A stretch of DNA of 55,689 bases from an uncultured Saccharospirillaceae bacterium (lineage in GTDB: Bacteria > Bacteroidota > Bacteroidia > Flavobacteriales_D > CAJJDF01), in assembly GCA_950054195.1 (NCBI GenBank), contig CATLPG010000016.1, positions 1-55,689 on the forward strand. The letters are read 5' to 3'. Positions 1 to 55,689 of this stretch are shown in pieces (the stretch's first letter is position 1; each line of letters opens with the position of its first letter). Position numbers and translations under genes: made by a program. The notes below the pieces were generated by a model. That model saw only the letters and a program-made list of their open reading frames with translations. It searched no databases and was not told where the DNA came from.

Positions 1-1
1 T

Positions 2-505
2 GAAGACATATATAAAGAAATATCCAGATATACTATTTCCACTAAAGATGTTTACATCAGCATCGCAGGAACTATAGGAAAAACTGGTGTTATACCAAAC
101 TCTTTAAATAATGCTAATTTAACAGAAAATGCAGCTAAAATTGCAATACTTCAAAAGGATTTAAAAGACTTACAATCTCAGTTAGAAACTGCTCACGAAA
201 GAATTTTAGAATTGATGAAGGACAAGAATGTTGCTAAAGAAGAATTACAAAAAGGAATTGAAGCAGCTGATTTTTCTGCTCCAATTTGCCCAATTTATCA
301 AAATGTAACAGGTTTGCCTGAAACAGACCCGTCTAAAATCAAAGAAAATTTAATTCAACAACTAACAGCACCAGTTCGTTGGACACAAACCATGGAAAAT
401 ATGTTGTCAGATGGATTAAAAGAGGTTGTAGAAGTTGGTCCTGGTAAAGTATTGCAAGGATTATTTAAAAAAGCTGATCGTTCGTTAGAAACTTCAAGCT
501 TATAA
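2..505 (+). CDS. Partial chimeric frame: HsdS-like piece, coiled coil, FabD C-terminus
   Basis: One reading frame is open from the window edge to a TAA at 503-505. Its first ~45 codons read like the end of a target-recognition domain of a type I restriction specificity subunit (the stretch 'YISIAGTIGKTGVIP' and then 'NLTENAAKI'). About 30 codons follow that look like an amphipathic coiled coil ('LKDLQSQLETAHERILELM'). The last ~90 codons are the C-terminus of malonyl-CoA:ACP transacylase FabD, with 'FSAPICPIYQNVTG', 'LTAPVRWTQTMENM' and 'EVGPGKVLQGL'. The FabD catalytic Ser and His regions lie upstream in normal FabD and are missing here, so this cannot be a working transacylase as seen. The frame has no obvious natural start: the only in-frame candidates are TTG at 212 and ATG at 215, both inside the coil. 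It could be a real recombination scar or an assembly join. The domain identities are fairly clear; the meaning of the fusion is not. Confidence 0.6.
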   Translation, partial: EDIYKEISRYTISTKDVYISIAGTIGKTGVIPNSLNNANLTENAAKIAILQKDLKDLQSQLETAHERILELMKDKNVAKEELQKGIEAADFSAPICPIYQNVTGLPETDPSKIKENLIQQLTAPVRWTQTMENMLSDGLKEVVEVGPGKVLQGLFKKADRSLETSSL

Positions 506-530
506 GATACTAACTCATATCTAATTGTTT

Positions 531-561
531 AAAGCTGTTCCCGGTGGAGCAGCTTTTTTGT
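531..561 (+). terminator. Rho-independent terminator after the FabD-like frame
   Basis: AAAGCTG-T-TCC pairs with GGA-G-CAGCTTT around a CGGT loop, including one T-G pair, and a run of six T follows. It lies 26 nt after the stop codon of the FabD-like frame, where a terminator is expected. Confidence 0.75.
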
Positions 562-580
562 TTTTATGCATATTACCAAA

Positions 581-608
581 ACAAAAAATCCCTCTTTTGG
601 AGGGATTT
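581..608 (-). terminator. Rho-independent terminator of the phosphohexomutase gene
   Basis: AAATCCCTC (586-594) pairs with GAGGGATTT (600-608). On the minus strand the hairpin is followed by a T run (581-588 read in reverse). It sits just past the stop codon of the minus-strand gene ending at 630. Confidence 0.7.
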
Positions 609-629
609 GATGAATATGTTAAGGTCTTT

Positions 630-2039
630 TTAAGCTCCAATTGTGTCTTTACAAGCCTTAAGTATACGTTGAGCACCTTCTAAATCTGAGCTTTCAGCAT
701 ACGTTCTTAAAACAGGCTCTGTACCAGATGGTCGAATCATTAACCATTCACCGTTATCAAAGAAATACTTATATCCGTCTGTAGTATCTACTTTAGTTAC
801 TTTATAATCTCCAAATGCATCATATTCTCCAGCATTGCATTTAGCAACAATTTCTTGTTTTAGATTTTCATTAATGTGTAAATCATCACGCTGATATTTG
901 AAGCTACCAACTAATTCATACACTTCCGCAATTAATTCCTCGATAGATTTCCCTGATTTTGCCATGTATTCCCAAATCACTAGTCCCATCCAAATTCCAT
1001 CTCTTTCTGGAATATGTCCTTTAATAGCAATACCTCCTGATTCTTCTCCTCCTATTAATACATCTTCTTCTAAGATGATACCAGCAATGTATTTAAACCC
1101 AATTTTAACAACTTCAAAATCCAATCCAAATTTTTCTGCTAATTTTCCAAGTCTAGGAGTAGAGCTAGCAGCAGTTACTACTTTACCAGTTAATCCTTTG
1201 TAAGAATGTAGGTAGTTTAATAATAGCAGCATAATGTGGTGGGAGTCAATGAAATTCCCTTTGCTGTCATACAATCCAATACGGTCAGCATCCCCATCGG
1301 TAGCTAATCCTGAGGCTATATCACCTCTTTCTTTAATTAGTTTTGAAAACTCTAATAAGTTTTTGTGTAAAGGTTCTGGTGCTTGCCCGTGAAAAGACGG
1401 GTTGTATTCGCAGTGCAACAAAACAGTATCTGGTAATACGCGCTTTAACACATTTTGACCAGCTCCATACATCGCATCATAAGCAAAAGTTAATCCAGAG
1501 TTTTTTATAGCTTCTAAGTCAAAGTTTTCTTTAATAGCATCAACATATAACGTTTCCATGTCGAAATAAGTCAACTGTCCATTTTTTTCAAAACTTGATA
1601 AATCTATTGTATCAACATTAATATTAGAAACATCTGGTATAATATCTTCTATTTCTTGAACTTGTTCTGGACTAAGTGGACCTCCAAAATGACCTTTCAG
1701 TTTATATCCATTGTATGATGGTGGATTATGGCTGGCTGTTAAAACAACTCCTAAAGAGCAGTTTTTCTTTACAGTTGTGTAAGAAACCATAGGCGTTGAT
1801 ACAAATCCTCGTGCCATGATTACACTTATACCTTCATTTAAAAAGACTTTAGCAGCTGTTTCGGCAAATAATTCTCCTGCAAATCTACAATCATGACCTA
1901 GAGCTACTGAAGGGTTATCAAAATTATCCTTTAACCATTTAGCTGTAGCTACAGATACTCTAGCTACATTTTCTACTGTAAATTCTTTAGCGATAATTGC
2001 TCGCCATCCGTCTGTTCCAAATTTAATTTTGTGTGCCAT
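630..2039 (-). CDS. Phosphoglucomutase/phosphomannomutase family protein
   Basis: This cytosolic alpha-D-phosphohexomutase moves a phosphate between C1 and C6 of a hexose phosphate. At 469 residues it has the length usual for the bacterial family. The phosphoserine loop 'TASHNPPSYNG' is at residues 101-111 (active Ser103). The metal-binding loop DGDADR is at about 248-253, the sugar-binding loop GGEESGG at about 330-336, and the phosphate-binding RPSGTEP near the C-terminus. All four signatures are intact. The N-terminus 'KFGTDGWRA' is typical and supports the ATG at 2039. Substrate choice (glucose, mannose or glucosamine phosphate) cannot be read from the motifs, so no symbol is given. The gene is monocistronic, with its own terminator and no close minus-strand neighbour. 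Confidence 0.92.
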   Translation of the reverse strand: MAHKIKFGTDGWRAIIAKEFTVENVARVSVATAKWLKDNFDNPSVALGHDCRFAGELFAETAAKVFLNEGISVIMARGFVSTPMVSYTTVKKNCSLGVVLTASHNPPSYNGYKLKGHFGGPLSPEQVQEIEDIIPDVSNINVDTIDLSSFEKNGQLTYFDMETLYVDAIKENFDLEAIKNSGLTFAYDAMYGAGQNVLKRVLPDTVLLHCEYNPSFHGQAPEPLHKNLLEFSKLIKERGDIASGLATDGDADRIGLYDSKGNFIDSHHIMLLLLNYLHSYKGLTGKVVTAASSTPRLGKLAEKFGLDFEVVKIGFKYIAGIILEEDVLIGGEESGGIAIKGHIPERDGIWMGLVIWEYMAKSGKSIEELIAEVYELVGSFKYQRDDLHINENLKQEIVAKCNAGEYDAFGDYKVTKVDTTDGYKYFFDNGEWLMIRPSGTEPVLRTYAESSDLEGAQRILKACKDTIGA

Positions 2040-2181
2040 ATATTAATACTTTATAAACAAGCTTATAGTTAGTGTAAGTAGTTTTAGTTCATTATTATTT
2101 AATTTATTCAGGAGCTGTTTTCTATCTACAGCATTAAGAATAGGTTTAAATATAATTAAGTTATCACTTATAGCCATTAAA

Positions 2182-3816
2182 CTAATTAAACTTTATTGTT
2201 TTGATAGGGTTAATTCTACCAATAAATAAACTAGCCAAGAATAGAATTCCGTAACAAACAGCAATTGTGAAAACATTAATTATTAAAAAGTCTAACCATT
2301 CAAAATCCATAGGAACTTTATTTAAAAAGTAATTTTCTTGTGGTAGTTTAATAAGTCCAAACTGTTTTTGAAGAATAATAATGACAAATGCTAACCCATT
2401 GCCAATAATTAATCCTCGTATCATAATATATCCTCCCAGCGAAACAAAGATGCGTTGGATAATTTTATTTTCAGCTCCAAAGGCTTTCAGTAAGCCAATC
2501 ATATTACTTCTTTCAATAATTAACACCAATAATAAAGAAGTGATGTTCACTATGGCAACCAAAATCATTAAAACAATGATAACAACCACATTCGTGTTTA
2601 AAATATTTAGCCAACCAAATATTTCTCGGTATGCATCTGTAATTTTTGTTGCTTTTAATAAGTCTTCAGAAACACCAATTTCTTGATCAACTTTATCTAT
2701 TAGTGAAAAGTCGTTTAAAAATACTTCGTAACCACCAATATAATACCTCATACTCCCTTCGCCATTTTTTGTAACGGAAGTTATTGATACACTTTCATTA
2801 CTATAATTTCTTGTAGAGTCGTCAATCGATTCGTACTTCATAATGCCGCTGCAAGGGCAAGCATTACCATCAACGCTTAATTTGATATAGGCAGAATCAG
2901 CTAAACCAACAAACACACGCTCCATGCTACTGGTGTAATCAAACGAAATAGACTTTACCTGTATAATCGTGTCTTTTTTAGGACAAATGAAAAGTTTATT
3001 ACTTGTTGAATAACCCTTCCCCCAATCGTATAAGTATTTTTTATTACCCCCAAAGCTTTTAGCCTCTAGAAGTAATTTCCCATCAAAGCAATTTTCATTT
3101 AAAAATAAGGTTGTTTGTATTCCCCAATCATTGAGTTTTTGGATGTGGCGGATATCAATAAACGTAAATTGTTTATCGAACTCTTCTAAACCAGTTTCAT
3201 AAATACCAGAAACAATAAAACGTTTTAATCGTGGTCCGTTACCTTTAATGAAGTAACAAGCTATAGCTTCACCAACATTCAGCTTAAGCTTTTTACTGAT
3301 GTGCTTTGATATAATTATTTTGTTAGAAGGTTTATCTGAGTTCCATTCGATGGCTTCTCCCTCAATAATTTTGTCCTTTAGATTCTCCCAGTTAAAATCA
3401 TTATTAACTCCTTTAAAAATTACTCCCTCAATGTCTCTAATGATTTGTTCTTCATCATTATTTATTTTGACAGTGTCAGCTTTACTTTGGATAATTCCAG
3501 GTTTCAAAGCAAACGTTTGAACATGTGATACGCCCTCAATGGATAAAATTTTATCAATATAAGCTTGTTTAAGCTGAATAGGAGTTGATTCAAACGATTG
3601 GTTAAAGCCCCCTGCACGAATTTGAATATGACTTCCAAAGTTTACTACCTTCTGAGAAATCTCCTTTTGAAAATTCTTTACAATTGATACAGCTAATAAC
3701 ATAACCATAATACTTATAGTTATGCTAATTATTGATACGCGAATAATAGGTTTAGAAAACTTGTTTCCCGACCTTAATTCTTTTATTAGCTTTTTTGAAA
3801 TAAATTTGCTACTCAA
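2182..3816 (-). CDS. ABC transporter permease, LolC/LolE (FtsX) type
   Basis: This 544-residue inner-membrane protein has the layout of lipoprotein-releasing permeases. One transmembrane segment lies near residues 25-48, a large periplasmic domain (MacB_PCD-like) follows, and a C-terminal FtsX block has three hydrophobic segments (about 408-435, 455-480 and 510-535). The start 'FISKKLIKELRSGNKFSKPI' matches the 'FIAKRYL' type of start in this family. Such permeases work with a LolD-like ATPase to extract lipoproteins from the inner membrane; no ATPase gene is adjacent here. The periplasmic domain is long, which is common in Bacteroidota. The window's many lipoproteins fit, but do not prove, a Lol role; a MacB-type exporter is the alternative. 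Confidence 0.8.
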   Translation of the reverse strand: MSSKFISKKLIKELRSGNKFSKPIIRVSIISITISIMVMLLAVSIVKNFQKEISQKVVNFGSHIQIRAGGFNQSFESTPIQLKQAYIDKILSIEGVSHVQTFALKPGIIQSKADTVKINNDEEQIIRDIEGVIFKGVNNDFNWENLKDKIIEGEAIEWNSDKPSNKIIISKHISKKLKLNVGEAIACYFIKGNGPRLKRFIVSGIYETGLEEFDKQFTFIDIRHIQKLNDWGIQTTLFLNENCFDGKLLLEAKSFGGNKKYLYDWGKGYSTSNKLFICPKKDTIIQVKSISFDYTSSMERVFVGLADSAYIKLSVDGNACPCSGIMKYESIDDSTRNYSNESVSITSVTKNGEGSMRYYIGGYEVFLNDFSLIDKVDQEIGVSEDLLKATKITDAYREIFGWLNILNTNVVVIIVLMILVAIVNITSLLLVLIIERSNMIGLLKAFGAENKIIQRIFVSLGGYIMIRGLIIGNGLAFVIIILQKQFGLIKLPQENYFLNKVPMDFEWLDFLIINVFTIAVCYGILFLASLFIGRINPIKTIKFN

Positions 3817-3855
3817 TGGTTATATTGTTGTGATTAGCTGTTAATATAAAAGTAA

Positions 3856-5112
3856 ATGATCCTAGTGAGTTATAAAAGTTCCATCTGTTTTTCTTTGTTT
3901 TTTATATTCTTTACGATTTCTTGTAGTAGTCAACAAAAAGAGAATAATACGAAATCATCTTCGGTTGCAATTGATCAGGATACGATTCAGCCTATATTAA
4001 CTGGAGCAGATCAATTAAATCTTTATTTGCCAAAAATTAAAGATAAAAGGATTGCAGTTGTTGCTAATCAAACGAGTATATTTTCAAAAAATCACACGCA
4101 TTTAGTTGATTCGCTAAAATCATTGGGAGTAGATATTAAAAAAGTGTTTTCTCCAGAACATGGTTTTAGAGGTGATGCAAGTGCAGGTGAAAAAGTATCA
4201 TCGGGAAAAGATATAAAAACGGGGCTGCCTATTGTTTCTTTATATGGTAAACATAAAAAACCAACCAGGGAAGATTTAAATGGTGTTGATGTTGTCATTT
4301 TTGATATACAAGATGTGGGAGCACGCTTTTATACCTATATATCTACCATGCACTATGTAATGGAAGCCTGTGCAGAGAACGGTAAAGCTTTAATCATACT
4401 TGACCGCCCCAATCCAAATGGTTTTTATGTGGATGGCCCAATTTTAGCTGAAAAATTTAAGTCATTTGTTGGAATGCATGCAATTCCTGTTGTTCATGGA
4501 CTCACTGTTGGCGAGTTAGCTCAAATGATTATTGGAGAAAATTGGCTTGAAGCTAAAGCGAGTTTTCTTTTAACGATTATTAATTGTAAAAATTATAGTC
4601 ATAAAGATTATTATGAACTTCCAATAGCACCTTCTCCTAACTTACCTAATATGGCAAGTATTTACGCATACCCATCACTTTGTTTTTTTGAAGGTACTGA
4701 CGTAAGTATAGGGAGAGGAACAGAGAAACCTTTTCAAATATTAGGTTCTCCTATTTTGAGTAGTAATGAGTTTTCGTTTACACCAACTGAATTACCCCAT
4801 GCAAAAAATCCTAAACACGAAGGAGAGTTATGTAAAGGTTATGATGTTGCACATTTTTCTTCTTTTTATTTTAAAGAAAGTAAACAGCTTCATTGGTATT
4901 GGTTGTTGAATAGTGTAGAGGAATACAAGAAAAAAAATGAAACATTTTTCACACGTAAAAACTTCTTTGATCTTCTAGCTGGGACGAATCAATTAAGAGA
5001 ATTATTAACTAAAAATGCTACACTAAAAGAAATTAGAAAATCTTACTTAAAAGAACTGGAAGAATACAAAGTAATGCGCAGAAAGTATTTACTCTATGAA
5101 GATTTTGAGTAA
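3856..5112 (+). CDS. DUF1343 (NamZ-like, GH171) lipoprotein
   Basis: This is a 418-residue protein of the DUF1343 family, whose studied member NamZ is an exo-beta-N-acetylmuramidase acting on peptidoglycan fragments. The N-terminus is a lipoprotein signal with 'FTISC' as lipobox (Cys about residue 23), so the mature protein should be anchored in the envelope. Family landmarks are 'RIAVVANQTS' (about 70-79), 'VFSPEHGFRG' (about 99-108), 'VVIFDIQDVGARFYTY', 'LDRPNPNG' and 'FEGTDVSIGRGTEKPF'. It is transcribed divergently from the permease, with only 39 nt between the start codons. A role in recycling or scavenging cell-wall sugars follows from the family, not from the context. Confidence 0.88.
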   Translation: MILVSYKSSICFSLFFIFFTISCSSQQKENNTKSSSVAIDQDTIQPILTGADQLNLYLPKIKDKRIAVVANQTSIFSKNHTHLVDSLKSLGVDIKKVFSPEHGFRGDASAGEKVSSGKDIKTGLPIVSLYGKHKKPTREDLNGVDVVIFDIQDVGARFYTYISTMHYVMEACAENGKALIILDRPNPNGFYVDGPILAEKFKSFVGMHAIPVVHGLTVGELAQMIIGENWLEAKASFLLTIINCKNYSHKDYYELPIAPSPNLPNMASIYAYPSLCFFEGTDVSIGRGTEKPFQILGSPILSSNEFSFTPTELPHAKNPKHEGELCKGYDVAHFSSFYFKESKQLHWYWLLNSVEEYKKKNETFFTRKNFFDLLAGTNQLRELLTKNATLKEIRKSYLKELEEYKVMRRKYLLYEDFE

Positions 5113-5114
5113 TA

Positions 5115-5486
5115 TTAACCTAATTGACTATTAATTATAGCTATTATTCTTTTAAGCCTAAATACATCTATATTATCTAATTTCGTGTGGACTCTATTGG
5201 TATCTCTAAGTACAAAAACCATATCATAACTATATTGATAATCTGAAATATCATTTTGAAAATATCGATCTGAATACCTGTTATGCGCAAAAATTGTTGA
5301 TACAATAGATAGCAATTTAATCCAAAAAGGAATAATAGATTTTCTAAAAGAAACTTCCTTAACTGTACTGAAATTTAAAGTAAGTTCTTTTGAGGAAAAA
5401 GCTTGTTTGAAGACTACTTGATTATCACTAATAGTAACGCCATGACTATTAAGATAGTAAACATCTTCTTTTGATAAATCTATCAA
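5115..5486 (-). CDS. Small hypothetical protein coupled to the T9SS type B protein
   Basis: This 123-residue protein matches no family I know. Its start overlaps the stop of the large T9SS type B gene by 4 nt (ATGA), so the two are probably translationally coupled. It has no signal peptide. A moderately hydrophobic stretch near residues 51-67 ('SIIPFWIKLLSIVSTIF') could be a single membrane segment or a buried helix. The rest is rich in Tyr, Asp and Ser. It ends 2 nt from the convergent DUF1343 gene. The frame is supported by the overlap and by its length. Confidence 0.6.
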   Translation of the reverse strand: MIDLSKEDVYYLNSHGVTISDNQVVFKQAFSSKELTLNFSTVKEVSFRKSIIPFWIKLLSIVSTIFAHNRYSDRYFQNDISDYQYSYDMVFVLRDTNRVHTKLDNIDVFRLKRIIAIINSQLG

Positions 5487-8400
5487 TGTAACGAAAGAAT
5501 ATGACCCCTAAAGACATATCTTTCATCTGTGTTCGGATCAATAGATTTTAATTTCCACACATAAACACCTGATGGTAATAATTGGCCATTTTCAGTTCCA
5601 TCCCAAGCTTCTCCAGGTACAATTGAAGTGAAAATTAAATTACCCCATCGATCAAAAATAGTAAGCTCATAGCCATTTTCAGTAATTACAGGGTGTTGAG
5701 GTAGAAATTCATCATTAACACCATCATTATCGGGCGTAAAAGTATTAGGAACATACATAGCAAATAAATCATCGATAACGATGTCTCTGTAAACTGTGTC
5801 TGAACATCCATCGGCATTAGTAACTATTAATTGAATTTCATAATCTCCTCCTTGTTTATCAGGATATTGAATAACTGGGTTTTGTAAATCAGAAGAATCA
5901 ACAAAATCTGGATCATCAATACCAAAATCCCAATCCCATAATACAACATCATTGGTTGATAAATCGTTAAATGTCATTATAGCAGACAAAACATTTGTGG
6001 GTTGTGGACCAACTTGAAAATCTGCAGTAGGATAACCATACACACTAATCATTTGCTGGATGGTAGTATCAGAAACACAACCAGCAGGAGAAGTAACAGT
6101 TAACCTTACATCGTAAACACCAGGTGAGTCATAAACTACTAGATTAGTAATAGGGTTTTGAACGCTTGTTAAATTATTATATCCAAACTCCCATAGTACT
6201 GTTCCAACTCTAGCAGGGTTAGTTGTATTAGTAAATGTAACATTTAAAGGGTAACATCCAGCAAGTGTATCGGCTTCAAATTGTACAACAGGAAACTCAT
6301 TAGAAACTTCAACACGAACATCAGAAGTATCTGCACAACCACTAGAGGTATCAGTAACAATTACTGTATATGTTGTCCCAGTATCTGGGGTTGAAGTTGT
6401 CATGGCTTCAAGCGGATCATTAACAGTAGCAGAAGGCTCCCAACTGTAAGTGAAATTAGCAAATGAAGAACAGCTAATTGTAACATCATCTAATAGCCAA
6501 TAGTCAAATGCTCCAGAAGTATAATTAGTTGTAGGTTGTATAAAACGTAAGATTACAGGTGACGTAGAAGCTGGAATTGGAACTGATTCAAATTGAAAAA
6601 CAGCACTAGTAACAGCGCCCCATGCACTTATGTCGAATGTTCTTAATGTAATCCAAGAGGTTCCTCCGTTGGTTGAATATTCTAGCAATAAATCATCAGC
6701 TGATTCAGGTGAATTACACGTCCCAGAACCACCGTTTGCAGGCATTAACCAAAACTCTATTGTAGAGCAGGAATTTCCTTGTAAAGGAACTGTTTCTGCT
6801 ACTCGAACTCCTGTTTCGTCATCAAACATTAAACTACCATTTGATCCATTATTAGTTCCGCAATTACCTGTTATTGTAACTCCTGATAAGTTTGCCCAAA
6901 GAGCACCAGGTGTTCCCTCAAAATCTTCCTCTAGATCTAAAATAGCTGTTGAACTATCAATTGCAGCTGTTAGATTAACTGTTTCATTACATCTTGCAGT
7001 ATCTACACTAGCTAAAGCAGTTAGAGCAGGTTTAACACCTTGGGAAACGTTAACTTGCAGTTGATCATTTTTAATGCAGCCTAAATCTGAAGTTATTTGC
7101 AAATCAAATATCAATAATCCACTTTGTGTTGGAGTCATAGTTGGATTAGCACTAGTCGAATCACTTAACATATCTCCGGGAGACCAATCATAGGTATAGT
7201 TACCGGCAGGATTTGGAATTACTTCGAAATCTACTGGGGTAGCTTGACATGAGGCTGTAGCACTTTGATTTAATTGGTAAGTAAAATTTGGAGCAACTGT
7301 AACTGTAACTGTATCGTTGCTAGAACACCCTCCAACTAAATCACTTGATACAACATAGGTTGTTGTTGTTGACGGATTTGCAATTGGGTTTGGACAGTTG
7401 TTACAAGAAAAGTTTGTTCCAACATTAATTGGATCACCACTAATTGAAGTCCAAGTAAAATTAGAACCTCCAGTTACATTAAACTGTACACTGTCTCCCA
7501 TACAGATTGTTGTATCTTGGTTGGTAGCTGTACTTCTAATAACTCTCAAAACAACTGAAAAAGCTGCTAACCCAACCACTGGACAAGCATTATCTCGAAC
7601 ATCAAAATTAATAGGGTTAAATGTATTAGCACCACCTTGCACTGTACCACATATAGTAGCTGTAATTGGATTTAATCCTGTATAAGTTAAAGTCGCGTTG
7701 GGTAAAATATTTTGAATGTTTGAAGTTACAAACAAAGAATCACCAGCATCTGGATCTTCTATAACGATATCAAAACAAAAATTATCTCCTTCACAAGCTT
7801 GAAATTCCTTTTGTCCGGTAATACTACCATCTCCTGTACTATTTGTAATTGATAAAGATGCGGCATCTACAACTTGGTTATTACAGTTTTGAACAACAAA
7901 TTGAATATCCCTAAACGTTTGCCCAACAATATTACCGTTTACATCATACTCTGTCGCTTGCACAACAACAACAAAATTACCTAAAGTTGTGGGAGTAAAT
8001 GTTAATTGACCTGTATTAGGATCAAGTGTTATCCCTTGAATTGGATTTGTAGGAGAATAACCAGGCATGTAGGTTAAGTTGATAGCAGGATAGCTTTCAG
8101 TCGCGTCTATAAAACTATATACAACACTATCACCATCAGGTTCAACCACACCAAAATTATAGTTTACTGGAATGTTTACACACACGTAAGGAATTGGATG
8201 AGCAGTAAAGTCTGCTGAGCTATTACATGGAGCGGTTACACTATTAATTGTAGCAGAAAGCTGAGTCCCATAAAAGTCAGGATCATCTAAATTAACAATA
8301 GCAGCATTTCTACAACAAGTTGTGTAGTAAATTGTCCATGAATCACAAGCTGCAGGAAAAGTAACAGTTCCTGTATATTCATAAAGTTCCATTCCAGGCA

Positions 8401-8719
8401 AGTTACCTCCGTTACAAGTACTATTAGGTATGTCAGTTGCACAAAGCTGAGAAATATCTGTGTGATCTTCACCAGTTATAGGATTATTTACTCTTGAGCA
8501 ACTAACACCAGCTGGATCAGTTAATCCGCAATCATTATCAAAATATACAGTTAATGATGTTGGAGCAGTAATACCTTCACAATCTCTAAATAATTTAACA
8601 GTAAACTCATATTGGTTAGGTCCAATGCACCTATAGGTGATATCTCCACCACTAATGTGGGAAGCTAAAGATGTAAACCCAACCAGCATAAAGATTGCTA
8701 GTATATATATATGTTTCAT
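5483..8719 (-). CDS. Large secreted protein with T9SS type B (CHU_C) sorting domain
   Basis: This 1078-residue cell-surface or secreted protein begins with a Sec signal peptide (residues 1-19, 'VGFTSLASH'). The next block, 'HISGGDITYRCIGPNQYEF', opens many Flavobacteriales adhesin-like proteins. Cys-rich immunoglobulin-like repeats follow. Two PKD-like modules lie around residues 830-985, with signatures such as 'PLNVTFTNTT' and 'VVLWDWDFG'. The last ~90 residues form the gliding-motility-associated C-terminal domain: 'VPNTFTPDNDGVNDEF', 'IFDRWGNLIF', 'WDGTENG' and 'LPSGVYVWKL'. This domain is the known type B signal for the type IX secretion system and is normally removed after export. The ligand is unknown. 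It is the first gene of a two-gene unit with the 123-residue protein downstream. Confidence 0.9.
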   Translation of the reverse strand: MKHIYILAIFMLVGFTSLASHISGGDITYRCIGPNQYEFTVKLFRDCEGITAPTSLTVYFDNDCGLTDPAGVSCSRVNNPITGEDHTDISQLCATDIPNSTCNGGNLPGMELYEYTGTVTFPAACDSWTIYYTTCCRNAAIVNLDDPDFYGTQLSATINSVTAPCNSSADFTAHPIPYVCVNIPVNYNFGVVEPDGDSVVYSFIDATESYPAINLTYMPGYSPTNPIQGITLDPNTGQLTFTPTTLGNFVVVVQATEYDVNGNIVGQTFRDIQFVVQNCNNQVVDAASLSITNSTGDGSITGQKEFQACEGDNFCFDIVIEDPDAGDSLFVTSNIQNILPNATLTYTGLNPITATICGTVQGGANTFNPINFDVRDNACPVVGLAAFSVVLRVIRSTATNQDTTICMGDSVQFNVTGGSNFTWTSISGDPINVGTNFSCNNCPNPIANPSTTTTYVVSSDLVGGCSSNDTVTVTVAPNFTYQLNQSATASCQATPVDFEVIPNPAGNYTYDWSPGDMLSDSTSANPTMTPTQSGLLIFDLQITSDLGCIKNDQLQVNVSQGVKPALTALASVDTARCNETVNLTAAIDSSTAILDLEEDFEGTPGALWANLSGVTITGNCGTNNGSNGSLMFDDETGVRVAETVPLQGNSCSTIEFWLMPANGGSGTCNSPESADDLLLEYSTNGGTSWITLRTFDISAWGAVTSAVFQFESVPIPASTSPVILRFIQPTTNYTSGAFDYWLLDDVTISCSSFANFTYSWEPSATVNDPLEAMTTSTPDTGTTYTVIVTDTSSGCADTSDVRVEVSNEFPVVQFEADTLAGCYPLNVTFTNTTNPARVGTVLWEFGYNNLTSVQNPITNLVVYDSPGVYDVRLTVTSPAGCVSDTTIQQMISVYGYPTADFQVGPQPTNVLSAIMTFNDLSTNDVVLWDWDFGIDDPDFVDSSDLQNPVIQYPDKQGGDYEIQLIVTNADGCSDTVYRDIVIDDLFAMYVPNTFTPDNDGVNDEFLPQHPVITENGYELTIFDRWGNLIFTSIVPGEAWDGTENGQLLPSGVYVWKLKSIDPNTDERYVFRGHILSLH

Positions 8720-8741
8720 TTTAATTTCTTTCTAATCTAAT

Positions 8742-8789
8742 AAACGAATTTAATATTCGTTTGGTTGCCTTAACATTTTCTTAATTTAG
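8742..8789 (+). promoter_or_regulatory. Palindrome overlapping a candidate glpK promoter
   Basis: A perfect 8-bp inverted repeat, AAACGAAT (8742-8749) and ATTCGTTT (8755-8762), has a 5-nt centre. Its right arm overlaps TTTG (8760-8763). Eighteen nt later comes TAATTTAG (8782-8789), one mismatch from the Bacteroidota -7 motif TAnnTTTG. The spacing is one short of the usual 19. It lies between the divergent surface-protein gene and glpK, so a repressor site for glpK is plausible. This is an inference from layout alone. Confidence 0.4.
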
Positions 8790-8845
8790 TGATAATTTTA
8801 AAATCATCTATAATTTAAATCGTTTATTTTTTTAACAAAAGCCTC

Positions 8846-10312
8846 ATGGATAAGTATATAATTGCACTTGATCAAGGCACTACGAGTAGTAGGGCAATAC
8901 TTTTTAATAAAAAAGCCGAAAGTGTTGCTGTTAAGCAGAAGGAGTTTACTCAAATCTATCCTAAGCCAGGATGGGTAGAGCATGATCCAAATGAAATATT
9001 AAGAACACAGTTTGAGGTATTAGATGAATTATTAAGAGAGAATGCTGTCAAAGCAGAGCAAATTGAGGCGATAGGTATTACAAATCAAAGAGAAACGATA
9101 GTTGTTTGGGATAAGCATACTGGCAAGCCTATTTATAATGCGATTGTTTGGCAGGACGCCAGAACATCTAAGGCTTGTCAAACAATTAGAAAGGATTTGG
9201 AATTAAGTAATTATATTAACGATCAAACAGGTTTAGTTGTTGATTCTTATTTTTCGGCAACAAAAATTCAATGGATTTTAAATCAAACAGATGAAGACAA
9301 GGAAAACTTAATCTTCGGAACGATTGATACATGGTTACTTTGGAATCTTACAAAAGGAAAATCGCATGCAACTGATTATTCTAATGCTTCACGAACCATG
9401 TTGTTTAATATTCATTCGCTTGAATGGGATGAAAGGTTAATTGATTATTTTGGAGTTGCTAAAGAAATGCTTCCAGAGGTGAAAAACTCGTCTGATGTAT
9501 TTGGTTACTACGAATTGGATGATATTCAAATTCCAATTACAGGAATAGCAGGGGATCAGCAGGCTGCCCTTTTCGGACAGGGATGCTTTGAGAAGGGACA
9601 AGCAAAGAACACATATGGAACAGGTTGTTTCATGCTTATGAATACGGGAGAAATTCCAAAATCAAGTAAAAAAGGGTTGTTGACAACCATAGCATGGGGA
9701 ATTCATGGAAAAGTAAATTACGCTTTAGAAGGTAGTGTTTTTATTGCTGGTGCAGCCATTCAATGGTTGAGAGATGAATTACAAATCATTGAAAAGGCGG
9801 AAGACTCTGAAAAAATGATAGCAGAAGTTTCAACGGATGAAATTTATGTAGTGCCTGCTTTTGTTGGTTTGGGAGCACCTCACTGGGATGAAGATGCACG
9901 GGGAACAGTGTTTGGTTTAACAAGAGATGCAGGCAAAAATCATTTAGTTAAAGGTACAGTTAACTCATTGGCATTTCAGGCTCGAGATATTTTTGATTTG
10001 ATGGAAAAAGAGTCGGGGATAGAATTAAAGGAACTAGCTGTTGATGGAGGTGCTTCACAGAATAATTATTTGATGCAATTTCAAGCAGATATATTAAATA
10101 AAGATATTGTTAAGCCTCTAAATCATGAAACAACAGCTTTAGGAGCAGCTTTTTTGGCTGGATTACATACTGGTTTTTGGACAAAAGAGGATTTAGTAGC
10201 TCTAAAACAGCAAGGGAGAACTTTTACTCCTCAAATGCCAGCAGATGTAAGAGAAGAAAAATATAAACGTTGGAAAAAAGCAGTTAATTTGAGTAAAGGG
10301 TGGCTTTCTTAA
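8846..10312 (+). CDS. glpK: Glycerol kinase
   Basis: GlpK phosphorylates glycerol to sn-glycerol 3-phosphate with ATP in the cytosol. The 488-residue frame has the FGGY-kinase layout: an N-terminal ATP/glycerol half beginning 'YIIALDQGTTSSRAILF', the glycerol-site region 'GITNQRET' and 'VWQDARTS', and a C-terminal half with 'GIAGDQQAALFGQ', 'TYGTGCFMLMNTG', 'FVGLGAPHWD' and 'LAVDGGASQN'. It is a few residues shorter than typical GlpK but shows no gap in the motifs. No glpF (facilitator) or glpD (dehydrogenase) gene is next to it, so they must be elsewhere or absent. The ATG at 8846 follows an A-rich leader with no clear Shine-Dalgarno, normal for the phylum. Confidence 0.96.
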   Translation: MDKYIIALDQGTTSSRAILFNKKAESVAVKQKEFTQIYPKPGWVEHDPNEILRTQFEVLDELLRENAVKAEQIEAIGITNQRETIVVWDKHTGKPIYNAIVWQDARTSKACQTIRKDLELSNYINDQTGLVVDSYFSATKIQWILNQTDEDKENLIFGTIDTWLLWNLTKGKSHATDYSNASRTMLFNIHSLEWDERLIDYFGVAKEMLPEVKNSSDVFGYYELDDIQIPITGIAGDQQAALFGQGCFEKGQAKNTYGTGCFMLMNTGEIPKSSKKGLLTTIAWGIHGKVNYALEGSVFIAGAAIQWLRDELQIIEKAEDSEKMIAEVSTDEIYVVPAFVGLGAPHWDEDARGTVFGLTRDAGKNHLVKGTVNSLAFQARDIFDLMEKESGIELKELAVDGGASQNNYLMQFQADILNKDIVKPLNHETTALGAAFLAGLHTGFWTKEDLVALKQQGRTFTPQMPADVREEKYKRWKKAVNLSKGWLS

Positions 10313-10384
10313 ATCTTATTCTAATTATTAATATTAATTAAGACTTAAGCACAATTTTGTGTAAGCGTTTAATGTTATAGATTA

Positions 10385-11179
10385 ATGAAAGCAGTCATAT
10401 TTTTAATCATTCATTTCTTTGTATTTGTCCTATTAACATTGATTACCCAAATAGGAGGGGTTTTATATCTAGTTATCATCTATCTACACCGCAGATATAA
10501 ATTAAAAAAATGGAAGACTACCGTTTTATTTATAGGGGTGTATTTGTTTTTAACTTACTTAGTTGTTCCGCCAGTTGCTTCGTTATTCGGAAGAGTAAGG
10601 ATAAGCCATAACAATAAAATAAATGCATCAAACTACATGACTATTTTATTGAATAGAAACTATGTTCGGAAGGATCTCAATGATTTGCTGATTGAAGTTT
10701 CCAAGGAGATAAAAGATGAAGGTTTAAAGGTTCAATATTTAGATGCAGGATTTCCTTTTATCAATGGATTTCCTTTGCCTCCACATTTAAGTCATAATGA
10801 TGGAAGAAAAGTTGATATTAGCTTTATTTATGAGGAAGAAGGAGAATTAACAGAAAAGCTCAAATCTACTAGTGGCTACGGTGTTTTTGTTGATCCAGAA
10901 GAAGGTGAAATAAATCAAACTACAATTTGTAAAGAAAACGGTTATTTTCAGTATGATTTCCCCAAGTATTTATCCTTAGGAAGTAAAAATAAACACATTT
11001 CCTTTTCAGAAAAAGGCACCAAAAAGCTTATAAAGCTATTTTTAGAGAGAAAAGAAGTTCAAAAAATATTTATCGAACCTCATCTTAAAAAGCGGTTAAA
11101 CCTTACTCATTCAAAAATTAGGTTTCATGGATGTGGAGCAGTGAGGCATGATGATCATATTCATTTGCAAATTAACTAG
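10385..11179 (+). CDS. Membrane-anchored LAS-type (MepA/D-Ala-D-Ala peptidase-like) metallopeptidase
   Basis: This 264-residue protein has two N-terminal transmembrane segments (about 5-33 and 46-62) and a soluble domain. The domain carries what look like the zinc ligands of LAS-fold murein peptidases: 'LSHNDGRKVDISF' gives His137-x2-Gly-x3-Asp144, and 'RHDDHIHLQI' near the C-terminus gives His258-x-His260. In MepA, VanX and M15 enzymes, an HxxGxxxD motif and a late HxH motif bind zinc and cut peptidoglycan peptides. The soluble domain would face the periplasm. I infer cell-wall peptidase activity from these motifs; the family name is uncertain because the spacing between motifs (about 114 residues) is long. 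It lies alone, 72 nt after glpK and before the SRP RNA. Confidence 0.7.
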   Translation: MKAVIFLIIHFFVFVLLTLITQIGGVLYLVIIYLHRRYKLKKWKTTVLFIGVYLFLTYLVVPPVASLFGRVRISHNNKINASNYMTILLNRNYVRKDLNDLLIEVSKEIKDEGLKVQYLDAGFPFINGFPLPPHLSHNDGRKVDISFIYEEEGELTEKLKSTSGYGVFVDPEEGEINQTTICKENGYFQYDFPKYLSLGSKNKHISFSEKGTKKLIKLFLERKEVQKIFIEPHLKKRLNLTHSKIRFHGCGAVRHDDHIHLQIN

Positions 11180-11223
11180 ATATACTTTTGGGTTTAATCT
11201 TTACAGACTAACATGTGATATCC

Positions 11224-11254
11224 TTTGTGGGTTATAGAATAATCTCTATATTTG
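11224..11254 (+). promoter_or_regulatory. Consensus Bacteroidota promoter of the SRP RNA
   Basis: TTTG (11224-11227), 19 nt, TATATTTG (11247-11254): a perfect match to TTTG-N19-TAnnTTTG. The predicted start of transcription falls at about 11259, exactly the first base of the SRP RNA stem. Confidence 0.8.
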
Positions 11255-11258
11255 CAGT

Positions 11259-11352
11259 GGCAAGTCTCATGCGAACAGCTCCTGCTGAATCCCCCAGGAC
11301 AGGAATGTAGCAAGGGTAAGCGGTTGTAGCGTTGCGACATGAGTAGCTTGCC
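11259..11352 (+). ncRNA. ffs: Signal recognition particle RNA, small bacterial (4.5S) type
   Basis: The RNA scaffold of the signal recognition particle binds Ffh and targets membrane proteins. The ~94-nt transcript folds into one long hairpin: GGCAAG (11259-11264) pairs with CTTGCC (11347-11352), and CTCATG (11266-11271) with CATGAG (11338-11343). The apical region 'GGACAGGAATGTAGCAAGGG' shows the purine-rich asymmetric loop that binds the Ffh M domain. A perfect promoter lies upstream and a T run (ATTTTTTATT) follows the stem, so the gene is a free-standing unit. The cyclophilin gene begins 33 nt downstream and may receive read-through. Confidence 0.9.
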
Positions 11353-11385
11353 ATTTTTTATTTCTATAAATACCTTTCTAGGTAT

Positions 11386-12177
11386 ATGAAAAAGTTTCTC
11401 TTTATAAATCTTATTTTAAGTGTAGTTTTTGCTTCTTGCGGAGGCGAAGAACAGCAAGTTGTTGAAAAAGATAGCATTGTTAGCGTTGAGTCAGACAGTG
11501 TTTTGTTGGATACAGTTGAAAAAGAACCAGAACTTGATTTGATATTAAATCATAACGTAGTTGAAAAGCTAACTGCTTATGGTGATTCAAATCCAGAAAC
11601 TCACGTTTTAATTAAAACAACTTATGGCAACATGAAGGTGCGTTTATTTAATGAAACACCTTTGCATAGATCAAACTTTGTGATGTTAGCAAAAAAGAAA
11701 TTTTTTGATAGTACAAAGTTCTATCGAATCATTGATAAGTTCATGATCCAAGGAGGGAATAGTGATGACGAAGAAATAGCAGGAAAAATGTTGTCCATTG
11801 GATCATATAAAATCCCTAATGAAATTAAACCAGGTCTAGCACATGTTAAAGGTGCAATAGCTATGGCTGTTAGTCCGGCTGAGCAAGCTGGTGATAAGCG
11901 CTCAAGTGCTATGAACTTTTATATTATTGAAGGAAGAAAGCTTTCCAATAAATATTTAAATACATTAAAAGATGAAAGGGGAATAGTAATTACTCCTTAC
12001 AACAAGAAAAGGTATTTAGAAGTAGGTGGAGCTCCACATCTTGATGGGAATTACACTGTATTTGGAGAGGTATATGCTGGGTTTGGGACATTAAGTCGAA
12101 TCTCAAATGTTAAAACCGACAAGTACGATTGGCCTTTAAAACCCGTTTATATTACATCCGTTGAAGTTATTAAGTGA
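11386..12177 (+). CDS. Cyclophilin-type peptidyl-prolyl isomerase lipoprotein
   Basis: This 263-residue envelope-anchored foldase of the cyclophilin family catalyses cis-trans isomerisation of Xaa-Pro bonds. A lipoprotein signal ends in 'VVFASC' (Cys18). An acidic linker follows to about residue 60, then the cyclophilin domain: 'IKTTYGNMKVRLFNETPLHR', 'FYRIIDKFMIQGG' (the catalytic Arg and Phe are kept), 'KGAIAMAVSP', 'AMNFYIIEG' and 'YTVFGEVYAG'. The usual SQFFI is SAMNFYII, and the domain carries inserts relative to E. coli PpiB. It sits directly after the SRP RNA and 10 nt before the ATG of the metallophosphoesterase gene, so the two are probably one transcript. Confidence 0.9.
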   Translation: MKKFLFINLILSVVFASCGGEEQQVVEKDSIVSVESDSVLLDTVEKEPELDLILNHNVVEKLTAYGDSNPETHVLIKTTYGNMKVRLFNETPLHRSNFVMLAKKKFFDSTKFYRIIDKFMIQGGNSDDEEIAGKMLSIGSYKIPNEIKPGLAHVKGAIAMAVSPAEQAGDKRSSAMNFYIIEGRKLSNKYLNTLKDERGIVITPYNKKRYLEVGGAPHLDGNYTVFGEVYAGFGTLSRISNVKTDKYDWPLKPVYITSVEVIK

Positions 12178-12187
12178 TCACCGATTT

Positions 12188-13408
12188 ATGTTAGCTACAT
12201 TATTTATTATCCTGTTCTTGTTGGAACTATATGTTTTTATGGGGCTCAGGTCAAATTTCCAGGGTAAAGCATTAACTATTGTGATGGTGATAGATGTATT
12301 TATGTTTCTTACCACTATTGCAGCTTTTATATCCATGTTTAGCTTTTATTCTAGAGGATTAAGTGTTACGATAGGGTGGATTAATATTTTAATGGGTCTT
12401 TCAGTAGCTTTTACAGTTACAAAATTAGTTTATGCCATTCCCTTATTATTAGAGGATATCTATCGTGTAGGCAACTATATTGTCCAACTATTTCAGTCGG
12501 GAGGAAGTCATGCTTTTGCCTCTAGAAGAAAGTTTGTAACAACGGCAGGTTTAGCATTAGCATCAATTCCTTTAGGAACTTTTTTACATGGTGTTTTTAT
12601 TGGGAGGTACAGTTTTAGAGTTTTTCGAGAGTCGCTTTCGTTTGATGATTTGCCAGAGGCTTTTGATGGGTTTAAAATAGCTCAGATTAGTGATGTCCAT
12701 TCAGGAAGTTTTGATAGCATGGAAGCTATGAAGAAAGGATTAGATTTACTCATGGAGCAAAAACCAGATATTATTTTGTTTACAGGGGATTTAGTTAATA
12801 ATTTATCAGAAGAGTTTGATCCATATATTAATCTTTTTAAATCTATTTCAGCTCCATTTGGCAAATTTTCTGTTCTAGGAAATCATGATTATGGATTATA
12901 CATCCCTTGGAATGATAAAACTAAACAAGAGGAAAATCTAAATAGGATAAAAGCTCATCACCCTGCTATGGGGTTTGATTTATTAAATAATACAAATCGC
13001 TTAATTGAAAAAAATGGGCAGTCTATTCGATTAGTGGGTGTAGAAAACTGGGGTAGACCACCTTTTCCTCCTCACGGAGATATAGATAAAGCGCTTGAAA
13101 ATGTGGGAGACAAAGAATTCACTATACTTATGTCTCATGATCCTCACCATTGGGACGATATTGTATTGAAGCATAAAAAGCATGTACATTTAACATTGAG
13201 CGGACATACTCATGGCATGCAAATGGGAATAGATTTACCTGACTTTAAATGGAGCCCAGTAAGTCTTCGATATAAACGTTGGGCAGGATTGTATAAAGAA
13301 CTTGGTCAGTACATTTATGTAAACAGAGGATTTGGGCATATTGGTTTTCCTGGAAGGGTAGGTATCATGCCAGAAATTACAATTATAGAATTGAAAAAGA
13401 AATTTTAG
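12188..13408 (+). CDS. Membrane-anchored metallophosphoesterase (YkuE-like)
   Basis: The N-terminal third holds about three membrane helices. It is followed by 'SRRKFVTTAG', which resembles a twin-arginine signal, and another hydrophobic stretch. The C-terminal domain is a calcineurin-like phosphoesterase with all metal-ligand motifs: 'ISDVHSG', 'FTGDLVNN', 'LGNHDYG', 'LMSHDPHHW' and 'LSGHTHGMQMG'. YkuE-type proteins of Bacillus are Tat substrates, so the domain probably faces outward. The substrate is unknown; related proteins have been proposed to act on lipids such as UDP-diacylglucosamine. I chose the ATG at 12188 (406 residues) because it puts the first helix at the N-terminus and begins 10 nt after the upstream stop. 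A TTG at 12161 would add nine residues and overlap the cyclophilin gene. Confidence 0.85.
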   Translation: MLATLFIILFLLELYVFMGLRSNFQGKALTIVMVIDVFMFLTTIAAFISMFSFYSRGLSVTIGWINILMGLSVAFTVTKLVYAIPLLLEDIYRVGNYIVQLFQSGGSHAFASRRKFVTTAGLALASIPLGTFLHGVFIGRYSFRVFRESLSFDDLPEAFDGFKIAQISDVHSGSFDSMEAMKKGLDLLMEQKPDIILFTGDLVNNLSEEFDPYINLFKSISAPFGKFSVLGNHDYGLYIPWNDKTKQEENLNRIKAHHPAMGFDLLNNTNRLIEKNGQSIRLVGVENWGRPPFPPHGDIDKALENVGDKEFTILMSHDPHHWDDIVLKHKKHVHLTLSGHTHGMQMGIDLPDFKWSPVSLRYKRWAGLYKELGQYIYVNRGFGHIGFPGRVGIMPEITIIELKKKF

Positions 13409-13502
13409 CTTTTAAAGCAATCGATTCCCCCTAAAATTAGATGAATTTTTAATGTTGTTTTTTAACTGTTAATTCTTCTGTTGAAAAGTCAATTGAAGCA
13501 CC

Positions 13503-13533
13503 TTTAAATACTGGGTTTATTATGTTATCTTTG
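13503..13533 (+). promoter_or_regulatory. Promoter of gyrB
   Basis: TTTA (13503-13506), 19 nt, TATCTTTG (13526-13533). The -7 element matches TAnnTTTG exactly and the -33 element has one mismatch. The predicted transcript would start about 20 nt before the gyrB ATG. Confidence 0.6.
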
Positions 13534-13541
13534 TACTTTGA

Positions 13542-15509
<1,968 letters not shown>

Positions 15510-15513
15510 TTTT

Positions 15514-15544
15514 TTTGCAAGATTAAGTTGAACCCTTATATTTG
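15514..15544 (+). promoter_or_regulatory. Consensus promoter of tRNA-Pro
   Basis: TTTG (15514-15517), 19 nt, TATATTTG (15537-15544): a perfect TTTG-N19-TAnnTTTG. It begins 5 nt after the gyrB stop codon and uses the same -7 octamer as the SRP RNA promoter. Confidence 0.8.
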
Positions 15545-15559
15545 CATTCCCAATCCGTT

Positions 15560-15634
15560 CGGGGTGTAGCGTAGCCCGGTTATCGCGCCTGCTTTGGGAG
15601 CAGGAGGTCGCAGGTTCGAATCCTGCCACCCCGA
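15560..15634 (+). tRNA. tRNA-Pro (anticodon UGG)
   Basis: A 75-nt cloverleaf. The acceptor stem pairs CGGGGTG (15560-15566) with CACCCCG (15627-15633), discriminator A. The D-arm contains AGCGTAGCCCGGTTATCGC. The anticodon stem pairs CCTGC with GCAGG around the loop TTTGGGA, giving anticodon TGG at 15595-15597. The T-arm is GCAGGTTCGAATCCTGC. CCA is not encoded. The UGG anticodon reads proline codons. Confidence 0.97.
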
Positions 15635-15639
15635 CTAAG

Positions 15640-15676
15640 AAAAGCCTTTCAAGAAATTGAAAGGCTTTTTTGTTTT
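15640..15676 (+). terminator. Terminator of tRNA-Pro
   Basis: AAAAGCCTTTC (15640-15650) pairs with GAAAGGCTTTT (15659-15669) and is followed by a T-rich tract. It lies 5 nt past the tRNA end. Confidence 0.85.
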
Positions 15677-15784
15677 TAAGAGTGAATTACATGGTATACA
15701 TATTACACTCTCAGACTTTTGATAGATTTTATGAGGATCTGTTCGTTATTACGAACGTATCATTTAAAGCTGATTTCTTGGTTT

Positions 15785-16981
15785 TTAATAAAGAAAACCA
15801 AACAACCATAACGGTATCTTTTTATTAAATCCCACCTCAATATTATCCGACACTACAAAAGAATCACTAACACCTTTTATTTGTTTATCGGTTTTGTTTT
15901 TACCTCCTACCTCAAAAGTGAATGTATCGTTTACTAAAAAGTCACTTTCTTTACTTGTATTGACCTTATTACTATTTGACAATTGATTAAAAAAGAATGT
16001 TTCTCTTAGATTACCTTCTTCTTTTATAGATTGACCAATAGCATATATGAGATTAGTATTTTCTAAATATATTTTATCAGGCTTTACTAAGTAATTACTT
16101 CCCTTGGCACTTGTTTTTAGGTTACTTATCAAACTAGCTTTCTCCAAATAATCTAAGTACTGTAAGGTAGATGAACGTGAGGTTGTATCTATCTTTTCTG
16201 ATAGCTTGGTGATATTGGGTTGAAATGGTACAGAAGTAGCTATCACATACAATAATTTCTTTAGTTTATGTATGGTCTGATATTCTGTTTTATATACCGA
16301 TGGTATATCGGTTTCTAATATCAAATTAATGATATTATTTAATTTTTGATAGTATGAGGTCATACCCTCTTTATAAAATGGATAATACCCTGTTTTTATA
16401 TATTCTTTAAATAACGGTAGAACTTTTAATTGTTCGGTAATACTTGTTGCTATCTCTATATGGTTGGTAAGTATCTCATTTAATGTATAGCTTCCTAATT
16501 CATTGTTTTGCTCAAGTGTTAGGTATTCTCTAAAAGATAACCCTTTGAGTTCATAGCTTACCAATCTTCTACTTAAATCAGCATCACCCTTATATATTTC
16601 CAATATAGATGAACTAGTAAATACAACATTTAGGTCATTGTAATTATCGTAAATGTTTTTAATCTCTAACGACCAATTATCATACTTATGTACTTCATCT
16701 AAGTACAAGTATTTACCACCATTGATATAAAATTCATCAGCTAAATCAACGAGTGTGTTTGCTTGAAAATAAATATCATCTAAACTCACATATAATACCG
16801 TACCATCTAAGGTATGATTGGCTTTAATATATTGTAGTAAGAGTGTTGTTTTTCCTACGCCTCTTGAACCCTTAATAGCTATTAACCTATCGTTCCAATT
16901 AATTTGATGGAATAAATAACGTTTAAAATGAGTAGGTATACCCTTTAACTTATTGTTGAACCGTTGAAATAACTTTTCCAT
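15785..16981 (-). CDS. AAA-family ATPase with DUF4143 domain
   Basis: This 398-residue protein belongs to the widespread 'ATP-binding protein, DUF4143' group of prokaryotic AAA/STAND-like ATPases, whose role is poorly known. Walker A is 'IKGSRGVGKTTLLLQY' (about 37-52), Walker B 'KYLYLDEVHKY' (about 90-100), and sensor 1 'NVVFTSSSILEI'. A winged-helix-like region follows (about 245-300). The C-terminal DUF4143 portion ('VNTSKESDFLVNDTFTFEVGGKNK') resembles a restriction-nuclease-like fold with an E-x-G/K core. It is a lone gene at the edge of an accessory stretch, with its own promoter upstream of the ATG at 16981. Members often spread horizontally; this one sits between a tRNA gene and an Rhs fragment. 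Confidence 0.85.
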   Translation of the reverse strand: MEKLFQRFNNKLKGIPTHFKRYLFHQINWNDRLIAIKGSRGVGKTTLLLQYIKANHTLDGTVLYVSLDDIYFQANTLVDLADEFYINGGKYLYLDEVHKYDNWSLEIKNIYDNYNDLNVVFTSSSILEIYKGDADLSRRLVSYELKGLSFREYLTLEQNNELGSYTLNEILTNHIEIATSITEQLKVLPLFKEYIKTGYYPFYKEGMTSYYQKLNNIINLILETDIPSVYKTEYQTIHKLKKLLYVIATSVPFQPNITKLSEKIDTTSRSSTLQYLDYLEKASLISNLKTSAKGSNYLVKPDKIYLENTNLIYAIGQSIKEEGNLRETFFFNQLSNSNKVNTSKESDFLVNDTFTFEVGGKNKTDKQIKGVSDSFVVSDNIEVGFNKKIPLWLFGFLY

Positions 16982-17001
16982 TTTTTGTTTTTTCTATCAT
17001 A

Positions 17002-17068
17002 CAAATGTACAACATAAATGTATTTTATAAAATACGATTTAGTAGTTTTTTTGTTTTTTATAAAATAC
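17002..17068 (-). promoter_or_regulatory. ATPase promoter with two 16-bp palindromes
   Basis: On the minus strand TTTT (17029-17032) precedes TACATTTG (17002-17009) by 19 nt; the -7 element is a perfect TAnnTTTG. A perfect palindrome GTATTTTATAAAATAC (17020-17035) overlaps the -33 element. A second copy, GTTTTTTATAAAATAC (17053-17068), matches it at 15 of 16 positions and lies 33 bp farther upstream, about three helical turns. The arrangement suggests a dimeric regulator binding two sites on one face, but AT richness makes chance similarity possible. Confidence 0.5.
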
Positions 17069-17396
17069 ACATAAGTGGTGCTCATTCGCTCAATTGAGTG
17101 TTCAAACGTCAATTTTCTTCTTAGTTTTTCAACATCTTTAATGATGTATCTTTCCAAGTCATTCAATTAGATATTTATGTCCATGAATGATGATGAGAAA
17201 TTTCTATCGCAAAGCCTTTACTTATAAAATAAAAACTAATAATTAAAAATACATCTTCAAAATATCCCAAGCAGGTAAAACCACCACCACCCCAAAACAA
17301 CACCAATCAGTTACAACTTCACTTTTATCAATACTGTTGGTTGTGCTTTTAGAATGAATAACCGATAGTATTTATTAATTACTTTTATTTATCACT

Positions 17397-17617
17397 ATGG
17401 CAAGCTACAAGCTTACCTTATTATTATACCACAAGTTACACTCCGTTAAACTTGCGGCAACTCGGGGATAGCCGTGTGGCAACTTAACATAGTGACTGTT
17501 ATTGTGATTTCCTCTGGTTGTTCCAATAACCCAGCATTATGTTATAGTTGCTTTGGTCTAGCTAAGGCGTTCGGGGGCATTTATACAGACACTCGTTACA
17601 AACGAGCGCCAGGGGGG
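17397..17617 (+). repeat. Three-hairpin repeat set, copy 1
   Basis: Three small inverted repeats occur in order. Element A (17397-17422) contains AAGCT-aca-AGCTT. Element B (17429-17461) is a widened form of CAAGTT...AACTTG. Element C (17588-17617) contains CTCGTT-aca-AACGAG followed by CGCCAGGGGGG. The stems have different sequences but the same architecture, a 5-6-bp stem with a 3-nt loop. Such units resemble REP sequences mobilised by RAYT transposases; no transposase is in the window. Confidence 0.65.
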
Positions 17618-17693
17618 TTTGACCTTGTAAAGCCGTGCGGGAGATGTTAGTATAAAACTAAAATACATTACTACGCTACACTTGTTTGCTCTA

Positions 17694-17816
17694 ATGGCAA
17701 GCTACAAGCTTACCTTATTTACTACCCCACAAGTTGCAAACTTGCGGGAACAGGGGGGACTGTTTATCGATAAGCATTTTAGTTGACACTCGTTACAAAC
17801 GAGCGCCAGGGGGGGG
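17694..17816 (+). repeat. Three-hairpin repeat set, copy 2
   Basis: This repeats the order of copy 1 more compactly. Element A (17694-17719) is identical over 26 nt. Element B (17727-17751) is the tight form AAGTTTGCAAACTT-like hairpin 'CAAGTTGCAAACTTG'. Element C (17785-17816) is identical through GACACTCGTTACAAACGAGC and the G run. Copy 2 lacks the ~125-nt spacer found between B and C in copy 1. It ends at the stop codon of the minus-strand lipoprotein gene. Confidence 0.65.
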
Positions 17817-17819
17817 AGT

Positions 17820-18380
17820 TTAATTGTTTTTTAAATTAATAACTCTATTTTGCCTAGCCTTTAGCTTATTTTTTTTCAAGATAATATCATACTCAAAGCT
17901 ACTATTTGTGATTTCATATATTGAATCGTTATAAAAACAGCCTTCGCTCTCTACAAAAAGTTCTTGGTCTCCTCCAAACCTAGCTAGTACATAATCATTT
18001 TTTAAATTACCTCTTTTGTCGTACGTTAACATTGTAATTTGATTTACCCAATTATCATCCGTATTAAATAGAGTAATTCTAATGTTATTCTTTGAATTTT
18101 GAATATTATAAGGATAGTAAGTATGTTCAGTTACTAATGTATCTACTTCTTTAATTTTACCTTGAAATATACTTTTAAACTTTTCATTCAATATTGGTTT
18201 CACCTTATTTGAAGCCACTAACGGTAAAAAGTTTTTTATTGAATCGGTATTATAGCAATTAATTTCTTCTTGATATAAGAAATCAGATTTTACTTTTTCG
18301 AAATCTAAATAATTATTCTTATTGCTCTTACAGCTAAAAATTAAAAAGACTATGATTAAAATGTTTATATAATTTTTCAT
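17820..18380 (-). CDS. Putative lipoprotein, candidate immunity protein of the Rhs tip
   Basis: This 186-residue protein is of no family I recognise. The N-terminus is a lipoprotein signal, 'IIVFLIFSC' with Cys17, so the mature protein should sit in the envelope. The rest is a mixed alpha/beta sequence ('ITMLTYDKRGNLKNDYVLA', 'ELFVESEGCFYNDSIYEI') without known catalytic motifs. It starts 26 nt after the stop codon of the Rhs fragment on the same strand, the usual place of a toxin's immunity gene. If the Rhs C-terminus cuts peptidoglycan, a periplasmic lipoprotein would be the right sort of protector. This role is inferred from position only. Confidence 0.6.
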   Translation of the reverse strand: MKNYINILIIVFLIFSCKSNKNNYLDFEKVKSDFLYQEEINCYNTDSIKNFLPLVASNKVKPILNEKFKSIFQGKIKEVDTLVTEHTYYPYNIQNSKNNIRITLFNTDDNWVNQITMLTYDKRGNLKNDYVLARFGGDQELFVESEGCFYNDSIYEITNSSFEYDIILKKNKLKARQNRVINLKNN

Positions 18381-18406
18381 ATCAGGATTATTGAAATTTA
18401 TAAGTT

Positions 18407-19486
18407 TTAATTGCCCCAGCCACCATTAGATAATTTAGAAAAACCAGCCTTAGTTTTGTACCATATTTCTTCCCAAATACTTGGTCCTCCACTAGAACCA
18501 TATTTGGATGGTGTAATACCTATTTTTGCCACTTTACGAGAATTAGATAAATCAGGTTTTGAGAAAGATAATTTCTTAACAACACTTACATGAGACATAT
18601 CATAATTTTGTAAATGCACATGATGATGATGACCTGTATAATACTCTGTTTTATCCAACGCAGGTTTGGTAGTGAATCCTTGTTGAGTAAGAATACTATA
18701 TTTACCACCTCTTAAATTTGATGGGGTAGAATTATATCCAAATAAAACTAGTTGATTGACCATATATTGGCTTTTAGACTTATCAAAGTTATCATTTTGT
18801 GACCAAACAGGCTCATTTTTGTCTCCGTTTGTATTTGAGTACCTGTAATCAATATACTGTCCATTTCCTCCATGACTACTATGTCCTCCATCAGTTGTCG
18901 AAAATTGATTTACTTGTATTTTCAAACTATACTCATTATAGTAATTCATAGATGCACCTAAAAATGCTGCAAAAGCTTCTGGTTGCATATATCTCTTAGT
19001 CTTTTTAGTATTAGTTATACTGTACGATTTACCGCCTTTATCGATATTAACATACCCATTGTCATTTTTATTAAAAGTCCCTAAGTCTGTTACTTTACCT
19101 TTAGCATCTTCGTATTTGAAATTATCAGTTTTATCGTCAGTTCTTTTTACGTCAATATCACCATTTGCCTTAATTAAATAATCATCAGCATTACTACCCT
19201 TTGGGTCTATCCAATAAATAGGATTATTATCAAAAGAATTATAAGGGGACATATGGTCGTGAGTAACTGGGTCGGTTGATAACCACCTTCCAATACGTGG
19301 GTCAAGACCTCTAAATTCGGTTGTATAGAAGTTCCCCTCTTGGTTAAACATCTCATCATCACTCTCCATTCCGTTAAACCCATACCTATAGTTTCCATCT
19401 TGGTTTCCATAACGTCCTGGCATTTTCATACCAAAGGGGTAGTAGTCGCTGTAGGTTTTGATATTTGCTCTGTAACGATGGTTCAT
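18407..19486 (-). CDS. Orphan Rhs C-terminal fragment with putative metallopeptidase toxin domain
   Basis: This 359-residue frame starts inside the end of an Rhs repeat protein. 'YSDYYPFGMKMPGR' (12-25), 'YRYGFNGME' and the core-ending signature 'FRGLDPRIGRWLSTDP' and 'SPYNSFDNNPIYWIDPKG' (58-97) define the Rhs-associated core. The variable tip after residue ~100 has 'GHSSHGGNGQYIDYRY' (201-216; His205 and Asp213) and 'GHHHHVHLQ' (285-293; His289 and His291). These recall the Hx2-3Gx3D and HxH zinc motifs of LAS murein peptidases. The thousands of residues of a normal Rhs shell are missing: upstream, the frame continues only briefly into a terminator hairpin. It is therefore a truncated or displaced cassette, possibly silent. 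ATG at 19486 is the only ATG near the break. Confidence 0.75.
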   Translation of the reverse strand: MNHRYRANIKTYSDYYPFGMKMPGRYGNQDGNYRYGFNGMESDDEMFNQEGNFYTTEFRGLDPRIGRWLSTDPVTHDHMSPYNSFDNNPIYWIDPKGSNADDYLIKANGDIDVKRTDDKTDNFKYEDAKGKVTDLGTFNKNDNGYVNIDKGGKSYSITNTKKTKRYMQPEAFAAFLGASMNYYNEYSLKIQVNQFSTTDGGHSSHGGNGQYIDYRYSNTNGDKNEPVWSQNDNFDKSKSQYMVNQLVLFGYNSTPSNLRGGKYSILTQQGFTTKPALDKTEYYTGHHHHVHLQNYDMSHVSVVKKLSFSKPDLSNSRKVAKIGITPSKYGSSGGPSIWEEIWYKTKAGFSKLSNGGWGN

Positions 19487-19508
19487 TTCTTGCTTGTGAT
19501 AGTGACTA

Positions 19509-19545
19509 ATAAAAAAATCCAGAAGATTATCTTCTGGATTTTTAT
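19509..19545 (-). terminator. Terminator of the symporter/DUF2911 operon
   Basis: A perfect 12-bp stem, AAATCCAGAAGA (19515-19526) with TCTTCTGGATTT (19530-19541), has a 3-nt loop and T runs on both strands. It follows the DUF2911 stop codon (19564) on the minus strand and separates that operon from the Rhs fragment. Confidence 0.85.
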
Positions 19546-19563
19546 TAAATAGCTATAGATTAA

Positions 19564-20400
19564 TTATTTACTCTCCCACTTCTCCAATGTTTCACTAATA
19601 AAGCTTTCGTATCCTTTGTTTTCAGCTTTAATAGCTAGTTTTAAAGCTCTTTTTCCTACCTGTATAGCTTCATCTTTTTTTCCTAAATCAGCTAAAATAC
19701 GTGCTTTTAAAAATAAGTTACCATGGTATGGTTTTACCTCGATTGATTTATCAGCATATTTTAAAGCTGTTTTATAATCATTTTCAGCATTCCAATAATA
19801 ACTACCAGCATTGGCATATACTTTTTCTAAGTCTTTACCTTCTTTAATTGCCTTTTCAATGTTTTCTTTAGCTTCTTTACTTGTATTAACTGTAAAAGGA
19901 ACTTCAACTTTTGTTTTATCCCAAGCAATAACTAGCTTTCCAGAAGTAGAAGAAATATCTTGAATAGTAATAGACAATGTCTCGGTAAAGTCAGTTTCTT
20001 GAGGTTTTACACCTACAGCTATTACATTTTTCTTCTCATCGTAATTTCCAGCTCCCCATTGCTCGGTATCACTGTTAATTACAACTTTCCATTCTTCTTT
20101 AGTTGGAATAGCAAACACAGCATAAGTACCTGGTTTAAGTTCTTTACCATCAAAGTTCATTGGTTTATCTGTTGTAAGCTTGGTTGGTGCATTAGCTCCT
20201 AATCGCCATACTTTTTCAAAAGGAACTAAATCTCCAAAAACTTTTCTGCCTTTTACACTTGGTCTTGAATACTCAAGTTTAATGTTGTTTAAGCCTACCA
20301 TTTGTGTAACGGTTGCTAATGGACTTGGTTTTGGTAATTCTTGTGCATTAACTGTTAACATTGACAGCATAAGCCCTCCTAATATGAATGTTTTTTTCAT
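19564..20400 (-). CDS. DUF2911 domain protein with TPR-like C-terminus, secreted
   Basis: This 278-residue protein has a Sec signal peptide ('LGGLMLSMLTVNAQ', cleavage about residue 19). Residues 25-165 are the DUF2911 domain common in Bacteroidota ('LEYSRPSVKGRKVFGDLVPF', 'VWRLGANAPTKLTTD', 'LKPGTYAVFAIPT'). The C-terminal ~90 residues contain helical repeats of tetratricopeptide type ('YYWNAENDYKTALKYADKSI', 'LFLKARILADLGKKDEAI'). The function is unknown. It overlaps the symporter stop by 4 nt (ATGA), so it is the last gene of the PIG-L/symporter operon and may act in the periplasm on whatever that operon handles. Confidence 0.88.
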   Translation of the reverse strand: MKKTFILGGLMLSMLTVNAQELPKPSPLATVTQMVGLNNIKLEYSRPSVKGRKVFGDLVPFEKVWRLGANAPTKLTTDKPMNFDGKELKPGTYAVFAIPTKEEWKVVINSDTEQWGAGNYDEKKNVIAVGVKPQETDFTETLSITIQDISSTSGKLVIAWDKTKVEVPFTVNTSKEAKENIEKAIKEGKDLEKVYANAGSYYWNAENDYKTALKYADKSIEVKPYHGNLFLKARILADLGKKDEAIQVGKRALKLAIKAENKGYESFISETLEKWESK

Positions 20401-22076
20401 GTTGTTTTTGTTTTTTTTATTGTTTGTTGGATTATTAAAGATACAAATATCACAAGTACACTTCCTATTAAGTTATACCATAGATAACCGATTTGAAAAC
20501 TATCAGAAACTCTTGAAACTGTGAATAAAGTAAGTACTGTTGTTTCAGCAAAAAGAGCCCCTAGTAAAACTGCTTTTGAACCAATCTTTTTAAAGAAGAA
20601 CGCTACTAAAAATACACCTAAGATGGTTCCATAAAAGAGAGAGCCTAATATATTAACCAGCTCAATCAGGTTTTCAAATAAACCTGCTATTAGAGCCACA
20701 AAAATAGCTATTACTCCCCAGCCTACAGTGATTAAACGACTGGTTTTTACTTCGTTTTTAGTTTTTACTTTAGTGAAATATTTTTTATAGAAATCAATAG
20801 TAGTAGTTGATGCTAGTGCATTTAACTCACCTGCGGTTGATGACATAGCAGCAGATAAAATAACAGCTAACAGTAAACCGATTAACCCATTTGGTAGGTA
20901 TTTTAGTACGAAGGTTAAAAACACATAATCGCCATCTTTTTCATTATATGCAGGGTATAATTCTACTAAAGAAGTTTGGTATTGTTTTTTTAAATCATCT
21001 TGTTTAGCTTGAAGTGCTATTACTTGTTTTTTTTGTTGTTCGTTGTTTGAGTTATAAGTAGCTAAAAGTTCCTTTTTTTGATCAAAAACGTAGTCATGTT
21101 CTTTTTGTATGTTAACCAGTTCAGGGGTATTTAATATTTCATTAGGAATCCCCGAATCATTATAAATCACTGGAGGAGTATTAAATTGATAAGCCACAAA
21201 AAGCATCACACCAGTAAATACAATAAAAAATTGCATAGGTATTTTAAAAATACCGTTAAACATTAATCCTAATCGAGATTCACGTAGACTTTTACCTCCT
21301 AAGTATCGTTGTACTTGAGATTGATCGGTACCAAAATAGGAGAGTGCTAAGAAAAAACCACCTGTTAAACCTGCCCAGATGTTGTACTTTTCTTTTACAT
21401 CAAACTCATAATTAATGATCTCCATCTTACCTAAGTCACCAGCAAGGTTAACACTATCAGTAAAGGAGTAAGTATCAGGAATAGCCTCTAAAATGTAGTA
21501 GAAGGCTACAAACATACCTGTCATAATAAGTGCCATTTGCCATTTTTGAGTTAATGAAACAGCTCTGCTTCCTCCCGAAACAGTGTAGATAATAACCAAA
21601 ACACCAATTCCAACACAAGTAAGCCTTAAGTTCCAGTCAAATAGACTGGATAATATAATTGCGGGAGCATAAATAGTAATACCTGCGGCTAGTCCTCTTG
21701 AAACTAAAAATAGAAAGGCTGTAAAGGCTCGGATACGATAATCAAAACGGTTTTCTAAATATTCATAAGCGGTATAAACCTTCAGTCGATAGTAAATAGG
21801 AATAAAAAATACTGAAATAAATATCATAGCTAAAGGTAGTCCAAAATAGAACTGTACAAACCCCATTCCCGACCCAAAACCTTGACCTGTAGCTGATAAA
21901 AAAGTAATAGCACTGGCTTGTGTAGCCATTATTGATAAACCTATGGTGTACCAGTTATCTTCGTTATTTCCTTTTAAAAAACTCTCTAAACTTTTGTTTT
22001 TTCGTGTTTTCCATGAACCGTACCAAACAATTGCTATCAGCGTAAATCCTAATACTAACCAATCTATCCAGCTCAT
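20397..22076 (-). CDS. Sodium/solute symporter (SSS family)
   Basis: This 559-residue inner-membrane protein has about 13-14 transmembrane segments. Family motifs include 'TIGLSIMATQASAITFLSATGQG' near residues 46-68 (quoted in part: 'IMATQASAITFLSATG'), 'VYTAYEYLENRFDYRIR', 'DQSQVQRYLGGKS' and 'AVILSAAMSSTAGELNALAS', the Na+-site helix 8 region. An extra charged loop (about 330-385, Lys/Gln rich) lies between helices and resembles inserts in Bacteroidota sialic-acid or sugar symporters. The substrate cannot be read. It is preceded by a 36-residue membrane peptide gene and a PIG-L deacetylase gene, suggesting uptake of an amino-sugar or related compound. Start ATG at 22076 is 1 nt after the small gene's stop. 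Confidence 0.9.
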   Translation of the reverse strand: MSWIDWLVLGFTLIAIVWYGSWKTRKNKSLESFLKGNNEDNWYTIGLSIMATQASAITFLSATGQGFGSGMGFVQFYFGLPLAMIFISVFFIPIYYRLKVYTAYEYLENRFDYRIRAFTAFLFLVSRGLAAGITIYAPAIILSSLFDWNLRLTCVGIGVLVIIYTVSGGSRAVSLTQKWQMALIMTGMFVAFYYILEAIPDTYSFTDSVNLAGDLGKMEIINYEFDVKEKYNIWAGLTGGFFLALSYFGTDQSQVQRYLGGKSLRESRLGLMFNGIFKIPMQFFIVFTGVMLFVAYQFNTPPVIYNDSGIPNEILNTPELVNIQKEHDYVFDQKKELLATYNSNNEQQKKQVIALQAKQDDLKKQYQTSLVELYPAYNEKDGDYVFLTFVLKYLPNGLIGLLLAVILSAAMSSTAGELNALASTTTIDFYKKYFTKVKTKNEVKTSRLITVGWGVIAIFVALIAGLFENLIELVNILGSLFYGTILGVFLVAFFFKKIGSKAVLLGALFAETTVLTLFTVSRVSDSFQIGYLWYNLIGSVLVIFVSLIIQQTIKKTKTT

Positions 22077-22077
22077 G

Positions 22078-22188
22078 TTAATTGTAATTAAACGTAATAA
22101 TTGAGTATATAATAATTTGAGCCACTAGAATGAATAGCAGCAAAAAATAGAATCTTTTCCATTTTGTATTATCCTTAATTTCTTCCAT
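22078..22188 (-). CDS. Small single-pass membrane peptide (36 residues) of the symporter operon
   Basis: This short frame has ATG at 22186-22188 and TAA at 22078-22080. The N-terminus is charged ('MEEIKDNTKWKRF'). A strongly hydrophobic helix of about 19 residues follows ('YFLLLFILVAQIIIYSIIT'), then a short polar tail. The start lies inside the last 14 nt of the PIG-L gene and the stop is 1 nt before the symporter ATG, so it fills the gap between the two genes exactly. That packing and the clear membrane-peptide layout make it likely to be real. Small partner subunits are known for some secondary transporters; an auxiliary role for the symporter is inferred from position. Confidence 0.65.
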   Translation of the reverse strand: MEEIKDNTKWKRFYFLLLFILVAQIIIYSIITFNYN

Positions 22189-24631
22189 AGCTCAATAAGT
22201 TTGCAAATAAGCGATAAGCTCCTTCTACACCTGCAGGTAATTCCCTAAAAAATGAAATTCCTGTATATATAAAATGTCCCTTACCATAATTAGTTACGAT
22301 TAAACTGCCTTTCAAGGGGTCTTCATTTTTATCATGCCAAGAAATAATGGTTTCATAATTTTTATCCCAAGATTTAGCAAAATATAGTCCTCGTTCTTGA
22401 ACCCAATAATCAAAATCTTTCTTTGTTATTTTATTAGGTTTGTTTAATAACTCATGTTGTGGATTAATAAACGTTGGTTTGGCATCTTCTTCAGTAACAC
22501 GTTCCCTAGATAATTCAAAAGGGTAGGGGCCATACGTTTTAGTATTGTCTCCACTTCTAGAAGCTGTATTATATTGTACAATATAAGTTCCTCCTTCTTC
22601 GATAAACTTCATGATTTGTGGTCTGTAGTTTATCAACTCAGGCTTTACATTGTAAACTCTTATTCCTGCAACAATAGTACTAAACTGACTTAAGTCTGTT
22701 AAAGCCAAATCCTCAACGGTCATTACAGTTATGTCAAATCCTAACTGTTCAATGGCTTGAGGAACTTTTTCTTCAACACCTTTTATATAGCCTATTTTAC
22801 CGTCAACAATTTTAGCATTTAACTTAACTAAGTTCACAACAGTATTGGAAAAGTAAACTTGTGTTGGTATATGGTTGTAAGCTATTTCTTGAATAATTTG
22901 TACGGGTTTATCATTTTCATCAACTAAAGTTAATTCGCCACTAGTGGCATCAGAGGATGGAGTTAGATTAAGTTCAAAAAATTGTTCTCCATGCTTCTTT
23001 TCTATATCTATATTTAGTTCGTTTTGAGAGATTTTCCACCCTTGAGGGGCACGTATCTTTATTATCTCCTTTGTATTATTTTGAAAAGCTTTTACACTTA
23101 TTTTAATTTGTTTAGATTCTCCTGCTTGAGAAATTAAGGATTGTTTATCTAAAGTTACAGCAAATGGAGGCGTAACAATTATTTCTCTTTTCTTTTCGCC
23201 ATATGATGGTTCTCTCCATTTGTACATACCCGCCAAGTCATAAGTAAAAGTTTCATTTTCTAGTGATAGTGTTACTTCTCCAGTGATTGAGGATTCAGAC
23301 TCAGGTTTTCCAACGTCACTGTAATCTGTTAGTTGATACAAATCGGTATAATCTTTTTTCAACCAGTAAGGATTATAGAACGTATCAGGTGTCTTAAAAT
23401 TAAAGGTTTTAACAACTTCTTTATTGTATGCTAATGCTGTTTGATTTACAGTTGTTGGCTTTCCATTAACCTGAACACTTTTTAATAGTACTTTTTGTTT
23501 AGAACGATTAAGTAAATGAAGCGATAGGGTTACATTTTCTCTTGTTGAATAGCTATAATCCTCAGCTAGCAATTCCATGTGCAGTCCCAAACAATTTTTT
23601 ATTAGCTCCTCACATTGTGATAACTTTTCTTTTCGAATGATTGGGTCATTGATGTTTTTTAATTCTTTATAAACCTTTAACAATGATGATGCATTGTTTT
23701 CTGGTTGTTTAAAGTCGAAATTTTGTAGCAGGTTATCTAAGGCTGTTTCAGCATCAGAACCACCTAGTTTATTCCAAGATCTTGTTGATTTTTCAAAGAA
23801 ACTTTCTTTTAGCTTATCTCCTTTAAGGTGTTGAAAGTATTCGTAATGTTCTCCTCTTTCAATTATAGCACCGAATCCTTGACATTTATGTTGACTTCTA
23901 GCTTCAGTCCCAATCTCATTATAAGATTTACCTAAAATTGGACTATAAGTACCTATATCAAAAACCAAATAATCAGGATTGTTTTTGGCTACTGTAGGCA
24001 AGTCTTTGTTCCACCAAGTGCTAGCATTCCAGTAAACCGAGGAAGTTTTCCAAGGAGTTGTTCCTTTTAGGTTAGCAGGCATGTAAGATTTATCTGCAGC
24101 TTTACCTAGAGCTTCTAAAGCAATCATTGCAGAAGCAGTATGATGCCCATGGCCAGCTCTTTCGTCTGGAGGAAAACGAGTAATAATTACATCAGGTTTA
24201 AAAGTTCGTATTATTTTAACGGCATCAGCTAAAATTTCTTCTTTGCCCCACTTATTCAAAGACTCTTCAGCACTTTTTGAATACCCGAAGTCTACTGCTC
24301 TAGAAAAATATTGTTTAGCTCCATCAATTTTACGCGCAGCCAATAACTCTTGAGAGCGTAATAAACCTAGTGCAGCTCCAAGTTCGTTTCCAATTAGATT
24401 TTGACCGCCATCACCTCTTGTTAGCGAAAAATAAGCTGTTTGTGCATGTTCTCCATTGGATAACCAGGCTAAAGCTCTTGTATTTTCATCGTCTGGATGA
24501 GCAGCTATGTAAAGCACACGTTTTAAGGAAGCTAATTTTTGTAAATCGGAATATAATTGTGAAGATGTTCTTTGAGAAAAAGAAGTAAAACTGAATAAAA
24601 ACGATACAATGAGTAACGAGCGATAAATCAT
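22175..24631 (-). CDS. PIG-L/LmbE family deacetylase with long C-terminal extension, secreted
   Basis: This 818-residue protein has a Sec signal peptide (1-19, 'FLFSFTSFSQ'). The N-terminal PIG-L domain has the zinc-site motif 'AAHPDDENTRALAWLSNG' (44-61) and the later 'ERAGHGHHTASAM', whose His-x2-His completes the site. PIG-L enzymes remove N-acetyl groups from GlcNAc-containing compounds (e.g. MshB, BshB). A ~500-residue C-terminal part follows, with beta-rich modules (about 360-560) and a glutamine-amidotransferase-like or flavodoxin-like end ('IVAGIRVYNVKPELINYRPQ'). The product would be periplasmic or surface-bound. It heads an operon with the 36-residue peptide, symporter and DUF2911 genes. 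The exact substrate is unknown. Confidence 0.85.
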   Translation of the reverse strand: MIYRSLLIVSFLFSFTSFSQRTSSQLYSDLQKLASLKRVLYIAAHPDDENTRALAWLSNGEHAQTAYFSLTRGDGGQNLIGNELGAALGLLRSQELLAARKIDGAKQYFSRAVDFGYSKSAEESLNKWGKEEILADAVKIIRTFKPDVIITRFPPDERAGHGHHTASAMIALEALGKAADKSYMPANLKGTTPWKTSSVYWNASTWWNKDLPTVAKNNPDYLVFDIGTYSPILGKSYNEIGTEARSQHKCQGFGAIIERGEHYEYFQHLKGDKLKESFFEKSTRSWNKLGGSDAETALDNLLQNFDFKQPENNASSLLKVYKELKNINDPIIRKEKLSQCEELIKNCLGLHMELLAEDYSYSTRENVTLSLHLLNRSKQKVLLKSVQVNGKPTTVNQTALAYNKEVVKTFNFKTPDTFYNPYWLKKDYTDLYQLTDYSDVGKPESESSITGEVTLSLENETFTYDLAGMYKWREPSYGEKKREIIVTPPFAVTLDKQSLISQAGESKQIKISVKAFQNNTKEIIKIRAPQGWKISQNELNIDIEKKHGEQFFELNLTPSSDATSGELTLVDENDKPVQIIQEIAYNHIPTQVYFSNTVVNLVKLNAKIVDGKIGYIKGVEEKVPQAIEQLGFDITVMTVEDLALTDLSQFSTIVAGIRVYNVKPELINYRPQIMKFIEEGGTYIVQYNTASRSGDNTKTYGPYPFELSRERVTEEDAKPTFINPQHELLNKPNKITKKDFDYWVQERGLYFAKSWDKNYETIISWHDKNEDPLKGSLIVTNYGKGHFIYTGISFFRELPAGVEGAYRLFANLLSYGRN

Positions 24632-24810
24632 ATATGTTCTAAACTAATGTTGTTGCTTATATAAATATAACCAGTCTATCACTATTAAAAAGGATTATTA
24701 ACAAAGATTTAAAATGAATACGGCAAATAACATGGTTTTAAAGCATGAGTTAGTGAGTAAAACATAGCCATTATTATGTACGTAAAAAGATAATTTTATA
24801 CCTTCCATAT

Positions 24811-25503
24811 ATGAAGTCATTGAAAAGTATAGTTGTACTGTGTGTTCTTGTGATTTTACAAAAAAAATCGTTGGGCCAAACATTTCATTTTAATGATACA
24901 ATTACCTATTTTGTTAAAGAAGTTGATTCTTCGTCTACTCCATTGCACTGGTATTTAGAAATATTTAATGATTTAGGGCAAGATACAACGTTAAGATGGA
25001 AGGCAGATTTTTCAACAATACCTGTAGGGTGGACAATCTCATTTGATGATCAAACAACGTTTCATACAAGTGTAATGCATCAAGATAGTGCAGACTTTAC
25101 GCTACTAGCTGGATCTACTTTTCCTCAAAAACTAATTATTGGAAATAATTTAAATGGGATTTCAGGGGCAGGATCAGCTATTTTTAAAATTTATGATCCT
25201 AATGTGCCCGAGGTATTTCAAAATATAGAATACAAGTTTATTATAACGGAAGGAGGAAAAACAGGTATAGATGAAGAAGTAATAAGAGATCAACTAAAGC
25301 TAATTAATAATAAAATTCTGTTTCCTTTAGAAGTTATAGGGTGTAATTTTCAACTAATCACATTAAATGGTTCGGTGTTAAAGACAGGAAAAATTGATAA
25401 ATCGGTTATTGAGTTAAACAATTTTGGAAACGGCATCTATTGTTTAGTTGTTTATCATCCAAAAATGACAATAGCGAAGAAGATTAGCTTCATGAATCAT
25501 TAG
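24811..25503 (+). CDS. Secreted protein with T9SS type A-like C-terminal tail
   Basis: This 230-residue protein begins with a signal peptide ('VVLCVLVILQKKSLGQ', cleavage after about residue 22). The middle is a beta-rich domain ('LHWYLEIFNDLGQDTTLRWK', 'VGWTISFDDQTTFHTS') that looks immunoglobulin-like. The last ~65 residues ('FQLITLNGSVLKTGKIDKSV', 'GNGIYCLVVYHPKMTIAKKI') fit the pattern of the type A sorting domain used by the T9SS, though in a weak form. Function unknown. Its last 4 nt overlap the end of the convergent DUF819 gene. Confidence 0.7.
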   Translation: MKSLKSIVVLCVLVILQKKSLGQTFHFNDTITYFVKEVDSSSTPLHWYLEIFNDLGQDTTLRWKADFSTIPVGWTISFDDQTTFHTSVMHQDSADFTLLAGSTFPQKLIIGNNLNGISGAGSAIFKIYDPNVPEVFQNIEYKFIITEGGKTGIDEEVIRDQLKLINNKILFPLEVIGCNFQLITLNGSVLKTGKIDKSVIELNNFGNGIYCLVVYHPKMTIAKKISFMNH

Positions 25504-26684
25504 CTGAAAATAGACGAAAGATAATGAACGATGATACCCAAGTAATTGGCGAGCAGGTAACCAATGATTGCTGCTGAAAAACCACTAAAAAGGATTTCTT
25601 TGTTTTTAATCGTAGCACTAGTTATGGGAACAAACGGAACGGATAAAATAGAGGCTGAAGATGTCATCAAAAAAGTATCAACATTTATCTTAAATAGTTT
25701 ACTGAGTATGCTTTGAAGAAGCATTGATCCAAAAATGATTAGAATAAAAAAGCCAGCTAAATAGCCGTTAATACTAGAAAAAATAGAAAGGTTGGTCATT
25801 GATCCAGTGGTAAAACAAAAAATCAAAATGAAGTACATACCTAATGCAAAACTATTGGGTAAACTCCTTACAAAGGGGATAAAGGACGCTACTATAGCCA
25901 GTGTGGTAATACTAATAATTACGACTAATGTTTTTAAGTCTTCATGAAATAACTCAGATAACCCCAAAGAAGCTCCAACAATTAAAAAAGAGAGAATTAA
26001 AGCAAGAAATGTTTTAACAATTGTTCTCTTATTTAGAATAGCTGGGTAAATGCTAGAAGAATCATCAGCTAATGAAGTTTTATTTTGTTCACCAAACTTC
26101 CCCGTTGGCTTATATGCTGGAAGAAACAAGGTGAAAATTCTTTTTCCAACAGTGATTAAAAATAAAAGGTAAAGTGCTGAAAATAAAATGTCATAAGCTA
26201 CCATGGTTAAAAATAAATCATTTGGAGCCCCTATTGCTGTCTTTATGGCTCCCATATTAGGTCCTCCACCAGTGTAAGCTCCTGTAGCCATCCCAGCAAC
26301 AGTACCGACATTTGTAATGTCATCTTTAAATATAATAACTCCAATCAATGCCATAATAATAACAGAACCCATAGCCAACCCCATACTTAAAAGAGTTTTA
26401 GGAGTAGTTTGTAACGATTGTTTTATGTTTATGGAAAACAGAATCAAAGGCAATGCTACTACAATGCTAATCTCAGAGATTGTTGTTTGTACCGCTTCAA
26501 GCTCTTTCAAGTTATGATTTAATGGGATAAATTGAAGTAAAACAGCTCCCAATATTCCTGTTACAAAAGCTAAAATAACTGGTCCTATCTTTTTGAGTAC
26601 TTCGGATTTATTGCATAGATAAATCAAGAGTGAAGGAAAAACCAAGAAGGTTAAAAGTGAAAATGCTGAAACCATATGGATCAT
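25500..26684 (-). CDS. DUF819 family membrane protein
   Basis: This 394-residue polytopic membrane protein has about 10-11 hydrophobic segments. The 'GMATGAYTGGGPNMGAIKTA' stretch (about 131-150), the 'LFLTMVAYDILFSALY' helix and the paired repeat near the C-terminus ('TSSASILSVPFVPITSATI') are typical of DUF819 proteins, relatives of bile-acid:Na+ and CPA-type transporters with inverted repeats. Transport is likely but no substrate is known. It lies 20 nt after menF on the same strand, so it may be carried on the men transcript without a role in that pathway. ATG at 26684 is taken; ATG at 26675 is also possible. Confidence 0.85.
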   Translation of the reverse strand: MIHMVSAFSLLTFLVFPSLLIYLCNKSEVLKKIGPVILAFVTGILGAVLLQFIPLNHNLKELEAVQTTISEISIVVALPLILFSINIKQSLQTTPKTLLSMGLAMGSVIIMALIGVIIFKDDITNVGTVAGMATGAYTGGGPNMGAIKTAIGAPNDLFLTMVAYDILFSALYLLFLITVGKRIFTLFLPAYKPTGKFGEQNKTSLADDSSSIYPAILNKRTIVKTFLALILSFLIVGASLGLSELFHEDLKTLVVIISITTLAIVASFIPFVRSLPNSFALGMYFILIFCFTTGSMTNLSIFSSINGYLAGFFILIIFGSMLLQSILSKLFKINVDTFLMTSSASILSVPFVPITSATIKNKEILFSGFSAAIIGYLLANYLGIIVHYLSSIFS

Positions 26685-26704
26685 TTACGTTTAAAAACCA
26701 TCTT

Positions 26705-27721
26705 TTATTCCTCCTCAATACTATTATTGCTAAGGAAACGTAACAGTATTTTTCCCTTACGTTCTGTCTCAATCCACTCGTCTTTGGCAATAGAATCGGC
26801 TGTGATTCCACCTCCTAAATAGAGTGCTAGGTCATTTTTACAAACTTGTAAACATCTTAGGTTAACATATAAAGCAGTTTCATCATTAATACCTACAGGA
26901 CCAATGGCACCAGCATAGAATGAACGTGTATGACTTTCAAGGTTTTTTAGGTAATCCATAGACTCTTGTTGGGGAATACCACATACAGCAGGTGTTGGTT
27001 GAATGTCTTGAAGGATACGATTAATTTCCACTTCTAAATATGGTTCAAAAACAATGTTTGTCATGAGGTGCTTTATTGAGCCAATGACTTTGTCTTTTTT
27101 AGGGGAAACTTCAAGTTTCTTTGATTTTTCTTTGATTGAACCAACAATAAAGTCTGTGACAAACTGTTGTTCCACTTCTTCCTTGGGTGTCCATGGCTCA
27201 GAAATTAATCGTGTGCCAGCTAAAGCTACCGTGTTGTAGCTATCGTGCTGTTTTTTTATTAATAGCTCTGGAGAAGCTCCTATCCATAAGCCACTCAATT
27301 CAGAGTATAACATATAAACAAAAGCATCTGGGTATTGATTACAGAGCCGTTGGAAATAAATGTGAGGATCAAAATCTTCTGGCTTTTTAGCTAGTTTTAT
27401 TCTTGATAAAACAACTTTGTCAAACTCACCCGATTGTATTTTTCGTTTTATAGCCTCCACTTGATGAGCATGGGCCGTTTTACGTGTCTGCTTAGGTGAA
27501 TTATTCAGTTGAAAATCGCAATACACGAATTCATTTGTTAACTTGACTTCTGGCTGAATGTGAAAAACAACCTTTTTATCAAAAGACGTAACAAAAAACG
27601 TATTGTCAGAAGTTAAATCTACTTCGTTATCTATAAAAGCTTCTTTACTCGAAGCTAATGTTGTAAAATCCTGCTTACCTGGAAGCCGATAAGACACAAA
27701 TGTTTTGATTTCATTTTCCAT
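26705..27721 (-). CDS. menF: Isochorismate synthase (menaquinone pathway)
   Basis: The enzyme converts chorismate to isochorismate, the entry step of menaquinone synthesis, with Mg2+. The 338-residue frame is the short form common in Bacteroidota and consists mostly of the chorismate-binding domain: 'SGEFDKVVLSRIKLA', 'LSGLWIGASPELLI', 'TVALAGTRLI', 'IQPTPAVCGIPQQES' and 'RSFYAGAIGPVG', ending in 'WIETERKGKILL'. These match isochorismate synthases MenF/EntC; the menaquinone context with menE, menC and menA makes MenF the natural reading. It lies 5 nt after menE on the same transcript. Confidence 0.92.
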   Translation of the reverse strand: MENEIKTFVSYRLPGKQDFTTLASSKEAFIDNEVDLTSDNTFFVTSFDKKVVFHIQPEVKLTNEFVYCDFQLNNSPKQTRKTAHAHQVEAIKRKIQSGEFDKVVLSRIKLAKKPEDFDPHIYFQRLCNQYPDAFVYMLYSELSGLWIGASPELLIKKQHDSYNTVALAGTRLISEPWTPKEEVEQQFVTDFIVGSIKEKSKKLEVSPKKDKVIGSIKHLMTNIVFEPYLEVEINRILQDIQPTPAVCGIPQQESMDYLKNLESHTRSFYAGAIGPVGINDETALYVNLRCLQVCKNDLALYLGGGITADSIAKDEWIETERKGKILLRFLSNNSIEEE

Positions 27722-27726
27722 AACAG

Positions 27727-28773
27727 TTAATTTATTTTACTACTATTTTTTAAGCCTTTTCGTTTGGTTTTAATCCTATTGATTTTTCCGTTGGCTGTAT
27801 ATTCGAAGTCAGAGAGAAAGAGGCTTTCTTTCGGACGGTAATATTTTGGTAATTGACTTAATTTTTCTTTGTCAAATTCACTTTTGTAAAAGAGTATTAC
27901 TTGCTCTCCTAGCCTATCATTAGGGGTTGATGTAATTAAAAAATTATCCTTATCTAAACCAGTGATTTTACTTATTTGCTCTTCTAATTGTTCGGGGTGA
28001 ATTTTAATTCCTCCAGAGTTAATTACGAAATCTTTTCTTCCAAGCCATTTAAAGCTTGTTGGTGTTTGCAGCTCAACGATATCATTCGTGCTTAAACCTG
28101 AAATACCTAAATGCGGAGCATCAATTACTAAACATTGCTCATTATTTACCGAAACTTTTGTTGGAGCTAACACCTGAAAGTAATCACTCTTTTTGATTTC
28201 CTTCAATGCAATATGACTTAGGGTTTCAGTCATTCCAAATGTTTCATAAACGTTATTCGGAAGGTTTTTAACCTTCTCTTTAAGTGTCGATGAAAGAGGA
28301 GCACCACCAAGAATAATGGTATCTATTGAGTTTATCTTGTTTTTATCATTTTTTAATGAATGCTCCATTTGATAGGGAGTCATGGCAACAAATTTGATGG
28401 GAGTTTCTACCCCATCAAAAGGAGATTTAGAAGGTTCTACAACGTGTAAATTAAAGTTTGCAACCATGGCTCTAACTAACATCATCATTCCTCCAATGTA
28501 ATTAGTAGGTAAGCAAAGTAATGCTTCTGTATTCGAGTCAAGCGAAAGGTAATCACATGTACTCTTAGCACTTGCTATCATTTTATTCTTTTCTACTTGA
28601 ATGGTTTTAGGAGTTCCGGTAGAACCAGATGTCTTAATAGCGATGGTTTCAGTTTCATTAAACCAGTTTTTTAATAATAAATAAATATCCTTATTCTCAA
28701 GCTCATCCAAATTAGCTTTAGTGTAGATGGTATTGTTTATTGATATTTGGTTTAACTCATAATAGTTCATCAA
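27727..28773 (-). CDS. menE: o-Succinylbenzoate-CoA ligase
   Basis: An adenylate-forming enzyme that activates o-succinylbenzoate with ATP and CoA. The 348-residue protein is shorter than typical MenE (about 450-490), as usual in Bacteroidota. The P-loop 'IKTSGSTGTPKTIQVEK' (about 45-61) is intact, followed by 'ALLCLPTNYIGGMMMLVRA', 'IILGGAPLS', 'VYETFGMTETLSHIAL' and the hinge 'FKWLGRKDFVINSGGIKIHP'. The C-terminal 'YTANGKINRIKTKR' supplies the late Lys. Its start overlaps menC by 17 nt. Confidence 0.9.
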   Translation of the reverse strand: MMNYYELNQISINNTIYTKANLDELENKDIYLLLKNWFNETETIAIKTSGSTGTPKTIQVEKNKMIASAKSTCDYLSLDSNTEALLCLPTNYIGGMMMLVRAMVANFNLHVVEPSKSPFDGVETPIKFVAMTPYQMEHSLKNDKNKINSIDTIILGGAPLSSTLKEKVKNLPNNVYETFGMTETLSHIALKEIKKSDYFQVLAPTKVSVNNEQCLVIDAPHLGISGLSTNDIVELQTPTSFKWLGRKDFVINSGGIKIHPEQLEEQISKITGLDKDNFLITSTPNDRLGEQVILFYKSEFDKEKLSQLPKYYRPKESLFLSDFEYTANGKINRIKTKRKGLKNSSKIN

Positions 28774-29791
28774 TCTTCCATTTAGTTGAATTATGAGTTA
28801 ATTTTTCACCATCTAAGATTAATCCAGAAGGAATATTGTTAGTGTAGATTTGTCCAGTACCTAGTCCTTGTGGGATTAAGTTGCTGTATTGAGATACAAA
28901 CTGTGCTATAGCATTTAGTCCAACGTTAGATTCTAAGCAGGATGTTATCCACCAACCAATCGAATATTTATGGGCTAAATCTATCCATTCTTTAGAACCT
29001 TTAAAGCCACCAATTAATGAGGGTTTTAAGATGATGAACTGAGGTTTAATGGATGTTAGCATTTCTTCTTTTTGTTCATAATCAAATAGTCCAATGAGTT
29101 CTTCATCTAAAGCAATAGGAATAGGAGATTCCTTGCAAAGTATTTCCATTTCATTCCACTGTTTTTGTTTTATTGGTTGTTCAATGGAGTGGATGTTGTA
29201 TTGTGCTAAATCATGTAGTTTACTTAACGCCTCTGTAGGCGAAAATGCTCCATTAGCATCTACTCGGATGGTGATATCTTTAGATTTTGATCGTATGTAT
29301 TCAAGTAAATCAAGTTCTTTTTGAAAATCTATGGCTCCAATTTTTAACTTAATACAGGAGAATCCTTGGTTTATTTTTTCATCAATAGCCTTTTTCATTT
29401 TGGCATAGTCATCCATCCATATTAAGCCATTTATAGTTAACGAAGACTTTCCTTTTGAAAAAGAGGTGTCAAAAAGGTTAAAACTTTTCTTTTCTAAGTG
29501 TTTTAGAGCTGTCTCTAATCCAAATTGAACAGAGGGCCAATTATTTAACCCGCCATGAATATAGCTTCCCCACGAATTGATATTAGTACATACTTCTTTA
29601 ATTTTGTCTTCATAACTCCCCCAAGGCTCTGGACTTAAACCTTTCAAATAACTACATTCTCCAATGCCAATATTTCCTTTATCGTCTACTAATTTTATAT
29701 AAAAAGAGGGTTTTGATTTTAGAGAATCTCTAGACGTATGTCGAGTTTCTGTAAAATGTAAAATTCTTTTATGATAGGTAGCTGTTAACAT
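28757..29791 (-). CDS. menC: o-Succinylbenzoate synthase
   Basis: An enolase-superfamily dehydratase that makes o-succinylbenzoate from SHCHC. The 344-residue protein has the superfamily's catalytic residues: 'CIKLKIGA' (KxK), 'TIRVDANGAFSP' (metal Asp), 'IHSIEQPI' (metal Glu), 'IALDEELIG' (metal Asp) and 'FIILKPSLIGG' (second catalytic Lys). The N-terminal cap has 'LKGLSPEPWGSY'. It overlaps menE by 17 nt and menA by 1 nt, so the operon is tightly packed. The neighbours make MenC far more likely than an amino-acid epimerase. Confidence 0.92.
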   Translation of the reverse strand: MLTATYHKRILHFTETRHTSRDSLKSKPSFYIKLVDDKGNIGIGECSYLKGLSPEPWGSYEDKIKEVCTNINSWGSYIHGGLNNWPSVQFGLETALKHLEKKSFNLFDTSFSKGKSSLTINGLIWMDDYAKMKKAIDEKINQGFSCIKLKIGAIDFQKELDLLEYIRSKSKDITIRVDANGAFSPTEALSKLHDLAQYNIHSIEQPIKQKQWNEMEILCKESPIPIALDEELIGLFDYEQKEEMLTSIKPQFIILKPSLIGGFKGSKEWIDLAHKYSIGWWITSCLESNVGLNAIAQFVSQYSNLIPQGLGTGQIYTNNIPSGLILDGEKLTHNSTKWKIDELL

Positions 29792-30678
29792 TACTTTAAA
29801 AATTCTTGTAAAATGAATAGTACGGATAGAATAAATGTTGGAATAGCTACTTTTTTAAGCTCTGGATCAAAATCAGTGTAAATTCCTTTTTTAGTTAGTC
29901 GAATTAAGTGATGAATAATAGAAGGAACAATAATAAATGTGAGGTAAGAGTAGTATTCTTCACCTTTCGTATAACTGCAATAAGCTGTTAGAGAAACAAT
30001 ACTTCCTATAACTAAAGCAAAATGATAAATAAATGCATTCGATAGCCCCAATTTGGTAACTAGGGTGTTTTTTTTGCTTGCCTTGTCGTTTTCAATATCT
30101 CTCATGTTGTTGAGGTTCAAAACAGCTGTCGATAGCAAACCAAAAGTAATTGCTGGATATATGTCAACATATTCTAACCCTTTTGTTAAGACATATTTTG
30201 TACCAAGTACACTAACTAAGCCAAAAAAAACAAAGACAAATAAATCTCCTAAGCCAGCATAACCGTAAGCATATTTGCCGACAGTATAAGCAATGGCAGC
30301 AAAAACACAGGCTCCTCCAATCAAAGAGAATACGAGTGTTGTAAGCGTTATATCAAACGCAGTCAAAGAAGTAGTAATACCAAGAAAGAAAGAGAGAAAC
30401 GAAAAGAGGATTAGTACTTTTTTCATTTCTTTTTGTGTAATTAAGCCCTTTTGCATCGTTCGTTGTGGACCAACTCTAGAATCATTATCTGTCCCTTTGG
30501 TGAAATCTCCATAATCATTTGCAAAATTGGATAGTATCTGAAGGCAAACTGCTGTTAGCACACAAAGAATAAACAAGCCATATTTATCGGGTTGATTTGA
30601 AATAGCATATCCTCCAAAAATTCCTGCTAAGGACAATGGTAATGTTCTTAATCGAGCCGCTTCAATCCACTTTTTCAC
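29791..30678 (-). CDS. menA: 1,4-Dihydroxy-2-naphthoate polyprenyltransferase
   Basis: This inner-membrane UbiA-family enzyme joins a polyprenyl chain to dihydroxynaphthoate to form demethylmenaquinone. The 295-residue protein has about eight or nine membrane helices. The first aspartate motif is 'NFANDYGDFTKGTDND' (about 52-67) and the second 'LNNMRDIENDKASKKNTL' (about 189-206). 'RVGPQRTMQKGLI' follows the first motif, as in MenA. It is the first gene of the minus-strand men operon and is divergent from ubiE with a 97-nt intergenic gap. Confidence 0.93.
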   Translation of the reverse strand: MKKWIEAARLRTLPLSLAGIFGGYAISNQPDKYGLFILCVLTAVCLQILSNFANDYGDFTKGTDNDSRVGPQRTMQKGLITQKEMKKVLILFSFLSFFLGITTSLTAFDITLTTLVFSLIGGACVFAAIAYTVGKYAYGYAGLGDLFVFVFFGLVSVLGTKYVLTKGLEYVDIYPAITFGLLSTAVLNLNNMRDIENDKASKKNTLVTKLGLSNAFIYHFALVIGSIVSLTAYCSYTKGEEYYSYLTFIIVPSIIHHLIRLTKKGIYTDFDPELKKVAIPTFILSVLFILQEFLK

Positions 30679-30775
30679 GTGTTATATTTTGAGAGGGTTA
30701 CTAGATTAAAATTAAAAAAAATATTATATTTAATAAAATTTTTAAACTTTCAATCATTTTTGAAAATAAAGAACG

Positions 30776-31498
30776 ATGGCAGTAAAACCTTACGATAAAA
30801 ACTCTTCTAAGAAGCAACAGGTAGAAGAAATGTTTGATGGAATATCAAAGAAATATGATTTTTTAAATCATTTTTTATCTGTTGGTATTGATAAGCGCTG
30901 GAGAAAAAAGGTGCGTAAAATGATAGCAGAAAAAAAACATAAAAATATTCTTGATGTTGCAACAGGCACCGGAGATTTGTGTGTGGAGTTAAGTAAAATA
31001 GATGGAACTAAGCTTACAGGGTTTGATTTATCTAGAGGTATGCTTGATATTGGAGAGGAAAAAATCAAAAGAAAAGGATTAACGGATCGTATCACATTCA
31101 TACATGGAGATGGAGAAAATATGCCCTTTGAAGACAATACATTTGATGCTGTTACTGTTGCTTTTGGGGTTAGAAATTTCGAAAATTTAGAGCAAGGTTT
31201 ATCAGAATGTTACAGGGTACTAAAGCAAGGTGGAGAACTAGTAGTTTTAGAGTTTTCTAATCCTGAGAAATTTCCAATCAAGCAACTGTTTAATTTTTAT
31301 TCGGGCAAAGTAATGCCTACTGTAGGTGGTATGTTTTCAAAAGATAAAAGTGCATATAAGTATTTACATGATTCTTCAAGAGCGTTTCCTAATGGTAAAG
31401 CATTTACTGATATATTAGAAAAAGTTGATTTTGTAAACCCAACAATTAAACCTTTATCCATGGGGATAGCAAGTATTTATAGAGCAACAAAAAAATGA
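30776..31498 (+). CDS. ubiE: Demethylmenaquinone methyltransferase
   Basis: A SAM-dependent methyltransferase that completes menaquinone (MenG activity). The 240-residue protein opens with 'VEEMFDGISKKYDFLNHFLS', a UbiE/MenG signature. The SAM motif I 'ILDVATGTGDLCVEL' (about 60-74) follows, then 'GFDLSRGMLDIGEEK', 'GDGENMPFEDNTFDAVTVAF' and 'RVLKQGGELVVLEFSNP'. In a menaquinone-only organism the substrate would be demethylmenaquinone. It overlaps menD by 4 nt and starts the plus-strand men operon. Confidence 0.94.
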   Translation: MAVKPYDKNSSKKQQVEEMFDGISKKYDFLNHFLSVGIDKRWRKKVRKMIAEKKHKNILDVATGTGDLCVELSKIDGTKLTGFDLSRGMLDIGEEKIKRKGLTDRITFIHGDGENMPFEDNTFDAVTVAFGVRNFENLEQGLSECYRVLKQGGELVVLEFSNPEKFPIKQLFNFYSGKVMPTVGGMFSKDKSAYKYLHDSSRAFPNGKAFTDILEKVDFVNPTIKPLSMGIASIYRATKK

Positions 31499-33204
31499 TG
31501 ATTTCTAATAAAATAGCAGTCCAAGAAATCCTTAGGCAATCCAAAGCCTTTGGGGTATCGGATGTTGTTTTATCTCCAGGTTCTAGAAATGCCCCCTTTG
31601 TATTAAGCTTTACAGCTGATGATTTTTTTAAGTGTCACCAAGTAATTGATGAGCGCAGTGCTGGTTTCTTTGCTTTAGGGATTGCACTGAAAAAGAAAAA
31701 ACCGGTGATTCTTTCTTGTACATCTGGGAGTGCAGCTTTAAATTATGCTCCAGCAGTACTGGAAGCATATAACCAAGGAGTTCCATTACTTGTGATTACT
31801 TCTGATAGACCTTCTTATGGGTATGAAATAGGAGAAGGACAGTGCTTTAATCAACAGTTTTGCTACGCTAATTTTATTCAATATCAAGCACAACTGGATG
31901 AAGATGAGCATGCTGATAAATCAGCAGTTTTTCAAGCAATAGAAGAGTCTTTTAACGTTTTGATCAAAGGAAATGGTCCTGTTCATTTAAATGTAGCGTT
32001 TGAAGAGCCTTTGTATGGTTTGGTTGATATGAATACACCTGTGTCTAACATTGTTGAAGAACCTCAAGATAACACAGGTATAGTTGATTATACTCCTTGG
32101 ATTAATAAGTGGAAGACGTTTTCTTCAAAACTGACTATAGTTAGTCAAAATGCGCCAGAAGGTATAACAGATAAACTAGTTAAACTTCAAGAAATAGACT
32201 CTTCTGTATACGTAATACAAGAAAATTTATCGAATACTAGTCACCCAAAACTTAATAGCTGTATTGATCGAACATTAAAGCCATTAGGAAGTCAATTAGA
32301 AGCTTATGCTCCCGAATTAATTGTAACCATTGGAAATAATATTGTTTCGAAAGTTGTTAAACATGTTTTTAGGGATCATCAACCAAAAGCCCACTGGAGT
32401 TTTAACAACCATTTAGAGCAAAATACCTTTAAAGTCAATGCAGAACATTTTACTGGAGATGTTTCAATTTTTTTAGATCAACTTATTTCATTAGGAGAGA
32501 ATAATCCCAGCCACTACAGGGATAGTTTTGAGTACGTAAATAAGGAGATCAAGCAATACCATGATTTTAATTTAGAGAAAATACCTTTTTCAGATTTAAA
32601 AGCATTTGAGATTATTTTAAATCATTTGCCATCGTGTGATTTACATTTAGGAAATAGCTCAGTAGTTCGTTATGCTCAGCTTTTTGATGCTAGGACAGAT
32701 ATTTCCTATTATGGTAATAGAGGAATTAGTGGAATCGAAGGATGTTCATCAACAGCAGTTGGTTTCGCTTTATATAATGATGAGCCAACTGTATTAATTA
32801 CTGGAGATTTAAGCTTTTTTTATGATAGCAATGCTTTTTGGAATGAAAGTGATATCAACTTATTAGTAATTGTGATTAATAATGGAGGTGGAAGTATATT
32901 TAAAATTATAGATGGTCCAAAAAGTAACGAAAAAGCATTAAAATATTTTGTTGGAAGTCATATACCATCAGTGAAAGACTTATGCAAGTTACATGGAATA
33001 AATTATGATATTTCAACAAGTGAAAAGCAATTAACAAATTATCTTACTACCTTTAAAAATAATGGAATTTCGGTATTAGAAGTGGATACCAGAAATAGTG
33101 AGAATGAACAAATTCTTAGTGAATATTTTAAAGGGCTGAGTGTTGATCATTTAATTGCTGATCGTAGAAACGAGAGTACTAAAACGAACATGAAATCTAC
33201 CTAA
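31495..33204 (+). CDS. menD: SEPHCHC synthase MenD
   Basis: A thiamine-diphosphate enzyme that condenses isochorismate with 2-oxoglutarate. At 569 residues it has the normal length. The N-terminal PYR domain has 'DVVLSPGSRNAPFVLSF' and 'VIDERSAGFFALGIALKKKK' (part), 'LSCTSGSAALNYAPAVLEA' and 'ITSDRPSYGYEIGEGQ'. The C-terminal ThDP-binding domain has 'YYGNRGISGIEGCSSTAVG' and 'VLITGDLSFFYDSNAFWN', the GDL...N motif that binds ThDP and Mg2+. The 4-nt overlap with ubiE suggests translational coupling. Confidence 0.95.
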   Translation: MMISNKIAVQEILRQSKAFGVSDVVLSPGSRNAPFVLSFTADDFFKCHQVIDERSAGFFALGIALKKKKPVILSCTSGSAALNYAPAVLEAYNQGVPLLVITSDRPSYGYEIGEGQCFNQQFCYANFIQYQAQLDEDEHADKSAVFQAIEESFNVLIKGNGPVHLNVAFEEPLYGLVDMNTPVSNIVEEPQDNTGIVDYTPWINKWKTFSSKLTIVSQNAPEGITDKLVKLQEIDSSVYVIQENLSNTSHPKLNSCIDRTLKPLGSQLEAYAPELIVTIGNNIVSKVVKHVFRDHQPKAHWSFNNHLEQNTFKVNAEHFTGDVSIFLDQLISLGENNPSHYRDSFEYVNKEIKQYHDFNLEKIPFSDLKAFEIILNHLPSCDLHLGNSSVVRYAQLFDARTDISYYGNRGISGIEGCSSTAVGFALYNDEPTVLITGDLSFFYDSNAFWNESDINLLVIVINNGGGSIFKIIDGPKSNEKALKYFVGSHIPSVKDLCKLHGINYDISTSEKQLTNYLTTFKNNGISVLEVDTRNSENEQILSEYFKGLSVDHLIADRRNESTKTNMKST

Positions 33205-33230
33205 TTTAAGTAGATAAGAAAATAAAATGT

Positions 33231-34205
33231 ATGCTTAAAGAGCAAATAAATTTGCAACAGTTTCTGGAAGTAGAAATGGAGCAAATAGAAGATTTAAAAA
33301 AAGAATTAATCGCTGTAGAAGAAAATTCTAATCAGTTACTTGGGAGTTTTTTATCGTTTCTTTTGGAAACGAAAGGGAAAAGTCTAAGACCAAAACTAAC
33401 TGTTTTATCAGCTAACTTATTTGGAACAACAAATCGTTCAGTTTATTTAGCAGCTATTTTACTCGAAATACTTCACCAAGCTACACTTTTACACGATGAT
33501 GTGGTAGATGAAGCAAAAGAACGAAGAGGACAAGTTTCCGCTAACATTAAGTTTGGGAATAAGTCAAGTGTGTTGATGGGAGATTACCTGCTATCTAAAA
33601 TGATTGAAGCGTGTGCAAAGGAAAAGGAGTTTAAGCTTTTAGAAATACTATCTACAACTCTTGTTGCACTATCTAAAGGAGAGTTAGTTCAGCTTAATGC
33701 AGATGCAGATTCATTACCAGATAAAAATCATTTATTAAAGATTGCTGCAATGAAAACAGGTAGTTTGATAACAGCAAGTTGTGTAAGTGGAGCATATGCT
33801 GTAGGAGCATCAGCTACTGATATTGATTTAGTAGAAAAATTCGGACAAGCTTTTGGTACTGCTTACCAAATTAAAGATGATATATTGGATTATAATCATA
33901 CAAACAAAGAGCAGTTCAAGGATTTAAAAGAGAAAAAAATTAATATTCCTCTTGCACTTGCTATGGAAGGACTATCCTTAGAGGAGAAAAAAGAATTAAT
34001 TAGCCCCTTTGAAGAAGAAGAAGTTTCTAACGAAGCAATACAAAAGATATACACTGTTATTGTAAATAATAAAGGAATCAACAAAGCAGAAGAATTGTAT
34101 CAGCAATACATTGATCAATCAATTGATTACATTAACCAAATATCTTCTGAAGCTAAAGATGTTTTTATTGATTTTATAGCAGAGTTTGCTGATAGAAAAA
34201 TCTAA
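33231..34205 (+). CDS. Polyprenyl diphosphate synthase
   Basis: A trans-prenyltransferase that makes the isoprenoid tail, here probably the one attached to menaquinone. The 324-residue protein has the first aspartate-rich motif 'LLHDDVVDEAKERRG' (Asp89, Asp90, Asp93) and the second 'YQIKDDILDYN' (about 212-222), with 'KGKSLRPKLTVL' near the N-terminus. The class I trans-synthase fold is clear. Chain length cannot be set by eye. It follows menD by 26 nt, so it probably shares the transcript, and it ends exactly where the convergent lipoprotein gene ends, leaving no space for a terminator. Confidence 0.9.
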   Translation: MLKEQINLQQFLEVEMEQIEDLKKELIAVEENSNQLLGSFLSFLLETKGKSLRPKLTVLSANLFGTTNRSVYLAAILLEILHQATLLHDDVVDEAKERRGQVSANIKFGNKSSVLMGDYLLSKMIEACAKEKEFKLLEILSTTLVALSKGELVQLNADADSLPDKNHLLKIAAMKTGSLITASCVSGAYAVGASATDIDLVEKFGQAFGTAYQIKDDILDYNHTNKEQFKDLKEKKINIPLALAMEGLSLEEKKELISPFEEEEVSNEAIQKIYTVIVNNKGINKAEELYQQYIDQSIDYINQISSEAKDVFIDFIAEFADRKI

Positions 34206-35237
34206 CTAAGGGCAATAGTAACTCTCCGTGTTATAATCGACACTGTCACTACAAAATAATTGATTACCGGTTAACTGTCCTTCACTTAGTTCTTCTACAG
34301 AAAATTTATTTAATTTACGATCTAAGGTTAGCACTTGTCGACTCGCAAATAATCCAAATCCCCCACTAATATTAGTGTATTCTGGTCTTTCAGTAATGAT
34401 GTTTGTAATTGGTTCGTTTACCTCTATGTAAGTATTGAATGTTTCATTAGCAGCCGTAACTCTTACTTCTACGTTTCTAATTACTCGCTTAATTACGTCA
34501 GTTACATCATTTAACTTATCCAAAGAAGCTAAATACTGATAAAACAGTTCCCCATCAACTGTACGTTCTAGCAATCCAGAAGAGATACTATCATTATTTA
34601 ATTTACCTACAAACCAGTCAACACTTCTTCTGTTAATTCCACTTGCAGTATGTTCATCAAAATATACCCTTAAAGATAAATCATATAAGGCAGCATTAGC
34701 GGCAGGTTCCCACTTAGGTAAAAAGGAAGAGTAGACACCATTACCAGCTGATAATGTTAGCCCATTTTGTGTAGATAAGATGGTGAAATTGCTAAAATTG
34801 AATGTGCCAATCATATCAGTCTCAGCAGAGAAATTTTTGTTGTCAGCTGTTCCAACTAGCTTATAAGTACTGTTACGATCCAAGTTAGGTTCTACAAAAT
34901 AATATACTTTTTGAGAGTCTGTGTAAAAAATACCCTCATCTATGTTTTTAACCCATATTTCTTCAAGTGAGTAAACATTTCCTAAGCTACCATTTGTATA
35001 TTGTTCTACACGTGCCTCAACATTTTTAAAAAGATTACTGTCGTTAATACCAGCATAAGCCTGATTGTTCTCACCAAGGAATGTCTTGTTTATTTTTATA
35101 AACTGTGTGTCCTTTGATTGGTCTAATATACCATAAACAATGGGTACAGTGTCGTAAGGGGCATTTACATCTACATCAGTTTTGCAACTAATGAGTAAAC
35201 TAATTAAACCAACTATTAGTATAAATTTATTCATCAC
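34206..35237 (-). CDS. DUF4249-like lipoprotein
   Basis: This 343-residue protein has a lipoprotein signal ('IVGLISLLISC', Cys18). The start of the mature part, 'DTVPIVYGILDQ' and 'TQFIKINKTFLGENN', fits DUF4249 proteins of Bacteroidota, which often accompany TonB-dependent receptors. No receptor gene is beside this one. The remainder is predicted beta-rich ('STYKLVGTADNKNFSAETDM', 'VEVRVTAANETFNTYI'). Function unknown. A candidate promoter lies just upstream. Confidence 0.7.
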   Translation of the reverse strand: MMNKFILIVGLISLLISCKTDVDVNAPYDTVPIVYGILDQSKDTQFIKINKTFLGENNQAYAGINDSNLFKNVEARVEQYTNGSLGNVYSLEEIWVKNIDEGIFYTDSQKVYYFVEPNLDRNSTYKLVGTADNKNFSAETDMIGTFNFSNFTILSTQNGLTLSAGNGVYSSFLPKWEPAANAALYDLSLRVYFDEHTASGINRRSVDWFVGKLNNDSISSGLLERTVDGELFYQYLASLDKLNDVTDVIKRVIRNVEVRVTAANETFNTYIEVNEPITNIITERPEYTNISGGFGLFASRQVLTLDRKLNKFSVEELSEGQLTGNQLFCSDSVDYNTESYYCP

Positions 35238-35242
35238 AACTA

Positions 35243-35273
35243 AAATACTATTTTAATTTTTTGTGTGTACAAA
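35243..35273 (-). promoter_or_regulatory. Candidate promoter of the DUF4249-like gene
   Basis: Read on the minus strand: TTTG (35270-35273), 19 nt, TAGTATTT (35243-35250). The -33 and spacing are exact; the -7 matches TAnnTTTG at 6 of 8 positions. The start codon at 35237 is only 6 nt from the -7 motif, which would give a nearly leaderless message, so confidence is limited. Confidence 0.3.
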
Positions 35274-35407
35274 CTCTCTTCATTTAATTATTAAGCGATT
35301 TCTAAAATTGAGAAAACTTATTCCAAAATGGTGTTTTTTTACTCGCTTTTAATTCTCTTAAAAAATATAAGCTATTGTTTTTTATGTTTTTAAGTTCTTT
35401 TTTTTGT

Positions 35408-35423
35408 TTGGCTTCTCATTTGT
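35408..35423 (+). promoter_or_regulatory. Sigma54-like -24/-12 element before the first receiver gene
   Basis: TTGGCTTCTCATTTGT has TTGGC at the -24 place and TTG at the -12 place, with GG and G separated by 10 nt as in sigma54 promoters (TGGCAC-N5-TTGCA). The last base of the -12 core is T, not C. It ends 23 nt before the ATG at 35447. The same operon encodes a sigma54-dependent activator. Confidence 0.35.
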
Positions 35424-35446
35424 ACTATTTAGCAAAACTAGGAGTC

Positions 35447-35869
35447 ATGGTTAATTGCGGAGTATATATATTAGACGATAACTTATTTTTTAATAAGATG
35501 CTTACTTATGCTGTAGATAAGTATATGAAACATTATTTTGAATCACCCTTGTTTAATTATGGAATACATTCCTATACGGATGCTAAAAAAATAATGAAAG
35601 CAAGTAGAGATAATCATTCCATTTACTTTTTAGATTACTATCTTGGAAAGGAAGCTACAGCAAAAGATATTTTATTAAATATAGCGAATCCTTCTGATGA
35701 GAAGCAGTCAATAGCTGTTTTGTCGAGGAAATCAAACAATGAGACCGTAGGAGAAACATACCTTATGGGAGCCTCAACGTTTATATGTAAGGATAAAAAT
35801 GTTATTCATAAGTCTATTACGTTTTTAAAGGAGACATTGAATAATTATGGAGTAGTTAGTAACAAATAA
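35447..35869 (+). CDS. Stand-alone response-regulator receiver protein
   Basis: With the start at ATG 35447 (140 residues) this is a single receiver domain. 'GVYILDDNLFFNKML' gives the acidic pair Asp10-Asp11, 'YFLDYYLG' the phospho-acceptor Asp63, 'IAVLSRKS' the switch Ser93, and 'FICKDKN' the conserved Lys115. No output domain is present, as in CheY or Spo0F. An upstream ATG at 35375 would add 24 hydrophobic residues and a sigma54-like motif lies in that stretch, so I reject it. 'AGGAG' precedes the chosen ATG. The hybrid kinase gene starts 4 nt after the stop, so this receiver is probably a partner in that relay. Confidence 0.8.
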   Translation: MVNCGVYILDDNLFFNKMLTYAVDKYMKHYFESPLFNYGIHSYTDAKKIMKASRDNHSIYFLDYYLGKEATAKDILLNIANPSDEKQSIAVLSRKSNNETVGETYLMGASTFICKDKNVIHKSITFLKETLNNYGVVSNK

Positions 35870-35873
35870 GGGC

Positions 35874-38303
35874 ATGAGAAAAAAAGTTAAATTTCCATAT
35901 ATCATCATCATTGTATTGTTCTCACTGTTAGCAACGGTTGGTATTATTGGTGGTTTTACTTATCGAACCTTTACTCAGGTAATGAACGATGCTCAGTTAA
36001 ATGGTCCAACGGATATACGCATAGTATTAAGTAAAAAATTCCTTACGAAATTATCACGAGCTGAGAATAGTGTTAAAAGTTATAGTTTAACAAAGGATTC
36101 TATCTACCTGAATAAATTTTATGTAACAGTAGAAGATTCATATCGAATACTCGAAAAGTTTAAGAGTAAGTTTGATACTAATGACACTAAAGTTGACTTT
36201 ACAGTTTTAGATTCTCTAACCGATAAAAAAATCGACATACTTAGTGATTTATTAATCCTACAAGATAATTACCGAGTAGATATTGCATTAGATAAAGTTG
36301 TAAATAATATTGAGGGGATTATTGTTGATGCAAAGGCTGATTCAGAAGAAGATACCAAAAAAAAGAAAGGCTTTTTTAGAAGGTTGTTCAGAAGAAAAAA
36401 AGATCAAAGGGAAAAAATTAAGAAAGAAAAAGTAGCATTTTCTAAAATTGATGATGAAGTAAAAACTGTAAAGGTTGAAGAAGGTGCTATTAATAAAAAT
36501 CAAGTTAATCAAGAGTTAGAATTAATAAGGCAGGATAAAGAAGTAACAGATAAAATACAAGCCATTATTAATGATTTTGAAATCCAAGAAAACTTAGTTG
36601 TAACAGAACTGGCTAAACAATCAGCTGTAAAAATTAAACGTACCAACCGACAAATTGCTATTTTTTGTATTCTAGCTGGGATTTTAGTTTTATTTATTTC
36701 ATACTTAATTATTAGATACATTATAACTAATAACAGATATAGAAAAGCACTAAGAAAAGCAAAAAGAGAGGCTGAAGATTTAGCCTTTACTAAAGAGCGA
36801 TTTCTTAATAATATGAGTCATGAAATACGAACACCAATGAATGCTATTTCTGGCTTTATTGATGAACTTGCAGATAGTCCATTAAATGATGGACAAAGAT
36901 CTCAAGTAAATATGATTCAAAAATCATGTAATCATCTATTGCATATAATTGATGAAGTATTAACGTTTACAAAACTACAGCACAACAAAGCAAAACTTGA
37001 TTTTTCAGGCTTTAAGGTTCACGAACTAATTGAAGACATTAAGAATATCCTCAATCCATTAGCAGAAGAAAAAAGCATTGATTTAAATATTACCTTTTCT
37101 AAGGACTTGCCTCAAATATTGATAGGCGATTCACATCGGCTAAGCCAAATATTAATGAATGTAACAGGTAACGCAATTAAATTTACTAATGAGGGAGAAG
37201 TTAATATCCATGTCGTATCAAAAAAAATGGATGATAATAAACTCGAAGTATCGTTTATTATTGAAGATACTGGAATTGGAATGTCTAAGAATCAAATTAA
37301 AAAAGTATTTGACGAATTTGAACAGGCAGAAGTTAGTACTACGAGAAATTATGGAGGTACTGGATTAGGTTTGAGCATAACAAAAATGTTGGTAGAACTT
37401 TATAATGGATCAATCGATGTTAAAAGTAAAAAAGGAGAGGGAACAACCGTTAATATCACGATTCCATTTGAAGTTGGCGAAAATAAGGATGTAGTTAAAG
37501 TCAAAAATAGTAATGGATATAAGTTAAAAAAGAAATCTCTTAAAATATTAATCGTTGATGACGAACCATACAATAGAATTTTATTGAAAACTATCCTAGA
37601 AAAAAATCATATAAAAACGAAAGAAGCAGAGAATGGTAGAGATGCCATTGATAAACTTAAAAAAGACAATTTTGATCTTATTCTCATGGATTCTAGAATG
37701 CCCATAATGAATGGTATTGATGCCACTAAAATTATACGTAGAAGTCAAAATGCTAAAATAAGAGAAATACCTATTATCGCTCTAAGTGCGGCAGTTCAAG
37801 AGCAGGATCAATTAGAGTATAAAGCTGCTGGAATGAATGGTTTCTTATCAAAGCCATACAAAGCAGAACAATTAATAAGTAAGATTAATGAATTGTTTGA
37901 TAACGATAAAGACAACGCAGCTCCAATAGCTACAGATCATAAAAATGGAGAAAAAAAGATAGATTTTAGTCACCTAGAAGAATTAAGTGATGGAGATAAA
38001 GAGTTCTATTATGATATGTTACAAACATTTGTTGTTGGTCTTAAGGAATGCGTTGAGAGTTTAAGTGAACAAAAAAAAGTGATGGAGTATAACACAATTG
38101 CTAATGATGCACACAAAATGGCATCACCAGCAGGGCATTTATCTGCAAATAAATTATACACCCTATTAAAGTCTATTGAGGATGAAGCTAGAGGAAATAA
38201 AAATGATGATCTTATTATTCGTTTAATTACTCAGTTTGAAGAGGAAACGATAGAGGTTTTAGAGTTAGTTAATCAAGAATTAAATAAAACCAATGGTAAC
38301 TGA
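35874..38303 (+). CDS. Hybrid sensor histidine kinase with receiver and Hpt domains
   Basis: This 809-residue membrane kinase has a first transmembrane helix at about 8-30, an extracytoplasmic sensor region to about 258 with a very basic Lys/Arg stretch (160-187), and a second helix at 261-285. HisKA has 'FLNNMSHEIRTPMNAISGF' (His316). HATPase_c has 'NVTGNAIKFTNEG', 'EDTGIGM' and 'YGGTGLGLSI'. A receiver follows with 'KILIVDDEPYNR' and 'LILMDSRMPIMNG' (Asp606). The C-terminal Hpt has 'ANDAHKMASPAGHL' (His747). The full His-Asp-His relay is therefore on one chain and can pass phosphate to the separate receivers. It overlaps the sigma54 activator gene by 11 nt. The signal is unknown. Confidence 0.93.
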   Translation: MRKKVKFPYIIIIVLFSLLATVGIIGGFTYRTFTQVMNDAQLNGPTDIRIVLSKKFLTKLSRAENSVKSYSLTKDSIYLNKFYVTVEDSYRILEKFKSKFDTNDTKVDFTVLDSLTDKKIDILSDLLILQDNYRVDIALDKVVNNIEGIIVDAKADSEEDTKKKKGFFRRLFRRKKDQREKIKKEKVAFSKIDDEVKTVKVEEGAINKNQVNQELELIRQDKEVTDKIQAIINDFEIQENLVVTELAKQSAVKIKRTNRQIAIFCILAGILVLFISYLIIRYIITNNRYRKALRKAKREAEDLAFTKERFLNNMSHEIRTPMNAISGFIDELADSPLNDGQRSQVNMIQKSCNHLLHIIDEVLTFTKLQHNKAKLDFSGFKVHELIEDIKNILNPLAEEKSIDLNITFSKDLPQILIGDSHRLSQILMNVTGNAIKFTNEGEVNIHVVSKKMDDNKLEVSFIIEDTGIGMSKNQIKKVFDEFEQAEVSTTRNYGGTGLGLSITKMLVELYNGSIDVKSKKGEGTTVNITIPFEVGENKDVVKVKNSNGYKLKKKSLKILIVDDEPYNRILLKTILEKNHIKTKEAENGRDAIDKLKKDNFDLILMDSRMPIMNGIDATKIIRRSQNAKIREIPIIALSAAVQEQDQLEYKAAGMNGFLSKPYKAEQLISKINELFDNDKDNAAPIATDHKNGEKKIDFSHLEELSDGDKEFYYDMLQTFVVGLKECVESLSEQKKVMEYNTIANDAHKMASPAGHLSANKLYTLLKSIEDEARGNKNDDLIIRLITQFEEETIEVLELVNQELNKTNGN

Positions 38304-39651
38304 TGATAAAACATATAAATTATTCATAGTAGAAGATGACGATTGGTATAATCGCTTATTAGCTTACACATTAAACGGACTACATTCCTTTGAAATTGTT
38401 CGTTTTTTTAATGCTCAAGACATGCTAGCTGAATTACATCAAAGCCCTGATGTTATAACCATTGATTACCGTTTACCCGATATGACCGGGGATGAACTAT
38501 TTAAAAAAATAAAAACTTTTAATGAAGAAATAGAAGTTGTTATTATATCCGAACAAAGTGATGTGGATGTAGCTGTTAGTCTACTCCGAAAAGGGGCATT
38601 TGATTACCTAGTTAAAAGTAAAGAGATTAAAGAGCAACTTCATCATACAGTAAAACAACTTAAGGATAAGTTAGACCTCAAGCAAAAAGTAGATCAATTA
38701 GAGAAAGAAGTCGATAAAAAATTCGGTTTTGAGAAATTTATTTTAGGTGATAGTAAGCAAATTCGAGAAGTTGTAAATCTCATCAAAAAGACACTTAATA
38801 CATCCATACCAGTTGCCATTTCTGGTGCTACAGGAACAGGTAAAGAAGTTACAGCAAAAGCTATACACTACAATTCTAAATATAAAAAGTATCCTTTTGT
38901 TGCGATCAATATGGCGGCTATTCCCGAAAATTTAATTGAAAGCGAACTTTTTGGGTATGAAAAAGGAGCTTTTACAGGAGCTGTACAAACAAAAAAAGGA
39001 AAGTTTGAAGAAGCTAATAATGGTACCCTTTTTTTAGATGAATTAGGAGATCTTGATATTAGTTTGCAGGCTAAATTACTCCGGGCTATTCAAGAAAAAG
39101 AGATTACACGATTAGGAAGCAATAAATCAGTAAAAATAAATTGTAGAATAATTACTGCAACAAATAAAGACCTTAAAGAAGAAGTAAAAAAAGGTACTTT
39201 TCGAGAGGATTTGTATTACAGGATCAAAGGAGTATCAGTTCATTTACCTAATCTAGCTGATAGAGGGAACGATGTATTAATTTTAGCGAAGCATTTCATA
39301 CAAAAGTTTGCAAAAGAAAATGGAATGGACGACAAAGCACTTACCAAAAAAGCAGTTGATAAGTTGCTTAAGTATTCTTGGCCAGGAAATATTCGTGAGC
39401 TAAAGTCGGTAATAGATTTGGCAATGGTTATGTCATCAGATAATATAATAGAACAAGAAGACATCACATTTGATACTCATGATATAGGAGAGGAACTTGT
39501 TAGCCAAAATAAATCCATGAGAGATTTTAATATAGCATTGGTCAAACATTACATGGATAAATATAATAATGACACAAAAAAAGTGGCAGAACACCTAGAA
39601 ATAGGGCAAACTACAGTTTATCGCCTCTTAAAGGAAGCTAAGCAGAATTAA
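38293..39651 (+). CDS. Sigma54-dependent response regulator (NtrC family)
   Basis: This 452-residue activator has a receiver domain ('KLFIVEDDDWYN', phospho-acceptor Asp58 in 'VITIDYRLPDMTG'), a coiled linker (about 112-145), and an AAA+ domain with Walker A 'GATGTGKE' (178-185), the sigma54-contact loop 'GAFTGA' (225-230), Walker B 'GTLFLDELGDLD' and the Arg-rich 'FREDLYYRIKGVSVHLPNL'. The C-terminal Fis-type helix-turn-helix is 'KKVAEHLEIGQTTVYRLLKE'. It should activate sigma54 promoters after phosphorylation, most likely by the preceding hybrid kinase. Sigma54-like motifs lie before the two lone receiver genes flanking this pair. Confidence 0.95.
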   Translation: MVTDDKTYKLFIVEDDDWYNRLLAYTLNGLHSFEIVRFFNAQDMLAELHQSPDVITIDYRLPDMTGDELFKKIKTFNEEIEVVIISEQSDVDVAVSLLRKGAFDYLVKSKEIKEQLHHTVKQLKDKLDLKQKVDQLEKEVDKKFGFEKFILGDSKQIREVVNLIKKTLNTSIPVAISGATGTGKEVTAKAIHYNSKYKKYPFVAINMAAIPENLIESELFGYEKGAFTGAVQTKKGKFEEANNGTLFLDELGDLDISLQAKLLRAIQEKEITRLGSNKSVKINCRIITATNKDLKEEVKKGTFREDLYYRIKGVSVHLPNLADRGNDVLILAKHFIQKFAKENGMDDKALTKKAVDKLLKYSWPGNIRELKSVIDLAMVMSSDNIIEQEDITFDTHDIGEELVSQNKSMRDFNIALVKHYMDKYNNDTKKVAEHLEIGQTTVYRLLKEAKQN

Positions 39652-39737
39652 CCCCATTTTGAGGATTTATTTTCAATATGAAAAAATAAAAATCCCGAAA
39701 AAACCCATAAAGTGCTGTTATACAATGGTTAGTGATT

Positions 39738-39754
39738 TTGGTATTTTATTTGGA
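39738..39754 (+). promoter_or_regulatory. Sigma54-like element before the second receiver gene
   Basis: TTGGTATTTTATTTGGA has GG (39740-39741) and GG (39752-39753) 10 nt apart, near the sigma54 pattern GG-N10-GC, with TT in front and A behind. The -12 core has G in place of C. It lies 42 nt before the ATG at 39797. No good sigma70-type TTTG-N19-TAnnTTTG is seen here. Confidence 0.3.
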
Positions 39755-39796
39755 ATATAATTAGTAAATAATATTAATTTAAAAACAAATAGAGTC

Positions 39797-40231
39797 ATGT
39801 TACGAGATAGAGAAATAAAGATTGTGATAGTGGAGGATGACCTCTATTACAACAAAGCGTTAAAAAAATACATTGAAACAATCTGTGATGAGCAGATATA
39901 TAGAAAGTATAATTTCATTATTAAATCATATTTAACTGCCCACGAATGTATAGAGGAGTTGGAAGATGATACCGATTTAATGTTACTGGATTATTACCTA
40001 GTAAACAAAGATGATGATGAGGTATTAACTGGTGAAGATGTACTAGATGAAGTAAATAAACATTGCCATGATTGCAAAGTTATTATGATTTCTTCACAGG
40101 AAAACCCTGAAATCACAGATCAGTTAAAGCAAAAAGGTGTAGTACAATATATTGATAAACGAGTAAACACTAAAAACAGAATAGGAGCTGAAATTAAAAA
40201 ATTAATTCAGCAGCAATACCATGCAGCATAA
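39797..40231 (+). CDS. Stand-alone response-regulator receiver protein
   Basis: A 144-residue single receiver domain. 'KIVIVEDDLYYNKAL' supplies Asp14-Asp15, 'LMLLDYYLVNKDDDE' the phospho-acceptor Asp65, 'VIMISSQEN' the switch Ser, and 'YIDKRVN' Lys121. The sequence resembles the receiver encoded at 35447 in its 'DD-x3-NK' start and 'LDYYL' acceptor motif, so the two may be paralogues. A long acidic loop after Asp65 is unusual. It is separated from the NtrC-type gene by 145 nt holding a sigma54-like motif, and is followed by a terminator. Confidence 0.85.
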   Translation: MLRDREIKIVIVEDDLYYNKALKKYIETICDEQIYRKYNFIIKSYLTAHECIEELEDDTDLMLLDYYLVNKDDDEVLTGEDVLDEVNKHCHDCKVIMISSQENPEITDQLKQKGVVQYIDKRVNTKNRIGAEIKKLIQQQYHAA

Positions 40232-40296
40232 TACATATTGCGGGAGTTTTTGTATAAATCAGATCTTCAAAACATAACTGAATCACCCGCTTAATT

Positions 40297-40328
40297 AAGG
40301 CGTCATATTTTATGGCGTCTTTTTTTTA
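40297..40328 (+). terminator. Terminator after the phosphorelay genes
   Basis: AAGGCGTCATA (40297-40307) pairs with TATGGCGTCTT (40311-40321), 11 bp including two G-T pairs, loop TTT, and is followed by a run of T. Confidence 0.75.
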
Positions 40329-40336
40329 TAATACCC

Positions 40337-40365
40337 TCCTAGCGCTCGTTTGTAACGAGTACTAG
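40337..40365 (-). repeat. Dispersed hairpin repeat, element C, inverted copy
   Basis: GCGCTCGTTTGTAACGAGT (40342-40360) is the exact reverse complement of element C at 17591 and 17788 (19 of 19). CTCGTT pairs with AACGAG. The flanks CTAG...CTAG extend the symmetry: CTAGCG before and ACTAG after. Confidence 0.7.
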
Positions 40366-40419
40366 TATAAAATAGATATCGCTAAAAAAGTAATTACCTT
40401 TAGCTTCGTACAATATTAT

Positions 40420-42336
40420 ATGTTGAAGCTTCAAAACAAACATATTTTCTATTTAATACTATTAGTTGCTCTGGCAACGAGGTGTTATCAATTGTTTGCA
40501 ATACCATTTTCTGTTGACGAACTTAGTGCATTATCTCGACTCGATTATTCAAGCTTTTCTGAGTTAATTGAAAAAGGAGTTAAGGTTGATGGTCACCCTG
40601 CTGGTGTTCAAGTATTCTTGTACTACTGGGTGAAACTTTTTGGCAGTGTAGAATGGGTAGTGAAACTGCCCTTTATTTTTATGGGAATAGCTTCTATTGG
40701 CTTGCTATATGCTATCGGTAAACGATGGTTTAATGAATCTGTCGGATTGTTTTCCTCAGCTTTCTTAGCAACAATGCAGTATGCTATTATTTATAGTCAA
40801 ACTGCCAGACCATATAGCTCAGGATTATTCTTTATTTTACTTATGGTTTGGGCTTGGACAAAGCTTATTCAAGGAAATAAACCTTGGTTTAGTTGGAATA
40901 CAGTTGTCTATGTTTTAGCCGCATCGTTAGCAACCTATAACCATCATTTTAGTCTGCTTGCCGCTTTTATTATAGGTATAACAGGGGTGTTTTTCGTTTC
41001 AAGGGATAATTTAATGAAGTATGTTGGTGTAAATACAATAATTATTCTGCTTTATGTGCCCCATCTAACTATTTTTCTTCATCAACTCAACACTGGAGGA
41101 ATAGGAGGGTGGTTGATGAAACCTTCTGCCGATTTTCTAATCCAGTATATTTTTTATTTGTTTCATTTTTCTTGGTGGGTAATGGGACTTGTTAGCGTCC
41201 TTTTCATTTTGAGTTTCATTTTTCGATCCAAAAAGAACAAAAATCAATGGCTAACGGTATCTGTTATATGGTTCCTCATTCCATATGTTACAGGATTAAT
41301 CTATTCAATAAGCGTAGATGCAGTATTACAGTTTTCTGTTTTAATTTTTACTTTTCCATTTTTGTTTTTTATCCTATTTGGTCGATTTAAAAGATTAACT
41401 CCGAAATGGAATTTACTGCTTGTTATATCAATACTTTTCATAAATACGTTTACGCTTATTTACGTTAGAAAACACTATCAAGTGTTCTACAACCCTATTG
41501 ATAAACAAAGTTTTGTTGATTATAAAAAAGTCACGGAAGAATATCAACCTGTACTTGCAGTTATCAATTCTCACAAAAACATAGCTAATTATTATCAAAA
41601 GAAGTACAACACTGATAGTAATTATTATTTCTATGAGGATGTCCCCAATAGTTTAAAAGAATTAAAAAAACACATCGAATTAAACCATAAGGAATACGAT
41701 TACCTTTATTTAGCTCGCTTATCAGCAGCTTCTCCTTTGTTAGTGCCAATTATACAGGAATATTACCCTCGAATAGAGATAGAAAACCATTACTTTTTAG
41801 GCAGCACTTACATCTTTTCGAAAGATTCAAATGAGCAACATTTAATTAGTAAACTTTCCTTTGAAAACGAATTACCCAAAGGTTGGCAAGTCAAGGATAT
41901 AAATAACAAAATCCTAAAGGATACTATAGCAAATACGCATGTTTATTCATATTCAGAAGAATTTGAGGTTTCTTATGAAACACCTATGGAAGCATTAAAT
42001 GTTTGTCCAAAGGATTATATAGATGTATCGGTTGAGGTAACTCATGAAACCCCGTTGGAAGAGATTATTCTTTGCTTATCACTAACTAGTGGCGATGAAA
42101 CAACATATTGGGGAGGAACTAATCTTAAAGATTTAGCTTTGGAAGATTCTACAATACGAAAAACAACTATGCATCATTCGTTTCAGCTTACCAAACAAAT
42201 AATGAAAAATGATTCATTGATAGTAAAAGCATTTCTATGGAATAAAAGTAAATCTCAATTTATGATAGATGATTTTACGATATCTAAAAGAAAAGGAAAT
42301 CCAGTTGTTTACGGATTGATTGAAAAAATCGAGTAA
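40420..42336 (+). CDS. GT39-family (ArnT/PMT-like) membrane glycosyltransferase
   Basis: This 638-residue protein has about 9-11 transmembrane helices in its first ~350 residues and a soluble C-terminal part. The first loop after helix 1 has 'IPFSVDELSALSRL' with the Asp-Glu pair typical of GT39/ArnT enzymes, and 'DGHPAGVQVFLYYWVKLFG' follows. Such enzymes transfer sugar from a polyprenyl-phosphate donor to a lipid or protein on the outer side of the membrane. The acceptor is unknown. The C-terminal ~250 residues are beta-rich ('EEFEVSYETPMEALNV') and may bind the substrate. It is flanked by dispersed repeats on both sides and looks like a single-gene unit. Confidence 0.82.
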   Translation: MLKLQNKHIFYLILLVALATRCYQLFAIPFSVDELSALSRLDYSSFSELIEKGVKVDGHPAGVQVFLYYWVKLFGSVEWVVKLPFIFMGIASIGLLYAIGKRWFNESVGLFSSAFLATMQYAIIYSQTARPYSSGLFFILLMVWAWTKLIQGNKPWFSWNTVVYVLAASLATYNHHFSLLAAFIIGITGVFFVSRDNLMKYVGVNTIIILLYVPHLTIFLHQLNTGGIGGWLMKPSADFLIQYIFYLFHFSWWVMGLVSVLFILSFIFRSKKNKNQWLTVSVIWFLIPYVTGLIYSISVDAVLQFSVLIFTFPFLFFILFGRFKRLTPKWNLLLVISILFINTFTLIYVRKHYQVFYNPIDKQSFVDYKKVTEEYQPVLAVINSHKNIANYYQKKYNTDSNYYFYEDVPNSLKELKKHIELNHKEYDYLYLARLSAASPLLVPIIQEYYPRIEIENHYFLGSTYIFSKDSNEQHLISKLSFENELPKGWQVKDINNKILKDTIANTHVYSYSEEFEVSYETPMEALNVCPKDYIDVSVEVTHETPLEEIILCLSLTSGDETTYWGGTNLKDLALEDSTIRKTTMHHSFQLTKQIMKNDSLIVKAFLWNKSKSQFMIDDFTISKRKGNPVVYGLIEKIE

Positions 42337-42344
42337 TTCTTCTT

Positions 42345-42366
42345 AGTGCTCGTTTGCAACGAGTGC
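42345..42366 (-). repeat. Dispersed hairpin repeat, element C variant
   Basis: GTGCTCGTTTGCAACGAGTGC is a variant of element C, loop TGC rather than TGT. The stem GCTCGTT/AACGAGTGC is intact. It lies 10 nt after the GT39 stop codon, so it may act as a hairpin in the 3' end of that message. Confidence 0.65.
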
Positions 42367-42472
42367 GTATCTTGTAGGTGTAATAAACACATTAAAGTAT
42401 TTATCTTATAAACGTTGACGAAACATTATAAACTATCATAGGGTTATCGTAAAGGTTTAGTATTTTCATACT

Positions 42473-43084
42473 ATGAAAATCATTTGTATCGGAAGAAACT
42501 ATATTGATCATGCCAAGGAGTTAGGAAATCAAGTGCCTGAAGAGCCACTTTTCTTTCTCAAGCCTGATTCTGCTGTAATAGCTAAAAAACAGCCGTTATT
42601 TTACCCGGAGTTTACCAACGATTTGCATTATGAGTTGGAGCTAGTCGTTCGAATTAATCGATTAGGGAAACACATCGAAGAAAAATTTGCTCATAAATAC
42701 TACGATCAAATAGGCATAGGAATTGATTTTACTGCTCGTGATATCCAGCAAAAATGTAAAGAAAATGGTTTGCCTTGGGAAAAGGCTAAAAGCTTTGATG
42801 GTTCAGCAGCCATAGGAAAAAAATGGGGATCAAAGGAAGAATTAAATCAAGAAAACATTCAATTCGAGCTTAAGAAAAATGGAACAACTGTTCAGCTCGG
42901 AAACTCAAAAGATATGATGTTTTCCTTTGATAAGATCATCGCCTATATCTCTCAGTTTTATACCTTAAAAATTGGAGATTTAATCTTTACTGGAACCCCA
43001 TCTGGGGTTGGTCCTGTAAACATTGGTGATCGATTAGAAGGCTTTTTAGAAGGAGAGCAATTAATAAACTTAGCAATTAGGTGA
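42473..43084 (+). CDS. Fumarylacetoacetate hydrolase family protein
   Basis: This 203-residue cytosolic enzyme of the FAH superfamily acts on 2-oxo acids (acylpyruvase, oxaloacetate decarboxylase or hydratase activities are known). Motifs are 'CIGRNYIDHAKELGNQ', 'FFLKPDSAVI', the metal-site 'LHYELELVVRI' (Glu-x-Glu), 'IGIDFTARDIQ', 'KSFDGSAAIG' and 'FTGTPSGVGPVNIGD'. The length fits the single-domain YcgM type. It overlaps the next gene by 4 nt (GTGA). Confidence 0.9.
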   Translation: MKIICIGRNYIDHAKELGNQVPEEPLFFLKPDSAVIAKKQPLFYPEFTNDLHYELELVVRINRLGKHIEEKFAHKYYDQIGIGIDFTARDIQQKCKENGLPWEKAKSFDGSAAIGKKWGSKEELNQENIQFELKKNGTTVQLGNSKDMMFSFDKIIAYISQFYTLKIGDLIFTGTPSGVGPVNIGDRLEGFLEGEQLINLAIR

Positions 43085-44112
43085 ATCAACGACAAAGAAT
43101 AAAAGTTCACTACGATAAATTAAGAGAAAATAAAAAATCAGTTTTTTTCTTAATTATTGATCTACTCATGGTTTCACTTGTAGTGATTAGTTTATGCTGG
43201 ATGATCCTTGATTGGCATTTTACAGTAAACTTTACTCGTAATTTCTTGCAAGAGCATTTACCTACTTTTTTCAATTGGTACGATACAAAGGTACATCCAA
43301 ACTATTTTGAGTATGATTCTTACTTTATTGCTGTATTCATAACAGAATTAGTTATTCGTTGGATAGTGGCAATCTTCCAAAATAAGTATTACAAATGGTG
43401 GTTTTATCCTTTTATTCATTGGTATGATGTACTTGGTTGTTTACCTGTAGGTTCTTTTAGGGTGTTGCGTTTACTGCGAGTATATGGAATGATCATCCGT
43501 TTAGATAAAAAAGGATTTATTGATATCAAACACACGGGTATTTACCGACTAATCAAACGAAATGTAGATATCCTTTCCGAAGAGGTCTCTGATCGAGTAG
43601 TGGATAATGTTCTTGAGGGAATGCAAGAAGAAGTTTATAGCGATCAAGGAACTATTCATAAAATAGTAACCGAAGTTATTCAACCCAATCAAGAGCATTT
43701 AGTGGAATGGTTAGCCATTCAATTTCAACAAACCAATAGCTTACTCTATCAAAAATTCAGCAAAGATTTTGAGAAATACCTTAAAAAGAACATAGAAGAA
43801 GCCGTTCACGAAAACCGTGAAATGAAGCGTTTAGATAATATTCCACTAGTTGGTAAACAAATTACGGAAGCACTCGAACATGCCATTAGTGATATAACGT
43901 TTCGAGTAATAAATAAAACCATTAAAGACCTTGCTGATTATAACATGGAAGATCAGCTAAATGAAGTCGCTAATATTACCCTAGATAGCCTCAATAAAGA
44001 TAAAATAGACGATAAACTGGCTATGGTTATTAAAGAAATGGTTGTTCAATCATTAGATGTAGTACGTGAACAAGTTGCTACTAAACAATGGAAAATCAAG
44101 GAGAAGATATAA
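43081..44112 (+). CDS. Voltage-sensor-like membrane protein without a pore
   Basis: This 343-residue protein has four helices in the first ~140 residues laid out like the S1-S4 voltage-sensor domain of ion channels. S1 is about 21-43, S2 about 79-98 with acidic Glu89, S3 about 108-122 with Asp116, and S4 'SFRVLRLLRVYGMIIRL' (125-141) with Arg127, Arg130, Arg133 and Arg140. No selectivity-filter or S5-S6 pair follows. Instead there are ~200 residues of soluble helix ('YRLIKRNVDILSEEVSDRVV', 'KKNIEEAVHENREMK'). The closest model is a voltage-sensing domain coupled to a cytosolic helical domain. The start is GTG, overlapping the FAH stop. Function unknown. Confidence 0.65.
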   Translation: MNQRQRIKVHYDKLRENKKSVFFLIIDLLMVSLVVISLCWMILDWHFTVNFTRNFLQEHLPTFFNWYDTKVHPNYFEYDSYFIAVFITELVIRWIVAIFQNKYYKWWFYPFIHWYDVLGCLPVGSFRVLRLLRVYGMIIRLDKKGFIDIKHTGIYRLIKRNVDILSEEVSDRVVDNVLEGMQEEVYSDQGTIHKIVTEVIQPNQEHLVEWLAIQFQQTNSLLYQKFSKDFEKYLKKNIEEAVHENREMKRLDNIPLVGKQITEALEHAISDITFRVINKTIKDLADYNMEDQLNEVANITLDSLNKDKIDDKLAMVIKEMVVQSLDVVREQVATKQWKIKEKI

Positions 44113-44179
44113 CAAAAGACAAAACCTGCGGTATTCTGTTAATGATTTGTTAATTTTAGTAGTAGCCTAAATTTCAAAA

Positions 44180-45103
44180 ATGCCATTTGACCTAAATCAT
44201 ATTAATAGTTCTAAAGACAATAAAGAGCTCGCGCTTTATCACTGGAAAAAGGAAAATCCTAAAGCAGTGATTCAGCTTATTCATGGAATGTCTGAACATT
44301 TAGGACGTTATGATGATTTTGCAACTTTTCTAGTTTCTCAAGGTTTTGTTGTTGTTGGTCATGATCAACGAGGTCATGGAAAAACCGCTGGTGATATTCA
44401 ACGTGTTGGTCATATAGCTGATCAAGATGGAGTGGAGTTACTAGTGCAAGATGTGAGGGATGTGGTGAAACATATAAAAGAAGTATATCCCAATAAAAAA
44501 GTAATAGCACTCGGACATAGTTTTGGATCATTTGTGTTAAGAAAATTCTCTGCAGATTATCCACAACAACACGATGCATTTATTTACAGTGCAACTGGCG
44601 GACACCCAGGTTGGAAAGGAATTGTGGGAGATAAAGTTGTTGGCATATTTAAACTCTTTGGTAAAAGAAAAAGAAATAAAATTCTTACCTCTTTAACCTT
44701 TGGAGACTTTAACAAAAAATACGAAGACCGTAAAACCGAGAAAGATTGGCTTTCTCGTGATCCCCAAGTTATCAAGGATTACATGAATGATCCATATTGC
44801 ATGCAAGTATTTTCCACGCAATTTTACCAAGATTTGGCTAACCTAACTATGGAGGTAAGTGTTGAAACAACTATGCAAAACGTTAATTTTAATAAACCTA
44901 CTTTCTTTTTTGCAGGAACAATGGATCCTGTAGGAAACTATGGTGAAGGTGTAAAGGAAGTTGTAGATAAATACAAAGAAGTTGGTGTAAAAGACGTTTC
45001 ATTGAAGCTTTATGAAAATGGCAGACATGAAATGTTAAATGAAATAAATAAAGAGGAAGTTTACCAAGATGTTGTAAATTGGATCAACTCAAAAATTAGC
45101 TGA
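44180..45103 (+). CDS. Alpha/beta hydrolase, monoacylglycerol lipase-like
   Basis: A 307-residue cytosolic serine hydrolase. 'VIQLIHGMSEHLGRYDDF' (about 30-47) is the HG oxyanion region of monoacylglycerol lipase-type enzymes, 'VGHDQRGHGKTAG' the next loop, 'IALGHSFGSFVL' the nucleophile elbow (Ser114), 'FFAGTMDPVGNYGEG' the acid Asp region, and 'LYENGRHEMLNEI' the catalytic His. All three catalytic residues are visible. A monoacylglycerol lipase or lysophospholipase role is the family default. The stop codon overlaps the symporter ATG by 1 nt. Confidence 0.88.
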   Translation: MPFDLNHINSSKDNKELALYHWKKENPKAVIQLIHGMSEHLGRYDDFATFLVSQGFVVVGHDQRGHGKTAGDIQRVGHIADQDGVELLVQDVRDVVKHIKEVYPNKKVIALGHSFGSFVLRKFSADYPQQHDAFIYSATGGHPGWKGIVGDKVVGIFKLFGKRKRNKILTSLTFGDFNKKYEDRKTEKDWLSRDPQVIKDYMNDPYCMQVFSTQFYQDLANLTMEVSVETTMQNVNFNKPTFFFAGTMDPVGNYGEGVKEVVDKYKEVGVKDVSLKLYENGRHEMLNEINKEEVYQDVVNWINSKIS

Positions 45104-46560
45104 TGGGTCCATCTACCATTTTATTAATCATTGGATTATACTTTTTAGGCTTAATTGCTATCTCATATTTTACTGGCAAAGGAGCCAACAACGAAACCTT
45201 TTTTTTAGCAAATAAATCAGCCCCTTGGTATTTAGTAGCCTTTGGAATGATAGGAGCTTCTTTATCAGGTATAACATTTATATCTATACCCGGTAGTGTA
45301 GGAGCAGGTGATCCTACCAAGCAGTTTGGATACATGCAAATGGTGCTGGGTTATTTAGTGGGTTACTTGATCATTGCCTATGTGCTCATGCCCATCTATT
45401 ACCGACTTAATTTAACATCCATCTATAGTTACTTAAGAGATCGCTTTGGGAAAGAAGCACATAAGATAGGGGCTTTTTACTTTCTCTTATCAAGGATTAC
45501 AGGGGCTTCTATCCGTTTACTTTTAGTTGCTAATGTGTTGCAAGCATTTGTTTTTAATGATTTAGGTGTTCCGTTTGAAGTTACAGTTTTGGTGTCTATT
45601 TTGCTCATTTGGTTGTATACATTTAAGGGAGGAATTAAAACAATTCTTTGGACAGATACCTTGCAAACCCTATTTATGTTATTGTCCTTGGGGTTTACTA
45701 TTTGGATTGTAGCAGATGAATTAAACCTTTCTGAAGGGATAATTTCTGCAGTATCGGATAGTGGCTACAGCAAAATCTTCTTTTTTGAAAATGGTTTAGG
45801 AGGTAGTCATTTCATTAAAATGTTTTTAGGAGGAATTTTTATAGCTATTGGTATGACAGGTCTGGATCAAGATATGATGCAAAAAAATCTAAGCTGCAAA
45901 AATATTAAAGAGGCACAAAAAAACATGATGTCTTTTGCCGCAGTATTGGTTGTTGTAAACTTGATCTTTTTAGCCCTAGGGGCTTTATTGTACCTATATT
46001 CCAGTCAGCAAGGAATTACTGTTCCAGAAAAAACAGATTTACTTTTTCCTACCATTGCACTAAAATCGGTTATGCCAATAGGAGTAGGGGTGTTGTTTTT
46101 GTTAGGGTTGATAGCAGCAGCTTATTCAAGTGCTGATTCTGCTTTAACTTCGTTAACTACTTCCGTGTGTGTAGATTTTATTTCTGATGTGAAAGAAGTT
46201 ACTAAAAAAGTCCGTCAGCAGGTACACATAGTAATGTCAATACTCCTGTATATCACAATCATTGTATTAAGCAAAACCTTGGATGAAAGTGCCATTTGGC
46301 AATTGATTCGACTAGCAGGGTTTACGTATGGTCCGTTAATTGGGCTGTTCTTCTTTGGTATCCTAACTAAACGTAAAATTGACCAAGGATGGACAATCAT
46401 TTTGATATGTGTATTAGCTCCTGTACTTTCTTGGTTTGTTGATGCTTACTCCAAAGATTTACTCGGAGGTTTTTCTTTTGGAGCAACACTAATTATTGTT
46501 AATGCATTGATCTCTTTTGTTGGATTGTATGTAGTCTCACATAAAAGGATACCTGCATAA
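45103..46560 (+). CDS. Sodium/solute symporter (SSS family)
   Basis: This 485-residue inner-membrane protein has about 13 transmembrane segments. Signatures are 'FFLANKSAPWYLVAFGMIGA', 'SLSGITFISIPGSVGAG', 'YYRLNLTSIYSYLRDRFG', 'LSRITGASIRLLLVAN' and the helix 8 Na+ site 'IAAAYSSADSALTSLTTSV'. The substrate is unknown. It is distinct from the symporter ending at 20397 in length and lacks its charged loop. It is translationally coupled to the lipase-like gene upstream. Confidence 0.92.
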   Translation: MGPSTILLIIGLYFLGLIAISYFTGKGANNETFFLANKSAPWYLVAFGMIGASLSGITFISIPGSVGAGDPTKQFGYMQMVLGYLVGYLIIAYVLMPIYYRLNLTSIYSYLRDRFGKEAHKIGAFYFLLSRITGASIRLLLVANVLQAFVFNDLGVPFEVTVLVSILLIWLYTFKGGIKTILWTDTLQTLFMLLSLGFTIWIVADELNLSEGIISAVSDSGYSKIFFFENGLGGSHFIKMFLGGIFIAIGMTGLDQDMMQKNLSCKNIKEAQKNMMSFAAVLVVVNLIFLALGALLYLYSSQQGITVPEKTDLLFPTIALKSVMPIGVGVLFLLGLIAAAYSSADSALTSLTTSVCVDFISDVKEVTKKVRQQVHIVMSILLYITIIVLSKTLDESAIWQLIRLAGFTYGPLIGLFFFGILTKRKIDQGWTIILICVLAPVLSWFVDAYSKDLLGGFSFGATLIIVNALISFVGLYVVSHKRIPA

Positions 46561-46583
46561 AAGTAGGAAGTAAAACTTTTTAA

Positions 46584-46621
46584 AGATGCAAAAAGTGGAA
46601 TAACTCCAGCTCTTTGCATCT
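46584..46621 (+). terminator. Bidirectional hairpin between convergent genes
   Basis: AGATGCAAA (46584-46592) pairs with TTTGCATCT (46613-46621), and GGA with TCC inside the loop. It lies between the convergent symporter and outer-membrane protein genes; the T tracts are weak on the plus strand and better on the minus strand (AAAAAGTTTTA in the opposite sense). Confidence 0.5.
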
Positions 46622-46648
46622 ATTATTTACTTCTTAGCAAGGAAAACA

Positions 46649-47521
46649 CTAATTTATGGATTCATGCTTTTTATGTTTTGGTTCCCATATAAGTCTTATA
46701 AAAGAACTCAATCGCTCATTTTCACGGCTAATGGGTACTCCAACAATAATACCAACTAGTAAGTTATCAGCGATACCCAAACGCATCTGCGGCCTAATGG
46801 TCATATCAAAATCAGATTTATTAATGGTTTTATTAAACTCCACACCAATAAAATTTTTCGTACCTGATATCATATAGTGAAAACTTGAATTTATATTATA
46901 GCTGGTACTGTAGGTCATATTTTTAAAATTCTGTTTGATTTTAGGTCCAGTGTATATCAATGAATGAAAATTGCTATTGAGTCTTTTTGCAATCACTAAA
47001 AAGGGATTGTATACATTTCCGCTAAAAAGAGGATTCCCAAAATTCTCAAAATTTGACAGCTTAAATTCATTAATGTAACCTAACGCCATAGAAGTTGCTA
47101 ATTGTTCACTAACGAAAAACGACCATTGTGTTGCAACTTTTAAGCTATTTAACCTATGTGGTGGTACAGAGTCTCTTTGCGAAACTGTTGTAGGTGAATA
47201 AAACGTAAGGGGTAATTCAACTTCTAACCCTAAACGATCAATAGGAGCCCATTCATATTCAACAAGTGCTTCGTAAGAATCAAAAGATAAATTATCGGTA
47301 AGCCCTAGTCCTACGTTCCACTCTTTTTCACCTTTTCGTGCACCTAGATCCCTAATTAGGTCAATGTAAAGAGGCTCAGCATGTAATACTTTATCTGGTT
47401 CTTTATTATCTTCTATATGAGAAATATAGATGCTGTCTTTTTCTGCATCAGTTAATTGTGCTAGTCCGTTTGTTGCAGATGCAAAGGCAACAAAAAGCAT
47501 GAGCGATTTTTTTAAATACAT
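46649..47521 (-). CDS. Putative outer-membrane beta-barrel protein
   Basis: With the start at 47521 the protein has 290 residues and a Sec signal peptide ('LMLFVAFASATNGLAQ'). I reject the ATG at 47581 because it adds 20 non-signal-like residues. The mature part begins with 'DKVLHAEPLYIDLIRDLGAR' followed by 'GEKEWNVGLGLTDNL', a conserved opening I recall from Bacteroidota membrane proteins. Alternating polar/hydrophobic strands follow ('LVEYEWAPIDRLGLEVELPL', 'MALGYINEFKLSNFENFG', 'FIGVEFNKTINKSDFDM'), ending 'LSSFIRLIWEPKH', as in outer-membrane beta barrels. A small protein gene lies directly upstream on the same strand. Confidence 0.7.
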   Translation of the reverse strand: MYLKKSLMLFVAFASATNGLAQLTDAEKDSIYISHIEDNKEPDKVLHAEPLYIDLIRDLGARKGEKEWNVGLGLTDNLSFDSYEALVEYEWAPIDRLGLEVELPLTFYSPTTVSQRDSVPPHRLNSLKVATQWSFFVSEQLATSMALGYINEFKLSNFENFGNPLFSGNVYNPFLVIAKRLNSNFHSLIYTGPKIKQNFKNMTYSTSYNINSSFHYMISGTKNFIGVEFNKTINKSDFDMTIRPQMRLGIADNLLVGIIVGVPISRENERLSSFIRLIWEPKHKKHESIN

Positions 47522-47582
47522 TTTTAATTTGTTTTTAATTTTTGATAAATAACCATGCACTAACATGGAGGCAAAAAACAAA

Positions 47583-47969
47583 TTATACTTTTGGAGGAGG
47601 AATATCGACTTCTATGTAGCGACTAATGAGAGAATTTTCGAAATTGTAAAAACACTGTTTTTTTTCTTTTAAAAGCGGATTAAATGAATTGAATTTTTCT
47701 GTCCAACTCATAACCAATTCAATTTTTATGGTTTGTTTTTTACGGTGATCCTTGCTATCGTTGTCATCGTATTCTGCAATAGCATCTTCAAATCCTAGCA
47801 CTTTTTCAACAAAGATCTCAATGATACTTTCTTGATCGTTATAGGTTAAATCTTCAGGTACAGATTCTGGAGAAGGATCAGGAGTATCAACACTAATGTT
47901 AAGCAAGTAAACTCCCATAAGTCCCCAAAAGAATTTCTTAAATAGCTGATGTCTTAATGTGCTTAACAT
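47583..47969 (-). CDS. Small protein paired with the outer-membrane protein
   Basis: This 128-residue protein has an N-terminal hydrophobic segment ('FFWGLMGVYLLNISV') that may be a signal or anchor. 'NISVDTPDPSPESVPEDL' and 'VLGFEDAIAEYDDNDSKD' follow, an acidic stretch, and the C-terminus ends 'RYIEVDIPPPKV'. I recall similar small proteins beside metal-efflux or outer-membrane genes in Bacteroidota, but cannot verify this. It lies 61 nt upstream of the ATG of the outer-membrane protein gene on the same strand and is probably cotranscribed. Confidence 0.6.
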   Translation of the reverse strand: MLSTLRHQLFKKFFWGLMGVYLLNISVDTPDPSPESVPEDLTYNDQESIIEIFVEKVLGFEDAIAEYDDNDSKDHRKKQTIKIELVMSWTEKFNSFNPLLKEKKQCFYNFENSLISRYIEVDIPPPKV

Positions 47970-48045
47970 AGTTAAATGTACGGGGCTTTTTGTTTAGAAC
48001 AGTATCTAATATCAAATAAACTATAGAAAGATGATTATTCTTTAT

Positions 48046-48750
48046 TTAAAAAGGATTCGTTGCATGAACAGTAACCTCAGGAATATAGCCTCTATTATCC
48101 ATTTCTAGTGCAGTTACAATGGTATGTGCAATTTCTTCGGGAGTAAGCTTGTTTTCTTCAAGTGCTCGTTCCTCACGGTTTTTTTCGTCTCCAAATGCTG
48201 TAGGCACTTCACTCGGGTTCACTTGAATTACACGAATATTATCTCTTCTAAGTTCTCCTTGCCAACATTGGGTTAATCCACGAAGAGCAAACTTTGATGA
48301 AGCATAAATACTTCCAGTAGGATAACCCTTTAAAGAAGCTGTAGAAGCAATATTTACAATGTTACCAGCTCCTAGCTTTTGAAAAAATGGAAGTGCACCT
48401 TGAGCAACCATAGTAGCTCCAAAAACATTTACTTCATAAATCTTTTGCATTTCTTCACGTGTAATTTCAGCAAGCGTCATGCGTTTTCCTATTCCAGCAT
48501 TATTAATAAGGATATCTAGCCTCCCGAATTCTTTTTCAATGAAAGCATACATGCTTTTGATTTGCTCATCACTTGTTACATCGCAATGAAAAGGTGTTGC
48601 ACCAATTTCTTTCGCTACCTGTTCCGTTTTGTTTTTATCACGACCCGTAATAATAACTTTTGCGCCTTTTTCTATAAGTAGAGTTGCTGTTGCTTTTCCT
48701 AAACCAGAGTTTCCTCCAGTGACTAATGCTATGCTATTTTTGATATTCAT
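48046..48750 (-). CDS. Short-chain dehydrogenase/reductase
   Basis: A 234-residue NAD(P)-dependent oxidoreductase with a Rossmann fold. The cofactor motif 'LVTGGNSGLGKATATLL' (about 9-25) fits TGxxxGxG, 'ITGRDKNK' suggests NADP preference, 'ILINNAGIGKRM' is the NNAG motif, 'NIASTASLKGYP' holds the catalytic Ser, and 'YASSKFALRGL' the YxxxK pair. 'VNPSEVPTAF' is in place of the usual PGxxxT. Substrate unknown. It is a single gene. Confidence 0.92.
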   Translation of the reverse strand: MNIKNSIALVTGGNSGLGKATATLLIEKGAKVIITGRDKNKTEQVAKEIGATPFHCDVTSDEQIKSMYAFIEKEFGRLDILINNAGIGKRMTLAEITREEMQKIYEVNVFGATMVAQGALPFFQKLGAGNIVNIASTASLKGYPTGSIYASSKFALRGLTQCWQGELRRDNIRVIQVNPSEVPTAFGDEKNREERALEENKLTPEEIAHTIVTALEMDNRGYIPEVTVHATNPF

Positions 48751-48828
48751 GCTGTAAATCTTAATTCTATTGAAGTTAACGTTTTTTGTAAACGTTTAAA
48801 AGTAAAGGTTGGTTAACAAAACATAACC

Positions 48829-48853
48829 TATCGCTTGTTTGCAATGAGTGCTA
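48829..48853 (-). repeat. Dispersed hairpin repeat, degenerate element C
   Basis: TATCGCTTGTTTGCAATGAGTGCTA resembles element C (GCGCTCGTTTGCAACGAGTGC) with changes that weaken the stem. It lies in the 190-nt gap between the SDR gene and the next minus-strand gene. Confidence 0.5.
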
Positions 48854-48941
48854 CATTTACAGCTTAGAAAAATCTGTTAAAGAAATGGATACTCTGAGCA
48901 CAAAATATAATACAGTAACTGATAGTTTCGAATAACTTTTT

Positions 48942-49505
48942 TTAGCTACATTTTTCAGGTAGAGTTCCATGAATCTTTAAGCATCTACTTTTTTTATCCC
49001 AAAATATATTTTCACTATGCTTTAACCACAAATCTTGAACTTTTGACTTAAGTTTTTTTCTGCCATTTTGTTTTATGAATTCATCATATTTTTCCCAAAT
49101 TGGTATTTTATTATTAGCGTTTTCCAAAATTTCATTCCAACATAGTCCAGGCATGGTAGATTCTAACCACGTTTCATTTCTAAACAAGTTATTTATAATT
49201 ATAAAAGAAATATCACCAACTCTAACATCTGACCAAAAAGTTAAAGGAGATGAAGAGTATTTAGTGGTATCTTCTATTAATTCTATAAGCTTCGGCAAAT
49301 AGGTTTCCCAATTATTTATAATTGTATCTATTAGATAAAAATTAGGTTGGTAATCTTTATCTTGTAATCGGCCTTTAGGCTGAATTCTTGGAATAGCAAG
49401 TAAGAGTTCTTTAGAAATAACTTTTTTATGCTCAATTTCTGTTTGACTATTCAAAGTAGAACAACAAAGAGCGATAGTTAATAACGAAAGTGTTAATTTT
49501 TTCAT
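48942..49505 (-). CDS. Hypothetical secreted protein
   Basis: This 187-residue protein has a signal peptide ('LSLLTIALCCSTLNSQ', cleavage about residue 21). The mature part has 'SKELLLAIPRIQPKGRLQDK', 'NNWETYLPKLIELIEDTTKY', 'FIIINNLFRNETW' and ends in a Cys-containing tail. I do not recognise a family. It is likely periplasmic. It is the first of a run of unknown envelope proteins on the minus strand up to 54.3 kb. Confidence 0.7.
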   Translation of the reverse strand: MKKLTLSLLTIALCCSTLNSQTEIEHKKVISKELLLAIPRIQPKGRLQDKDYQPNFYLIDTIINNWETYLPKLIELIEDTTKYSSSPLTFWSDVRVGDISFIIINNLFRNETWLESTMPGLCWNEILENANNKIPIWEKYDEFIKQNGRKKLKSKVQDLWLKHSENIFWDKKSRCLKIHGTLPEKCS

Positions 49506-49746
49506 ACTTACTAGATTTAAATATTTTTTGTAAAAAATATAACAAAAATCATGCCGTACTTTTATGATTTATTAATAGTTTAAACTAGGGTTAATAGTTT
49601 GGGGGTGTAGATAATTTTGTATGTACAAATCAAATTGAGAATTCGTTAGTTTTTTATTTCAAACACATATTAATCAATTGTTAATTGATGTTTGATGTTT
49701 GATTAAGGCCTTTTGTTATATGTTTTATGGTTAAATTCAGCTAGCT

Positions 49747-49763
49747 TATCGCTTGTTTGCAGC
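49747..49763 (-). repeat. Fragment of the dispersed repeat
   Basis: TATCGCTTGTTTGCAGCT shares its first 14 nt with the degenerate element at 48829 and then differs. It sits 20 nt past the LRR lipoprotein stop codon. It appears to be a truncated copy. Confidence 0.4.
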
Positions 49764-49782
49764 TAACAAATTTTATAAAAAA

Positions 49783-50928
49783 CTATCTCTTTGATTTATC
49801 GATAATTCGAACATTTGGAATTAGACTTTTAATTTCTTCTATGTTTTTTATTTTGTGAGCATCTACTAAAAAGTATCCTAAATTTTCTAGGTTTTGTATT
49901 TGCTTAGGTATCGTTTCAAATTTATTGTTGTGAATCCATAAATTATGCAGGCTTAACATTTTAGTACATTCTTTAGGAAAAGTTTCAAAATTGTTATTGT
50001 CTAAGGTGAAAAATGAAACATTCTTCAAGTTAGAGATAGATTTAGGCAAACAACTTAGTTTGTTAGAAGCTAAACTTAAGGACCAAAGAGTAGTTAAGCT
50101 CCCTATTTCTTCTGGGATGGAGTCTAATTTACATGCAGATAAATTCATTTCTCTTAATCGTTTTAATTTGGCAATACTTTTTGGAATTTGTTTAAGTCTG
50201 CTGGCATTTGCACTAAGTATTATTAACTTATCTAGATTACCTATTGATTCTGGTAATTCGGAAATTAGTGTTCCAGATATGCTTAAATATTTAAGATTTT
50301 TTAATGTGTCAATATTATCAGGTAATTTTTTTGTTGTTCTTTTGGTTAAGATTAAACTGTATACCTCGTTTGGGTTTTTCAAAGCTTCTTCAAAAGAAGA
50401 TGCTTTTTTCATGTTTTTACAATCAAAATCAACTAAAAGCTTTTGATTAACTATATCGCTTAGTAAATCTTGTAGTTTTGTGAACTTAAATATTTCATCT
50501 TCATTTAATAAGGAGTATTTAATTTTTATATCAGACCTTCTATAATCTGTAAATTGTTGGGTAAAGGTGGTATCGTTTATATTCTTACTTATTTTCATAT
50601 AGCCCATTTTTTTTACGAAAGGGTTATAATAGAAGTTAGTGTCTCTAAAGTCATCAATTGTAAATAATTTAATGACACTATCTAATGAGTTGTTTTTACC
50701 TAGGTGATAGGTTTCATTGTGATTAAGAGTTAAGATTACACTATCCTCGTATATATTAAACTTTGCATTTGGACTAAACAGACCAAATTTTTTATAACTC
50801 TCGATTTCTCCCATTAATTTTACTTCTAATGGATATAAAGGATTTGTAATTTTCTCTTTTTCAGTTTTCAGTTGTGAACAACTGTAATTAACTAAAAAAG
50901 TAAGTAGAATCAATTGATATAATTTCAT
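49783..50928 (-). CDS. Leucine-rich-repeat lipoprotein
   Basis: This 381-residue protein has a lipoprotein signal ('LTFLVNYSC', Cys17). Residues 20-160 are a beta-rich N-terminal part without a known fold. Residues ~195-365 contain about seven leucine-rich repeats of the 'LPxxIxxLxxLxxLxLxxNxL' type, e.g. 'ELPESIGNLDKLIILSANAS', 'SIPEEIGSLTTLWSLSLASN' and 'TIPKQIQNLENLGYFLV'. Such bacterial LRR proteins bind other proteins. The partner is unknown. A good promoter lies just upstream, so it is probably expressed alone. Confidence 0.85.
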   Translation of the reverse strand: MKLYQLILLTFLVNYSCSQLKTEKEKITNPLYPLEVKLMGEIESYKKFGLFSPNAKFNIYEDSVILTLNHNETYHLGKNNSLDSVIKLFTIDDFRDTNFYYNPFVKKMGYMKISKNINDTTFTQQFTDYRRSDIKIKYSLLNEDEIFKFTKLQDLLSDIVNQKLLVDFDCKNMKKASSFEEALKNPNEVYSLILTKRTTKKLPDNIDTLKNLKYLSISGTLISELPESIGNLDKLIILSANASRLKQIPKSIAKLKRLREMNLSACKLDSIPEEIGSLTTLWSLSLASNKLSCLPKSISNLKNVSFFTLDNNNFETFPKECTKMLSLHNLWIHNNKFETIPKQIQNLENLGYFLVDAHKIKNIEEIKSLIPNVRIIDKSKR

Positions 50929-50979
50929 ATAGAAGTTTTAAAAAATGTTTAATCAACTTATGTTTAAAATTAGTGTCCT

Positions 50980-51010
50980 CAAACTAATAATAACTGTTAT
51001 TATTTACAAA
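50980..51010 (-). promoter_or_regulatory. Promoter of the LRR lipoprotein gene
   Basis: On the minus strand TTTG (51007-51010), 19 nt, TTAGTTTG (50980-50987). The -33 and spacing are exact and the -7 has one mismatch to TAnnTTTG. It lies across the last codons of the upstream gene and would give a leader of about 45 nt. Confidence 0.5.
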
Positions 51011-51882
51011 TCAATCACATTCCAAAAGTCTACTTTACCTTTTTTACTGGTTTGATAAAAAATAGCAAAATCACTAGAAACCATCCAGTCGGTATCTGGA
51101 ATATACAGGATGGCATTAAAATACAATCTATTTGATCTAACACTAGTAAAACTGATCTCTTTTAATATGGATTGTTCAAGAAATTCGCCCGACAAACTGT
51201 CTTTAAACGTGTGCTTGTTGATCGGCTTTGATAAGACAAGTTGATCTTTGTACATTAAAAATATATCAGACTGATAATCATGATAAATGTCTTTGTAGAT
51301 ACTTGGTTTGTTTAAGGTGTTAATTCTTGTTATAGAGCTGTTATTTAAGGAATATGACTTAATAATTAAATCATATTTGTCATTACTAATCCGAATGGTT
51401 TTTCTTTCTGTAAGTGTATCTAGGTTTTTGTCCCAATAGATAATAACTGTGTCGCTTTTCTTAGAATTGAAATTTCTGATTTCCTTTTTAAAATTAGCTT
51501 TTTCAGAAACTGATACTACATTTTCAATCATAGCTTTTTCACAGGCTCCAAATTTAATGAAGTTGTTTCGAGCTTCACGTAGTGTTAAACCACTATTTGG
51601 AGCTGATGGAACATCTAATTGGTCGATAGCTAACCCATCATCCTCCCAAAAGCAAATAGGGCAAATGTCGTAATTAGCTCGTTCACTAAGTGTGAAGTAA
51701 TCACAGCAAGGACATTGAAGTTCATCACTTATTGAATTTTTAGTCTTCCACTCTCCAGATTTTTCCAACTCATTTAATTGTTTTTCAAAAGCCTCATCAA
51801 TCTCAATTTTATTCTTTTTTGATGAATTAGAAGTACAAGAAAAGAGCAAGCTAAGAAGCAGTATTACAGGTATGTTTTTCAT
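51004..51882 (-). CDS. Lipoprotein with a CPCC cysteine-rich domain
   Basis: This 292-residue protein has a lipoprotein signal ('LLLSLLFSC', Cys16). After a short linker come 'LQCPCCDYFTLSERANYDIC' and 'PICFWEDDGL', then 'NSGLTLREARNNFIKFGACE', which match the CPCC cysteine-rich domain family, normally a small cytosolic zinc ribbon. The ~170 residues after it are beta-rich and unfamiliar. The CPCC domain attached to an export signal is unusual. The leader is nearly identical to that of the lipoprotein gene starting at 53053. Confidence 0.8.
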   Translation of the reverse strand: MKNIPVILLLSLLFSCTSNSSKKNKIEIDEAFEKQLNELEKSGEWKTKNSISDELQCPCCDYFTLSERANYDICPICFWEDDGLAIDQLDVPSAPNSGLTLREARNNFIKFGACEKAMIENVVSVSEKANFKKEIRNFNSKKSDTVIIYWDKNLDTLTERKTIRISNDKYDLIIKSYSLNNSSITRINTLNKPSIYKDIYHDYQSDIFLMYKDQLVLSKPINKHTFKDSLSGEFLEQSILKEISFTSVRSNRLYFNAILYIPDTDWMVSSDFAIFYQTSKKGKVDFWNVIDL

Positions 51883-51885
51883 TGA
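51814..51885 (-). repeat. Duplicated lipoprotein leader, copy 1
   Basis: A 72-nt stretch covering the first ~22 codons and 3 nt upstream of the CPCC lipoprotein gene matches 52985-53056 at 68 of 72 positions. The rest of the two genes is unlike. It encodes the signal peptide, lipobox and 'TSNSSKK' linker. Confidence 0.85.
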
Positions 51886-51947
51886 ATGGGAAATATGAAG
51901 TTAACGGCAGGTTTATGATTTTTTTGAATAGAATGGTTAAATAAAAT

Positions 51948-52484
51948 TTAATCGGCATAGCCATGATAGCTTATTTCTTTGATTATTTTGTTATTAAGGA
52001 TAAAGCTGATCCAGGTTAAACCTTCAACTTCCATGAACACAAATTTTCTCACGTTATTATCTATTGCTTGACAACCAACTTCTTTAAGTTTCTCATCAGT
52101 CATCTTGTCACCAACTTTAAGTCCAAACCTAGTGGTTAAAATAGGTGATTTAAGAGTCATGTTATATACCCAAATCTCAGACGAAGTTTTATAAAATTGA
52201 ATAAAAGAAGAGTCTTTGTAGAAAGTAAATACAGAGTCTATTTCTGAATCAACGTGTTTATTTAAGTACGTTTTGATTTTCTGTTTGATAGCACTATCAT
52301 GTCTTAAATTACTGAATATGGCAGAGTCTGTTTCAAATGGAAAGGTATTTACTAAATCTGCATAGCAAACAACAGAGTCTAATTCAGGTGGTTCTTGTAT
52401 CACAACCTCTGTTTTGCTCTTTTTTATTTCACTTTGACATGATATTGCAAAAAGAATGCCTATGATGATAAATGATTTTTTCAT
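51948..52484 (-). CDS. Hypothetical lipoprotein
   Basis: With the start at 52484 the protein has 178 residues and a clear lipoprotein signal ('FIIIGILFAISC', Cys15). Upstream ATGs at 52514 and 52493 would put a charged stretch before the signal, so I reject them. The mature part has 'ELDSVVCYADLVNTFPFETD', 'KTYLNKHVDSEIDSVFTFYK' and 'GLKVGDKMTDEKLKEVGCQA'. No family is recognised. It lies between the two genes with the shared leader. Confidence 0.65.
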   Translation of the reverse strand: MKKSFIIIGILFAISCQSEIKKSKTEVVIQEPPELDSVVCYADLVNTFPFETDSAIFSNLRHDSAIKQKIKTYLNKHVDSEIDSVFTFYKDSSFIQFYKTSSEIWVYNMTLKSPILTTRFGLKVGDKMTDEKLKEVGCQAIDNNVRKFVFMEVEGLTWISFILNNKIIKEISYHGYAD

Positions 52485-52525
52485 GTCATTCATAATTCGT
52501 ATTATAATCTTCAAATTGAAGATAC

Positions 52526-53053
52526 TTAATTATCATTAGTGTGTTTTTGCAAGGGAGTTACTTTATGATATAAAAACGTTCTACCTGGTCCAAGTTCACC
52601 TTCATCACCCATAAGTTGTGGTTCTTTGTAGAATTTACCCGAAAATTTAAATGTTAAGTCGGAAGAGGAGTCTCTAAAATCAAAAGGAGAAAGTAGCGAG
52701 TCATTCACTGGTAATACATGACAAAATATATCTAAATTCTGTTTATCTATAGAATTTAGTGAGTCGAATTTTACTAAGCTATCAGGATTGATCCACTGTG
52801 GACATGGACAACCCCAACCATAATATTGTAATATTAGATTAACAGTATCTTTTTCTAGTAATTTGTCATATTTTTCTGACTTAAAATGATTGACACTGAC
52901 TTCGGTAAATTTTGATTCGATAGAGTGGTTGGTGTCTGTTTTTGTTACAATATTTTCAAAAGTCTCATTAACCTCAAGTTGGTCCTTTTTTGATGAATTA
53001 GAAGTACAAGAAAAGAGCAAACTAAGAAGCAGTAATACGAGTATGTTTTTCAT
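52526..53053 (-). CDS. Hypothetical lipoprotein sharing its leader with the CPCC lipoprotein
   Basis: This 175-residue protein has a lipoprotein signal ('LLLSLLFSC', Cys16) followed by 'TSNSSKK', the same as in the CPCC lipoprotein. After residue ~24 the sequences diverge. The mature part holds 'YYGWGCPCPQWINPDS' (a CPC motif) and ends 'GELGPGRTFLYHKVTP'. Function unknown. The CPC motif may bind metal or form a disulfide. Confidence 0.7.
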   Translation of the reverse strand: MKNILVLLLLSLLFSCTSNSSKKDQLEVNETFENIVTKTDTNHSIESKFTEVSVNHFKSEKYDKLLEKDTVNLILQYYGWGCPCPQWINPDSLVKFDSLNSIDKQNLDIFCHVLPVNDSLLSPFDFRDSSSDLTFKFSGKFYKEPQLMGDEGELGPGRTFLYHKVTPLQKHTNDN

Positions 53054-53056
53054 TGA
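52985..53056 (-). repeat. Duplicated lipoprotein leader, copy 2
   Basis: This copy matches 51814-51885 at 68 of 72 positions; the four differences lie at or near codons 5-11 of the leader. The similarity stops soon after the SSKK linker and about 3 nt before the start codon. Confidence 0.85.
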
Positions 53057-53084
53057 TAGTAAAATACTAAGTTTAACTTAGTTT

Positions 53085-53103
53085 ATGGCAAGCTTATAGC
53101 TTA
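53085..53103 (+). repeat. Dispersed hairpin repeat, element A variant
   Basis: ATGGCAAGCTTATAGCTTA resembles element A (ATGGCAAGCTACAAGCTTA) with a 3-base change in the loop; AAGCT still pairs with AGCTT. It lies between the lipoprotein start at 53053 and the TPR protein stop at 53146. Confidence 0.55.
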
Positions 53104-53145
53104 ATTTCATCTTTATCTAATTTATTATGCTCAGTTTATGAGGTG

Positions 53146-54315
53146 CTATCTATTCTTCCTTTTCTTTTTCTTCTTCTTTTCTTTTACACCAAAATTTGAA
53201 GATGCAGCAGGTTCCATTTTTTTATTAAAAACAAGAATAGCAGATTTTTTTAAACTTGGATAGTCAATATCATCAGTAGACCAACCGTAGGGGTAAGTAT
53301 GATGTACACCGCTTTTTTCTCTTTCACATAAAAGGTGTTTAGCTCCATCTTCTTCTAGTTGTAAGGTCTTTTCTGTCATTAGAGTTCTATCGACTGATTT
53401 ACCATCTTTACTTAATAGATAAATCTTGTACATAATATCAAGGGTTTCTTCAGCTTCTTTAAAGTAACGGTAGGTTACTGCTTTTTGCTCTTTCCATTCA
53501 AATTCATCTATTGCTACACTACCATATTTTTGATATTCTTCGGATAAAGCTCCTTTTTCATATTGAATTTTCATTAATTGAAAAAGGCTATCTCCTTTTG
53601 AATAATTTTCATTTGCATAGTACGCTTTTATTAATTTAGGATATAAATCATAATTATCTTGTTCAAGTGAAACCATTTCGGAATAAGCTTTGATAGAATT
53701 TTCATAATTCTTGAATACAGTATACTCTAAGAGTCCAATTGATTTAAGTAACTCCAAGTAAATAGGATCTTTTTTATTTATTAAGGAAGCACTAATTCTA
53801 TATTCTTCAAGGGCTTTATTATAATTTTCTTTAATATGATAAATACTCGGAATTTTAAGGTATGGATCACCCAATTCGAATTCTAACGCTCTTGCCTTAT
53901 AAAAATATGTTAGAGCGGAGTCATACTGACTTTGTAAATAGAATGTATTACCTAACTCAGTATGATTTTTTTGTCCTTTAGGATTTCTGTTAATTGCAAG
54001 TTTAAAGTTTTCTATGGCTTTATCATATTGCTTATCATACCTCAAAGAGAGGCCTTTATATAAGTATATGTAATCATCATCTAATCCTTTTGCAATGGCC
54101 TTATCATACATTTCGATTGCTTTTGTATCATTTTCAAGTTGAAAAAAAGCATAGCCAACACAGTATAACTGATCTTTTGTTAGCTCTTCTGATTTATCTG
54201 CAAACTTTATAAGTTCTTGATAGTTTCGGCTACTGTATAATTCTTCAACGGTTTGTGAATTAGCGATAGTGAATGCAACGCTTAAAATTAGTCCGAGTAT
54301 TAGTTTTATTTTCAT
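53146..54315 (-). CDS. Secreted TPR protein with Lys-rich tail
   Basis: This 389-residue protein has a signal peptide ('LGLILSVAFTIANSQ', cleavage about residue 20). Tetratricopeptide repeats cover residues ~35-260: 'YCVGYAFFQLENDTKAIEMY', 'YIYLYKGLSLRYDKQYDKAI', 'HTELGNTFYLQSQYDSALTY', 'SIYHIKENYNKALEEYRISA' and 'YPKLIKAYYANENYSKGDSL'. A C-terminal domain of ~100 residues follows. The last 12 residues are almost all Lys and Arg ('KEKKKKKKRKNR'). TPR units mediate protein-protein contacts. The tail could bind nucleic acid or acidic surfaces but is more likely disordered. Confidence 0.85.
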   Translation of the reverse strand: MKIKLILGLILSVAFTIANSQTVEELYSSRNYQELIKFADKSEELTKDQLYCVGYAFFQLENDTKAIEMYDKAIAKGLDDDYIYLYKGLSLRYDKQYDKAIENFKLAINRNPKGQKNHTELGNTFYLQSQYDSALTYFYKARALEFELGDPYLKIPSIYHIKENYNKALEEYRISASLINKKDPIYLELLKSIGLLEYTVFKNYENSIKAYSEMVSLEQDNYDLYPKLIKAYYANENYSKGDSLFQLMKIQYEKGALSEEYQKYGSVAIDEFEWKEQKAVTYRYFKEAEETLDIMYKIYLLSKDGKSVDRTLMTEKTLQLEEDGAKHLLCEREKSGVHHTYPYGWSTDDIDYPSLKKSAILVFNKKMEPAASSNFGVKEKKKKKKRKNR

Positions 54316-54400
54316 TTCTTTAATTGTTTGTGTTGTGATGGATTACGTGTGTCCAGCGTATCCCGAAGGGTATGCACTATAGCCCTTGTTAGCTGTAGTT

Positions 54401-55024
54401 TTATCCTATTAATGTAATCATATCTTTTTCGTAGTTGTTATATATACTCCAATTCAATAAGTCGATTATCTTTCTAGCTTTATTTACTGTATAGTCTGTA
54501 GTAAGGTCGAACTCATTGCCAAAATCATTTGCCAAATTTGAGAAGCAGTCTTTTACTTTTTGCTTCGGATTACCTTCTTCGCAATGAATTGATTGATTTC
54601 TACCTTGCCAAATCACATTTTTTAATGTTTCTGAACCAATATTTCTACCTGGAGGACAATTCGAGGGAGCACCATGTACTGTCGAAATCCCTTGTTTAGC
54701 TATTTGCAATAGGCTCATGCTCAAAGAGTTCATGGAGTCATTTTTTGCCAATATTGATTTCGCAAGAGCATCCAACTCAGCTTTTTTACCCTTTAAATCA
54801 TTTTGTTCAGCAAATTTTGCCATTTGGATAAACTTGTATTGAACCTGTATTTCATTGAAGTCTTCATGCATGTCAGCTGTTGAATAGTCCCAAAATAAAT
54901 TGTCAAAGACTTTCTTTAAACTGTCAAATTTTTCAGTCAAAATTGAGAGTCTATTTTCTTCGTTATGAATTGTGTCAATTAGACTTTGAGCTGCATACTT
55001 TGTATCAAGCAAATATTGATTCAT
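54401..55024 (-). CDS. Helical protein with RNxxxH (HEPN-like) motif, partner of the TIR protein
   Basis: This 207-residue cytosolic protein has no signal or membrane segment. Residues 1-110 are predicted all helical, with coiled-coil-like stretches ('ENRLSILTEKFDSLKKVFDN', 'KKAELDALAKSILAKNDSMN'). The key motif is 'VIWQGRNQSIHCEEG' (137-151): Arg142-Asn143-x3-His147 fits the Rx4-6H active site of HEPN ribonucleases. A further helical region ends the chain ('VNKARKIIDLLNW'). I read it as a probable HEPN-superfamily RNase or its relative. It overlaps the TIR gene by 4 nt on the same strand, so the two form one unit. The family is not certain without structure comparison. Confidence 0.55.
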   Translation of the reverse strand: MNQYLLDTKYAAQSLIDTIHNEENRLSILTEKFDSLKKVFDNLFWDYSTADMHEDFNEIQVQYKFIQMAKFAEQNDLKGKKAELDALAKSILAKNDSMNSLSMSLLQIAKQGISTVHGAPSNCPPGRNIGSETLKNVIWQGRNQSIHCEEGNPKQKVKDCFSNLANDFGNEFDLTTDYTVNKARKIIDLLNWSIYNNYEKDMITLIG

Positions 55025-55662
55025 ATATTTTCTATTTCCTTTTCAATTCGCTTTAAAACTCTATCCCTTTTTCTTTCCCAACTGGAATTGTCTATAGCAG
55101 ATAGATTAAATAGCTTTTCCAATTTTTCTTTGAACAGATTAAGTTTTAAGCTCTCATTAATTTTAAATCCTTGAATCATTGGAATTACACCTTTAACGTC
55201 ACTATAATCAAATGGAGGTATTAAAATGGGGATATGCTCATTAGTTTTAATCCATGTCGCACCCATTTCACATAGGCAAACTGGACTAGCGTAAAAATTA
55301 TTTGATAAAACGAACAGAACAAGAATATTCTCGTTCAACTCATCCTTTATTCTATCTAGAAAATCTTCCCCTAAATCAATTCCATATCCATCAAAAGAAC
55401 TACAAAATATTTGGGTACTACTTAAGCCGATAGTTTCAATAAGGTCAATTAATTCTTCTACAAAAACCTTGTCTTTTGAGGAGTGACTAATAAAGACTTT
55501 GTTAATAACCGCATTGTCATTATTCTGGTCGTTAATATATTCTTTTGGCTCTTCATCTAGCTCTTCTATGTATGCAGAAATGTTCTTTTTTGTCATTTCA
55601 AAGTCACGTCTGAAACATCTTATGTGCTCGGATGTATGGTCATCCCCAAGAATAGAAATCAT
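55021..55662 (-). CDS. TIR-domain protein (possibly 5'-partial)
   Basis: From ATG 55662 this frame has 213 residues. The TIR domain spans about 54-175: 'KVFISHSSKDKVFVEELIDL' (55-74), the BB-loop region 'IFCSSFDGYGIDLGEDFLDR' (85-104), 'VLFVLSNNFYASPVC' and 'LCEMGATWIKT' (130-140), where Glu132 fits the catalytic glutamate of NAD-cleaving TIRs. Bacterial TIR domains act in phage defence by cleaving NAD+ or making signal molecules. The frame stays open upstream to the window edge for nine more codons without a stop, so the gene may extend beyond. Residues 1-50 have no known domain. It overlaps the HEPN-like gene by 4 nt. Confidence 0.82.
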   Translation of the reverse strand: MISILGDDHTSEHIRCFRRDFEMTKKNISAYIEELDEEPKEYINDQNNDNAVINKVFISHSSKDKVFVEELIDLIETIGLSSTQIFCSSFDGYGIDLGEDFLDRIKDELNENILVLFVLSNNFYASPVCLCEMGATWIKTNEHIPILIPPFDYSDVKGVIPMIQGFKINESLKLNLFKEKLEKLFNLSAIDNSSWERKRDRVLKRIEKEIENI

Positions 55663-55689
55663 AGGGCTGTAAAAGAATTTGAGCTTTCT

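Follow-up and report, generated by a model that had tools for sequence, protein, structure and literature searches.

The last 1.3 kb of the window (the whole 55,689-nt stretch of DNA analyzed here) is filled by two minus-strand frames, one encoding a TIR protein of the SpbK family and the other a helical protein with a conserved RNQxxH motif. These are probably two separate, adjoining defense genes rather than a new two-part system, because each is found elsewhere without the other. The explanation that we favor, and consider fairly probable, is that the two adjoining genes are autonomous antiphage genes, one for an SpbK-type NADase and one for a single-gene HEPN-like RNase. The initial annotation had taken both genes to be of the defense kind, which is borne out by the SpbK-type TIR and by the defense neighbors of the helical family, but it had also joined them into a TIR–HEPN module, and this part did not survive comparison with other genomes. 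The TIR gene adds one more member to a known kind, and the helical family, which we call the RNQ family, is the more useful result.

Gene Layout at the Contig End

The window comprises an entire contig (C16) of a 3.27 Mb genome assembled into 118 contigs. Window and contig end together at position 55689, where the TIR gene is cut, and the assembly has no sequence beyond this point. The TIR frame (55021–55662, minus strand) encodes 213 residues from its first ATG and is open on to base 55689. The translation upstream of this ATG, RKLKFFYSP (including LKFFYSP), aligns with the N-terminal domain of relatives. Because the contig ends here and the upstream piece aligns with that domain, the gene must be truncated, with its sensor half not visible; the ATG at 55662 is not its genuine start.

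The stop codon of the TIR frame (TGA, 55021–55023) runs into the start codon of the helical frame (ATG, 55022–55024), so that the 4-nt overlap reported initially is a true ATGA overlap. The start of the helical protein, MNQYL or MNDYL, is common to its family, and the overlap is therefore independent of any doubtful start. The two genes are probably co-transcribed here.

Both frames are real genes and neither is a chance ORF, as shown by the close relatives of the helical protein at 83% (uncultured Aquimarina, locus L011) and 72% (L015) amino acid identity and by the distribution of codon changes; further relatives are 56% (L010) and 52% (L012) identical. Compared with the L011 gene, the three codon positions differ at 24, 13 and 96 sites, respectively, the differences being concentrated at the third position and amounting to 73 codon changes that are synonymous and 35 that are not. 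The DNA likeness to L011 and L015 ends at, or a few bases from, the ends of the helical gene. The features of the window are listed in Table 1, together with the neighbors of helical-family genes at other loci.

Table 1. Coordinates of features in the window and neighborhoods of helical-family genes at other loci.
Feature	Coordinates	Strand	Basis or detail
Putative SpbK-type TIR NADase gene, 5' end missing	55021..55689	(-)	PADLOC spbK, PDB 9phb, contig end
Gene for 207-aa helical, HEPN-like protein ("RNQ family" in this work)	54401..55024	(-)	46- and 52-member alignments, AF2
ATGA overlap, TIR stop/helical-protein start	55021..55024	(-)	sequence itself
Putative catalytic Glu132 codon (numbering from ATG 55662)	55267..55269	(-)	alignment to 9phb CLNEMGATW
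RNQSIH motif, residues 142–147, putative RNase active site	54584..54601	(-)	52-row alignment, helix 134–150
Conserved end of second core helix, residues 106–117 (LQIAKQGIS, 106–114)	54674..54709	(-)	alignment; helix 77–117
3' flank containing ACAGCTAACAA; resembles the 5' half of an integron attC-type site	54370..54400	(-)	L011 match
L011 neighbor			AbiGi, 8 nt downstream of helical gene
L015 neighbors			PDC-S31, HEPN_AbiV
L016 (Nostoc foliaceum)	5878-6665		helical gene flanked by hsdR and hsdM within a type I restriction operon
L023 neighbor			pAgo; helical gene 72 nt behind pAgo, whose upstream partner is weakly TIR-like
L025 neighbor			AriAB-like
L027 neighbor			PIN_12
L030 neighbor			HEC-06/Orf5-like
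L034 neighbor			Tmn-like
L037 neighbor			PifA-like

The stretch from 48.9 to 54.3 kb has a GC content of 0.29, versus 0.33, and carries an LRR lipoprotein-like gene and a TPR gene (49783–50928 and 53146–54315). Two neighboring lipoprotein genes share a 121-nt 5' end (51782–51902 and 52953–53073; 86% identical) encoding the same signal peptide; their bodies differ, one consisting of CPCC and DUF4738. A short intergenic repeat with a TGCAAACAAGCGATA core (minus strand) occurs at 48810–48843 and 49728–49761, around small accessory genes.

The TIR Gene Belongs to the SpbK Family

The conserved core that had been recognized in the TIR frame is matched by Pfam TIR_2 with an E-value of 1.3e-11. The best PADLOC model is spbK (E 8e-49, profile positions 109–307 of 308), followed by a next-best model at 4.5e-7 and by the ThsB models at 2e-6 or worse, and the sole sequence match in the PDB is SpbK itself (9phb, E 2e-27). 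By sequence, the window TIR is thus an SpbK homologue of the NADase type. Glu132, located within SPVCLCEMGATW and proposed initially to occupy the catalytic place, corresponds in the alignment to the Glu of CLNEMGATW, which is residue 216 in the 9phb construct of 290 residues. Taking the 24 extra residues over native SpbK (266) as an N-terminal tag, this corresponds to native E192, a residue that is implicated in NAD+ binding and has been mutated as E192A (PMC12847820). SpbK mutants are described in the same study, and the catalytic glutamate and the filament residues around it are N191, E192, G194 and W197 (PMC12847820). Where SpbK has NEMGATW, the window protein has CEMGATW, retaining the E, G and W and substituting C for N.

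The N-terminal domain is retained in relatives of 275 aa (L055) and 308 aa (L053), and others are longer fusions. Of the window gene, the TIR domain and only the end of the N-terminal helical domain are present. A search of the other contigs of this genome did not find the missing 5' end or N-terminal domain, and no TIR relatives were found on the viral contigs searched.

The N-terminal four-helix domain of SpbK (residues 1–94) binds the phage portal. SpbK is an NADase in which binding of the portal protein YonE by the N-terminal domain clusters the TIR domains, and YonE and SpbK alone are enough for growth arrest (PMC12847820, PMC11984713). We infer that the window gene likewise encodes an NADase-type antiphage protein. 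Its N-terminal helical domain would presumably recognize a structural protein of the phage, for example the portal, whereupon the TIR domains would cluster and hydrolyze NAD+, and the infected cell would be killed or arrested.

One plasmid of Priestia megaterium (L100) carries a cluster of three TIR genes with a macro-domain gene; one of these TIR proteins is 55% identical to that of the window over its TIR domain.

A Widespread Helical Family with a Near-Invariant RNQxxH Motif

The helical protein has no real match in Pfam, PADLOC, NCBIfam or PHROGs. Profile searches of the PDB with the whole helical alignment and with its C-terminal part gave chance matches only, and a Pfam scan of all family members gave scattered chance matches. 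Searches of genomes, plasmids and phage contigs yielded 46 distinct members of the family. Six distant ones came from 395 genomes of the phylum by profile search, for an alignment of 52 rows. Members come from Bacteroidota, Bacillota, Cyanobacteria, Proteobacteria and others, as well as from plasmids and phages; three of the 395 class genomes, that of the window included, carry the gene. The family is undescribed yet widespread.

The RNxxxH motif noticed initially at residues 142–147 reads RNQSIH, and RNQxxH is kept throughout the 52 members, down to ≈25% identity. N143 and H147 are present in all 52 rows, and R142 and Q144 in 51 of 52; one close member (L033) has Cys in place of the motif arginine. 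Near-invariance of the motif leads to one clear prediction, that H147 is catalytic. The end of the second core helix is conserved as well (L106, 52/52; Q107, 51/52; Q111 and G112, 46/52 each).

An AlphaFold2 model built from 36 sequences (mean pLDDT 93.9) is mostly helical, with helices predicted at residues 3–49, 77–117, 134–150, 155–168, 183–190 and 195–206. The first two form a long coiled-coil hairpin (residues 3–117), and RNQSIH is predicted to lie in the third core helix, 134–150, towards its end. A second HEPN motif, Ex3[KR] in helix 2, occurs in many HEPN families and is not universal. It is absent from the helical protein, in which helix 2 has the near-invariant Q107, roughly where the E is expected, and conserved K110/Q111, with no conserved acid. 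In HEPN RNases, helix 3 ends with Rx4-6H, the residue after the R being in most cases N, D or H (PMC3710099), and RNQSIH has both this spacing and a polar residue after the R.

Structure searches with Foldseek and VIA-align, using the full-length model and a short-coiled relative from a phage, were dominated by coiled-coil matches with no HEPN among them, and they neither show nor refute an HEPN fold of the core. The profile of DUF4145, an HEPN family, aligned with the helical profile with the motifs in register and a score of 17.4 at a weak E-value of 0.11, compared with a maximum of 12.2 for 40 column-shuffled controls and 12.2 for the reversed profile. What stands of the HEPN-like partner proposed initially is an invariant RN-x3-H in an HEPN-like position. 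We describe the protein as HEPN-like rather than as a proven HEPN.

We considered the possibility that the helical protein is not an HEPN RNase at all, but some other all-helical protein, be it a binding protein, a regulator or an antitoxin-like partner, that uses RNQxxH for another purpose. Such a role would agree with the empty searches of Pfam, PADLOC, NCBIfam, PHROGs and the PDB, with structure matches devoid of HEPN, with the long coiled-coil hairpin, which is atypical of HEPN, and with the lack of a conserved acidic residue in helix 2. We nevertheless think it unlikely, in view of the motif spacing, the N after the R, the position in the helix and the near-absolute conservation, all of which fit an HEPN active site, and of the in-register DUF4145 match above controls and the defense-type neighbors. 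For an HEPN-like RNase, the coiled-coil hairpin would probably be the sensing or oligomerizing part, and the helical core with RN-x3-H would cut RNA once phage infection had been sensed.

Genomic Surroundings and the Question of a Conserved Pair

Genes of the helical family adjoin a variety of known defense genes (Table 1); these assignments are look-ups of chosen neighbors, with no random-gene baseline. On two related phage contigs (L007 and L008), the family is represented by a lone gene in antisense orientation, with phage genes on both sides. At this shared phage locus, the helical proteins are 61% identical and the neighboring gene 93%, after which different genes follow, as expected for a fast-changing accessory gene in a variable accessory spot. 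The lone occurrence in phages supports a single-gene function. Because the gene is located in defense islands and stands alone in phages, the helical protein is most likely an autonomous abortive-infection RNase.

All 46 helical-gene loci (≈0.49 Mb) were queried with the window TIR and a TIR profile. An SpbK-type TIR adjoined the helical gene at none of the 45 other loci. Two weak TIR matches were found, a 184-aa frame ≈3.5 kb upstream of the helical gene at L011 (E 3e-4) and the gene before pAgo at L023 (E 5e-4). Conversely, none of 17 TIR relatives among 395 same-class genomes had a helical gene within ≈1.5 kb, and further distant helical members were also without a TIR. The helical gene has no conserved upstream partner; its upstream neighbors vary by locus, except for resolvases and near-identical records. 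The neighborhood comparison, with one pair in 46 helical and 18 TIR loci, thus led us to reject a conserved TIR–HEPN two-gene module.

The 4-nt overlap is a common sign of coupled translation and might reflect a joint function, which would speak against separate genes. In a true two-gene module, the TIR would sense the phage and produce a nucleotide signal (e.g., N1-cADPR) that activates the HEPN-like RNase, as in Thoeris, where TIR and effector genes share an operon. SpbK does make N1-cADPR, for which the receptor is unknown (PMC12847820), and the L023 member, with the weakly TIR-like partner of its pAgo neighbor, would also fit. However, the ATGA overlap is unspecific: the TIR relative at L055 likewise shares 4 nt with an hsdS-like gene, so that tight overlap alone is weak evidence for pairing. 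Moreover, SpbK arrests growth without a partner, and in phages and many genomes the helical gene is present with no TIR, besides the single occurrence of the pair. We therefore consider a module of this kind improbable.

A narrower version, in which a rare pairing lets an ADP-ribose signal from the TIR (such as N1-cADPR) switch on the RNase via the coiled-coil hairpin, is very unlikely, given the distribution. If true, the pair would be a TIR system that acts through an RNase, and this RNase might be the receptor of N1-cADPR, a product so far unexplained.

Two autonomous genes remain the preferred reading. The helical family is widespread, in no family library searched, borne by phages and plasmids and adjacent to known defense genes; if its members are solo HEPN RNases, they add a testable single-gene defense family.

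A Cassette Signal at the 3' Flank

The closest relative of the helical gene, in an uncultured Aquimarina (L011), lies in an integron-like cassette array in which genes are spaced by ≈160-nt repeats. As in integron cassettes, a repeat's 3' end pairs, across the intervening gene, with the 5' end of the following repeat; the sum of matches, 58, was reached by 2 of 720 permutations, with the ends picked by eye before the test. The array (L011 3500–11300) has ends of the RYYYAAC/GTTRRRY type, and its cassettes hold an HNH-like gene, the helical gene with AbiGi in one cassette, and others. In the window, the 3' flank (54370–54407) is 90% identical over 39 nt to L011 7421–7459, the cassette end that follows AbiGi.

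These observations raise the possibility that cassette exchange at an integron-like site brought the TIR gene and the helical gene together, their adjacency having no functional meaning. We consider this conceivable but somewhat doubtful, and it is also compatible with two autonomous genes. The 83% identical gene in its repeat array with pairing ends and the shared flank speak for it. Against it, the window flank is single-copy in a genome-wide repeat check, by which the 54.3–54.4 kb intergenic piece was rejected as a genome-wide repeat; the upstream cassette end, expected to be GTTAGCTGTAG-like, would lie beyond the contig; and no integron integrase exceeds the curated cut-off in the window genome or in five of the other Bacteroidota genomes with the helical gene. 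Tyrosine recombinases match the integron-integrase model below the cut-off only, and the 14 control genomes match as well. The cassette signal in the window sequence is thus a lead only. The Aquimarina cassette position would extend integron-borne defense to Bacteroidota.

The best integron-integrase match of the window genome, below the cut-off, is a 378-aa tyrosine recombinase (2177–3313) on a 4.5 kb contig (C112) that also has a reverse-transcriptase frame (175–1446) resembling a group II intron protein.

Comparison with Known Systems

The closest known system to the TIR gene is SpbK of Bacillus subtilis ICEBs1, with which it aligns over the length of the TIR, including the Glu in CxxEMGATW; the full-length relatives have the SpbK layout of a C-terminal TIR following an N-terminal helical domain. 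Unlike SpbK, the window TIR has its N-terminal domain mostly missing, comes from a Bacteroidota host and is followed by an overlapping gene. Thoeris (ThsB TIR plus ThsA) is similar in that a TIR gene adjoins a second defense-type gene, but was rejected, the TIR being of the SpbK type (8e-49 vs. 2e-6 for ThsB). The neighboring gene matches no Thoeris model and is neither SIR2, TM-macro nor caspase-like, and the pair is not conserved.

Within the HEPN superfamily, the profile nearest to the helical family is DUF4145 (PF13643). The likeness lies in the Rx4H with N after the R and, by the predicted model, in helical structure and in the place of the motif towards the close of core helix 3. A DUF4145–TIR fusion has been listed (PMC3710099), and the defense-island context is also common to HEPN and the helical family. 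The helical family differs in having no library-profile match, in its coiled-coil hairpin, in Q107 with no acid in helix 2, and in the invariant Q144 and conserved E149. An HEPN protein from an integron cassette (PDB 3jrt; PMC3710099) resembles the L011 case of an HEPN-like gene in a cassette array, but it comes from a different phylum and has no sequence match to the helical protein. AbiV (PF18728) likewise has no sequence match and is typically without the H of Rx4-6H (PMC3710099). Nevertheless, AbiV and other solo HEPN abortive-infection proteins are like the helical protein in size (≈200 aa), in being encoded by a single gene and in lying near defense genes or mobile elements.
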